From NCBI RefSeq assembly GCF_000001735.4, contig NC_003070.9:5394001-5458000 (forward strand): a DNA stretch of 64,000 nt, written 5' to 3'. Made by a program: the position numbers and the translations under genes. The notes below the pieces were generated by a model. The model worked only from the letters and a program-made list of their open reading frames with translations. It searched no databases and was not told the origin of the DNA. Below are positions 1-64,000 of the stretch, in pieces; within the stretch, counting starts at the first letter, position 1; the number at the start of each line of letters is the position of its first letter. This stretch comes from Arabidopsis thaliana. Taxonomy: Eukaryota > Streptophyta > Magnoliopsida > Brassicales > Brassicaceae.

Positions 1-639
1 CTGACGGGAACGTGGACTCGCAAAAAAGTCCGTTGTCCTAGTCTCATCGTTTCTTTATCCTATAAAAGATGCTTGAGTTTGAAGAAGATGCTTCACTGGC
101 TTGACACCCATTATCGTTGTCGGAGTAGCGTGGGAGCCATTGTAGCATATGATGTCTATGCTGATGATGATGAGCAGCAGTTTCGCATTATCCCTTTTCC
201 TGATCAAAAGGCTTGCTTTAGAAGAGCCTACACTACTTCAGGGGGATTCCTTGTGTGTATTAACAAAATCCATCTTCTATTGAGGCTTTGGAGGCTTGAA
301 GAGTACACAAGTGATTCAGGGAGATGGCAACTAACGCAGGAAATAAATCTAACATCTTTTGGTTGCGATCACCATTACTTTCCGGTGGCAATGCATCCCT
401 CTGAAACCCATATCACTTATATGGGCAATCCGGAAAAGGCTTTGGTATCAATAGACTTGAAGACACACAAGCTTACACTCCACACTAAATCATCGGCTTA
501 TAGAGACACAATGGTTTACCACTATTTGGATACTGTTTATGTATCAGTGGAAGCAAGTTTTGATCACGACGTTTTCTACACACCCCAATTCACACTCCCA
601 ACGTGGATGGGGTCGGTCCCTCGTTCACCTTCAATATAG
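1..639 (+). CDS. F-box family protein, 3' part (F-box-associated domain)
   Basis: The frame is open from the window edge to a TAG at 637-639, so only the C-terminal 212 residues are seen and the N-terminal F-box lies outside. The protein has the look of the plant F-box-associated (FBA) region: a Trp/Leu-rich block (LRLWRLEEY), then W-x-L-x-x-EI, and late beta-strand-like segments. Such proteins are substrate receptors of SCF ubiquitin ligases, and the part seen would bind the substrate. The position next to AVP1 fits At1g15680, an F-box gene (recalled). The target is unknown. The assignment rests on domain style and context, not on a search. Confidence 0.72.
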   Translation: MTGTWTRKKVRCPSLIVSLSYKRCLSLKKMLHWLDTHYRCRSSVGAIVAYDVYADDDEQQFRIIPFPDQKACFRRAYTTSGGFLVCINKIHLLLRLWRLEEYTSDSGRWQLTQEINLTSFGCDHHYFPVAMHPSETHITYMGNPEKALVSIDLKTHKLTLHTKSSAYRDTMVYHYLDTVYVSVEASFDHDVFYTPQFTLPTWMGSVPRSPSI

Positions 640-1475
640 CCCATTCTTTGCTTGTTCGTTTTCTTTTTGTGAAAGATTGCATTTGCTTAATATAGTACTA
701 GTCCAAGATATGTATTTCTTTATGACCCTCCTTTTTGTTTTTGGGATATGTACGCATCATGAATTTCGTAAGAAAGACAATGCATCAGATCACCACAGTT
801 CTTGCGTTTTCTTTGGAGATGTCTTGCGGATTGGAGGATATATTTGTTGAGAAGTCTGTTATTCCTCTCAGTCCATATCCTATAAACTCTCTTTTTCTCA
901 TCAAGAAAGAATTCATTTATCAAAATGTTTCCCTCTTCTTCATGGCCTTTATGAAAACCGAAAAAATAACTGAATATACGCTACATATAGTCGTCTCTCT
1001 TAGGAAAATAATCGCACAATGAAGTAGGAAAATAAAAGAATAAAGCATTTGACAACATTCTGTTATTCATTTTTTGCCAGTATACAAATCTTTGGAAAAT
1101 TGAGCACAAGAGAAAAACATTTTTTCAAACGTAAATTGTGGTTTAAGTTACAATTGAGTCATAGATAAAAAGATAAAAAAGAGAATTAAAACTGAGCGCT
1201 AAATACTTTTATTCTCTATATATATTTCGTTGGTGCAAAGTATGAGCGGTTTAGTTTCTTGCTTCGAGGGTCTGGTTATTGTTTTCCCTTGAATCTCTCT
1301 CTCTTCTTTTCTACTTCATTCAGATCATTATCTAATTGTTTTGGGATTCTTTTTTATTGTTCATTCGACTTGAATCTCTCTGTTATATTTTTACTTCGAT
1401 CATTATCTATGTAGCTCGTGGGTCTTGCTCTTAATAGTTTTTTTGAATCTCTTTTGCTTCCACACATACGACTGG
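640..1475. other. Intergenic, 3' side of the F-box gene
   Basis: No convincing gene. Short frames at 735-1022 and on the minus strand at 720-923 have no recognisable domain and use AT-rich codons. The stretch 1240-1420 is rich in TTC/CTCTCT and could be a pyrimidine-rich leader for the decayed locus that follows. Confidence 0.5.
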
Positions 1476-1770
1476 ATGTCGGAAAGAGAGAGAACCTTCT
1501 CCGCCGTCACAGCGACCGCAAAAGAGATCTCAACCACCGGCAAAGATTCCATCGATGTCGCATGCACGAAACCGATCACCGAGACACTTTCAAATTAATG
1601 AAATTCAGGTCGGCGAGTGGAGTCAAGATTCTTCCCTCATCGAAGGTCTCAAAGCACGAATCTATGGAGGCTCAGATAAACTAGTATGGGAGTTAGACCA
1701 TAAACGAGCAAGAAAAAGGAAGATAAAGATCGTTTTTGGTAACGTTTCCTCGATGCAATTTAGCGCATGC
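1476..1770 (+). pseudogene. Decayed coding fragment, plant-specific conserved domain
   Basis: An ATG at 1476 opens a 40-codon frame that ends at 1598. A second frame from about 1585 to 1770 reads EIQVGEW, then LKARIYGGSDKLVWEL and RKIKIVF. This resembles a conserved plant block (I-x-I/V-G-x-W ... A-K/R-x-Y ... K-L-V-W-E-x-L ... K-I-x-I) that I remember from plant-only proteins of unknown function. The block has no start of its own and neighbouring pieces fall in different frames, so this looks like a remnant of a host gene. A short spliced gene cannot be excluded. The family match is from memory and weak. Confidence 0.35.
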
Positions 1771-1779
1771 TCAAACATA

Positions 1780-4700
1780 TGCAAGGTTCAGAGACAAAAA
1801 AACAAAAAACAAAACAAAAAAAAACAAAACTGGACACTTATATATTGAAATCATTTTTTTTTATAAGAATAAACACATAAAAAACATCATTTACAAAAAA
1901 TAAAGGATTTAGCCCAATAAATCATTTTTTTTTTGAAATTGTTGGTGTATTTAATCAACAAATTTACAAAAAGAAGAATTACGTTAAGCTTTAAAGAAAT
2001 ACAAATATATATGAATTTATATTTAATATTATTTTTCTTCTTTTTTCTTATACTTGAACATATTTTTTTTTTATTGGCGATGCTCAAAGAGAAAAAAAAT
2101 GTTTGTGCTCCCTTTGGTTATGGGCCCCTGGTTCTTAGAGCTGATACTAAGAAAATGTCACTAAATCTCAAATATTTGGGTCAAAGCCCATATATGGTCA
2201 GATAGAGGCCCATTCAAAAGGTCTGAGATATGGAGGGAGCCGGGAGGAGTGGTCTAGTCTAGATATAAATAAACGAATAAAATGGTTTGGCGGGCATTTC
2301 TTCAAATGCCAACGAATCTCGAATATTCCATATATTACCTGTCATTTCCCTTTCTCTGATAAACTACATAACAAAAACAAAAGAAGAAGAGGGACAAACA
2401 TTTTGGGGTTTACATCAGAAAAACAAGCTGTACCTATTTCCAATTCCGAATAAGATAATTAGAGTTTAATTAACCCTAATAGATTATTTTAGTTTCTTTT
2501 TACAAAGTTGTTAACTATGATTCTGGCATGAGACAACTGAGAAAACATATTGCTCGGACTTGTGTCGGTGAGACCCGAATCAGAAGAAATTGTTTAGAGG
2601 GGAAGATATTGAACGTTGGATCAGAGGGACCCATACAACACACCCACCAATCCAAGGGTCGCGATCTATTTGAGGTGGCAAATGGTTCCCACTTACCCGC
2701 AGGAATATTATGGGACCGCTCCTTAACTCTTGCAATGTCACTTGTTGGTGCATCCCACTCTTCTCTTCCTTCTTCTCTCTTCAAGATAAAGCGATAACAT
2801 AAACAAATGATTATTTTTACAAGATTTGATTTGCTGCCTATATTACTCCATTATGCAATATAATAAAATACTAATATTCCAGATCTTTATACGGTTTTAG
2901 ATACCAATAAATATCTGACACTGAACTAAATCGATAAAAAGTATAAATAAAGCACCATATGTTATTAAAATATAATTCACATAAAAAATATCAAATAATT
3001 CATAGATTTGCCTATAAGCAAATGACTCGTCCGTGACTGTTAAATGAAATTAATCGGTACAAGTTATCTATGGAAAACAGTTCAACTATTTAACTATATC
3101 TTCTACTACAGTGTCTTTTTCGTTCTAATTGAGTAATTCATAAACGTTTAACTAATTCGATTGATACTCATCAACGCCTTATAGCATTGTCAATATACAA
3201 CTATAAACATTGAGATGTCACCAAATTTTGGTGAGGCTAAATAGAAAACATTATAATTACGACGACGACGATAATCTAATCATATATCATGGAAAGTCAC
3301 AAATCTTACCGTGTAAAATCATTCGCCTCTTTCTAATTCAATTATTGTTTTAACTTTAATTAGGTGGATTGGTTTGAATTCTACGTTTACCACACCAGTC
3401 ACCACTTGGATAAACCTTTAGGCCATGAATGATATTATATAATTTAGAAAGAAATGGAAACTAAATCGTGATTGAAAGATAAAAGTATGTCAGCCACAAA
3501 ACTAGGAAAGATTTCCTTTACATGATAATAATTTTTTCGAGATTCATTAGCAACCTGCAAAAGGGAACAAAGATAAAGCATGAGTGGTCACTAGTACTCA
3601 CTGAGTACCCAAAAAAAACACAATTAAATGCTAAGAAAATTCCACAAAATAATTTTTTGGTTAAGATATTTTATTTTATATATAAAAAGGTATTTATCCG
3701 ATTGGAGGGTTGCACACCATTCAATACACTTAATTACGTCAGCCGTTCGAAAAGGCCCTCCGATATATCCTCCTCTCTCACAAACTTCTTCAATTTTGTA
3801 TTCACTGGCAATATCTATGTACGGTTTGGTGCACTGTATCTTCTTACACGACTGTCTCGTATCGTATGAAGATGAGATTAAAATGAAAAAGTATTGGAAT
3901 CTAACCTAATCGAACAAATGCCAAAAATAATTTAGTACAACGTCGAATCGAATTTGTGAAAGTACTATAGAATCGATTCACATTAGAGACGAATACGAGT
4001 TTTTATTCCACTTTAAATTTCATCGTAAACTGAAAAGTTTTTTTTTTTTTTTTTTGCTTTGCATTTTTCTTTTTTGCTTTATCTGACACGTAGATATTAA
4101 TCAGCACACGGATGTAGTTTTATCTCTTTGCCAAAAAAAGAGAGTCAAATCCTCAAATTTAATCCTACATAAATGAGAATTTTGTTATTGTTAATCATAG
4201 CTTTTACAATTATAGCAAGCATTTACTTTACCCCAATAAAGTTTATGGCAAGCATTTATATATCGTGGATTGGTAAATTAACAATTTTATACAGATGGCC
4301 TGTTTTAATTAAAGGGTTAGATTTTTCACTATGGCTTTCATTTAAACAATTAAAAACCCTGATATTTTAACTACGTATTTCCATTTATCCTAATCATGAA
4401 ATTAATACAAAATGATTTAGGCTCTTAACTATATCTTCTTTTTTTATTGTTCAAAGCTCTTTACTATTTATCCATATTTGATAATATGTACACTGAATCC
4501 ATCTTTGTAAAATAGGAAGAGAGAATTAAATGATATATTTTAGACCAAAATACACCCGATTTGGTAAATACTCAGAATATACCATATGGATCAGATAAAT
4601 CATAATCTTCACCTAACTAAATTAATTTTCTACCACGAAGGGGGATTGACTACAAAACCCGAAAAGTACTAATCATGTACTTCCAGATCCGACGGCTAAA

Positions 4701-4950
4701 AACGCATCGATCAACACGTAGTAGGTGTCTTTCGCCCTAAACTCAACGACCAAGATGAACTCAAGCTTTACTTTGCTGTCGTGTCCGACAACTACCGGAT
4801 AGATGAGGATGAATCTAAATTCGGACAAATAGAGCGTAGTCAACACGCGCGTAAATGAGTTCTGATGGTGTAGCGTAAAAACCGTGTACCCAACCGTACC
4901 GGATTCCATCTATCTTTCTGGATGGGAGCATCCAAAGAGAAGAAGGAGAG
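1780..4950. other. Long gene-poor intergenic region upstream of AVP1
   Basis: About 3.1 kb of AT-rich DNA with homopolymer runs and no gene I can support. Two islands are less AT-rich: 2515-2797, open on both strands, and 4660-4910, just upstream of the AVP1 TATA box. Neither encodes a recognisable domain. TGGGCC/GGCCCA-type motifs lie at about 2124 and 2210. The proximal 1-2 kb is presumably AVP1 promoter. Confidence 0.5.
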
Positions 4951-4958
4951 AGCTAGTC

Positions 4959-4966
4959 TTATATAA
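4959..4966 (+). promoter_or_regulatory. TATA box of AVP1
   Basis: TTATATAAC lies about 150 bp upstream of the AVP1 ATG (5115). It is followed by a CT-rich leader (4998-5045) that has no upstream ATG between the expected start site near 4990 and 5115, which suggests efficient initiation at the main ATG. Confidence 0.6.
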
Positions 4967-5114
4967 CGACACGATATCCTCACCTATTTACGCCTCATTT
5001 TCTTCTTCACCTCTCTCTCTGTGTGTGTTCTGTGTTCTCTCTCTCGCGCGAAGCGGTTCTCTTTCTTTTGTTTATTTGTTTTTATTTGTTTTTCTCTTAT
5101 ACGGAGGAGAGAAG

Positions 5115-8100
5115 ATGGTGGCGCCTGCTTTGTTACCGGAGCTCTGGACGGAGATCCTTGTACCGATTTGTGCGGTGATTGGTATCGCCTTTTCGCTTTT
5201 CCAATGGTACGTTGTATCTCGCGTGAAACTCACCTCTGACCTCGGCGCATCGTCTTCCGGTGGAGCTAACAATGGGAAGAATGGATACGGTGATTATCTA
5301 ATCGAGGAAGAGGAAGGTGTTAATGACCAGAGTGTTGTCGCTAAGTGCGCTGAGATTCAGACTGCTATTTCCGAAGGTAAGATCTATTGATACTTTATTC
5401 AGATCTCACTGTTCTGTTTTTAGATCTGGCTCTGTTTTTTGATTGGTGGTTGTTTGATGATGTTTTGGATTGTTAGAACGTTGAAATTACTAATTCAGTA
5501 TCTTGTGAAATCTGAGATGATGTGTGTTTTCTGAGTGAATAATATTGGGATCTGTTTGGTTGTTGTGGGGACAGGTGCAACTTCATTCCTATTCACGGAG
5601 TACAAATATGTTGGTGTCTTCATGATTTTCTTTGCTGCTGTTATCTTTGTTTTCCTCGGCTCTGTTGAGGGATTCAGCACTGATAACAAGCCTTGTACTT
5701 ACGACACCACCAGAACCTGCAAGCCTGCATTGGCTACTGCAGCTTTCAGTACCATTGCTTTCGTGCTTGGTGCTGTTACCTCTGTTCTATCTGGTTTCCT
5801 TGGGATGAAGATTGCTACATACGCTAATGCTAGGACCACTTTGGAGGCGAGGAAAGGTGTTGGAAAGGCGTTCATTGTTGCATTCAGGTCTGGTGCTGTG
5901 ATGGGTTTCCTTCTTGCAGCGAGTGGTCTATTGGTGCTTTACATTACTATCAATGTGTTCAAGATCTATTACGGAGATGACTGGGAAGGTCTTTTTGAGG
6001 CTATTACTGGTTATGGTCTTGGTGGGTCTTCCATGGCTCTCTTTGGCCGTGTTGGTGGTGGGATCTACACTAAGGCTGCTGATGTCGGCGCTGACCTTGT
6101 CGGTAAAATTGAGAGGAATATTCCAGAGGATGATCCAAGAAACCCAGCTGTAAGTACACCATTTCACTGTGTGATAACACTTTGCTTTCTTTTTTTCAAT
6201 AGAAGTTAAGACTTATTTTGGTTGGTTATGTTACAGGTCATTGCTGATAATGTCGGTGACAATGTTGGTGACATTGCTGGTATGGGATCTGATCTCTTTG
6301 GATCATATGCTGAAGCATCATGCGCTGCTCTTGTTGTTGCCTCGATCTCATCTTTCGGAATCAACCACGACTTCACTGCCATGTGCTACCCATTGCTCAT
6401 CAGTTCAATGGGAATCTTGGTTTGTTTGATCACAACTCTCTTTGCCACTGACTTCTTTGAGATTAAGCTTGTCAAGGAGATTGAACCAGCATTGAAGAAC
6501 CAGCTCATTATCTCAACTGTTATTATGACTGTTGGTATTGCTATTGTGTCATGGGTTGGCTTACCGACCTCCTTTACCATCTTCAACTTTGGAACACAAA
6601 AAGTTGTCAAGAACTGGTAATTTCCTTGTGGATGATTGCTTTTGTTTTTTTCCTGCATTTCTCTATTCAAATTTCTCGTTGCACTTTTTTAAGTCTTGCA
6701 TTATTTTGGATTTCAGGCAGCTATTCCTTTGTGTTTGTGTTGGTCTTTGGGCTGGACTCATTATTGGTTTCGTCACTGAGTACTACACTAGTAACGCCTA
6801 CAGGTAAGACTCATTTTAGCTGTATTTAGTCACTAACTTTTCCCAGCTAGTAGAGCTAACTCTTATGTCCTCCTATTCTTGCAGCCCTGTGCAAGATGTT
6901 GCAGATTCATGCAGAACTGGTGCAGCTACCAATGTTATCTTCGGCCTTGCTCTTGGTTACAAATCCGTCATTATTCCAATCTTTGCTATTGCTATCAGTA
7001 TATTCGTTAGCTTCAGCTTTGCTGCTATGTATGGTGTTGCTGTTGCTGCTCTTGGTATGCTCAGTACCATTGCCACTGGTTTGGCAATTGATGCTTATGG
7101 TCCCATCAGTGACAATGCTGGTGGTATTGCTGAAATGGCTGGAATGAGCCACCGCATCCGTGAAAGAACTGATGCTCTTGATGCCGCTGGAAACACCACT
7201 GCTGCTATTGGAAAGGTATGGAGCCTTCTTAACCTCTTTCTGCAATCCGATGAATTAATAAAAGAGCTTGCTTGCTTGAACCATTCCTCAGGTTGCCTTT
7301 GCTTGTGTTGTATTTTGACATGTTATTCTGGTTTGTTGTGTACAGGGATTTGCCATTGGCTCTGCTGCCCTAGTCTCCTTGGCTCTCTTTGGTGCCTTTG
7401 TGAGCCGTGCAGGGATCCACACCGTAGATGTTTTGACCCCTAAAGTTATCATTGGGCTCCTTGTTGGTGCCATGCTTCCTTACTGGTTCTCTGCCATGAC
7501 AATGAAGAGTGTGGGAAGTGCAGCTCTTAAGATGGTTGAAGAAGTTCGCAGGCAGTTCAACACCATCCCTGGACTTATGGAAGGAACCGCAAAACCAGAC
7601 TACGCCACATGTGTCAAGATCTCCACCGATGCTTCCATCAAGGAAATGATACCTCCTGGTTGCCTTGTCATGCTCACACCTCTCATTGTTGGTTTCTTCT
7701 TTGGAGTTGAGACCCTCTCTGGTGTCCTCGCCGGATCTCTTGTATCCGGTGTTCAGGTAAAGTATATTCTCAATTCAATTGTGAATAACTATTCTTAAAA
7801 AAAATGCTCATCGATGCTCTCTGTTTATTCTATTCAGATCGCCATATCAGCATCTAACACTGGTGGTGCCTGGGACAACGCCAAGAAATACATCGAGGTA
7901 ATGGAATTTTCTTGTAGCTTAAATCAAACCATTTGAAAATATGAAGTCAAATCCTTAAGCATTGTTATATATTCGCAGGCTGGTGTATCAGAGCACGCAA
8001 AGAGCCTTGGACCAAAGGGTTCAGAGCCACACAAGGCAGCTGTGATTGGAGACACAATTGGAGACCCATTGAAGGATACTTCAGGACCTTCATTGAACAT

Positions 8101-8185
8101 CCTCATCAAGCTCATGGCTGTTGAGTCTCTTGTCTTTGCTCCCTTCTTCGCCACTCACGGTGGTATCCTTTTCAAGTACTTCTAA
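5115..8185 (+). CDS. AVP1: Vacuolar H+-translocating inorganic pyrophosphatase, type I (AVP1/VHP1)
   Basis: Hydrolyses cytosolic pyrophosphate and pumps protons into the vacuole, sharing tonoplast energisation with the V-ATPase; its PPi-removal role also supports gluconeogenesis in seedlings. Exons: 5115-5376, 5575-6149, 6237-6616, 6717-6803, 6885-7215, 7346-7756, 7838-7897, 7979-8185. They join in frame to 770 residues, the known length. About 16 membrane spans are visible. The catalytic loop has the family signature [13 protein letters not shown] near residue 257, followed by the acidic DNVGDNVGD block. A second acidic set ([14 protein letters not shown]) lies near the C-terminus. The sequence matches the K+-stimulated type I class. 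The start has a purine-rich context (GAAGATGG). Identity is certain from recalled sequence (At1g15690). Confidence 0.98.
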
Positions 8186-8628
8186 ACTCAATCCGAGGGA
8201 AGAAGATGACGATGATGAAGAAGAAGAAGATGATGATGGCGATCGATTCTAAACTTTCTTTTTTACCATTCTTATTTTCGTTTACCGTAGGTGGTTAAAA
8301 AACCTTTTTTGTTGATGAGGCTCATTTAAAGAACCAACCAAATGATGTTTCTTTCTCTCACTCTCTGTCTTTCTGTTTTCTTTTTGTTCTGTTTAGAATT
8401 TAGAAATCCACCAAGTATTCGGTCGAGACTTGTTTTAGCCGTTACTTTCTGCTGCTTATATTTCCTAAATTGGTTGTCTTCTTCGAGACATAATTGGAAT
8501 TTATTGTTACTGTTAGTCTTTTGTCGGCGTTAGGTGTAAACGATTCTCAATTTCTCATGATCTGTAAATTCTTTCATGACATTTATTACCACAAACAACA
8601 AATGATTTTACACAGCTGTAGTTTCTAC
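8186..8628. other. Convergent 3' region between AVP1 and ATPC2
   Basis: Begins with a GAT/GAA-rich stretch (about 8198-8250) just after the AVP1 stop, the start of its 3'UTR. Both genes terminate here. No separate gene is seen. Confidence 0.6.
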
Positions 8629-9789
8629 CTAAGACTCTCGAAGAGCTTCTGCTCCAGCCACAATCTCCAGCAACTCCCCAGTGATCTTAGCCTGTCTCGC
8701 TCGGTTATAAGCCATCGTCAGATTCTTCTTCAATTCAACCGCATTATCAGTCGCATTACTCATCGCATTCATCCTCGACGCAAGCTCACTCGCTAAAGAT
8801 TCCTGCAGTGCTCTTAGAATCTGACTGTTGAGATACAAAGGCATCATTGCATCAAGAATCTGAACAGGGTCTTGCTCAAACTGCATCAACGGTGAGATCT
8901 CAGGCTTCTCAACTTCAAGCTTGGTCCTTTCCACAGCTAACTTCCCATCTTTGCTCGTTAGCCTAAACATCTCATCCTCGATAGCATCAACACACTCACC
9001 TTTCACATCACAAGACTCTCCTTTCATCGACAAAGGCAACAGAGTGTGGATCACAGGATCAGATTTCACCAAAGACACAAACTTTGTGTAAACAAGCTCA
9101 ACTTTATCAACCTCTTCACTGACAAACAAGGAAAACACATCATCTGCAATAACTTGAGCTTCTTTAGTCGTTGGGAAAACACCTCCTCCTTCAATACATT
9201 TATCAACATCAAATTCATCTCTCCGACTAAAATAAGCATTCCCTTTCTTACCTACACTTATCACAACACAGTCTATTCCTCTCTGCTTCAACTCTTGAAC
9301 TCGCAGAGTAGCTTTCTTGGTCACTGCATTGTTGAAACCACCACACAATCCTTTATCGCCAGTAACAACAACCAAAGCAACTCTCTTCACGGGTCTAACA
9401 ATGCTCAGAGGAAAATCAATGTCTTCTAATTGAGCAGATTGGTTAATTGAGTAGAGAATCTCCACAAGAGTTTCAGTGAAAGGTCTACCCTTTATGACTG
9501 CATCTTGAGCTCGACGAACTCTAGCTGCCGCCACGAGTCTCATCGCTTCCGTTATCTTCTGGGTATTCTTCACACTGTCGATTCGTTCTCGTAACTCTCG
9601 GATTCCAGCTCGAATTTGAATTGAGGGCAACGGAGATCTCGACGAAATCCGGTTTGGTGTCAGTGATTGAAACGGATAATAACGAACTGGTTTCAAGGTA
9701 GCTATGAAAGAGTAGGACTCTGAGCTCGAAGCCGAATTCGAATTCGAAGGAGACGACAAGAGCCAAGAGGTCGAGATCGAACCTGTCAT
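8629..9789 (-). CDS. ATPC2: ATP synthase gamma chain 2, chloroplastic
   Basis: Rotating central-stalk subunit of the CF1 part of the thylakoid ATP synthase; it couples proton flow to ATP synthesis. Intronless, 386 residues. The first ~60 residues are a Ser-rich chloroplast transit peptide. The mature N-terminal helix starts at IRELRERI, and the conserved C-terminal helix contains RQAKITGELLEIV. The thiol-switch loop unique to plastid gamma chains is present as CDVKGECVD, with cysteines at precursor residues 260 and 266, followed by the acidic IEDEMF segment. Matches recalled At1g15700, the minor gamma isoform. ATPC1 is the major leaf isoform, and the acidic residues after the Cys pair differ between them. 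Confidence 0.96.
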   Translation of the reverse strand: MTGSISTSWLLSSPSNSNSASSSESYSFIATLKPVRYYPFQSLTPNRISSRSPLPSIQIRAGIRELRERIDSVKNTQKITEAMRLVAAARVRRAQDAVIKGRPFTETLVEILYSINQSAQLEDIDFPLSIVRPVKRVALVVVTGDKGLCGGFNNAVTKKATLRVQELKQRGIDCVVISVGKKGNAYFSRRDEFDVDKCIEGGGVFPTTKEAQVIADDVFSLFVSEEVDKVELVYTKFVSLVKSDPVIHTLLPLSMKGESCDVKGECVDAIEDEMFRLTSKDGKLAVERTKLEVEKPEISPLMQFEQDPVQILDAMMPLYLNSQILRALQESLASELASRMNAMSNATDNAVELKKNLTMAYNRARQAKITGELLEIVAGAEALRES

Positions 9790-10504
9790 TTTCGTTTGGG
9801 AAAGAAGACCCTGAACTTGAGAGGTTTAAGATTTCATCTTCTCGTGAAGAAATGAGCAAAGAAAGAGAACTTGAGGGGTTTTCTGTAATTATCATGTTTA
9901 TTAGGGGTCAGTATATAAAAATTACTACAAAAGTCAAAATTAGAGTTTTTGTTTTTTTTTTTCTATGAGAAAAACGAGGGAAATATCAATAACCCTCCTA
10001 AATCCTAATAAAAATTACTACAAATAGCCAAATTAATAGAAAACCAAAAAACAACAACTATAGTCAGCATATGAAAATTACGAAATTTTCTTTTTAAAGA
10101 TTCATATATAGGAAGAGATTGAACTTTAAAGTAACAAATCAAAATAAAATTATGGACAAATAAAAACTCTAGTCCTTCAGAAAAAGAAATATTGTAAATG
10201 CGGGTTACTAAATACAAATGAATACAAAACAGTACCTACAAATTTCCTTGGAACGACTTTTAATTTTGACCTCAATTTTTTATTTCCATTATGGTCCTTG
10301 TGTTGTTGTGTATTTAGCATTTTGTTTTTCTTGGGTCAATCAGCATCACCACGTTTAGGCCACGACATAAAATTGATCCGTTTATTTTTGAGGCTCGCTC
10401 GCATCTTCTTCCTCCTTTGGCGCAACCGCTTCTTCCTCTTCTATTCTCACAGATTTCTCTAAGCTCCCAACTTTGGAGCTAAAACTCAATCAACACTACT
10501 CACA
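9790..10504. other. Shared divergent promoter region, ATPC2 / arogenate dehydrogenase
   Basis: About 0.7 kb between two divergent genes. It is AT-rich in the middle and pyrimidine-rich near 10395-10470, the likely leader of the plus-strand gene. No additional gene is seen. Confidence 0.5.
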
Positions 10505-11544
10505 ATGCTACTCCATTTCTCTCCGGCGAAACCCCTCATTTCTCCACCCAATCTCCGCCGCAATTCACCCACATTCCTCATTTCCCCGCCGCGATCTCTT
10601 CGAATTCGAGCAATCGACGCCGCCCAAATCTTCGATTACGAAACCCAACTCAAATCCGAGTACCGCAAATCCTCTGCTCTCAAAATCGCCGTCTTGGGTT
10701 TCGGCAATTTCGGCCAATTCCTCTCCAAAACCCTAATTCGACACGGCCACGATCTAATCACTCACTCCCGCTCCGATTACTCCGACGCCGCAAACTCAAT
10801 CGGAGCTCGTTTCTTCGATAACCCTCACGATCTCTGTGAACAACATCCCGACGTTGTCCTCCTCTGTACCTCAATCCTCTCCACAGAATCAGTCCTCAGA
10901 TCATTCCCTTTCCAACGTCTCCGTCGTAGCACACTCTTCGTCGATGTTCTCTCCGTTAAGGAATTCCCAAAAGCCCTCTTCATTAAATACCTTCCTAAGG
11001 AGTTTGACATTCTCTGTACTCATCCAATGTTTGGACCTGAGAGTGGTAAGCATTCTTGGTCTGGCTTGCCCTTTGTCTACGATAAGGTGAGAATCGGAGA
11101 CGCAGCTTCAAGACAAGAGAGGTGTGAGAAGTTTCTAAGAATTTTTGAGAATGAAGGTTGCAAGATGGTTGAAATGAGCTGTGAGAAGCATGATTATTAC
11201 GCAGCTGGATCGCAATTCGTGACGCATACTATGGGAAGGGTTTTGGAGAAATATGGAGTTGAGTCTTCGCCGATTAACACCAAAGGTTATGAGACGTTGT
11301 TGGATTTGGTGGAGAACACATCGAGTGATAGCTTTGAGCTTTTCTACGGTTTGTTTATGTATAATCCGAATGCTCTTGAACAGTTGGAGAGATTGGATAT
11401 GGCTTTTGAGTCTGTTAAGAAGGAGCTGTTTGGGAGATTACATCAGCAATACAGGAAGCAAATGTTTGGTGGGGAGGTTCAATCGCCCAAGAAAACTGAG
11501 CAGAAATTGCTCAATGATGGTGGTGTTGTTCCTATGAATGATAT

Positions 11545-11577
<33 letters not shown>

Positions 11578-11581
11578 TTAA
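10505..11581 (+). CDS. TyrAAT2: Arogenate dehydrogenase (TyrA family), plastid-targeted
   Basis: Catalyses NADP-dependent oxidative decarboxylation of arogenate to tyrosine in plastids. Single exon, 358 residues. The first ~55 residues form a Ser/Pro/Arg-rich transit peptide. A Rossmann dinucleotide motif (VLGFGNFGQF) sits near residue 63, followed by SRSDYS in the cofactor 2'-phosphate position. The substrate region holds CTHPMFGPESG and a later CEKHDYYAAGSQFVTHT with catalytic-type histidines. There is one TyrA unit, unlike the tandem-duplicated TyrAAT1. It ends in an 11-serine tract encoded by a (TCA)n repeat. Matches recalled At1g15710. Activity is inferred from the family. Confidence 0.92.
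11546..11578 (+). repeat. In-frame (TCA)n microsatellite, poly-Ser tail
   Basis: Ten TCA codons plus TCT lie immediately before the stop of the arogenate dehydrogenase gene. Length variation here would change only the C-terminal tail. Confidence 0.9.
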
Positions 11582-12137
11582 GATCACAAGTTTGATTGGA
11601 TTATGCTAGATTCAAAAATAAAAAGTTGTGACTTTTTTGGAAAACGTCAAGAGTGGAAAATAAAAAAGGGATTTTGGTGTGTTCATATGTATGTTGGGGT
11701 CTCTTTTGGCTTGGTATCAATAAACTTGTCTTTTTTTCTCTAAATGTATCTGTGGAAATGCTTATCCCTCTGGTCGCCGGAAACAAATACGGACAAATTG
11801 TCTCCTTCTCCGGCCATATTTGTATTGGATCAACATTGTATTGCTCAAAAGTCATTACTGTTTTTCTCTGTCTCCAATGATCTCGGGTCACCCACCCGAT
11901 TCGGATCAGGACAACATCGTTTCGTTATGGGCCGATTATATAATGGGCCGCTTGAATGTCTCGTCTTATTTAATTAAAAGAAAAAAACACATTTTAAATT
12001 TGAATGATTCACACGTGTGTTGTTGCCACCATAGTTGGTCGGAGCTTTTCCTCTTCCCAAAATTGTAACCCTAACCACGCACCGACGGCGAAAACTGATC
12101 GCGGGTTTTCGCATCTTTTACTTGCAAAGTCTTGGAA
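11582..12137. promoter_or_regulatory. Intergenic with two site II (TGGGCC) elements and a telo-box before TRFL5
   Basis: TGGGCC occurs at 11928-11933 and again at 11944-11949, and AACCCTAA lies near 12066. This combination of site II and telo-box is typical of TCP-regulated plant growth and housekeeping promoters. Because TRFL-type proteins recognise telomere-like repeats, a telo-box in this promoter is noteworthy. The left part is the 3'UTR of the upstream gene. Confidence 0.55.
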
Positions 12138-13310
12138 ATGGAAGTGATGGACAAATGGGTAGCTGAATTTTTCCTCCGACGCCAACTAAATCCTAGGGTT
12201 TACGCTTTTCCACTGTTATCGGCTCTGAAACCAGTAGATTCCGACGACTGTGTAAAACTCAAGCTAACTGCTGTTTTGCGGGATATCTCCAATTCCATGA
12301 TTCAAGGTACCGTAGACGAAGGAATGCTTGATCTCCTCGAAATTCTTGAGAAGCTTCTGTTACAGGAACATTCGGTTATCATGGGATCTCTCAAATCTGC
12401 GTATTGCTGGACTGCTGTGGAATGCACGCTTAGGTTTATGTGGCCAGTGAATGCTTCGGATGGCTTCTTCGGTGATGCCCTTGAGAGGATTTGGAGGAAT
12501 CGGATTGGGACATTGAAGGAGAAAGAGAGCGACTTGGTGACTCGTGAGTTGTTGAAATGGGAGAGTGATCTAAACAAGGCGTTTGAGGAACCTGAGATTT
12601 ACCAGAAGATTCGTGAGACTAACATCAGGTACAATGCCATCTCTCATCTTAATCAGCTTCTCAAAGAGCAGTGGGCACTACTTGGATGTTCTTCTCTTGA
12701 ATCAGAAGCTCGAAAGAGGTTTCTTAAGCGTAAGGATTCACCATATGCTTCCCGGAGAGGAGGTAATAGAGAGAAAGCTAATGATGTTGAAGAAGTGGGT
12801 GGTGTGGAGAATCCTGATGGGGTTGGTAAGGTGAATGAACATGAACAGGAACACGAGCCAAGTCTTAATAAGGGGGAAATGTTGGTAGCTCGAGAGCTTA
12901 AGGATTTTTTGTTGGAGATTCAAAGACTCATCGACCCTATAACAAGGCAAGATCAAGAACCTAACAATGCAATGGAGCATTCAGTTGATGTCACTCCTCA
13001 GCCTGATGGGGCAAATAGGACTGATGCAGAAGATAGTGAGGGAACATCATCGTCTAGAAGAGTCAGGCCTCATCTACCAACCCCGGAACCTCTGAATGTA
13101 TCACCGTTGAAGAAAGGAAGATTAGAAAGACCGCGTCCCAGAAGGCCAATGAAATTCTGGACTTCTGAAGAAGTGGCAGCTTTGAGGGAAGGAGTTAAAG
13201 AATATGGAAAATCATGGAAAGATATCAAGAATTCATACCCTGTTGTTTTCGCTGATAGGAGCGAGGTGGATTTGAAGGATAAGTGGAGGAATTTACTTGG
13301 TCGTCAGTAG
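12138..13310 (+). CDS. TRFL5: TRF-like protein with C-terminal Myb/telobox domain
   Basis: Single exon, 390 residues from the ATG at 12138; six bases further upstream the frame has only a TTG, so it is not used. The N-terminal half is helical with no recognised motif (a conserved plant block rich in L and W). The middle is acidic and low complexity. The last ~55 residues form a Myb/SANT domain with FWTSEEVAALREGV, YGKSWKDI and the telobox helix VDLKDKWRNL, which in TRF-type proteins reads TTTAGGG telomeric DNA. Recalled as At1g15720 (TRFL5). TRFL family-2 members lack the central TRF extension and some do not bind telomeric DNA in isolation, so telomere binding is inference. Confidence 0.85.
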   Translation: MEVMDKWVAEFFLRRQLNPRVYAFPLLSALKPVDSDDCVKLKLTAVLRDISNSMIQGTVDEGMLDLLEILEKLLLQEHSVIMGSLKSAYCWTAVECTLRFMWPVNASDGFFGDALERIWRNRIGTLKEKESDLVTRELLKWESDLNKAFEEPEIYQKIRETNIRYNAISHLNQLLKEQWALLGCSSLESEARKRFLKRKDSPYASRRGGNREKANDVEEVGGVENPDGVGKVNEHEQEHEPSLNKGEMLVARELKDFLLEIQRLIDPITRQDQEPNNAMEHSVDVTPQPDGANRTDAEDSEGTSSSRRVRPHLPTPEPLNVSPLKKGRLERPRPRRPMKFWTSEEVAALREGVKEYGKSWKDIKNSYPVVFADRSEVDLKDKWRNLLGRQ

Positions 13311-13534
13311 TAGGAATCTTACCTTCTAACTTATGGGCATTTTGGTTTTGGGATCTTGTGTAGTTTTGCCGCTTGTGTTAGAAAGGGACTCACTTTTTGT
13401 ACGGTGAAGGCTTTAATATGTTCTTGATTCAGGCTCTTGTAGTTAGTGTCAAGCTTTAGACGATATTTCTTGTTCAAAAATCTATTGACCAGTTGATTAC
13501 AAAATGGAATGATTTTAAATATTTGGTCCTATAA
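13311..13534. other. Convergent 3' region, TRFL5 / CobW gene
   Basis: Short 3'UTR region of two tail-to-tail genes. No further feature. Confidence 0.5.
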
Positions 13535-15937
13535 TCAAATCAAGCAAGCTCTGAAACCCATCTCTAACTCCTCCCGGTTCAAATTCTTGCCGATGAAAAC
13601 AATCTTGTTGGTTCTTGTTTCATCTTTTCTCCATAACCGGTCAGGTGATCCTTCAAATATTTCATGAACTCCCTGTTCCAACCATTATAAACCACAAACG
13701 TCAGAGATAATTTACATCCCAAGGCTTCGATGCTTTAGAATTCATCCGAAATGATCAAAATAATGACAAAGGTTGGTCACCTGAAACACGAATCTCTCGT
13801 CCATGTCTTGTACGGAGAGGATACCTTTCATTCTGTAGATATCCTCACTACGTTGGTACAATAGCGCCCCAAGCCACATGTTAGCCTGATCCATTTTCAA
13901 AACTAAGGTTATAGATGATGCAAGTAATCAATCGCACATCTCAACAATCGTTTTAATTATAAGTAACACGTCAGGTGCTACAGTTTTATGCATCACATGT
14001 GACACAACTTGAGCCATATTGGGTTAATACCTTCTCGAGGTCTAAGTCTCCTTCGCAAACTATACTGACTGAACCAACACCAGGGTCATGGGTGTGATCA
14101 TGAGAATGGTGATGCTCTGCAGTTTCAGAAGCAAACTAATCAATGCATGTAGGCGATCGTTATTAAGTAATAAGGCCATTATTTGGTAACACTATAACAT
14201 ACCGTGTTCATGCTCATGCTCATGCTCATTGTGGTGATCATGGCAGTCATGACCATGGTGATGATCATCATGACCCTCGCGATCTTCTTTCTCTTCTTCA
14301 TTCACAGAGCTTTCAATTCTGGAAAGATAAAATAGTTGGCCACCAGCAATAAATCAGAGTAACAAAATCAGCCCTCTTAAACCAGGAAATCCACAACCAA
14401 TAAACCATAACAAATGTAAGGAGCTACAATTCACTTTGGACAGAAGTTTTCGGAGTGACTCGTAATAAGATTTTTAGTAAGACGTAAAATAAAACCGGAC
14501 CTTTCTAGATCAAACCCTCCAATTCCAAGAACATAATCCAAGTCAACCTTCCCATACTTTGTCCGCTTCATGTGAGCCATGCTGTTTATGGTCTGGAAAT
14601 AACCACATCATAAATGCTAACGCAGTGCACAGAGAAAAATAGATGTTCAAAGAGAAAAAAGAAAGAATCAGAAGAAGCAGAACCTACCTTTATCCGCTGC
14701 ATCACTGAAGCTAGTTCTGGCTCACCAACAAGATCAGTCTACAACAAAGTACAAACAATTTTCAGCTTGTATGATATGTCGAGGAGAACATACATAGCAG
14801 ACCATTGAAAAGCTTCTACTATAAGCATCCACCACACATTTCAAATACAAGTTATGGTGATGTTAATCATGAAAATTAGGTCGAAATAGAACTTCACAAT
14901 ACCTTGTTAACAATGATACGATCCGCGTAAGCTATTTGTTCAACCGCCTCATTGACATAGCCTTCAGGTTTGACCTCATCTAGATGCAAACGAGCATGTT
15001 TAGCATCAACCAGAGTGACAACCCCATCCAGCTTGACATCATTGAAAATTTCATCCTCAGCATAGAAAGTTTGAATAATCGGAGCAGGGTTAGCCAATCC
15101 TGAAAGAAAATATACATAATATATTCATTTATTCTTTAATAACATAGTAGTTGGTTCTTAACGAATCATGTAGCTCCAGAGTGATAGAAAATATTGAACC
15201 TGTCGTCTCAATAACGATATGGTCGAACCTTCCTTTCTTGGTCTGGACCATTTCAGAAATCATCCTCACAAGATCACCCCTAACAGTACAACACAGACAG
15301 CCATTGTTAAGCATCATTATATCCTCCGCTCCCGCAGTTTGAGCTGCCACAAGTGATCCATCAATGTCGACTTCACCAAACTGAGAATTCACATTTCAGA
15401 ACAAATTAGTGAAACCATAAAACATAAAACAATCTCTATTCAGCTTCTCAGACAATACCTCGTTCTCAATCACGGCTATGCGCTTCCCATGATCTCCCGT
15501 CAATATATGGTTTAGCAATGTTGTCTATACACTCAGAAAAAAACAATTCCAGTGAAATTCAGAATCTGATCGCTCAAAATTGAGCAGGAATTTCCGAATC
15601 ATGAACCCTAGATTAGCCTCACCTTACCAGAGCCCAGGAACCCGGTGATTATAGTGGCCGGAATTCGATTGTCGGGCAAAATCTCACTGGCAACATCGAA
15701 GATATCTTCATCATCTACAACGGCGAGCGAGGAATCAGAGGCAACGGCGGAGTGGAATCTCCGACGGCTGTCAGAGTAAAGCGCCGCGGAATAGAACGAT
15801 GACGACTTCGTTCTGAGGGAAACTGTGGCTGTACTGAGCCTAGCAGAAGCGAACCGATGGTTCAAGGAGGTATTAGCTCGGGGAACGATGAAAGCAAGGA
15901 AAGTCGTGGCTATGTCGAGTTTCAACAGCGTCGCCAT
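13535..15937 (-). CDS. CobW/COG0523-type GTP-dependent metal chaperone, organelle-targeted
   Basis: Ten exons: 15623-15937, 15459-15524, 15200-15380, 14903-15099, 14688-14738, 14501-14592, 14203-14318, 14031-14116, 13781-13885, 13535-13672, joining to 448 residues. After a ~75-residue Ser/Arg-rich transit peptide comes Walker A (GFLGSGKTTLLN), a phosphate-binding ENEFGEV, the metal-binding NNGCLCCTVRGD (CxCC), ETTG, and the guanine-specificity NKTDL. A His/Glu/Asp-rich loop (HDDHHHGHDCHDHHNEHEHE) is split by an exon boundary and continues in the next exon with HHHSHDHTHD. The C-terminal CobW_C domain follows (LWRKDETR). Known function of the family is GTP-dependent delivery of zinc or cobalt to client enzymes. 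Recalled as At1g15730, paralogue of At1g80480 (PTAC17). Zinc as the cargo is inferred. Confidence 0.93.
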
Positions 15938-17529
15938 TGTTATTAGGGTTCAAGGTATTCTGTGAAGGTTCGGACATAGAGATAGACAGTTAGACACTTG
16001 CTAGCTTCAGAATTTACGCGGTTTTTTTACATTGTTTTTTTTTTCCGGTTCCATCCAACGGTCGAGATTTGACTTGTATTATTTCGAAAGAAAAACAAAA
16101 TGGTAAAACATAAATGTATGAAAAAGGATTAAAATTATAGCACATGAGATATTGTAGTCATTTTTGTTACAAAATATATTAATCAGAAATTCAGAATGCG
16201 TGCATCAAAATTAGATGCAAAACTTGAAGAAGAGCATAATCCTAAATCTAGTTATAACAAATATATGGCGACAATTTCTGATATCAGTTTCGAGAATTAG
16301 TTTGTTTTGCAACTGTATTGATGTCAACAGAAGATAATGTGATTAAAATTGTTTCTAAAACAAGAACTGTCAAATTTCGAGTAATTATATTTATTGATTT
16401 TCTTGTTTATGCATATCCAAGGTTACTCTTCATCATCTCACAATTTTTTTTCGGTTATAAACTAAAAAATGTGGCTAATTTGAATATAAAGTTTGTATAT
16501 TTAAAAGCAAAAAGTAACGTTGGTCCAATGCAAAAAAATTAAGAGTTCCCTATACTATTAGAATTTAGAAATGAAATACTATACGATTCGAAGTTTGTGT
16601 TGTAACGCAGGTTTAATTAATTGAGATGGAGTAAAACAAAAAGGAATAAGAAGAAAAGAAACAACAAGGAACATCAATACAAAAGAAATAAATCGTTGAA
16701 ATCTCAAAGAGGGGTCCACTTAAAAGTGGGACCTTGACCTTCTTTATTCTTCCATCTTATCTCAAAAACGCATTAGATTGTTCCGAACCTAACTCCTTTC
16801 CTCACTAAGGGTGATTCATCTTACACGTGTCATCCGATAGTAGGTTAAGAAACAGGCTCGGCTCACGGCCACTTTGCACATTTCTATACTCTTCTCTCTT
16901 TCTTATTCCTCACCTTCCTTGTTCAATCACCGTCTCCTCAAAATCACAACACCAACAAAACAAAAAAAAGGTTTTGATCAAAGAGATCACTGTTAAACCC
17001 TCACAAAATTTCCTCAGGACTAATAATCTGCGATCGATCGTCGTTATGATAAGGTACGTATCAGCTTATTCGATCAACTAGCACAACTGTTTCCTGGTGA
17101 ACAGTTACTTTATATTGCTTCCCTTTACTTGTCTTTTATATTAAGCTTGCTAATCTCTTTGATTCGTTTTTGTTTGAATTAGCTTTACTTTGGGTTTCTG
17201 GGTTTTACTGTTGGGAATTAAACGCTTCACATAGTGATGATTCACACTTATCTCATTTGTTACTGTAATTGTTTGTGTTTGTTTTCATCCGATTGATGTG
17301 AGTTTGAATCATTTTATCGTATTTGACTATCTCTTTTTGATGATCGTACGAAAGTAGAGATCTTTGACAAGGTAAATGTGGTTTTTTTTTTATGTATAAG
17401 AACCTGCAAAGTTGAATGAAAAATTCTTGGGGAAATTTTTGTAAGTCAAATTTTTGACGTGAGTGAGGGATTGTGATCGTGCTCTGTTTCAGTCTCTAAA
17501 GAAGATTGATGATTCTGGATTACATTATC
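15938..17529. promoter_or_regulatory. Divergent promoter region and 5' leader of the LRR gene
   Basis: The left part is the CobW promoter. Pyrimidine-rich leader sequence of the LRR gene begins near 16870. A leader exon ends at 17053 (ATGATAAG before GTACGT), a 5'UTR intron spans 17054-17492 (acceptor TTTCAG), and translation starts at 17530. The leader carries an upstream ATG at 17046 whose frame ends 2 codons after the splice (MISL then stop). No other gene is seen. Confidence 0.6.
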
Positions 17530-20500
17530 ATGGGAGGAGCTTGTTCAAGGAAGAGAGATCAACAAGTTGAGGATATTTTAAACAGAGGTGTCTCTGGAAA
17601 ATATAGCAAGAGTTCAAGTTCGAAATGGTTAGCTACTTCGCTCTCTAGGTCTGGCTCCGATGTTAAACGGAAGAATGGAGAATGCCCGTCGCTTATGGAG
17701 CTCTGTGTCCGCAAGATACAGGAGGTATATTGTTTCCACTTACCAGGCTCTAATTAGTGTATAAACGCTAGCCTAATGTTTGAACTCTGTTTCATTGCAG
17801 GACATTGATAGATATACCAAGTTCTCTGACCTACCTAGAGATATCAGTCAGCAGATTTTTGATGAATTGGTTTATTCCCAGAGGTTAACTTTAAAGTCTC
17901 TTGAGGCATTTCGGGACTGTGCAATCCAGGTAAAGTCCTTGGTGTTTCTCTTGTGTTCATGTCCTATTAGTGTAACGGATATCTTTGTCTGACTCACAAT
18001 TTGTGAAAGCAGGATCTTTACTTGGGGGAATACCCTGGAGTTAATGATGACTGGATGGATGTCATCTCCTCGCAAAGTACATCGTTGCTTTCTGTTGATT
18101 TTTCGGGGTCTGATATCACAGACTCTGGACTGGTTTCTTTAAAAGGTTGCACAAACCTGGAATCTTTAAACTTTAATTTCTGTGACCAGATATCCAACCG
18201 TGGGCTTGTGCATCTCAGCGGTAAACTTTACTCATTTTCACACATTTCTTTTGTTTTCTGCTTATCGAAGTTTTCCTTGTACTTTATATGTGTATGTTTC
18301 CTAAACGTAGCTGCTACATATCTGATATTAAACACTTTCAGGCCTCTCAAATTTGACGAGCCTGAGCTTTAGAAGGAATGCTGCAATCACTGCACAAGGC
18401 ATGCGTGCATTATCCAACTTGGTTAACTTGAAGAAGCTAGATCTTGAGAAGTGTCCTGGGATTGACGGTGGGCTTGTTCACCTGCGAGGTACATAGCTAT
18501 GTGTTTTATTGTGATAATTGCCAGTTTTCTGTACCCTACTTTTTCACTTAGTCAATGTCTTTTCTTCATCCCATTTAGCTTCTCTGCACTTTTCTATCTT
18601 TTCCAGCTTTAACCAAGCTAGAGTCCTTGAACATAAAGTGGTGTAACTGCATAACTGATGCAGACATGGAGCCTCTTTCAGGTAACAAAAATATACGTCT
18701 CCTTCACATGTTTTATTACTTTCCCAAGTAGATGTGCTTACTCCTATTTGCTTCAGTACTTACAAATCTGAGGAGCTTACAGATTTGCTGCAGTAAGATT
18801 ACCGATATCGGTATTAGCTACCTTAAAGGTAGGGGTTTTGATTATCATACTCCTTTTATCACCATTTGTCTCACATCTTACGTTGTACACGAAGCGTGAT
18901 TCACTTCTTCCACTTGCTTGCTTCAGGGCTAAACAAGCTTAATTTATTGAACTTGGAGGGGTGCCGTCATGTTACTGCTGCATGCTTGGACACACTCACA
19001 GGTTTGTATAGACATCCTCATGGTATGTTTTGGACTGTACATGTAATGACACCTTCGAGATGAACTCATATGAGTTTTTTCTTTTGGTTTTATAGCTCTT
19101 GCAGGGTTGATGTATTTGAACCTCAATAGATGTAATTTTTCAGACAGCGGGTGTGAAAAGTTTTCTGGTGAGTGTTACTTGACTTCCTCGCAGTTAAATG
19201 GTAATTTTTGCTTTTCGAAAACTCTCCAATCTCTGCTATAATTTTTTTCACGCTCCTTTGCAGATTTAATTAATTTGAAGATACTAAACTTGGGCATGAA
19301 CAACATTACAAATTCATGCTTGGTCCACCTGAAAGGTTGTCTCACTTTCACTATATCATGTTTCCACTATTTTTTTTGGAATCCTCTCTTTTTACCATTT
19401 CGTGTTGTCTGCTAAATTGCTAATCAAGAAAATTTTATTCTCAGGTTTGACAAAGTTGGAAAGCTTGAATTTGGATTCTTGTAGAATTGGTGACGAAGGA
19501 CTGGTACATTTATCAGGTGATTGCTACTTTTGTTGTTATACTGTTATCATGGATATTCGTATTCGATATTCATTTATAGTCATGTGGTTGTAGGTATGCT
19601 TGAGTTGAAATCTCTGGAGTTGTCTGATACCGAAGTAGGAAGCAATGGTCTTCGCCATCTCTCTGGTTAACCATTTTCCCTTTGTCATTTCCATTTTGTA
19701 TCTTGTGATTTATTTGTTTGTTGATTAGTGCGTTTATGTTACTATATATAGGCCTGTCAAACCTAGAGAGCATAAACTTGTCATTTACTGTTGTGACCGA
19801 TAGCGGTTTAAGAAAATTATCTGGTTTGACATCTCTTCGAACATTGAATCTGGATGCTCGTCATGTTACTGATGCTGGTCTTTCCGCGCTCACAAGTAAG
19901 TCCTTCCAGTGCAAAGTTATTTGCTTTGGTATGATGTGGTTACCACCTCTTGAGTAACCCACTGTCTGTTTTTGTTCTAGGTTTGACAGGGTTGACGCAC
20001 CTTGATCTCTTCGGTGCTCGTATCACAGATTCTGGAACAAATCACCTACGAAGTAAGTTTTTGATGTTTATTATCTATTCTTTTCCGTGGAGATCTGCCT
20101 CATAAACTTTCTTTGTTGGTTTTCTTCTGATACAGACCTGAAGAAACTGCAGTCACTTGAAATATGTGGTGGTGGATTAACCGATACTGGTGTCAAGAAC
20201 ATAAAAGATCTTTCATCCCTCACTCTCCTCAATCTATCACAAAACTCCAATCTCACAGACAAAACACTGGAGTTGATTTCTGGTAAATATACAATTCTTG
20301 TTCAATGAGACAAATCATATGTACCTGAAACCTGAACCATAATCTCATAAAACCCGCAGGATTGACCGGATTGGTCTCTCTGAACGTCTCAAACTCTCGA
20401 GTATCAAGCTCAGGACTACGTCACCTGAAGCCATTGAAGAACTTGAGATCTCTGACCTTGGAGTCCTGCAAGCTCTCTGCTAATGACATCAGGAAGCTTC

Positions 20501-20544
20501 AGGCGACTGATCTGCCAAACTTGGTCAACTTCCGTCCTGAATAA
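17530..20544 (+). CDS. Leucine-rich repeat protein (cysteine-containing, F-box/AMN1-like LRRs), N-myristoylation signal
   Basis: Fifteen exons: 17530-17724, 17801-17929, 18013-18220, 18342-18488, 18607-18681, 18757-18828, 18927-19001, 19096-19167, 19264-19335, 19445-19516, 19594-19665, 19752-19895, 19981-20052, 20136-20282, 20360-20544, giving 578 residues. Most LRR exons are 72 or 75 nt and start in the same phase, so one exon equals one 24-25-residue repeat (L..LNL..C.ITD.GL..L). The N-terminus MGGACSRKR fits N-myristoylation. An in-frame ATG at 17509 has a poor context (T at -3) while 17530 has A at -3 and G at +4, so 17530 is preferred. A stretch (DLPRDISQQIFDEL) near residue 75 resembles a degenerate F-box. 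Recalled as At1g15740; molecular role unknown. Confidence 0.9.
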
Positions 20545-21085
20545 AATAATATGTTCAAAGGCAAATTCACGAACTCTGTAAATAGATCGATCTCCTCTGG
20601 TCTCAGACTAAGACACTGCTCTTAGATATATCGTCAAAAGCTATGCTCTTCTTCGGATTATTTGCTGAAGAAACTGTAAATAAAGCTTCTTTCAAGCTAT
20701 GGCCGGACGAAAGAGTCCTCCATGGCTCTTCTACGTGGTCAGCTTTCAGGATCTGTTTGGTTTGTTTATCTACTGAAGTGAACCAACATAAACTGTCACT
20801 CTTGTAAATATATGTAAATTCGAAATATCGACTGTAATATATAATTGAATATCTTGCACAATAGAAAATCTATGTGAAGGTAAAAATCTCAGAAAAGGAA
20901 AAGAGAGAGAAACAACATCAGTCACTGTTTTTATCCAAACTTCACTACTGAATTACTGTGAAAATATGTTACATCTAAATGTTAAGAATCTCTGGGTCAT
21001 AAATTTTTCTACCAAAAAAATAAGAAAGAAAAGACTTTTAAATAGAAGAAAGGGAATCAGAGAGGTAGGTGGCTCTCGGATCAGA
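20545..21085. other. Convergent 3' region, LRR gene / TOPLESS
   Basis: 3'UTRs of two tail-to-tail genes. No other coding or RNA gene is recognised. Confidence 0.5.
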
Positions 21086-24000
21086 TCATCTCTGAGGCTG
21101 ATCAGATGCAGAGGCTCCAACGGAAGGTGCAGTTGGTGCACCGCTAGCCGACCCGTTCTCAGCCGGTGGAGCGACTCCCCATTTACCTTCAGACTCGAGC
21201 GGTTCGAATATGTGCACTCCCCCGTCTGAGAGACCAACTGCAAACATGTTTGGTTCTTGCGGATGTGCAGCAATCACTAGTGGATGTACGTTTGAATTGC
21301 TGCACAAGTCAACAAGAGGAGCTTTATGATATATAAACAACTAACCGATTGATGTTTAGAAACGTTCTTTCCGAAATTTAAAGATTCCTCTGTTTTTTTG
21401 GGTAAATTTCAAGATTCCTCTGTTTACCTGAGACTAGCTGGTAGATACGCAGAAGGGTTGACCCGGCAACGCAGCCGTAGATTTGCAGAGCTAAATACAC
21501 AAACTGTTGCATCCATAAAACTCGCGTAGACCAATTGGCTATCGCATGAGAATGTGGCATGAGTGATTGGAGCTAATGATTCTCGAACAGCCCACTGAAA
21601 CATTGCAATCATTAATCATCTTTCAAATGCAATAAATTGCAGATCTTAGAGAGAGCGGCCTATAAATATAAAATACCTGTTTCATGCATTCGAGCTTGGT
21701 AGTTTCGTATATAGCAAGTTGCGTCTCGTGCACAACGAGGAAGTGAGCTTGATCTTGATGGAACTGAACACGCGTATCTGAAGGTGCACTGTTTGGTCTT
21801 CCCTGTGGAAGTGGCAAAACCTTGCTTCTCTGCTTTTCCCATCCATCTGTGTTCCAAACACAAAGCTGAAACAAAAACATTTCAAAGACTATTGATCTTT
21901 TCTTCATCGATTCTCAAAAAAAAAAAAAAAAATGGTCTAAGGCGGGAACCTGTGCATCTGCTCCAGACGAAACCAACACGTTTAATACGTTGGAGAAGGC
22001 AAGACCAGTTATTCTCTTTGAATGACCTTTAAGCTTACTCTTCACCTGCAGGAGCAAACAAGGAACATGATGGCCATCATATTAACAAACAAAACACTTC
22101 ATCTTCTTTTCTACATTCTTCTCTTGAGTTTTGATGCATTACCTCATCAACACGGACATTATAAATCTGAATCGTGCTATCATCCATCCCAATAGCGATG
22201 ATATTGTTGTCTTGAGGATGAAAAGCAAGAAAAGTAGCAGCCGGTGGTGGGGGCATGAAAGTCGCCATTGTCTGCAAATTATTAGCCAAGAACAGTCAGT
22301 CAAATTGCATACACAGAACATCAAAAGATCAGCATCTATGTGTCCCCATTACCTTAAACGTCATCATGTTAAATAAGGATATCTTTCCTCCGGAGGCTGA
22401 CATTACATATGAATCATTCTTGGATAAAGCAAAACAAGGTACAGCTTCCTCGGGATTGGTTTCAGCAACATCGTTAGTCATGAGGATCCCACTAGCTGGT
22501 TGCCACTGCTGAGGCGGTAAAGAAGCTGTCGCCTACACGGAAAATCGAGATGTAGAGATCAGTGACACTTATCATTATTTGACTAAGAAAGAGTCTCAAT
22601 TTCACCTTTCCAGTTGCGTTGCGCTCATTCCGCTGCCATTTCCATAGAAGATGAATTGCGTTTGATGCCAGAGCCAAAATAGCATTTCCCGAATTCGTGA
22701 AAATCAATCTTGATATCTGCCAAAAGTCATTGGTTTTATTGTCAGAAAAAAGAACAGCTATATATATATACCCTATACATGGCTCAGAAAATGTATATTT
22801 TATATACCTTGGCTACTCTCAGATTCTCAGGGAGTCTCAGTGACCTGCATTGAGAAGGCTCGCTGACTTCAGTAAGCTTCCATATCTTAGACTTATCATT
22901 TGATTCTTCTGTGATCACTGGCTTCACATCCACCATATTCCGCGAATCTCCATTCTAAAAAGGCAAGTGATGAATAATAGAAAGATAAAATAAAGTGAGT
23001 GAAAGAACAAAAAAGAATTGTATTTCTTACCATTCCTTGGATGGAAACTACATTGGCTGATCGATCTGCGTGACCAGCACTTGTTGCAGCAGCTGCCGCT
23101 GCCGCTGCTATGCTGTTTATTGCAGGCTGCAAATGTAGAATGAAGTGTTGACTAAATCTTTCAATTGGGTGTAAGTAATTTAAAGCTTAGCTTAGATTTT
23201 AAGTACCTTGGAGGATTCAGATGATATGTTCTCAAAAGTGTGCAATAGCCTTAGACCATCTGAGTTTGCCATAATCTTGATCACATTCTCGTTGCCAGAC
23301 ACGGCCAGGAGAGAGCCTTCCTTGTTGAACCGGATACGCGGGCTTGCCTAGTTTAAATATATTAGAAGCGCAAGTTAAGAAGAAACTCCAAAAGAATATC
23401 TGAAAACTTTTCTAGTTAGGCATTTTTTGTTCATGTACCTGGAGGCCTCCATCGCCATCAATGGCAGTTAAAAGCTGTACAGCGTCCATATCCCAGAACT
23501 TGATGGAGAAATCATCACCCGCAGCTAGATAACGGTTTTTAGTTGTATCAAACTGCACAACACCTAGAGAACGCTTGTGGAATCCTTGATAAGTTCTTTT
23601 AACAGCTCCTTCGCTTTCATTCCACTCAACAATGAAAGACTCTCCATCTTTACTCGTCCCACAAGAGAATAGCCTAGTACCATCGGCACTATAAGCCATT
23701 GTAGTACACCAGCGACCAGGTGCATCATAGTCAACTCGGGAACCCATATTATCATACAACCAAGCCTTAATTTTCCCATCAAGAGCTGTTGAAAATATGA
23801 ACTTGATGACAGGAAAAATACAACACATCAAAAAACTGAAACATTTAATAGAAGGGAGGGAGATCAACGGTTAGCTAAGCTTACCTGAATGTTTTCCTTG
23901 TAATGAGGACAAACGGAATAAACAGGAGCTTCATGGCCTTCAAAAGTATGCCTTTTGACACCTGTTGCAGCGTCCCAAACCTTGATGGTTTTGTCATCAC

Positions 24001-26359
24001 CACAAGTTATTACACATAGTTGCTTGTTTGGAGTCGAGAAGGAAATATCATTCACACCACCAACATGAGCATCAATCTGAAATAATCACAATATTACAAG
24101 AAAATCCCCAAGGGAAAAAACGATTGTTAAAGAGAGAGGCTTGTGAATGGTACGAGACCTCAAGGTGTTGCCTCATGTCTTCACCTCCGTGATAAGAGTA
24201 TAGTTGTACAATATGTCTCGAGTAAGCAACTCCTGCAATTCAGAACGTTTGGTGACTTATAAAGTTGCATTCATGTGCAGATATAAATTTAAAGGCGAGT
24301 TCTTTACCAAACAAGGAACCGTCAGGGCTCCATATCACACGGTTGACAGAAACGACAGGTTCTTTCACCAGAGCAGCCTGAAGATACAACTAATTCAGTC
24401 ACTGTAGATTCATAACATATATAAAAGTTAACATTTTGTTGTTGCTATGCATAGGCACCTGCAAGGGCATTGAACATTTACTCAAATCCCAGACTTTGAA
24501 CGTCTTCTGTACTAATCTTTCGCGAGAACCAACTTCCCACAGCCCGATATCACCTACATTTGTACCAACTGGTACAACAATTCAAACGAATTTAGAAAAT
24601 TGCTGATGATTATTATTATTATTATTACACAGAAGCACATACAGAGAGCAAGAAACACACCTAGAAGCAGGGTCTGTTTAATTGGATGGAAATCCATGCT
24701 CATGGGAGATGAGCCCTGACTCAAAGTTCTCGCAACTGTCTTGGGCAAGTCGTCAGGTGCTTTGAAAGCCGGAGAATGACCATGGGCCTGCCCTGAAAAT
24801 GACATCGGTAACATGTTCACGCCTAGATTCACCTCGTCAGAGATTCCCATTGGTCTTGTTCTTTTTGAGACATGTTCAGAATCTGCTGACGGGTAGTCTA
24901 AAGAAGCATTAGTTGGAGGAGTTCTCGGGTGCTTCAACGCCGCTATACCAAAGATAGGAAAGGAGTTCCATTGTAAGCAAATTGCATAGATCACACAAAG
25001 TGTGTCTGAAGAAACATACACATTTGATAAGCAAGTAGTACCTGGGATTGATGGACCACCAAGTGCAATGGCTCCTGCTGAGACAGCTGGATGTGGGACA
25101 GAGGATGGACTAGACATCCAACCAGCAAGAGGTGTTGGAACAGGTGACGCCGTTGGTTGAAATGGCTGGAAACATAGAGACAATCAAACACTTGGCCTCA
25201 GGAAAACATAAATAAAAATGATAGAAACTAAATTACCCCGTGTGCGCCTAAAGGAGGAAATCCTCCAGCCTTTGGTATCCCTCCAAGCAGTGGATTGTTC
25301 ACAGGAGATGGAGCTCGTGCGCCATTTGGAGGGCCACAAGAGTGATCCACAAAAAGAGTCTTGATATCTGGATTTGGCCTTGGATTTTTACAAAGCTGGT
25401 GTTGCCAATTTAAGCTGCGAGTTATGCAGTAACAAAAGATAGAATGAATTAATATGCCAACAACAACTTGAAGTGAATAAGACAAAAAGATTAAGGGACA
25501 AAGCAATAAACCTCTGGTTGATCAAAGTCCTCAGCCTTGAATTTCTAAGAGTAGGGAACTGCAATTTATCACGGAATAAAGGATTCGCCTCAATCAGCTT
25601 TTTGAGTTCCACCAACATGATCGCTCTTGCAGACTTGGTGTCCCCATACTTGGATAACTGTTCATTCTCCCTAAAAGTTGATCAAACTCGAAACACTTAA
25701 TACTCTGCATCAATCTTTCTTTTGAACTACGGCTAAGAAAACAAAGGCTTTGGACACTACATTAATCCAATATAACATTACCGGAAGTTCTCCAATGTCA
25801 AGAGCTGTGTTATTTCCTTGAAAAGCTCCTCATTAAAAGTTGAAAACACTTTCAAATCCTTCACTAGTATATCCACAGCCTTGGGACGATCATGCCTACC
25901 AACAAAAAAGTCACCAAGGTCAATCACAAATCAGACTCTTTTTCTTTTGCTATCTCACTGAAAGGAAAAAAAAAAAACAAATCCCCAACCATGACTTACT
26001 TATCCAAAGCCTCGAGATACTTCTGCTTTCTTATCTCGAAGAATATCTTCATAGAGTATCTATTATCATCTACTTTAGTGAAACCAGAGAGATACTTCTC
26101 AACCTCATCCCAATTTCCATTGTGAACCTCATCCTCAAAATACTTCATATTGAAGAAAAACCCAGATTCTTGTTCAAGCCTGAACATGACAAAGCAATAA
26201 TGCATTAACCAACACAAGAGCTAAACAGGTCAGTTGGTAAATTAGATCCAAGGAAATCTACAGAGCAAAAGAGACATACTTGTGAACAGTCTCTTTAAAC
26301 TTCTCTTCATCGAGAAACTGTAAGATCAAGAAAACGAGCTCTCTACTAAGAGAAGACAT
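21086..26359 (-). CDS. TPL: TOPLESS transcriptional co-repressor
   Basis: Groucho/Tup1-type co-repressor recruited by EAR-motif proteins such as Aux/IAA and NINJA, acting with histone deacetylases in the nucleus. Twenty-two coding exons: 26280-26359, 26000-26179, 25782-25895, 25512-25670, 25237-25414, 25042-25165, 24661-24942, 24459-24568, 24308-24377, 24159-24232, 23885-24076, 23439-23801, 23207-23347, 23031-23126, 22808-22954, 22606-22716, 22353-22532, 22143-22271, 21950-22045, 21677-21865, 21428-21594, 21086-21299. They total 3396 nt, 1131 residues, the known length. Order: LisH (about 4-36), CTLH (34-92), the rest of the EAR-binding N-terminal domain to ~200, a Pro-rich linker, then two WD40 beta-propellers from ~345 on. 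An eight-alanine run lies in the linker between propellers. Residue 176 is Asn. Matches At1g15750. Confidence 0.98.
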
Positions 26360-27060
26360 GTTTTCTCTCACTTCCTTAAAAGACTTTTTTCTAACTCAGA
26401 TGCACAACAACTAACCAAACTATCACCAGATCTGCAATATAAACAATGGCCGAAATGAGCTCAAATCTGAGTTTCCAGATTATGGAAATTAAAAAACACG
26501 AAAAGAGAAGTTAGAAATGAAAGCTAAAAACTTGGAACCTATATCTGAATAATTATCCAGAAACTTCGCATCTCTGCAGATAACGGCAAAAAAAAGAGGA
26601 AATTTAGGTCTTCCTGGAATTGGAAGATGTGAATTTAATAGCTTAAAAAAAGAATCTTTTTTTACTACATGAAAAAAGCAAATTAATTATCAGAAAGGGG
26701 GATGAAAAAATAAAGCAAAACCCAGAAAAAAGTTTGGGCAAAAGGATAAAAAAATATATACAATAAAACTCGAAACAGCTAGATTCCATTAACAGAGGCA
26801 ACAAAGGTAGAAGAAAGAAGCGTGAAGCTTACTCACCATAAAGAGAGAGAGATCGATGAAGAAGAAGAAGAAGACCACAGAGACGAAAGAGGTGATGGAT
26901 TGATTTTTGGACTCTTTTTCTCTCTATCGAAAAAAGGAAACTTGAAAGAAAGCAAAACTAAATTAAAAAGCTTCTTCTTCTCTCTCTCTCTCTCTCTCTC
27001 TATCTAGAGAAAAAGGGATTTTCTCTCTCTTCGAGATATATATACGGACATTAAAACTTG
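26360..27060 (-). promoter_or_regulatory. TOPLESS 5' leader with leader intron, mini-uORF and TATA
   Basis: The first leader exon ends at 26837 (TTTATG before GTGAGT) and the intron runs to an acceptor at 26432 (ATTGCAG). An ATG at the very end of leader exon 1 is followed after splicing by ATCTGGTGA, making a 3-codon uORF (M-I-W-stop). TATATATA lies near 27037 on the minus strand, upstream of a GA-rich leader. Confidence 0.55.
26971..27001. repeat. (TC)n microsatellite in the TOPLESS leader
   Basis: About 15 TC units on the plus strand (GA on the transcribed strand), just downstream of the TATA-like sequence. GA/TC tracts are common in Arabidopsis leaders and can bind BPC/GAGA factors. Confidence 0.85.
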
Positions 27061-30000
27061 CAGAAATGGAGATTTTAATAAGAGAAGGTGACAGATAATT
27101 GGATGCTGATAAAATAAGTTAGCTATCACTCTAAGAAAAGCTAACTGCGATAAGCAGGAATGATAAGTAGAACTGCTTATAACTACGACTTGATCGGCTA
27201 CATTTCTCGACGTTATCGGCTCGGAATATTAGTTGCCAGCTGTACTCCACAGAGGTGTGATCCACTCCTTCGCGATGAGTTTTACACCTATCTGGAAAAC
27301 CGTCGATTTTGTCAGATGGCGCGGAGGACGGAGATCTAACGGCTAGAGTTTCATTCAATGTGTCAGACTTGTCTCCAGATCCCTCGTGGCACGACAAAGC
27401 TTTTTATATTGAGTCATTGCCCTCAAGTTTGACTAATATTTACGGATATGACATTGAAGAGCCAATTGCTCTTGAGATGCGTTAACTCATCGAACATCAC
27501 GTGATGGAGAAATGTTCAACTCGTAAAGATGCTACGTCGTCTTTCTTCTCGGCGAGATACGAAATATGATTTATAAACTCGGTTTATCACGATTTATACG
27601 ATATGGCTGATGTTCCTCATATAAAAAAAACAAGAACAAAACTAATACTACTAAATATTTCAATATTATAGTATTGTTTGAACATTTCTTGGTCCAACAT
27701 GTTGCTGAACATTATCATTATTCTTTGATAATATTATTCTTTATTTTTAACTTTTTCATTAGAGGTTAATTTAGTGCATGATTGGTTGTGAAAAATGTAA
27801 ACGTAAGGATGTGGATAGTAGTTCCTATTAATTCTTTGTATACACAAGAACCACTTGCATTGACTATTATTGTTAAGATGTTCGTGATAATTTATACTTT
27901 AGTTTTGTTTGTTTATAGATAGATTGCTACTAGGAGCAGGTGGATCGGAATTAGCTGGATTCTTTCCGTTTAAATAATAGCAGGGGAAGGAAGTACAAGA
28001 TACTATAGCTTAGAAGTAATAATAACGCAAGGATTAATTGTAAATGAAACCGAATGTGTATTGTTGAAGTTATAAATAACATTTTTAAAATATATTAGAG
28101 GGGTGAAGATATCGATGGAGGATGGGCAATAAATGAGAGTTTGTGTAATTTAGAGTCGCACGTTTGAGTAATTTGACATCTATCCCGTCCAAACACAAAC
28201 ACTGTTGTCTCACCATCACCACACGTAAAGCGATAACATTTTCAAGTACAAACATAAATATGTAATCGTGATTTACGATTTATTTAATTTAGCGTGTGTG
28301 TCTATCTATTTTTAGTTTTTTTTCTTACAGTAGTTGTCCACTACGACTAGTCTACTACTAACCATCACGAATCGCGAGGTCATAAATCATAATAATAATT
28401 AAAAAAACGATATACAAGTACTGAAATTCTTTAATACGAGCAAAGCATAATATTTTAAGTTTATAACCAGTTTTTTTTTATTTTACTAAAGTGTAATATC
28501 ATAACTGAGGTAGGTTGGATAAACTAATGAAACGAAGCGTTCAAACCATTTAAGAAACATGATAAGTATTAAAAATAAATTATACTATTAGAAATATCTT
28601 ATATATCTTTAAATGTTAAAAATATTTTATTTATAAAAAATGATAGGTGTGAAGAATATATTTTTATATATTTTTAAAAAACTGGATACGTGTTAAAAAT
28701 AATTTAGAAAGCAAACTGTACTTTGTTAAAAGCTTTAATCAAACAATATATATTGAAAAGAATCGTTATGAGCGCAACACAAATATATTCTAAACAAATT
28801 GATTGTAGTCTAATGATTAAGTTAGAATGATATCAAGAAAAAGAAAAAAGTTAGAATAATAGAGATTTTGTCATATAGATATCACAGTTAGAATAAAAAT
28901 CCCATCAAATACAAATCTACACTCTTACTTTTATTTTTGATAGAAAAATTCTATGTATTTTACAAATTTCGGAGAATTTGCTCGTATTAAAGAAAATAAT
29001 GCTATGTGTTTAATTCATATCTTATAACTAAAACATAATTTAAAACTTACTGTATTAATTAAGAGAAAATAAAATCTGACTTATTTAATGGAAAGAAGAA
29101 GAAACAAACTATAGCATCACAATAAATAAATAAATAAAGGAGTTAGAATTGAGCATTGAGGGATAGATGGTGGTTGCAATTTTTTTCTTTAAGTTAAAAA
29201 GCTATCCGGCCAAAAGCAAAGCAAGTGGGTCCCATCCGGCGTATCTGTCCAAAAGTCTCACTATCACGAGATCAGTGACGCTCTGATCAACCTCAGCCCT
29301 AACTTCTTCTTCTTTCTTTCTTTTTTTCGATTATTATTTCCCCATTTAATGAAAACGAAACGTTATTTATTTTAATCATTCACGATTTAATAACGACTGC
29401 TAGTACACATCTGCCTCTACTCTATACCGGTAACTGTGCGATAATCCCCCAAATTGAATGATAAATCCAACTTCAGATTCTCTTTATTTTCATTTCTCCA
29501 TTGACTCTAATATTGAACTCAACTATTGAAATTTTCATTTAGCAACAAAATTTGCCAAGTACGTATGGCCAAAAATATACTCTAGTATTAGAAATTGTTA
29601 TTTTAATCGTCAAGAAAGTGGTCTTTTATTAAGGCATTATTTATTAGTTTTAGGGATATGTCGCTTTCCATTAATGTATGTGTCCCCTTCTCTTACACGT
29701 TCACATAAAGGTTTTATTGCTTTGCCATTTTCCTTATTCTTCCTTTTCTCTGTTTTTTCTTCTTTTTCTTTTTCTGGTTCAAATTCTTCTTCGTTTTCTC
29801 ATATCCCGGTCATATGGCAATATATCGATACTAGGTGTTTGACTCAGTTGGTGATGAAAATATACATATAACAGACTTAACAGTATAACACGAACACACG
29901 TTATAAAAGGCGTATTTTATGGTCAAACAATGTATATAGAATCTTCATATTCATTTCCTTCAAATTCTGGTTAAAAAAGAAGAAGAATAAATATAAGTGT

Positions 30001-30241
30001 TTCTCGCAATTTTACCGAATATATGATCAGCAACTCATGCACCATACACTCTCCAAGAAAAGAAAAACAAATCGATTTTTGGTGAAGTTCTGATCTTGCA
30101 AATCTTTTTGTACAAAACTTAGTGTAATAACTATTATATTTGATGTTAATTATGTAAATTACTACTATTCAAACATATACAAATCTTTATTAGATTGGAT
30201 ATTTTATACATTTCAGTCAAATTAAACGCATATATAATTTA
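27061..30241. other. Gene-poor AT-rich gap upstream of TOPLESS
   Basis: About 3.2 kb. A less AT-rich island at 27130-27420 holds an 88-codon minus-strand frame with no recognised domain and belongs to the distal TOPLESS promoter. 28400-29150 is extremely AT-rich. I found no tRNA, no transposon protein and no reading frame that looks selected. Confidence 0.5.
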
Positions 30242-30576
30242 TTAAGTGTAACAACAACATACTACGGAACCAAGACAAAGGCCTGTTGTAAACTTCATTC
30301 TTGAACAAAACGCAATGCAGCCTTTTTCCCCTCCGACTTCAGGCAAACACGGACTTGTTTTGAAGCATACATGTTCATCCTCTTTTATTCCAGAACCTAT
30401 ATTTTATTTAATATTAGTTCATTCATAAAAATGATAAAATTACGTTCATAGTAAAAATAACAGAATAATCAGCCGGTACCAGAAACGATATCAGATGTTG
30501 AACGACAATGAACATAAGATATAACAAAGAGAATGGTGAAAACAAATGCTATCAAATTCTTTTTGGTGATAGCCAT
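30242..30576 (-). CDS. Defensin-like (DEFL) cysteine-rich secreted peptide
   Basis: Two exons, 30480-30576 and 30242-30381, joined by a GT-AG intron in the position typical of DEFL genes (just after the signal peptide exon), giving 78 residues. Exon 1 encodes a signal peptide ([10 protein letters not shown], then a hydrophobic core ending YVHC). The mature part has eight cysteines at residues 38, 44, 54, 58, 69, 74, 75 and 76, with the gamma-core-like GLCLGSVVC and a terminal CCC. Such peptides act in antimicrobial defence or in pollen-pistil signalling. The position fits At1g15757, recalled as a DEFL gene. Expression and target are unknown. Confidence 0.85.
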
Positions 30577-31713
30577 TTTATGATATTTTCTGTTTACGAT
30601 TTTTCTCTATACTCATGCCCATCACACATCTATATATACAACAGACATGTAAATAGGTATCTTTTCACACACACACAAAAAAAGTATCTTTTATGGTCAA
30701 AGATGAAAAAAAAAACATAATCTTTCAAGAATTTATTTCCATAAGTCAAAAGAAAAATAAAGAAAAGTAATTTCTCATTTAAGTAGGTTTTGAACATTAG
30801 TACTAAATAGCTTTTATTCTTTTTACACACAGTTGGGGGAAAATTTACTTTTTCCTGACTATAAATCTAAGAAAATTAATTGGAAGATTTTCTCCAGTTT
30901 CATCTCTGACCAATGTGCATACTGCATAGTGTTGTTACTAATAAGGGAGGAAATAGTTGGCCTATACCCTATTATTAATTGTGATATATTTTCCAATTTT
31001 TTTTTTTTTCCTATTATTGAGTATATGATATATTTTGTATCAGTTTTATGTAAATGACATGATCAGGAATCCCTTAAATTTCCAGTTTTTAATAGTAAAA
31101 AGTGTATTCTAATATTTACCCTCACTTAATTGTCTTATTTTCGAAGCGATGTTTAGTTTTTTAGTAAAACCAAAGCAAAGTAGATTCCAAAACACTGGTG
31201 TATTAGTACATAATAATACTACGTGTTAACTTTTTAGTTATAAAATACAAGAGTGACCCATACACAAAAAAAGTAAGATCCCACTGGGTTTTGCTCCTTT
31301 CCCACACACCGTGATTGATGGTCACTCTCCATTCTCCACACTCTCACACAATTTCTCGATATTCTCTACATATTACATACCCACCACTCCACTCCCATCT
31401 TTTCTTTTATTACTCACACAAGCATGGGTTTACTTTATCTGTAATATTACACAAATGTAATCCCCATTTCCTCGAATAAAATTTGAAAAAATGAATAACC
31501 CACTGATATTAAATCAATATTTTGTTCTGTGTGTTTTTCACTTTTGACCCTCTTATATTTTCACTTTAATCAGATATAGTCCCTCTTTACGTCTCAACTA
31601 CCTTAACGACGAAGCCCGCTACTTGCACAAAAGTCAAAAAAGCCCCCCACTCACTTTTCCTCTATATATACATCATCTCCCACACAAACACAAACAAACA
31701 TAAACCTTCTTCA
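30577..31713. other. Intergenic between the DEFL gene and the SAM-domain gene
   Basis: AT-rich with homopolymers. The right end (31640-31690) has CTATATATACATC, a TATA box about 50 bp upstream of the SAM-gene ATG. No other gene is seen. Confidence 0.5.
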
Positions 31714-32322
31714 ATGGAAGATTGGTGGTTTTCATGGCTCTCTAGAACAAACCTTGAACCTTCTCTCATCCACGAATACGGCCTCTCCTTCTCTCAGAAC
31801 GAGCTCGAACACGAAGACATTTCTTACTTCGACCACGAATTTCTCCAGAGCATGGGAATCTCTATCGCCAAACACCGTCTCGAGATTCTCAAACTCGCTC
31901 GTCGAGATCGCAAGAACTCTCCTCCTCTCACCTCTCGTTCCATCTCCAGAGTCGTGACTGCGATTAAGAAAACCAGGAAATGTTTATCCGATCACGTACG
32001 CGCCTGGATCCGCCGTGAAGAAGAGTCGGCGTCGTCTCGAGCTCTGGTGTTGGTGCCGAAGAAGACTAGCAACGGGATTGGGAAGTGGAGAGGTGGATTC
32101 CTGAAGAGGAACAAGAGATCTGTGATGCCGAGCAATGGAAATGGTGGATTGGAGAAGCAAGAGAGGTTGTTGTTGACCAATGGGACTCCTTGTAGAATCG
32201 ATAGCTTCTCAAGTCCCATGGTTTTCGATTACAGTTTCAAGGATGAGAAACTTTACGCTCAAGATACTTATTTTGAAGATATCAAATGGGATTCAATGTT
32301 TCAGAATCTCAAACCTACTTAG
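31714..32322 (+). CDS. SAM (sterile alpha motif) domain protein
   Basis: Single exon, 202 residues. Residues ~1-65 form the SAM domain: WFSWLSRTNLEPSLI, HEYGLSFSQNEL, EDISYFDHEFLQSMGI, then KHRLEILKLAR, the canonical SAM helix 5 pattern. The rest is basic and Ser-rich with no motif. SAM domains mediate self-association or RNA/protein binding. In plants a short SAM protein of this shape is of unknown role (recalled At1g15760). The TATA box at ~31662 supports this start. Confidence 0.9.
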   Translation: MEDWWFSWLSRTNLEPSLIHEYGLSFSQNELEHEDISYFDHEFLQSMGISIAKHRLEILKLARRDRKNSPPLTSRSISRVVTAIKKTRKCLSDHVRAWIRREEESASSRALVLVPKKTSNGIGKWRGGFLKRNKRSVMPSNGNGGLEKQERLLLTNGTPCRIDSFSSPMVFDYSFKDEKLYAQDTYFEDIKWDSMFQNLKPT

Positions 32323-32757
32323 AAAAATCTCTAAGTTCTGTTTTATGTTTTCTCTTTCAGCTTCTTCTTCGTTCTTTATATCAGAATTGATGGTGAGAGA
32401 TGAGGTTTTAGGGTTCTTCCACCATGTTTTCTTGATTTTGTCTTTGTATGTGATTAGGCTAGTTAATTTTTGTTAGTTAACAATTGGAAAATAGAGTTGA
32501 GTGGTGGTGTCAGGTGTGTATGTGAGTGTGTGGGGTCATTGTAATGAGTCTGTCTCTCCAGTCTTTGCTTTTGGCCTAAGTCTCTGTTCCAGTCAAAACT
32601 TCTTTACAGCTTTTATCACTTTTTACTCTTTTCTCAAAAAATGCTCTGTTTACACACATAACCATGACGCTAAGCCTGCCGGAGTGATCTTACTCTTGAG
32701 GTAATCGGAAAGATCTTGAGCTCAGGACACTACACAGTCTACACTAGAGCACACAAA
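32323..32757. other. 3' region of the SAM-domain gene
   Basis: Probable 3'UTR and spacer. MED15A-like homology starts at about 32758, where the sequence begins to parallel 37256 onward. Confidence 0.5.
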
Positions 32758-32891
32758 ACATTGTGCTTCCAAATTTTATCTGTTGTGTGTGTGTCAATTT
32801 TCAGATATACCTAAGGGAAGTGTAACTGAAAACCATACCTCAGTTCTTGGCTTCTTGCCACCACAAGTCACAGTAGATTCCATATCTGATG

Positions 32892-34429
32892 TTACCAAAC
32901 CAGCAAAATGCTTGTAGCTATTACCAACGCTTTCCTCCCAATGAAGCAACACTTGATGGCATTGGGGTTGTCTGACGCTTCCTTTTCATGGTCGCCATCT
33001 TGCGTCATGAAGTTTCTTTCTTGGAGATGGCACTTAGTCATTGCAACCAAGTCCACACCAAATGAAGCTCTTGAACCTTTGCCTGGTACTGAACCAGCAA
33101 TCCTATCAACCATGCTTACAACAGATCTAATATCACATACTGCAGACGAAAGCGCTTGTGGTGAGATGGATTTCATCTGAAAACAACAGAAAGCAAACAT
33201 CAAGATCAGAACAATGTTTCCACGGCAAATGAGGGATGGCAGCAATGACACTGCCCTGTTGCAATATACCCTTCAAAATTAGTAACGTTACTTACGGCTC
33301 TAATAAGGCGTTCAATAGGCAGCTCAGTAGCACTCGATTTTCCACAAGTACTTGTCAAAGGATTTATAATATTTCCATCAGGACTGGTAAGCTCCGGAAG
33401 GAGAGGAGAGGCAGAGATCCCTGGAGTGCCAATTTCAAGGGATTGAAGTACACCTTGCCTGATCTGTTGTACCCTTGACCCAGCACCCTGCATGCTCATT
33501 GATTGCATCTGCAGAGTTGTTTGGTCATCATGAGACTGATCTTGAACTGTCTGAGATAGTGGTTGCTGCATAGGCTGAATCTCAGATTTCGTAAGCTGCA
33601 GTTTCTGTACTGTCTTCCTCAGACTCTGCATATTTAAGAAATTCATAATGTTGTTCTTGCGATAATCCATACTATCCTTCAAGTCAGGTTTGATATTGCT
33701 CTTTGAAAGAGATAGGAAACGTAGCATTCCCTCCAACACTGTCTTGCCTCGTTTCAATTTCTCAAACTGATCTGATCTTTGTTTCTGATGCGAAAGAGAA
33801 TCCTCCTAGAGAGAAAACGGAACGTATTCAGTAGAAAAGAAACAAACATATAGATGAACGTTAAAAGTTTACAACCTCTGTAGGTTTGGGAAGGAATATA
33901 TCTGTCAGAAGGTTAACTTCTAGTGAACTATCTGTAAGTATAAGAGTCTGACGAACCTTTTACTTTGTTAAATGGGTAACAAGAATCCTAAGTTGTAGGA
34001 CTTTCATTTGTAACAATGAACTGATCTTGCATTGAATTTGTAAAACTCTTCATAAAGTACTTAGTACTGTTCCAGAGGACGTACACGTGCAAACTAACTT
34101 CCTAGGAAGAATGAAAACTGTAACTTACTTGCTGCAACTTGGCTGCTACTCTCTGGTAGATTTCATTGAGGTCTCTTTGATGGATTTGATCTACAAAGAA
34201 AAGCAATATAATCATACATACGATTACTCATCATGGTGATATCATCTAGTAACAGAGAGATGATCCTGCTAGTAACAAAGGAATAATCTGGTTGTCGTAG
34301 TAATCTTTCAAGTAAGGCATGACATTGCTTCTTTGAAACAGATAGGAATTGTATCATTCTTCGCTCCAACATTGCCTTCAATCTCTCAAATTGCTTTAAT
34401 CTCTGTTGATGGGTAAAAGAATTCTGCAT
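32892..34429 (-). CDS. MED15A-derived truncated paralogue, C-terminal-half type (model uncertain)
   Basis: Four blocks join in frame with consensus splice sites: 34222-34429, 34129-34190, 33296-33805, 32892-33176 (354 residues). Block 3 corresponds to MED15A exon 37814-39097 but is 774 nt shorter, having lost the Gln-rich middle; it keeps IGTPGISASPLL and ATELPIERLIRAV. Block 4 matches KSISPQALSSAV and DLVAMTKC, then changes frame relative to MED15A and ends early. The ATG at 34429 lies in what was the splice acceptor of the ancestral exon, so the true start is uncertain. There is no KIX domain. Introns are kept, so this is a DNA-level duplicate. Probably recalled At1g15770. Function unknown; possibly a competitor of MED15A or decaying. 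Confidence 0.6.
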
Positions 34430-34700
34430 GAATTCAATAAGAAACCAAACCCTACCCTACTAGTTGACGGAACACTAAAGCACCCACCAAAAACACACCT
34501 AATCTCCGAGAAATTAACATTTACAAAAAAAAAAAGGGTCTTTATTCATTTTTCGATCATAACTTGATAGGAGGAGCCTGGTAGAAACAGAGCACCGGAG
34601 TCAACAACATTGAGGATGAGAGTTCAAAACACATCAGAAGAGAGAAGACCAACATAAAAAGAGAGAGAGACAAAATATCTACAATGCATTTCCTTGATTA

Positions 34701-35232
34701 TTATGAGACTGATCTTGAAGCTGCCTTTGCTGTACTGTCTTCCCAGCCGGTTCTTAGCGTAATTAAGAAATATATAATCCGTTTCTCATAATAGTCCCAT
34801 CTACAATCCTTTAATATCGGCATGATATTTCTCTTTCGAAGAGATAGGACTTGGATCAATTGCTCTATGTTTGTCTTCATGCTTTGGAACTTGTCAAAGT
34901 GCTTTGATCTTTGTTGCTGCGGAAGCGATTCCTCCTGAAAAAAACAAACAAACTAGTATTACTACATCTATACAACTTAAGGCAGAGAGTTAATAGTTGA
35001 CAGTAACTACATCTTACATGGTTCAACTTGTCTGCAAGTCTCTGGTAAACATCAGTCACATGTGGTAGATAACGCTCTCTCATGGATCTAAGCTGTATAA
35101 ACAATTACACACCACAATGAATGATCCCGATGATGATTTAAGAAAGGAGTTTTATTATTATGATGATTATGACTTATGAGTTACCTTTTGGAAAACCTCC
35201 TCCCGCCAATCATCTCCATTTTCATTTTCCAT
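34701..35232 (-). CDS. Small MED15A-like protein, central-region fragment
   Basis: Three exons, 35185-35232, 35018-35092, 34701-34934, joining to 118 residues. They match MED15A residues around NGGDWQEEVYQK, SMKETYLPDLNEIYQR and the following QQQRSDQ segment (here GDDWREEVFQK, SMRERYLPHVTDVYQR, PQQQRSKHFDK). After about 60 further residues the frame ends at 34701 where MED15A goes on into its Gln-rich region. Start, splice sites and stop are all clean. It is a second, more diverged partial copy, probably recalled At1g15772. No activity can be assigned. Confidence 0.65.
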
Positions 35233-36445
35233 TGTATCTACTATCTAGTGTTGCTAGCCAAGAAAAATAATTAAAAAGCGAGATTCATTCATCATCAGAA
35301 ACTGTGTAAAAAAAAATACAAAAACCTAAAATTAGAGGTACACAAGTATCATCAATCCATAAAACTAGTTTCTTATGCAAAAGGTTTTGCTATCGACGAA
35401 TCCATGGGTTTACTATGACACGTAATGAGATAGGTGACTCAAAATAAGGACCTTTTGGCGATGAATCTCCGAGACTTAGAACGGTCCGTTTGGATTTGGT
35501 TTTTCTCCAAACGTTCTTACGTTTCAATCTTTCTTTTAATAAGTGAAACGTAGCAATTAGGGTTAAGGAGAAGAATTAGAGATGATTGTTTTTGTTTTAA
35601 TCATCTTTTGATTTTATAGAGAAACAAACAAGAGAGAGCTAAATACAAGGATTAAAAGGCTTCAACAACATTACAATATCAGGTTATTAAGCGAGGCCCA
35701 ATGACCCAATAATAAGTACTTATCAGGCCCAAGTCTCTTCTGCAAATAATAAGTTTTTTGGAGTTTTTTTAAGTTTTCTATTTCACACAGTAAAGGCTAA
35801 AAATCGAGTAAAGAGACTTGTAGAAAAACCAGTGAAATCTCCGGCTATTTGTGTGACCAAAATGTTAATTATAGTCATTAACTAAATAAATCTCGTTCAT
35901 GTACTAATTTGTATAGACAATTACACACCACACTGATCACTCCTTGTATCTTCTAACTTGATGACTTTATGATGATAAATCATCAATAATTACAATAAAA
36001 AAGTTAGCCATTTGGTATATACAAAAAAAAAAAAATGTTTCAAACAGCCATTTTATTGTGACAACTGAACAGAGTAAAGAAGTTGAAACTCTTCTGAACG
36101 ATCTCAAAATGCGTATTACAACAAATCTCAAAATACAACATTCAGCAAGACCCCAAAAAAGGGGTAATTGCACTTCAGAATTAGAAGAAAATGACGAATA
36201 TACTAACAAGATTCACAAAATACATACAATAAAGTTAAAATAATATTATTTAAATATATTCAATAATATAGCATAAGCTTTTGCAAACAGATAACAAAAA
36301 ATCCCAATCACGTGTGTGGGAAAACAACTTATACTATACAACAAAAAGTGAGGAAAAAACTTTTTGGCTTTTTTTCTTTAGTTTTGACATGAACCTGCAA
36401 GTGAATCACAGAGCTGCTATTGAAGACGAGAGAGATCCGTCAGAT
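35233..36445. other. Intergenic between the small MED15-like gene and MED15A
   Basis: GGCCCA-type elements at about 35695 and 35733 could serve the minus-strand gene ending at 35232. The rest, up to the MED15A 3'UTR near 36380, is AT-rich. No additional gene is seen. Confidence 0.5.
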
Positions 36446-39400
36446 TCAGGAAGCTGCTACATATTTCTCCCAAGTGCCGTATTTTGAGCTGAAAGTTCCA
36501 CCGCCAAATTGCTGTGCGTACTCACAGATCACTGCCCGAGCACAGGCGTCCCATGTCTTGGCTATGTCTTTGAGCGACATCGGCTGTGACAAACTTCTTA
36601 GCAATATGTTGAACCTTGCCATAGCTTTGGACGACAGGTCCTCGTTTTCTTTGCTGTTCAAGAAACCAGACCGTGTTACGGTAAGAAGATAACGCAGTTT
36701 CTAATAAAGGGTTTCTAGTAGATGATTCTTGTGAAGATTTTAACTGTATCGTAGAAGTTTGCTCGACTCGGTACGGAAAATCTATGGTTCTATTTACTTG
36801 AGACTGAAGGATTTGCTTGTACCTGGTTTCGACCGGGAGTTTATCTAGAAGAGATGGAGAGCCATTGGGGTAGCTACAAGGAACCAGCAGACGCAATGGT
36901 TGAATAGGAGACTGTAATAGAAGCACAAAGCATATATTATAAAAAAGGATAAATGAAATATTTTGTTTCACAAAACGTTAATGTTAACGAGATGACCATG
37001 TTTACCATTTGTGTTGATGAGAGATGAGCCTTCAAGGCTGGGCTGAGAGAAACAGCTATAAACGAGAATCTAACTGTTGTTCCTTCACACCCTATGCTTG
37101 ATATTGCAACCTCACTAGGATCAGCAGCATCTTCATCATCACTTATCTCAACAACTGTATCTATCAGCCGCTGGTTTATTTCCTTTATTTCCTCCAAAAG
37201 GGCATGCTCGGTCTGCAGTTCAAGATTGAGTCTTCAAAAAAAAAAGAATATCGAAACCTTGTGCTTCCAAATTTTCTTTGTTACGTGTGTGTGTGTGTGT
37301 GTGAGTGTGTGTCAATATTCAAATATAGCTAGGGGAAGTCTAACTGAGTATCATACCTCAGTTCTTGCCTTCTTGCCATCCGAAGTCGCAGTAGATTCTA
37401 GATCGGATGTTTCTGAACCAGCAAACTGCTTGTAGTTATCACCAACACTTCCTCCCAGTGAAGCAACGCTTAGTGGCATTGCGGTTGTGTGACGCTTCAT
37501 TTTCTTAGTCGCCATCATTCCCTCTTGGGTCATGAAGTTTCTTGCTTGGAGACGGCACTTAGTCATTGCAACCAAGTCTTCACCAACGGAAGCTCTTGAA
37601 CCGTTTCCTGGTGCTGAACCAGCTATCCGATCAACCATGCTTACAACAGATCCGATGTCACTTACTGCAGAAGAAAGGGCTTGTGGTGAGATGGACTTCA
37701 CCTGAAAGCAAAGCATACATCATAAGCAGAACAATGATTATATTACAAAACGGGTTTGCAGCAATATCACCGTCCTGCTGCGATATACCCTTAAAAATTG
37801 GAAATTTACTTACGGCTCTAATAAGGCGTTCAATAGGCAGCTCAGTAGCACTCGGTTTTCCAGATGTAATTGTCGAAGAATTTAAAATATTCCCATCAGG
37901 ACTAGTAAACTCCTGAAGGAGAGGAGAGGCAGAGATCCCTGGAGTGCCAATTGCTAGGGACTGAACTACACCTTGCATGCCGGTTGCTTGTTGGCGTGCA
38001 ATATTTCCCATTGACAACGAAGAAGAACCAGGTTTCTCAGAGTCAACTTGCATAGGGGACGGAGCCAAGGGGGTTGAAGAAGGAGATGGGACAACAAAAG
38101 GGGAATTTGCAGGTTGCAATGGAGTTCCCATCTTGTTGACAGTATTTTTCTGGTCAACCTGAGGAGACAAATGTTGTGACATCTGAGGAGATGCACCTTG
38201 CAGAAGTTGAGGCGACGAAACAGCTCCTGGTTTTAACTGTTGAAGAGGATAATTCGCACGCTGACCCTGCATAGAATGTTGCTGAAACATCCCACGACTG
38301 ACATTCATCCCCTGCCTCGATGTTAAATCATTCATATCATTCATCTGCTGTAATTGTGCCGCTTGCTGTCTTGCTTGCAACTGTTGCTGTTGCTGTTGCT
38401 GTCTTGCTTGCAACTGTTGCTGTTGCATCTGGCGCTGTTGAAATTGCTGTTTGAGCTGCATTTGTTGATCTTGCTGTTGCTTGAGGTGCTGATGCTGAAG
38501 CAAACTGGAACTTAACTGGGGTTGATTCACATTCGACTGCAGTGTGCTCAACCCACTTTGAGCAGAGGCAGAACTGTTATTTACTAGTTGAGAAGTATTT
38601 TGTTGCATAGATCCCATGGCAACCTGCTGTCCATTGTTCAAGGTATTTCCTTGGCCTGATTCTAAACTAGAAGCCGGTATGGAACTGGGAATGTTCTGCT
38701 GTGGAGCTGAAACTCCAGGACGAGATGATAGAACATTGCTCTGCATATTTGTCATACTACTCTGTTGTGCCCTTGGCCCAGCACCCTGCATGCTCATTGA
38801 TTGCATCTGCGGATTTGTTTGGTTATCATGGGATTGATCTTGAACTGTCTGAGATTGTGGTTGCTGCATAGGCTGCATCTGAGATTGCGGAAGCTGCCCT
38901 TGCTGTACTGGCTTCCTCGGCCTGTGCATATTTAAGAAACCTATAATCTGCTTCTCATAATAAGCCACCTTATCTTTTAATGCGGGCATGATGTTGCTCT
39001 TTGAAACAGATAGAAATTGTATCATTCGCTCCAACATTGTTTTGAATTGTCTCAGTTTCTCAAGCTGATCTGATCTTTGTTGCTGTGGCATAGAATCCTG
39101 CTCCAGATACAAAAATAACTTACTAAATAAAAAAGAAACAAATACATAGATGCAAGCTACAACTTCTGTAGGTTTGGGAAGGAACATAAATATCAGCAGG
39201 TTGATTTTCTAGTAAACTGTAAGAATACGAGTCTCAAGATTCTTTTTCTTTTTCTTTGTTAAATGGGTAACAAGACTCCAAAGTTGATGACGTTCTTATG
39301 CAATAACGAACCGAACTTGCATTGAATTCATAAAGCTTCTCAGAAGGTACTCACTACTGTTCCAGAGGACATAGACGTACAAACGATTCTCCTAGTATAA

Positions 39401-41921
39401 AAAAGAAAAGAAAATTGTAACTTACTTGCTGCAACTTTGCTGCAACTCTCTGGTAGATTTCATTCAGATCTGGTAAGTAAGTCTCTTTCATAGATTTGAT
39501 CTACAAAGACAAGCAATATGGTCATATGATTACTCATTACAATGATATCTATCACTTGAAGATTTAATAAGTGTAGCCATAATTGGTAAAGATATATAGC
39601 AAACACAAAAAGAGAGAACTACCTTTTGGTAAACCTCCTCTTGCCAATCACCTCCATTTGCACTTTCCGTCTGTGCTGTCGAATCCAGCGATGCTAAGAA
39701 TTATAAAAACGAAAATATGTTCAGCATCATATCCTGCTGAGAGATTATGGAAAATATCAGAACCTAAAGTATTAAAAGGATCAAAAGCATACATGATGGC
39801 ATCTCCGGAAGGGTTCTTTGGGATTGATATAGTTGTCTCTGTTGGTCCACAACATTTTGAGGTGGAAGCAGGGAACCAGTGACTTGGCCTGAAGCTTGTA
39901 GCCTTTGTTGCACATCCTGTTGTAGCAGATTAGGTTGTTGTTGCAAACCCAGCTGCTGATGATGCGATTGAAGCTGTGGCATCATCTGCTGTTGTGATGG
40001 CTGATTTTGTGACTGTTGTCCCTGAGAAGAATACAAGCCATGGCCAGCCTGATGTGTTCGTTGCAGCCCAACCGTTGGTTGTGATAACATGTGCACCGAG
40101 TGCTGGTTATTCTGCAAACTCGAATTGCCAACCTGGGAATTGAGCATCTGTTGTTGTGGTTGCTGCAATCCTGCAACATTGCTTTGAGTGCCCAGTGGGT
40201 TCTGATGCGTTGCCTGGAGGCTGTTTTGTTGAGACATCAACTGCTGCTGGGCCGGTGGCTGCTGTTTCTGCTGTTGCTGTGGCTGCTGCAGTGGTTGCTG
40301 CTGCGACTGCTGCTGTTGTATGTTCATAACATTATTTTGTTGGTTCAGTAACCTTTGCTGATGTTGCTGCTGCATATCCCCAACAACATGCTGCCCCATC
40401 ATCTGCTTCTGTTGGATGCCTGAGCTATTTGCAGCTTGTTGCCGCATTAATTGTGTAGGCTGCTGCTGTAGAGGAGAAATTGATTGTTGCGGCAATGAAG
40501 ATTGCTGCTGATGGATACCAGAGGCTTGTTGTGATTGCGGATGTTGCCTTAGCATCGACGATTGATGCTGACGAAGCATAGATTGTGTCGTCTGCTGAGA
40601 AGACAATTGCGGACTTGATTGCTGATTGGTGTGGAGACCTTGGAGAGGAGCTGAGTTCACAGTGGAGGGCTGAGTCGCAGATGTTGGAACACCAGGTTGT
40701 TGAGATGAATGCAGTTGATTAGGCTGCAGCACATTTTGCTGCTGTTGTTGAATGTGTGATGGCAAAAGCGAATTGGGATTGGGAACATTCCCTGACTGGA
40801 AGTTCTGCTTGAGAAGTTGCTGCTGTAGCTGCTGCTGGTAAAGATATGGCTGCTGTTGTTGCTGTGAAGACATAGCATGTGGCCTACCCAGCATCTGCCT
40901 TTGGGGTCCTGAAAACATGTTCGAGGAAAGGCCATGCTGCCCAGATGAATCTTGCAACATTCCAGCTACATTTTGCATATTGGCATTCTGGTTCACAACG
41001 CTTGTGGTGTTATTATTGGTTATGGAAGAAACAGGTGGCATGGAAGATGGTAAAGCAGTAGAACCCGTCATTCCAGAGGCAGTATTATTCTGCATGGTTT
41101 GGGACAGCAACGGCTGAGGTGCTTGAGATTGATTGGTTGATAACGATCCTGGAAGAAGTTGGCCTTGATTGGTGGGTACTATTCAAGGAAAGGTTAAACA
41201 GCATCAAATAAGAGGAACAATTAGCCATAAAACCAGATAAACAGACTTAAGCAATTCATGCTTGAGAATCGTGATTACTCGAATCTATGGATGTGCCATT
41301 ATTAGCGGCAGGGATAGCTGCGGAAGAACCAGCTGCATTTTGTGATTTAGTCTCCATTGTCAGCATCTTCATTGATATTTTCCGAAGGTAATCAGTCTGA
41401 AAGGCGATATAAAAGAGTATCAGGAAGGTATACATGGATTTCATACCCAACATATTGTGGCTTAGCTTTACAGATACCGAAAGTCAGTTCTTTTCCATGT
41501 TGTGGAGTCCATTGCCTCACAAATCTCTATATTTACCATACTAACGAAACAAGAATATATGTTCATAATAACCTGGTTAAGAGCACCGCTGAAAATTTTC
41601 TCCTCGAATCTAGCTGCAATTCTCCTGAGCTCGTTAATTCCCTCTGGTCCGGAAAATGGAAGGTGCTTCTTTAGTGTTTCCATTCTGCGCAAGTGGCAAG
41701 CAAATAAGTAAAACAAACAAACTAACTATTGGTCAAGGAACATAATAACCTTCTATTTCTGTAGTATTTGACTGGCATAGACAAAACAACGCCGCTAGAG
41801 TGACTTACATCTTGTTGACGATCTTCTGACGAGAATCAGGTGGCAATTGCGTTCTCCAGTCACCTGTATCCATGGCAGGCTCTCCGTTTGGAAGAGAAGG
41901 CCTCCAATTGTTATTATCCAT
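36446..41921 (-). CDS. MED15A: Mediator subunit 15A (MED15A/NRB4), KIX-domain co-activator
   Basis: Mediator tail subunit that links activators to RNA polymerase II; in Arabidopsis it is needed for salicylic-acid responses (NRB4). Eleven exons: 41809-41921, 41573-41684, 41279-41396, 39793-41178, 39623-39693, 39426-39500, 37814-39097, 37357-37701, 37006-37212, 36823-36911, 36446-36653, giving 1335 residues as known. The KIX domain covers ~19-96 (TGDWRTQLPPDSRQKIVNK ... TDYLRKISMKML). Two long Gln/Met-rich tracts follow (~105-570 and ~690-880). Then comes a conserved C-terminal region with ATELPIERLIRAV, the acidic VEISDDEDAAD, and a final WDACARAVICEYAQQFGGG block. Matches recalled At1g15780. 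Confidence 0.97.
37276..37313. repeat. (GT)n microsatellite in a MED15A intron
   Basis: A GTGTGT run broken by one GA, in the intron between exons 8 and 9. A shorter GTGTGTGTGTG run sits at the matching place in the truncated copy (about 32783), showing that non-coding DNA was duplicated too. Confidence 0.8.
38355..38475. repeat. CTG/TTG triplet tract encoding poly-Gln in MED15A
   Basis: Interrupted CAG/CAA codons on the minus strand. A second tract lies at 40245-40320. The mixed CAA/CAG use suggests selection for Gln rather than a pure expanding triplet. Confidence 0.75.
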
Positions 41922-42560
41922 CAAGTTTTCTGTGTTTACAAGCCATGAAGAGCAAAGTATCAATAGTAAGTATACAGAGAAACCAAAACATGACAATATA
42001 ACAACTGATTATCCCAAATCAACAGGAAACAAATGACCACACAACATGGATTAGATTAACACTCAGAATTTCTTATTGATCAGCCAAAATGTTCATTCTT
42101 TCTAATGTTGGTAGCAAAAAGCAATAAACTCAAAACATCAAATAGCCAATCCCACCGGAACGAGAATCCAGGAACTCAAAATAAGCAAACTTTATTACAT
42201 CAACAAAGTTCATCTATTCTCGTAATTGTAATAAACCAGACCCAACTACAAAGGGAGATACTTTATCTTCTTTGGAATCCCGATCAAAAGAGAAAACTCT
42301 AAAAAGCAAGGCTTAAGAACAACAGAAAAAAAAACGAGATTCGAACATTTCACCTCAAATTCAGAGCCAATCAAGGAGATTTGGCGTTTGACGGAGTCAA
42401 GGTTGGTACAACGATTAGGGCTTGATATTAGGAAAACAGAGGAGAAAAAGGGGAAATTGGAGCTGGATTTAGGGTTTAGCTTGATCGAAAAACGAATGAA
42501 GAATATAGGATCTTCTAGGTAAAGAGACAGAGGAAACTTGTTCGCGTCGTAAATCATAAT
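41922..42560 (-). promoter_or_regulatory. MED15A 5' leader with leader intron
   Basis: A leader exon appears to end at about 42355 (TTTGAG before GTGAAA) with an acceptor close to the ATG (ACACAG, about 41931), so the leader intron is about 0.4 kb. A frame at 42246-42557 is leader and intron sequence, not a protein. Confidence 0.45.
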
Positions 42561-42904
42561 CGAGCCTACCAGTTCGCTTATAACAAGTTTTTTTTTTTTT
42601 CAAAATAAACAAAAAAATCTAGTATTAATTACCACATGTATAATTGTATAGTTTTCCCAGTTCAAATATGGTAGCATTGGTGCAAAATGTATTAGAAATT
42701 TGTTAACTAGATAATATGACCACTATTTTTCAATTTTAAATAAATTATATATTTTTCGTTTCATTTTAGAAAACGTTTTAGAAAAGTGATTATAAAGTGA
42801 TAATAAAATTAGATATAATAAAAGTACATTAAGTCACATATGTTGTTTACGTTTTTTTTAACAAAACAGCATTTTTTATTAATAATTTTATAGGTTGGAA
42901 AAAT

Positions 42905-43990
42905 AAACCTTACTAGATTTTAACCCGCGATACACCGCGGAGACAATTCATTTTTAAAAATTAATATATATAAAATTTGTAAATTATTTTATAGTTTACC
43001 ATTGTTACTAAGTAACGTCCTGCCAAATCCGTCCTACCAAACATGTCCTGCCAAACCCGTCCAAAAAAAAAACTATTTATTTTATTAATGTTGATCTTAT
43101 TTATAATATGTTTATGAATCATTGTCAAAATATTTTAGTCGTTGCGTGACATTGAACCCACACATTTTTCGCCAATTGGTTAATATATGTTCATTCTTAA
43201 AATTTCGAATCACAAAATATGACGAATTTTTTTTTGAGATTTTTTAAAACTCTATATATTATATAATGATGTTAATTTTTTTGATAAATTAAACTTTTTA
43301 TAAATTCAAATATTGATAATGTTTTATGAAGTTTAAATATACAAATAATAATATTTAAAAAATTAATATTTTTTGCCTTTTAGGTAATGATATAATAACT
43401 CTAAAAGCAAGAATTTAGAAGATTTAAATCCTTAAATAAATATTTTCATGCCTAAATAATTAATGTCAGTAGTATGACATTGTAAATAAGTTCAAATACA
43501 TGATTTGTTTATTTAAACAAAAAACGTTTAGTAAGAATAATATTTATTTAAACAAAAAACATTGTTTTAAAATATAGTTAATAAAATACGTTTATGCTAA
43601 TTTTAAGGGATTGATGTGAAGTTTGTTTGGATTAAATTTGATTGATAATGTGATTGACAATTTAAATTAAAAATTTAAAGTAAAATTAATTATTTTGGAA
43701 AATATTTAATGTTAATGGCATTGGGTTGTAAATAAGTCCAACTCTAAGATTTATTTGCTAAAATGACTGCAAAAATGTATATGTAGATAGTTAAGGAATA
43801 AAATCCTTAATAATCTGATTTTAAAAATAAAAGCAAATAAAGACGATTTTCAATTAATTTTGAAATACATTTGTGTCCTTTCTTAATTCAATTATTTTAA
43901 CTGTTTTGTTAATGAACTATGATATAAATATAATCAGACTAAAAATTTTTTTTTTTTTATAACTTTTTTATTATAGGGGATTTTAGAATA
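42905..43990. mobile_element. Degenerate AT-rich transposon-like remnant, class uncertain
   Basis: Begins near ACTAGATTTTAACCCGCG, where CCGCG (42925-42929) pairs with CGCGG (42936-42940) around a 6-nt loop, a hairpin type I associate with non-coding Arabidopsis repeats (Helitron/AtREP- or MITE-like). Inside are 14-bp tandem units (43016-43062) and two diverged copies of a stretch reading GTAAATAAGT near 43475 and 43728. There is no coding capacity. Ends are not defined, and the class is a guess from memory. Confidence 0.4.
43016..43062 (+). repeat. 14-bp tandem repeat, 3.3 copies
   Basis: Units CGTCCTGCCAAATC, CGTCCTACCAAACA and TGTCCTGCCAAACC, then CGTCC. Each unit differs from the others at two to four positions. 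Confidence 0.85.
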
Positions 43991-44476
43991 ATCATCACAT
44001 AATATTCATCAAACAAAACACAAAACCGGTTGAAGGTTTTATACATATTTAACAAATGTAAATTTCAGTATCATTACCTAAGAAACAATCAAACTCACCT
44101 AACTTGTCAAGTGTACATGTCCTATAAGTCAAAAGAGAAACTTTTCTTATGACAGAGGTTGTCTATGTGTAAATGTGTAATATGTTGATGTTTTCTGCAA
44201 TATCTTTAGCCGCCAATGTTTGAAAGAGTTGGTGCGTATCAACTGCTCAATATTTCAGTCCAGTGAAACATAGTTTTAAGTTTTCGAAACGAGAAAACAA
44301 CTAGTTTGTTTTTTTACTTTTCACCAAACAATGTCTTTTTTTTCCTTGTTGATTCTGGAGAAACGAGAAATGGTGTTTGATAAGTCAAACCAATAGATAC
44401 ATTAGACATATTTATCTATGCATTAAGTTTCAATGACCGCTTAGAACGACGCCACTTGTTGACTATAGTTGCCCTC

Positions 44477-45820
44477 TTACATAGTCCGCATCTTTAAGGA
44501 TATCTTGCCAAGGTAATCCTCCTGAAACTCCAAATAAAACTGAATATATACATAAAAGGAATGATAACAAGAAAGAGTTCACATGGTATTCAATCAAAAA
44601 TGTAATAAGAAGGTTCATTCATAGGCCCCAAAAGGCTAAATGTTTTTTTTACCAATGCCTTTGAAATCTATCTATTTGATCACACTAAAGAAATAAAAAT
44701 GATGAGCCAAAAATATTCTACTAACAAAAATGATGAAGGGGAAAAAACTGAAACCTGGTTTATAGCAGAGTTGAAAATCAACTCCTCTAAGCTGACAGCA
44801 ATTCTCATGAGCTCGTCAATTCCTTCTTTCCCAGAATGTGGAACAATTTTCTTTAGTGTGTCCAATCTGCTCAAGTGACAAGTATAATTTAGTTATACAT
44901 TAACATATTTATAGGTCAAGGCAATGCGACAAAACGTTATAACCTCCTATATCTACAGAATTTTGGAGGAGGAAATGACTATGACAATGTGTAATGAACT
45001 TACAAAGCATTGATATTCTTCTGGCGTGAATCCTGTGGCTGTTGAGTTCTCCAGTCACCAGTGTTCACGGCAGGTTCATTGTTCGGAACAGAAGGCTCTG
45101 AATTGTAAATGTCCATAAGAACACACCCAAAAAAAAGTTCATCTTATGTGTCAAGTCTAGGGCATATATATACATAAGCTAGCACCAAAAGAAAACATCA
45201 AAATTAAGCACACCAAAACAAGCTTCTGCTATACGTTACATGAAGGACTTTAAAATGTGGGAGAAAGAAAATGCCTTTACTAACCTGGAACCAACGGTGG
45301 GGTGTTATCATCAGCGGAGGAAGAACCAGCTGCATTTTGTGATTTAGTCTCCATATTCAGCATCTTCATACATATTTGACGAAGGTACTCAGTCTAAAGA
45401 TCGAAACAAAAGTAATTAATCTCAAGCCAAAGAATGATCAATGATGTTAAAAAAATAATGAGCTTTATGAGTAGCAAAAAAAACTCAGTTCATTGCCAAA
45501 TTGTGGAGTCACTGCCTCAGAAGAAAAACAGAGAATCACCTGATTAGAGGCATTGTTGAATAGTTTCTCCTCAAATCTGACTGCAATTTTCCTAAGCTCG
45601 TTAGTTCCCTCTGGTCTAATAAATGGAAGTTGCTTCAACTGTGTTTCCATTCTACACGAGCGATCAGTCAAATCAACAAAGTAAAGTAAAAAACCTTATT
45701 TGCAAATTTGATGTAACAAAAACACGAGGTTTAATAATCATAATAAACTCACATCTTATTGACGATTCTCGAGCGTGAAGCAGATGGAAATTGAGTTCTC
45801 CAGTCTCCTGTTGTGTCCAT
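44477..45820 (-). CDS. KIX-only protein with two tandem KIX-like units (MED15-derived)
   Basis: Six exons, 45753-45820, 45540-45651, 45285-45393, 45004-45097, 44755-44866, 44477-44521, giving 179 residues. Exons 1-3 repeat the first three MED15A exons: DTTGDWRTQFPSASRSRIVNK, then METQLKQLPF...NELRKIAVRFEEKLF, then TEYLRQICMKMLNMETKSQNAAGSS. Exons 4-6 repeat the KIX unit again: NTGDWRTQQPQDSRQKN, LDTLKKIVPHSGKEGIDELMRIAVSLEEL, EDYLGKISLKM, then stop. The Gln-rich and C-terminal Mediator regions are missing. It could bind activators without entering Mediator. Probably recalled At1g15790. Splice sites are all GT-AG and the frame is continuous. Function inferred. Confidence 0.8.
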
Positions 45821-46380
45821 GGTGTTGGTTCTCTTCTCTGTATATAACTCAACTTAAAACAGATCAAATATGTGAAAAACAGACCAAATTGTCTTATAAC
45901 ACAACGATTATTGAAAGCATAGATTTGATCCGAGAAAAAACTTGAGGACACTAAATCACACAAAAAAAAAACCTATTGAGTTGAAAAATTATACCGATCA
46001 ACAAAAGTTTCGTACAGTGATCGGCGAAAGAAACTTAAATCCCAGTAACAGAGCCTATCGACAAGACTTTGGGTTTCAGGGGTCAAGGTGGCGACGATTG
46101 GAGTGATAAAGAGAGCGTAACGAGATTGAAATGGTTAATTTGAAAGTCAACAATAAAAAGGTGGCTCGGCCCATTAGGCCCAAATAATTAAGAGTTTCCT
46201 TTGTTTCACTGTTTTTTATTTTTTAACGTCCCTTTTGAATCAAACTGAGTTTTTACTTTTTACATCACCAAAAATATTGAAGACAAATGCATTTGAATGC
46301 ATTACCAAAGTATCAAACTAAGTTTTTAAATTCACCATAATTTTTTTTAATTTTTTTCGCCCTCTTCCACAGTCAACAAC
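45821..46380 (-). promoter_or_regulatory. Promoter of the KIX-only gene with paired GGCCCA elements
   Basis: GGCCCA occurs at 46168-46173 and 46177-46182 (TGGGCC on the transcribed strand), about 350 bp upstream of the KIX-only ATG, the arrangement of site II promoters. The rest is leader and AT-rich DNA. Confidence 0.5.
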
Positions 46381-46665
46381 TCAACATCTTGAAAGATTTG
46401 GAACATGTTTCTCTAGTGCAATTCTCATGAGCTCGTTAATCCATTGTAGCCCAAGATTTGGAACATGTTTCTCTAGTGCTTCCATTCTGCTCAAATGGCA
46501 ACAAGTAATTTGGACATTGTATAAACATCTATGTTTACAGGTCAGATCCTTGTACAACACATTCTGTACAATGAACTTACATCTTGTGGGCATTTCTTTA
46601 GCGTGAATTCGGTGGCAGTTGAGTTCTCCAGTCTCCTGTGTTCACGGCAGGTTCTTCTTTCACAA
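46381..46665 (-). pseudogene. Broken third KIX unit of the MED15 cluster
   Basis: 46570-46665 reads EPAVNTGDWRTQLPPNSR and then an in-frame TAA where intact copies have Gln (SRQK), with a splice donor kept at its end. 46391-46500 matches the second KIX exon (MEALEKHVPNL, INELMRIAL), but a 25-nt segment is present twice, 60 nt apart (46395 and 46455), so helix sequence is duplicated and the rest of the exon lost. No third KIX exon was found. This is a decayed copy of a host gene segment. Confidence 0.75.
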
Positions 46666-47424
46666 GACAAGTCTTTGAATTGCATTAATGTAATTGCACA
46701 AGAAAACAAAACTATTGACCTAGAAAATTAGAACGATGAGGTTCCAGTTTCCTTCATTTATCGGCCAAAAACACTTAATCCATTAATTCTCCGAATCAAA
46801 AGATTCTTTTTGTTAAAACTCAAAGCGTAAATAATAACACAACGAAATCCAAGATTTGCACCTCAAATCCAGAGGCTATGGGAGAGATTCGGCCAGGGGT
46901 GGCGGAGAGTCAAAGAGCGTGACAAATATGACAATGGGGAAATTGAATCATAAAACTAGACTTTATATAATCAAAACTTATAATATCCGAGTAAACTATA
47001 GAGGTTGGTTATACGGCCACTGACTGAAGGTGAGAGGATGAGTACATTAACAAAAGATGGAAAGTAGAACTGCACCATTGTAGAACTGTAGAAGATAATT
47101 AGTAATTATTAGTTACATACATCTCATCTTATAAAAAACATAACAAGAGTGGAAAAAAAAGCGAGAGCTAGACAAGAGCAAAAAACTTGCTACAACCTAA
47201 GAACTGATAGCTAAAAGGAAAAACACAAAAAATCATTAAACATTCAACTCGTCTCCTCTGTCATTAGAATCTTTGTATGCTTCTGCAAAGCAAAGGGAAA
47301 GGGGACGACTATTACCTATCTATAAATTCTTATCCAAATCGTATAGTTACATAGTTACGCGTAGTCTAGAGAACGTGTCACTGACAAAAGAATATTGATG
47401 TGAAAATTGTGTCGTAGTTATATA
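46666..47424. other. Intergenic and 3'UTR of the coiled-coil gene
   Basis: No gene recognised. The right portion (~47230 on) is probably the 3'UTR of the minus-strand gene ending at 47425. Confidence 0.5.
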
Positions 47425-49584
47425 TCAGCTGGTTCCATAGAGACTTTCAGGGCTCGAGTTGTTATCCAGAGCTATATTAAGGTCAGGGAGCAAGAAGGAG
47501 GAATCATCATTCTTTTGTGACTCAGCCTGCACAGAGATATGATATGTTATTTATACTCAAAAGAGTGATACTGTTTTAGTATAACGAATCGGAAAATGAA
47601 GTTAACCTGGAGTTTCTTTAAAGACTCGTTTCTTGCTCTTTGTTGCTTGAGCAGATCCTGCATAGTTGCGAGTTCCTGATTCAAGAAAACAAGAATTATA
47701 TTAAAGATTTGGACTTTTTTTATATGAGAACAAAATGGGAAAGAGGTTTTACATTTCTCAAGCCATTCCTTTCCTTTAAGAGCACACTCTCCTCCTCTTT
47801 AAGTTGAGCAAGTGTCTGTGGACAACCACATACAGTGATTAAACTAAGACATAAAATCATACAACGTTGTGATTCTACCAGAATCTGATATTAATTATTC
47901 TTTTCTGGTTTACCTTTTTCTTTCTTGATCTCTTGAAAGGGCTTGTTGTAACACTCGTTTGAGTTATCTGCGTCAAACCCACCAAACATTCAGATTGTAG
48001 CATGTCAAAAAACACATATAGCACGTTCATTTTCTATAATCAAAACGCTAAATCTAAGACAAGTTAAACACCAAAAACATTTAAAAAAGAATCTTCTTTC
48101 TTGGTCAACAACTTATACCCAAGAAAAGCAATATGAATAAGAAGTGCATCTTTTTCTCCTACCTCGAGACATACTAAATTCGAAAGAATAGAATCACGTG
48201 AATGGAGCGTGATTTGGAAGACTTATACGCGTGTCTCCCCATGACCACGACCCCACAGTTTTGTTGTCACGAATTATCCACATAACCACTTGTCCTTATC
48301 ACGTTCTTTTAATCACAAACCCAAAACTGATGACTTTGTGGGTTCTACTTTGGTAAGATAATTCAGCTTCAACCATAGAGAAAAAGAGCTAAACCAATAT
48401 GAAAGGAGTTAGTGATTTTGACCAAGAGATGCTTCGGAGAGTTTTTGACTTTCTTTTTTCCATGTCAGCCCATTATTACCTATGAGACTTATTATGTTCC
48501 ACGCCGCATCTGATTACACCACAGACGCACCAAACCCCCAAACCTAATCCGCCACGAAAACGCCTCTCGACCCATAAAAGAGGCAACCCTCATTATAAGC
48601 TATTATAAATAACGCCAGACATAACTTCTCTCATTGACCCAACTACCCCTAAAACACACTGCGTGAACGGGGGTAATCTCGTCATTGAATCGGTGATGAC
48701 TGGGTAATTTAACTGGCTTGAATTCAGCGAACAGTTTCAGGAACCAAGCATCGTGACGTGAAACTTGGCCACCAACACCAATCACCATCATCTCGATGTG
48801 AGGAGGCACTAGATTGCAAAAATAGGAAAAAGCAAAGAAGATAGATAGGTTTTGAGTTTCATCTATGAAGAAAAAGAACGTGATCACGTCAGAGTAACAG
48901 AGTGATATTATCGGTCAACGCTAAGTCGGAGTATAGATAGAAAGGCCAAGATGGCGTGACCGGCGAAGAAGCCGATCCCGGACTAAAATGACGTAAATGG
49001 CCTCAAGAGAAACAAATAGGCATAGAGGGGCAAAACTGGAAGTAGTTGCGGAAAACAAGGAAGACTGAGATTACGTGAAAATGGATATCAGGTAAAAAGT
49101 ACGACTAGGCTTCGTTATAACCCGGTGGCTAGTCACCGTCAAAACGCCGCATCCCGAGGGGTATAGTTGTCAAACACACAGAACAGAGTAAAGCAGAAGT
49201 TTCAAAAACTGTTGAACATATAAACCAAAGGGAAATTATCGAACGAACCTTAGATCTAACGGCCTCAGACAGTTTCACAACGCCACTTGACTCCTCAAAT
49301 CCATCAACGGCAGCAGCAGCACCGCCTCCACCGCCGCTAAAAGAGGTTGCGCCGCTCCATGAAAGTGGGGTCGTGGGACTAGCACGCGTATCATGATCTC
49401 CCTTCTTCCTTAACGTCGCCGCCTTGGTCCTCGGCTGACGCACGCTCCACTTCAGCTTGAGATCCGACGCGCCGCCGCTCTTCGTCTCAGGAAGTGACGG
49501 CTCGGCATGGAGGAGACAGATCAGAGCCTCCGCCACTAATGAATCATCACCCATAGCCTCGTGAATCCAGTCTCCGCCGGTCAT
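47425..49584 (-). CDS. Small basic/coiled-coil protein with EAR-like DLN motif
   Basis: Five exons, 49249-49584, 47914-47967, 47753-47815, 47607-47675, 47425-47526, giving 207 residues. The N-terminal exon is conserved-looking (MTGGDWIHEAM, SLVAEALICLL, SPTTPLSWSG) with a Gly/Ala-rich linker. Exon 2 has a nuclear-signal-like SPFKRSRKKK. Exons 3-4 form a short coiled coil (LAQLKEEESVLLKERNGLRN, then ELATMQDLLKQQ). The last exon contains LLPDLNIAL, an EAR-like repression motif. Intron 1 is 1.28 kb. Recalled as At1g15800, with a paralogue At1g80610, both unnamed. Nuclear repressor activity is inference from the motif. Confidence 0.85.
47968..49248 (-). other. Long first intron of the coiled-coil gene
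   Basis: 1.28 kb, far longer than the other introns here (75-200 nt). It contains a less AT-rich island (48600-48890) that is open on the minus strand for 94 codons and includes HIEMMVIGVGGQVSRHD. No splice-consistent exon that keeps the frame was found. It may hold regulatory sequence, an alternative exon or an alternative promoter. Confidence 0.4.
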
Positions 49585-50495
49585 AGTCTGAGGTTGGACC
49601 TTCCACCGAATTTAGATAGAGAGAGAGAAAGAGAAGGAGAAGAAATGGTGGCGAAAAGTGGAGAAGAAGAAAAAATCTCCCGTGGCACATTAATGGGTGG
49701 ATTTTTATTATATATAACGTTTTCACACATACAGTTATTAGATTGAAAAATTATTTTTAAATCTGTCTTTTATTTTCTTTCTTGGTGAGAGTGGGACCCA
49801 TGGGAATACATACGTGGCATATAGTATTTGTACTTTGTGCAATTGCAAAGGTACTAGGGTTAGCGTCTGAATACACGCGCGGTTAGTGACATCTTTATGG
49901 CTTGCGTGCCGGTTCAGTTACATCCATTACTCTTATCATATGCAGTTTCGGGATAAATTTGTGGACGTGTGAGGTCATTCTTACTTGAATCACATTTTCG
50001 TACTTCATGATTGTAGATAGATGCCATATTGCCTATGTAGGATAAAGTTTTACGAAATTAGGATTAGTTAACTTATGTATTTATATTAAGTATGCATTGA
50101 ACTCGTTTTCTTTTTCTTTTTTGGCTAGGATTGAAAATTATAATTTAATGTCCATTCATACAGTATTTACTGTCCATAATACTCCAAAAATTTGAAACAA
50201 ATTATCCAATTATTAAATGGTCGCTAAATTCGAAAAACCTAAGGGCTTTGTTGTGGGTACATGGGTCGAAAACAGAAAGATGAATTGGGCCTTTTCACAT
50301 GTCCGTCATGTTGCAATGTAAGAATTATATCCGGTTCTTAATCAGATTTTGCCTGACCATTTCTGATTCATAACTAACCGGAAAAGTCAACAGTTCAATG
50401 CACTTAAACCGGTTCTACCTTAATCTGTTATCGTCATCACTTACACTCTCTCGCAAACACCCAAAGCCCTAAAATCCTTAGGAGCAACCAAAATC
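49585..50495. promoter_or_regulatory. Divergent promoter region, coiled-coil gene / mitochondrial S15 gene
   Basis: TTGGGCC at about 50285 and AAAGCCCTAAAATCC (telo-box-like) at about 50464 lie upstream of the ribosomal-protein gene at 50496, as usual for genes of the translation machinery. The left side carries a GA-rich leader for the minus gene. Confidence 0.5.
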
Positions 50496-52271
50496 ATGGC
50501 GCTTCATCTCGCCAGACGCCACCAAAGGTTACCATCAAACACATCTTTGATTCGATTTTTCTCCAATTCCTCATCGGACTCACCTCCCCAATTCACGAAC
50601 GCACCGGTTGAAAAACCGTCTCAGTCACCATCTTCTCCGTCACCGTCAGACTCTTCTCCGATCTTCGACATCAAGAACACTCTGAAACTGAAATTACAGA
50701 ACCAGCAGGAGCAAGGAAGGAAACCATTTGACAGATCCGATGCACAATCTCAGAATCGCGGATCGACTAGTTTCTCCCAAAACTTGGGGAAGAATCTCGC
50801 CAAGTTTCAGCGGAGATCCACCGTTCCACCTCCGAGGGATTCAGGCGGCGTACAGCCTCCGTCTTATATTTCCTTAGCGGGCCTCTATAAGCAGAGCGCT
50901 GCAACAAACTCATCGGATCCTAGAAATTCGAAAGCTCAGGGTTTCAATTCAAACACTGTAAGTGAAACTTTAAAGAATTTGAGGACGCAGATTAACACTT
51001 CAAACAACATGGGGAAGAGAGGAGGGGTTTTAGGAAGTTTCAAGAGCACTGTAGGTGAAGCATTGCCAAAATACCTGTTCGAAACACAAATGGATGAGAG
51101 TAAGGGAAGTGAAGGTGAAACAGAGGAGGCGATGACGGAGTTCTTAATGTTTTATAACGAAGAAGAATTAGGTGAGAAACTAAGGACGCTTAGGCCAGAA
51201 GGAGAGAAAAAAGAAGGATGGTTCTCATTGGAGGAGTTGAATCAGAGATTGGTTAAGCTAAGGCAAGTTGAAGAGAAAGAGGCACAATATCGGACTAAGA
51301 ACTTTGCCCAACTCAGAAATGTTATTTCATCATTTAAGAATGAGAATTCTGAAGCTAGTTCCCGTACGTTCTGAGCCTCTCATTACTCTCTCTCTCTCTC
51401 TGTGTCTAATCTTTGCGAATTTTAATTGGTTGTCTTTGCTTAGGACTCGAGGTGTTGAGATCTTGGTTTGATTTTTGTTGTTGAAATGATGTTTATGTGA
51501 TATAACGAGGTTTCTTTGCTTGCAGAGCAGAATGTCGCCATTATGGGCCATCTCGGTGGTATCCCTGAATACAAGCTTCTTCCTCCAAAAGAGGATCTAG
51601 TTGACACTGTAAGCTTTTCGCTCTTAGACTTTAGAGCTAGTAGCTTGTCACTTTAATTAGTCATGAACCAAAAGGCTTATATGATAGTTTCTACAATTCT
51701 GTGTTGATCTGTTGTGACAATGGGTATTGATCTGTTTTGTTTGACTGCATCAACAAAGTATTTCCACCCAGATAACATGTCCTCTGCGGAGAAGATGAAA
51801 ATTGAGCTCTCGAAAGTCAGGGAAGAGTTCAAGATGTCAGAATCAGACTGTGGTTCTGCACGTGTGCAAGGTAAACTCTACATAAGGCCAGTGGTCTGAT
51901 CAATGTTGACTTTAGCCATTTAAAGGTTTACACGTTCTAAGATAGATTGTCTTGTGATGTCTCTGGTCTCTCCTTACAGTGGCACAACTCACTACTAAGA
52001 TCAAGCATTTATCCTCAAGTTTGCACAAAAAGGTAAAACTTCAAACTGTTTTCGATATTTTTGTGAAGCTATCCATCCCAGTTTCTTGTGGAACCTTATG
52101 TCATACCTGTTGGTGGCTGTACCGTAGGACAAGCATTCGCGGAAGGGACTTTTAGGAATGGTGCAGAAACGGAAGAAACTGTTGAAATATCTAAGACGAA
52201 CTGACTGGGATTCTTACTGCCTTGTCCTGTCAAAACTCAGCCTTCGTGACAACCCGGATTACAAGTGCTAA
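50496..52271 (+). CDS. S15/NS1 RNA-binding protein, mitochondrial ribosomal small-subunit type
   Basis: Five exons, 50496-51363, 51526-51608, 51759-51870, 51980-52032, 52128-52271, giving 419 residues. The N-terminus (ALHLARRHQRL...IRFFSNSS) is a typical mitochondrial presequence rich in Arg and Ser. Residues ~40-300 are a low-complexity, plant-specific extension. The S15 domain is C-terminal: VAQLTTKIKHLSSSLHKK, DKHSRKGLLGMVQKRKKLL, KYLRRTDWDSY, the 16S/18S rRNA-binding signature. Far longer than bacterial S15 (~89 residues). Recalled as At1g15810. Mitochondrial location is inferred from the presequence. Confidence 0.9.
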
Positions 52272-52684
52272 GCTTTATTGCACTAGAGACCCGATGATGG
52301 TATCTGTGCACTCTTTTGGTTCAACCAACTTACTGTTGTGAGTGAGACTTAGCTGTTCAAACCCTGTTAGGCATTTTCCACTCTAGGGAAGAAAGTCGCT
52401 CTATTCTATTTTGTCCTCTTACTCCAGTGTTTCAGCTGGAGCTCTTCAATCATGCATTTGTGGCAAAGAAATGAAGTTGTGGATCTCTTTCATTGATGTT
52501 TAGTATTCCCTTTCACATTTGAGTTGTGATAATAAAGTTATCTACGAACAAGCCTCATGATTTCATTTTACATTTATAGCAATGGTTTGATGATCTTTTC
52601 CCAAATGTCACATTGAAGAAGAGAAACATTAGGTTTTTGGAAGAGAAATTGTATCTACAGAATCAAAAACATCATGCCGTTTTC
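52272..52684. other. Convergent 3' region, S15 gene / LHCB6
   Basis: 3'UTRs of two tail-to-tail genes. A plus-strand frame over 52613-53233 is only the antisense of LHCB6. Confidence 0.6.
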
Positions 52685-53676
52685 TCACAAACCAAGAGCA
52701 CCGAGAGGCGTTTTCCCCTGCCCGGCCTCAAAGTAAAAGATCAACATGGCAACCATTGCGAGCCTCGAGTGCTTAATCTCTGCCAATTTCAGCCTCTCCA
52801 GCTTCTCAAAGTCCGGCTCATAAACACCGTCGCGGTTTTTCCCGGCGAGACCCAACGGATCGAAGAATCTCCCACCGGGGTATCCCTGATCGCCGGTATA
52901 GTTCGCGAAATTCTCGGCGGTCTTCGACCATGGCGTTGCCCACTCAACCGATTGAGAATCCGGGTTGAAGAAATCGACCCATCGTTTGCTCTCCACCCAA
53001 CCCATGAGAAGCAATTGGGTTCCAAGAAGCGACCCGAACGAGAAGGGAGCGATCGCGTCTGGCTGGGCTCCAGCTTCAAACCATGCCACACCGCTCCAGG
53101 CCTGGCCGACGAAGATCCCAAGAACCGCTGCCATCGCCCATCGGCCATGGATCAGCTCAGCCTCTCTGTACCATTTCAGAAAAGCCGGGTCTTTCCCCAA
53201 ACCCAATGGGTCGAACCCGAAATCTCCTGGTAGCCTGCGAATATCACACACATTTGACTCAATAACTGGGTAACAAACAATTCGGGCTTTTCATGCTCTC
53301 TTGAGATTCAGCTAACAAATTAGAACCAAATGAGTAATCAGGACCTTGAATTATCATAATCTATTGTCCAAGCTAGTTTATGAGAGATATGAATGAAAAT
53401 TCAGCATTGTTCATGCTAGTAACTCAGATATAAAAGAGAATAGACTTACGAGCCATCGAGCCATTCAGGGTCAAGGAAGTTGCCACCACCTTTAACGGCA
53501 GGGATCCAAGATTTCTTAGGCTGAGCAGCCGCAGCAGCGACAATAAGAGTTTTCCTGCCAACTCTCTGAGCTCCAGTGCCTACGCCGCTTGCCAATGCGG
53601 TGGCACCTCTCTTGCCTCCGGTGAGGAACGAAGAACCAAGCCCACTGAGGACAGCTCCGGAGACCGCCATCGCCAT
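52685..53676 (-). CDS. LHCB6: Light-harvesting chlorophyll a/b protein CP24 of photosystem II
   Basis: Minor monomeric antenna that links the LHCII M-trimer to the PSII core and contributes to non-photochemical quenching. Two exons, 53450-53676 and 52685-53234, giving 258 residues. A ~45-residue Ala/Gly/Ser-rich chloroplast transit peptide is followed by [13 protein letters not shown]. Helix 1 carries the chlorophyll-binding [12 protein letters not shown] and helix 3 its counterpart [12 protein letters not shown]. The short loop between helices and the C-terminus lacking the extra amphipathic helix fit CP24. Recalled At1g15820. Codon use is GC-rich compared with its neighbours, as expected of a very highly expressed gene. 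Confidence 0.98.
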
Positions 53677-54148
53677 GAGATCTCTAATATACTTGCTCTG
53701 TTTTTTTCTCTCAAGATGTGGAGAAATGAGTGTTTGGTTGTTGTTCTCTCTCTCTGTTTTTCGGAGCAGAAAGAATCAAAGAGAGGAGATTTAGAGGGAC
53801 AATGTGAGATAATGAGAATCTATAGACGAAATCTCAGAGGCTGTCGTGGATAGATTTCTGACCAATTAGGAGTCAGAAACTACTTCACCATATCCACATC
53901 ACCCACACTCACCACTGTCTTATTCTGCCAACTCAGTATTTACATTTTTCTAATACTTTACTTATCTAAATCTAAATTGTGAGAGGAAAATAAAATGACA
54001 CGTGGAAATTAATTTATTTTCTTATTGAAATGTAAATGACAGCAATGAATTTACAAAATGGCTGCATTATGTGGCTTATTGCGTTTAGATTACACATTAC
54101 ATGATTAACTGAAAAAAAAAACGAAAATTTAAAAATATATAAAGAGAA
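53677..54148 (-). promoter_or_regulatory. LHCB6 promoter region
   Basis: On the plus strand CCAAT occurs within GACCAATTAGG (about 53862) and a TATA-like CTATAG at about 53821, roughly 145 bp upstream of the ATG; the leader is rich in GA/TC. This is a compact light-responsive promoter by context. The left-hand neighbour gene ends at 54149 on the same strand. Confidence 0.45.
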
Positions 54149-57549
<3,401 letters not shown>

Positions 57550-58359
57550 TTAGCGTTTGAGCAGAGGGGATTCCATGAACAGTGGAGGAATCTGATCAAA
57601 GGCCTCTGCGGACGAGGTTTGGGCGGGAACATCCGGAGGAGGCAACCATGTTATTGGTGGCATAGGTGGAAACTCATCCAACGGCGGTGGAAGAGAGAAC
57701 ACTGGCGGCGTTTCGTCTCCAAATGGTGGCGGAGGTAGCCATAACGGCGGAGGTTGTGTCGTCTGATCACCACCTGGTAGTGGCGGCGGAGGAGACGGCA
57801 CCAAAGGGGGCGGAAACACTATCACCGGCGGGGGCGGTGAAGGGAAGAAGAAAAATGGTGGCGGAGAGGGAGGAGGAGGTGAAGGAACGAGCGGTGAAGG
57901 AGGAGGTGGTGGTGGTGATGGAACCAAAGGCGGTGGAGACGGCATAAGCGGTGGTGGGCATGGGGACGGCCTTGGATGCAGTGGTGGTGGGGGTGATGGA
58001 ACCAAAGGTGGCGGTAGACGTGGGGATGGCCTTGGACGCGGTCTCGGACGTGGTGGTGGACGCGGTGGTTGGAATGGTAGAAAAGGGTTTTCCGGCGAAG
58101 GAGTTGTAGGAAAAGGCCAATGACCACAGGTGTCGAACAAGTATTGATACAGAGGATCGCAGCTTCTGCGTCCGCGATTACGACTGCTACCACTGCTGCG
58201 TCTTCCTCTGTTTGATTGCTTTTGCTCCTCTACGGTTAAAGCTTCTACGTTAACGTTTGACTTCACTTCATAGTCTGATATGGACTCTGTTGTGTGAATG
58301 ATTAAAAGGAGTAGAGACAACAAAAGTCCAACCACGAGTAGTTGTTTTGCTTTCATCAT
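57550..58359 (-). CDS. Secreted proline-rich protein, paralogue of the 54149-56437 gene
   Basis: Intronless, 269 residues. Signal peptide (KAKQLLVVGLLLSLLLL), an acidic stretch, a basic RGRRSSGSSRNRGRRS segment, then the shared motif CDPLYQYLFDTCGHWPFP and NPFLPFQPP. The body is PR/PS-rich (PPRPRPRPRPSP, VPSPPPP), followed by FPPMPPITWLPPPDV, which parallels [13 protein letters not shown] in the neighbour, and a basic end (LLKR). TATATATA at ~58430 (minus) lies about 70 bp upstream of the ATG. SPPPP-like motifs suggest hydroxyproline-rich glycoprotein modification. It lacks the CxxC and 48-bp repeats. Function unknown, probably wall or apoplast. Confidence 0.75.
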   Translation of the reverse strand: MMKAKQLLVVGLLLSLLLLIIHTTESISDYEVKSNVNVEALTVEEQKQSNRGRRSSGSSRNRGRRSCDPLYQYLFDTCGHWPFPTTPSPENPFLPFQPPRPPPRPRPRPRPSPRLPPPLVPSPPPPLHPRPSPCPPPLMPSPPPLVPSPPPPPPSPLVPSPPPPSPPPFFFFPSPPPPVIVFPPPLVPSPPPPLPGGDQTTQPPPLWLPPPPFGDETPPVFSLPPPLDEFPPMPPITWLPPPDVPAQTSSAEAFDQIPPLFMESPLLKR

Positions 58360-59244
58360 CTCTTTGTGTTCTTTGGTTACGTTGTCTTCTTCTTTGATAG
58401 AAAACTCCTACGTAACAACAACAGTTGTATATATACTACAAGATTAATCAAAGACCATTTTAATATACTAAATTTTTTGTTTGCCCATTTGATATAAAAT
58501 ACTACATGAATAATGCATTATGGGAAAATGTAGCTAGGAATCATAAATGCCGAGAGAAGGATGAGGATTATCCTGATAACACAATTTATTGGCAAAGTGG
58601 CAGATCACAAAAGTTAAAAAGTGGTGACTAAAAATGACCTCATTTATGATCACGCATGGTCTAAAATACATACTTTTTTTTTTTGTATTTGCATCTTCTT
58701 TTTAGTTTTTCCGATAAAGAATATTGCCTTTCTAAGTAATTGAAAGAGATCAATATTTTTTTTTCACTAAATCAGTGTTGATAACTAACTACATAAATAA
58801 ATGATTGTGATTTATTTTGTAAATTTTTCATAAAACTAGTCTGAGAATAAATTTTGGATGTGTGTATTAAAAAGGCTTTAATTGCTTAGAATGATGTGCC
58901 ACCGTTGTAATTGAATGCATTGCGCCTTCACTTCATGTTTATCTTCATTTTCAGCAAAACTCTATTTTCCTTCGAGAAGTTGACTTCAGTATAGCTAGAT
59001 GCTATTGTCTATTCCCATAATGTTAGTTACGAATGCTAATCAACGGTTGAACCAAAAATAAGAGTGCTAATCAACTTTCACTTCTGAAATAACAAAAAAA
59101 AAAAAGTATTGGGAGGAAATTGACCGATAACATGGATTATAGATGCTATTATCATATCTAGAACGGTGTAACCAATATGCTTCATAACATGCTATTATGT
59201 GAGATATTTCCTTATAGATTGATTGTATGATGCAGAAATCATTC
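58360..59244. other. Intergenic, downstream of the RAE1-like gene
   Basis: AT-rich. I looked for the missing 3' exons of the RAE1-like gene (beginning YWDTRQ) and found none. No other gene is seen. Confidence 0.5.
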
Positions 59245-60088
59245 TTACTTCAAAGTTTTATCCCAGCTTCCAGTAACAAGGAGATTCATTCCAGGGATCC
59301 AAGCTATCTGATTGAAAGGAGCATCGTGCATAGCAACAGTAGATGGTTGAGCACCAGACAACAATGGCCACATTTTTGCCTGCTTATCACATCCTCCGGT
59401 AAAGACTGTGGTTCCATCATCTTTCCAAGCAGAACACAAAACCTTAACCACAAGAAAAATCTTTCATTAGAATTTGAGCAAAGAGAAAGCAGGAGGACAC
59501 ATAAACTCAGAAAGCAGTTGCATATTACCGGCTGATCATGAGACATTGATACCTTTGGTTCACTGGCTATAGAGCCGTCACTACGGGTTATTTCCCAACA
59601 TCTCACCTGCAATCAGAGTGTCACAACAGAGCCAAGATTTGATCTGAGTGCATTATGAATTGGTGTATTACACCGAACATGTTAAATTCTTAAAGCAGAG
59701 TAAAGAAGAAAGAAGAGAGAACCTGACAATCCCATGAAGTTGCCACAAGTATATCGGCCTTTGGACTAAAACTTAAGCTCGAAATAGAGTCGGTGGCTGG
59801 TGGAGTAATCTGCAAGTAAATGAAATTCATATTGAAATTCTCCTTAGAGGATTCCCGGATCAATCATCGGAACCACTCAAACCTAAACCCTAATAATGGA
59901 AATCTCTTTGATTAACGAAAAGATTCAATCAAGATTAACTATAGCCTGAACATCCGGTAGTGATCTCAAGTAAATCGGTAAAGTTTCCAACACAAAACTT
60001 GGGAGAAAACAGAGAAAAGAAAGGTTACCTCGTAGGAGTTGTTAGGGTTATTGGTGCTAGAGGTGGCTTTATCACCGGAAGTAGACAT
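59245..60088 (-). CDS. Truncated RAE1-like WD40 protein
   Basis: Four exons, 60029-60088, 59723-59809, 59529-59606, 59245-59442, giving 140 residues with about two WD40 repeats (ISSLSFSPKADILVATSWDCQVRCWEI; CDKQAKMWPLLSG). Full-length plant RAE1, the mRNA-export and nuclear-pore factor, has about 349 residues and seven blades. The reading frame stops in GSWDKTLK at a TAA formed by AAGTAAGA, which is a perfect splice donor; in intact RAE1 the frame continues KYWDTRQ after that splice. Two or three blades cannot close a propeller, so it is either non-functional or works by binding partners. Recalled as At1g15850. Confidence 0.85.
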
Positions 60089-61054
60089 TGTAAAAGCCAA
60101 GAGAACGGAGAAGATTCTGGTGGAGAAGTTCAAATCAAGAGCACAAGAAATAACGTCAATAATGGTCGTCTTGGTCGAAGAAGGCAGAGAAAGAAAGAAA
60201 GAAAGTTTATCAATGGGTGAAGAGTGAGCAACCGTAGACGAGAGACGTCGGTTGTTAGTTAATCCGGGCTGCTTCAACAGTTCGTTATTTTTCCGGTGAC
60301 AGAAAAAGGAGGGAACTAGAAGAAGTTTGCGAGAGAGTGAAAGAATGCTTTATATACGTTCAATTTTTGTTTTGTTTCCGTCAGGCCTTTGCTTATTTAG
60401 CCCAATAAGTTTAGTAAAGGCCCAATATACCTTTGTATTTTTCTCATGGTCCATCATCTACTGAAATTGTAAATTTAACTATAAATACATAAATGCAATT
60501 TACAAAAATTAAACATATCATAAATATAAAAAGATATGATGAAATATAAACAACTTGATGATTGATAACTTAATATTTAGTATGGAAAATTTCTTTTAAT
60601 ACATCTTTAATTGCTTTTTTTGTTTAACAAAATAAATGAATCAAGTGGGAAACTAAAAGAAAAGTAAAAAACAAAGCTGTAAAAAAAGAAGAGGAAATTG
60701 AGTAAAATACTTACATGTGTATGTATGTAGATGAGATAAAAAATACATAGACATATAAAAAGGGTGTTATCGAGAAGAATCATCATATAAGAAAGAAATC
60801 AATCGTATATCTTCCAATCAGGTGGCTTCGCCTTTCAGATTATTTCCCCATCTAGAAGCTCTCTCTCGACTCTCTCGTCTGTTTCTATCTTTCGTGGTAC
60901 CTCTTCTCTTCTCTTTCCTTTTCTGAGTTTCTGTTAATTTTACTCTCTCTTTTTTTTTTTCTTCTCTGTTGCTTATATAATAAGATTTGTCTTTCTTTTC
61001 CAAAAACTCGTTTTCTCTAATTCTTCTCTGCGATTCTAATCAAATTCCGTATAG
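60089..61054. promoter_or_regulatory. Divergent promoter region, RAE1-like / DCN1-like
   Basis: GGCCCA-type elements lie at about 60419 and AGCCCAATAAG at about 60400, upstream of the RAE1-like gene. Several ATATAA-like sequences occur between 60740 and 60790, and a pyrimidine-rich leader (60850-61050) precedes the DCN1-like gene. Confidence 0.5.
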
Positions 61055-62741
61055 ATGCGTCGCTCTTCATCAAAGAAGAAATCAGGTCAATCAACTGAAT
61101 CAGTCACCACGGATCTCTTTCGCTCAGGTTTTTTTCCCAATTCAATCAATTCCGTCTAGGGTTTATGTAATTATCTGCTCAATAGTTGAACTCTTTGTTC
61201 TTGCTTCGGATTCTGTAAAATTTTCTGCGATTGGATTGAAATCTCAGTACCCTTTGATGGGTTTTGGGGTTGATGAACGAATTATTGTATATTCATCAAT
61301 TTTTATGAGAAAGCTTTCAAAATCAGTAGAATTGACTTCTTCTGCAATATTCTTTGTGATCACTATCGCCGTAGCATTGTATCAACGTTTCTACTATGTT
61401 TTGACTTTTGTTTTTTGTTTTGGTTCAGCTTCGAGCAAGGCCTCGAATAAAGAGATGGATCGAATTGATCACTTATTTAATCAGTATGCCAATAAATCTT
61501 CCAGCCTGATTGAGTAAGTATCTGTTGATGCACGATGAATCAATTTTTCTTTTCATGCAAAATCAATATCATTGTTTTCATGTCATAAGTTACGATTCTA
61601 TGAGTTACTTTTGGTACTAATACTTTGGTATAACTACTACTACTTCAACAGTCCTGAAGGAATAGAGGAACTATGCTCCAATTTGGAAGTGTCACATACT
61701 GATATCAGAATCTTGATGCTTGCTTGGTAATTATCCATCAACACTTTTATTAATGTTTTTCTTCCTTCTTTACCAGAGTTACATATCCTTTTAACTTTTA
61801 AATTGTCGCTATCGCAGGAAGATGAAAGCTGAGAAACAAGGTTACTTTACACATGTAAGGAAAAATTTGAAGCAGCCATAAGAGCTAGTGATCCTTTTTT
61901 TTTTGATACTTGAATTAAGTTTGTGATTTGTGTTTTTGATCTTAACTCACTGTCCATCTGTAGGAGGAGTGGAGAAGAGGCCTCAAGGCTTTAAGAGCTG
62001 ATACGATCAATAAGTTGAAGAAAGCCCTTCCGGAGCTTGAGAAAGAGGTTCAAACTCTTATCCTTTATATTTTCATTTTGATTGACATCTTCTGAGTATC
62101 AGTTTAGACTGAATCATTCTTATTTCTGTCTCTTGAAGGTCAGGAGGCCATCAAATTTTGCAGATTTCTATGCTTATGCCTTCTGTTATTGTTTAACAGG
62201 TAATATTAAAATTTCTGCTTCTGCATGAGGATATATATATTGCTGTTGTTTCTCTTTTCTACCTTTCATGTGTATGTGACCTATGTTTTATTGTTCAATG
62301 CAGAGGAAAAACAGAAGAGCATAGACATAGAGACTATATGTCAACTCCTAGAGATCGTCATGGGATCTACATTTCGAGCCCAAGTTGACTACTTTGTTGA
62401 GTATTTAAAGGTTTGGATCACTCAAAAGTCTCACATTGTATAATTTCCAGAATGTTTTCACGCAATGTTGTCATCTCACATTGGTTATATTTGTTTGGCA
62501 CAGATCCAAAACGACTACAAAGTGATAAACATGGACCAATGGATGGGACTTTACCGGTTCTGTAACGAGGTATGTTTCCTAATTCTTATAGTTCCCCAGC
62601 TTGGCAGTTTCATCAACTAACTCTGATTGTTTGTAATATTTACAGATAAGTTTCCCGGACATGGGGGACTATAATCCAGAGCTTGCATGGCCATTGATTC
62701 TTGACAATTTTGTTGAGTGGATTCAAGAAAAACAAGCCTGA
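61055..62741 (+). CDS. DCN1-like (defective in cullin neddylation) protein
   Basis: Promotes transfer of NEDD8/RUB from the E2 to cullins, activating CRL ubiquitin ligases. Nine exons, 61055-61127, 61429-61513, 61652-61726, 61818-61854, 61964-62047, 62139-62199, 62304-62410, 62504-62569, 62646-62741, giving 227 residues. A short basic Ser-rich N-terminus precedes the potentiating-neddylation (DUF298) domain: DHLFNQYANKSS, GIEELCSNLEV, WKMKAEKQGYFTHEEW, YAYAFCYCL, then the cullin-binding part MDQWMGLYRFCNEI and YNPELAWPLILDNFVEWI. There is no N-terminal UBA domain, unlike yeast Dcn1. Recalled as At1g15860. Confidence 0.93.
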
Positions 62742-63152
62742 AATCATTTCTGAGTCCCCTCAAGTCGAAGCTTCAAATCTCTGCAGGATGATCAGTGGGC
62801 TCTCTCATCAAACAGATTCAGCACATTTTTACTTCAGTTTTCATCTTTCAAACATTAAAAAAAGACACATTATATGATTCTTGTTACATGTGATTAACTT
62901 CAATAGAGGGAACACATAATGTTTGATTTATTACATCAAGTTCTGTTAGTAGTAACCAATGATTTCGAATTAGCTTGTAAACACGTTGTTACCAAATTTA
63001 TAACCATCAGATTCATTCTGAAATGGACGGTGTAGATCAGCTTACACCATTACTAAACAATCCTAAAACCTCAAAAACGAATTCTCCATCTCTTAAACCC
63101 TAAGAAAAGGCTCATCTTTGCGACTGCTCCCGTGTTCTTCGTCTCTCTGTCA
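62742..63152. promoter_or_regulatory. Spacer with telo-box before the MAM33 gene
   Basis: AAACCCTAAG at about 63096-63105 is a telo-box roughly 50 bp upstream of the MAM33 ATG, common for nuclear genes of mitochondrial proteins. The left part is the 3'UTR of the DCN1-like gene. Confidence 0.5.
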
Positions 63153-64000
63153 ATGGCTCGCCTCCTCAGATGTCTGAGAAGAAGTTTCATATTTAGTTCA
63201 TCGACTTCGATTGCGTACAGAAACCCTAGAATATGTGTTCAGTCAAATCAAAGCTATATTTTCTTAAGCAGCCGCAAGTTTCTCAGCTCGGGGAGTTACG
63301 TTTCAGAAATGCGGAGAACAGCTTTCGAGGGTAACATTCTCAGATTAATTCGTTTGGAGATTCAGTCCGAGCTTGATCACTCGCCTATTCTTCAGGTATT
63401 CTGAAACTTTCAATTTGTAATTGTTAAGCATTTGGTAATCTGATACTACAAAAAGTCGACATCTTTCGAAACTGGAATCTAGGATTGAATCATCTCATAC
63501 GCAAATTGATGATCCGGAATTATGTTTGTTCCTCACTAAATTGAGTTTTTGTTTTGAGAATCATCAATGTTGAATTCATAATGGAAGAAAGAAACTTTAG
63601 TTTGTCTGATTGGTTGATTCACTGCCTGAGCTGAGCTGAGCAATTGTTTGTACACAAAATTTCAGCCTGAAGAGAGTTTTGGTCCATTCACGGTGGATGA
63701 GCGTCCGGGGGAGCAGTGGATTAGCTTGAGAAGAAAATTTGGGGAGAAGGAAGATATTAAGATTGAAGCAACCATGTTTGATGGATCAGTTCCATCATCA
63801 AAATCTACTACCAGCGACCCTGAAGATGTTCAGCTTCATATTACTTTCATTGTCAACATCTCTAAGGGTGATGGTGAGACCTTAGAGATCATGTGTTCTG
63901 CTTGGCCTGATACCATACAGATCACCAAGTTCTTTGTTCGTAAAAGCAGCCAGAACTCACCAAATGCCTATATTGGACCTGAATTCCAGTACTGTGATTT
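63153..64000 (+). CDS. Mitochondrial glycoprotein (MAM33/p32/gC1qR) family, 5' part
   Basis: Exon 1 63153-63395 and exon 2 from 63666, running off the window (partial). The N-terminus (ARLLRCLRRSFIFSSS) is a mitochondrial presequence ending near SSGSYVSEMRRTAFE. The family core follows: helix ILRLIRLEIQSELDH, the FTVDERPGEQWISLRRKFG block, and beta-strand segments (LHITFIVNISKG, LEIMCSAWPD). p32 proteins form doughnut-shaped acidic trimers in the matrix that assist mitochondrial translation and gene expression; plant members are implicated in mitoribosome and respiratory-complex biogenesis. The ATG at 63153 is used; the frame further upstream has only GTG. Recalled as At1g15870. Confidence 0.9.

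Follow-up and report, generated by a model that had tools for sequence, protein, structure and literature searches.

Partial local copies of MED15A flank the gene in Arabidopsis thaliana and include an intact double-KIX gene that may act as a decoy

Plant KIX proteins that stand alone or carry the domain in tandem have been described before. KIX8 and KIX9, two Arabidopsis KIX proteins, carry an EAR motif. Tandem KIX proteins are also mentioned in a review (PMC3936767), and plant tandem and standalone KIX proteins are covered by Thakur and colleagues and by KIXBASE, whose training set includes AT1G15790, a gene that served as a known KIX domain (PMC5668377). Nowhere in the KIXBASE and tandem-KIX passages that we consulted is AT1G15790 presented as competing with the neighboring MED15A. 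The KIX domain of MED15 binds the DELLA activation domain, with a physiological effect (PMC11714745), and KIX point mutants of NRB4/MED15A fail to perceive salicylic acid (SA; PMC5533460). Yeast Med15 needs its C-terminal end in order to associate with Mediator (PMC7094212). Small proteins that hold an interaction domain of a larger relative are known as microProteins; the miPFinder limit for them is ≤140 aa, which is termed arbitrary, and examples of 148 and 161 aa are known (PMC5381583).

We analyzed MED15A (AT1G15780) and its flanks in a window of 64,000 nucleotides of the Arabidopsis thaliana genome (chromosome 1, NC_003070.9, positions 5,394,001 to 5,458,000; Table 1). Gene names were taken from the gene list of PMC11178574, the KIX lists (PMC5668377) and the gene order, and the exact coordinates are those of our own models. 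A GWAS SNP at 5,426,133, assigned to the SAM-domain gene AT1G15760 (PMC11178574), corresponds to window position 32133 and lies within an open frame at 31570-32322. The spliced model of MED15A has 11 coding exons (1335 aa), and all 10 introns are GT-AG. The KIX domain is encoded by exons 1-3, the Q-rich part by exon 4, the central module by exons 5-7 and the Med15_C region by exons 9-11. Pfam KIX_2 matches residues 1-114 with 132 bits, and Med15_C matches exons 9-11 with 33.1 bits (cut-off 23.9). Searched against the PDB, the last three exons gave no match at E up to 1, and the central module gave two (best E 0.34) that we take as chance. An Rfam scan of window positions 30000-48000 returned no match at gathering scores.

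Table 1 Features of the MED15A cluster (window coordinates)
Feature	Coordinates	Strand	Description
AT1G15770 ('MED15b')	32756..34243	-	Copy of exons 6-8 plus flanking intron, damaged
Exon-7 start fragment	34303..34427	-	9-nt deletion, 3-nt and 1-nt insertions
AT1G15772	34701..35232	-	Three-exon frame, 118 aa, no stop; derived from exons 5 and 6 and the beginning of exon 7
MED15A (AT1G15780), coding part	36447..41921	-	Spliced model plus Pfam
AT1G15790	44477..45820	-	Six exons, 179 aa; KIX1 (exons 1-3) and KIX2 (exons 4-6)
KIX2 alternative reading	44477..45116	-	Putative; 89 aa with a single KIX and a MED15A-like N-terminus, starting at a separate ATG (45116)
Dead KIX remnant	46381..46660	-	Exon 1 and an incomplete exon 2, upstream of AT1G15790

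MED15A is flanked on both sides by partial minus-strand copies of itself. Comparing the flanks with MED15A by blastn gave 13 matches with E from 0 to 4e-5, far beyond chance, and in both its anatomy and its origin the cluster is very probably an array of partial local duplications of MED15A. Among the KIX copies, exons share 63-81% identity over their first 120 nt, against 53-61% for the first introns (5 pairs, forced global alignment). Among the flanking copies, AT1G15790 is the one intact, spliced, double-KIX gene. In the whole genome, the KIX_2 profile had nine matches. Five exceed the cut-off, of which MED15A accounts for three and AT1G15790 for two. All but one of the nine lie in the window; the exception, on Chr3, falls short of the cut-off. 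We note that this search goes exon by exon, so weaker KIX copies, for instance a diverged copy on Chr2, can escape it. All eight genome matches of a KIX query fall at 41-47 kb of the window, none of them at AT1G15770. A protein query with the last exon of MED15A had three genome matches: MED15A itself, Chr3 and Chr2. The Med15_C profile matched the genome only once, on Chr3 and below the cut-off, and missed MED15A itself because introns split the domain.

On the left side, the frame of AT1G15772 corresponds to the central helical module only, with 53% amino-acid identity to MED15A over 102 codons; owing to a 4-nt insertion, its final residues no longer resemble MED15A. Pfam finds no Med15_C in it at E up to 0.1. 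The earlier note had given this copy middle or C-terminal regions, and only the middle part holds. It had also read positions 32892-34429 as one C-terminal copy. The derivation from MED15A is borne out, but instead of a single C-terminal copy we find the exon-7 fragment (34427-34303) next to a copy of exons 6-8 that spans 34190-32839. In the latter, AT1G15770, indels shift the reading frame in exon 6 (13 nt deleted) and in exon 8 (8 nt deleted, 1 nt inserted), and exon 7 has lost a net 780 nt from the Q-rich part. Its similarity to MED15A ends at 32756, within the intron that follows exon 8. Blastn of the flanks, and for the last exon also a protein search, found no counterpart of MED15A exons 9-11 on the left side, and the 264-aa reading of AT1G15770 exons 7 and 8 matched no Pfam family at E up to 1. 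Thus the proposed split of MED15A into KIX-only and C-terminal-only small proteins holds as a split and for the KIX-only gene on the right, but the C-terminal-only copies fall away.

This bears on the suggestion that C-terminal-only copies act as competitors at the Mediator tail. By analogy with yeast, we infer that the C-terminal end of MED15 would also be needed for Mediator association in Arabidopsis. Because both left copies are without the Med15_C region, they are poor candidates for such competition, and we rejected it on domain content. That AT1G15770 is entered as the Mediator subunit MED15b in a review table (PMC9181133) speaks in favor of a tail role. So does the start of its exon 8, where the first 61 codons have a pairwise w (dN/dS) to MED15A of 0.22 (0.08-0.60); by this value, the stretch was under constraint for some time. 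Against these points stand the missing counterpart of exons 9-11, the missing Med15_C and the frameshifting indels in exons 6 and 8, and a C-terminal protein that competes for the tail is scarcely credible here. Most likely the left copies have no role at the Mediator tail. The w of 0.22 also counts against reading AT1G15770 as a plain relic; its exon 7 has a w of 2.08, not different from 1. Judged from its sequence, the entry 'MED15b' is one that rests on a truncated relative of MED15A, and a warning follows whether or not anything in this cluster acts as a decoy: a listed Mediator subunit has neither the N-terminal KIX nor the Med15_C of a MED15.

On the right side, the 179-codon frame of AT1G15790 is intact, and all five introns are GT-AG. 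Both units score well above the PF16987 cut-off of 25.6 bits (KIX1 112.1 bits, KIX2 86.0 bits), which places the protein among the KIX_2 domain proteins, with 73% (KIX1, over 83 codons) and 65% (KIX2, over 71 codons) amino-acid identity to the MED15A KIX. The Q-rich, central and Med15_C regions are absent, and no further Pfam domain exceeds its cut-off. A 179-residue gene at 44477-45820 with two KIX-like units and no Mediator-binding part, as the earlier note described it, is therefore confirmed to the exact coordinate. Searched singly against the PDB, the units match the solved MED15a KIX (9zjn_C) with E 3.3e-34 for KIX1 and 6.9e-25 for KIX2; a search with all 179 aa gave a single stretch. 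To see whether 9zjn might be a complex with DELLA, we also searched the PDB with a fragment of the DELLA RGA, which found nine sequences at E up to 10; 9zjn is not among these. The 179 residues contain no NLS-like K-K/R-x-K/R motif. Upstream, the dead KIX has an in-frame stop in its first exon and a locally duplicated stretch in place of the end of helix 2, and its exon 3 was not found; with an X at the stop, it still scores 41.2 bits over 44 residues for KIX_2. The claim of a dead KIX unit here, placed by the earlier note at 46381-46665, was thus correct.

The two units of AT1G15790 seem to be former single-KIX copies that were joined through splicing, because KIX2 has its own ATG and a MED15A-like N-terminus, and because retention of intron 3 would terminate KIX1 at 97 aa. 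The gene may yield a fusion of KIX1 and KIX2, or either unit by itself. Its transcription rests on published data: seedling cDNA was the source of a clone of AT1G15790 (PMC8745574), the gene is misregulated in sr1, with no binding at its promoter (PMC4890006), and its induction is reported for syncytia and giant cells (PMC5862824). The last of these papers labels it bHLH, which is better read as KIX; a weak HLH match in KIX2 (15.8 bits, below the cut-off of 20.7) may be the source of that label. Our literature search, which covered few subscription papers, turned up no suggestion of AT1G15790 as a competitor of MED15A.

In order to assess the selection on the KIX copies, we computed pairwise dN/dS to MED15A, which is 0.37 for KIX1 (bootstrap 0.19-0.70) and 0.30 for KIX2 (0.14-0.58). 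We note that these values mix change on both sides. Of 71 KIX residues compared among MED15A, KIX1 and KIX2, 32 are common to all and 5 differ in all, while 2 are unique to MED15A, 14 to KIX1 and 18 to KIX2; nearly all amino-acid change falls on the AT1G15790 side. A three-taxon branch model gave w of 0.01 for MED15A, 0.77 for KIX1 and 0.51 for KIX2, and one common w was rejected (P 0.032). With few codons and low power, the copy-side values do not differ from 1 (KIX1 P 0.66, KIX2 P 0.14, both copies together P 0.27), and relaxed constraint or a recent loss of function of AT1G15790 is therefore possible.

For AT1G15790, we consider a decoy model. With two KIX docks and no Med15_C, it could hold ligands off Mediator. 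The 19-20 kDa double-KIX protein would fold into two KIX bundles and would bind activation domains of the type that docks on the KIX of MED15A. The bound activators would then stay unlinked to Mediator, and wherever AT1G15790 is expressed, the recruitment of MED15A would be weakly lowered or re-routed. The intact frame, the transcripts in print and the good KIX matches point toward such a role; the copy-side dN/dS, the size of 179 aa and the presence of two domains rather than one are neutral or count against it, and from the sequence features at hand we regard the decoy role as doubtful. In a more specific form, a fast-evolving decoy derived from MED15A, whose two units diverged separately while the KIX of MED15A stayed as it was, would hold back different subsets of MED15A ligands (for example in SA or DELLA signaling, or in the nematode feeding cells for which induction of the gene is reported), which we think unlikely. 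If the decoy model were true, local duplication would have yielded a natural competitor of a Mediator coactivator that is needed for the salicylic acid response; in its fast-evolving form, the coactivator would have given rise to an antagonist of its own at the neighboring locus.

The same observations allow other readings. All flanking copies, AT1G15790 included, could be decaying debris of tandem duplication, with incidental transcription and inert proteins. A copy-side dN/dS that does not differ from 1 would be expected of such debris, as would the w of 0.56 between KIX1 and KIX2 (bootstrap 0.27-1.01) and the w of 0.97, not different from 1, in exon 7 of AT1G15772; a dead KIX and the damaged AT1G15770 lie nearby. 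However, the frame of 179 codons and the five introns of AT1G15790 have all survived, and in a neutral simulation only 0.8% of 4000 runs were stop-free at the fitted branch lengths (4.5-5.4% at half of these), falling to between 0 and 0.15% of runs when splice sites and frame also had to be kept. Although the simulation is a rough one and AT1G15790 was picked for being intact, the outcome argues against pure decay of this gene. We give debris a substantial chance of being the right reading, below one half but above that of the decoy role. AT1G15790 could also be an adaptor between a transcription factor and some partner that is not Mediator, as KIX8 and KIX9 link TOPLESS and PPD (PMC5814100), and its two KIX units could bridge two ligands; with neither LxLxL nor DLNxxP in its 179 residues, we consider this very unlikely. 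Taken as a whole, a duplication array in which AT1G15790 is a double-KIX decoy and the left copies have no tail role is the best explanation that we can offer, and we give it a little less than an even chance.

How far the double-KIX gene resembles known systems depends on the feature compared. Like the plant microProteins LITTLE ZIPPER and miP1a/b, it is a small relative of a large multi-domain neighbor that has kept the interaction domain only, through duplication and truncation. The earlier note had called such proteins microProtein-like, with one interaction domain of the larger neighbor; the relation to MED15A stands, but at 179 aa the protein exceeds the size limit (the putative single-KIX readings of 97 and 89 aa do not), and it has two KIX units, with no other Pfam domain above its cut-off. 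It also differs in that KIX docks ligands and does not serve dimerization, and the likeness is drawn on sequence features. With KIX8 and KIX9, which we compared by their description, it shares being an Arabidopsis KIX protein outside the Mediator subunits; these recruit TOPLESS to PPD, whereas AT1G15790 is without an EAR motif. In the amplification of TLO (Med2) in Candida albicans, copies of a tail-subunit gene likewise supply protein outside Mediator, a pool for which competition has been proposed (PMC5065183). The Tlo proteins keep both Mediator binding and an activation domain, whereas the Mediator-binding part is absent here, and both the TLO-like and the KIX8/9-like readings are meant as analogies only.

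Two more MED15-like genes lie elsewhere in the genome, on Chr3 (L020, Chr3:11751501-11761500) and Chr2 (L021, Chr2:4013201-4023200). The last exon of MED15A compares with them at 54% and 51%, respectively, and both also match its central module and exon 8. The Chr2 gene, in which KIX exon 1 is present and diverged, fits AT2G10440 (MED15c).

In the dead KIX remnant, an exact 27-nt direct repeat replaces the end of helix 2. The MED15A cluster is adjoined by AT1G15760, a SAM-domain frame that contains a primary root length GWAS SNP (Chr1:5,426,133, published in PMC11178574).

Positions of features in and beside the MED15A cluster
Feature	Position	Strand	Remarks
Root-length SNP	32133		inside AT1G15760
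Repeated element, ~875 bp	42913-43787	ends read on minus	between MED15A and AT1G15790
Direct repeat in dead KIX	46393-46479		units 46393-46419 and 46453-46479

The repeated element is located upstream of MED15A. It has at least 40 additional long matches elsewhere in the genome (83-95% identity), a lower bound because scoring covered 40 of the 605 candidates. Read on the minus strand, the element starts with TC and ends with a hairpin and CTAG, flanked by A and T, termini that are reminiscent of a non-autonomous Helitron.
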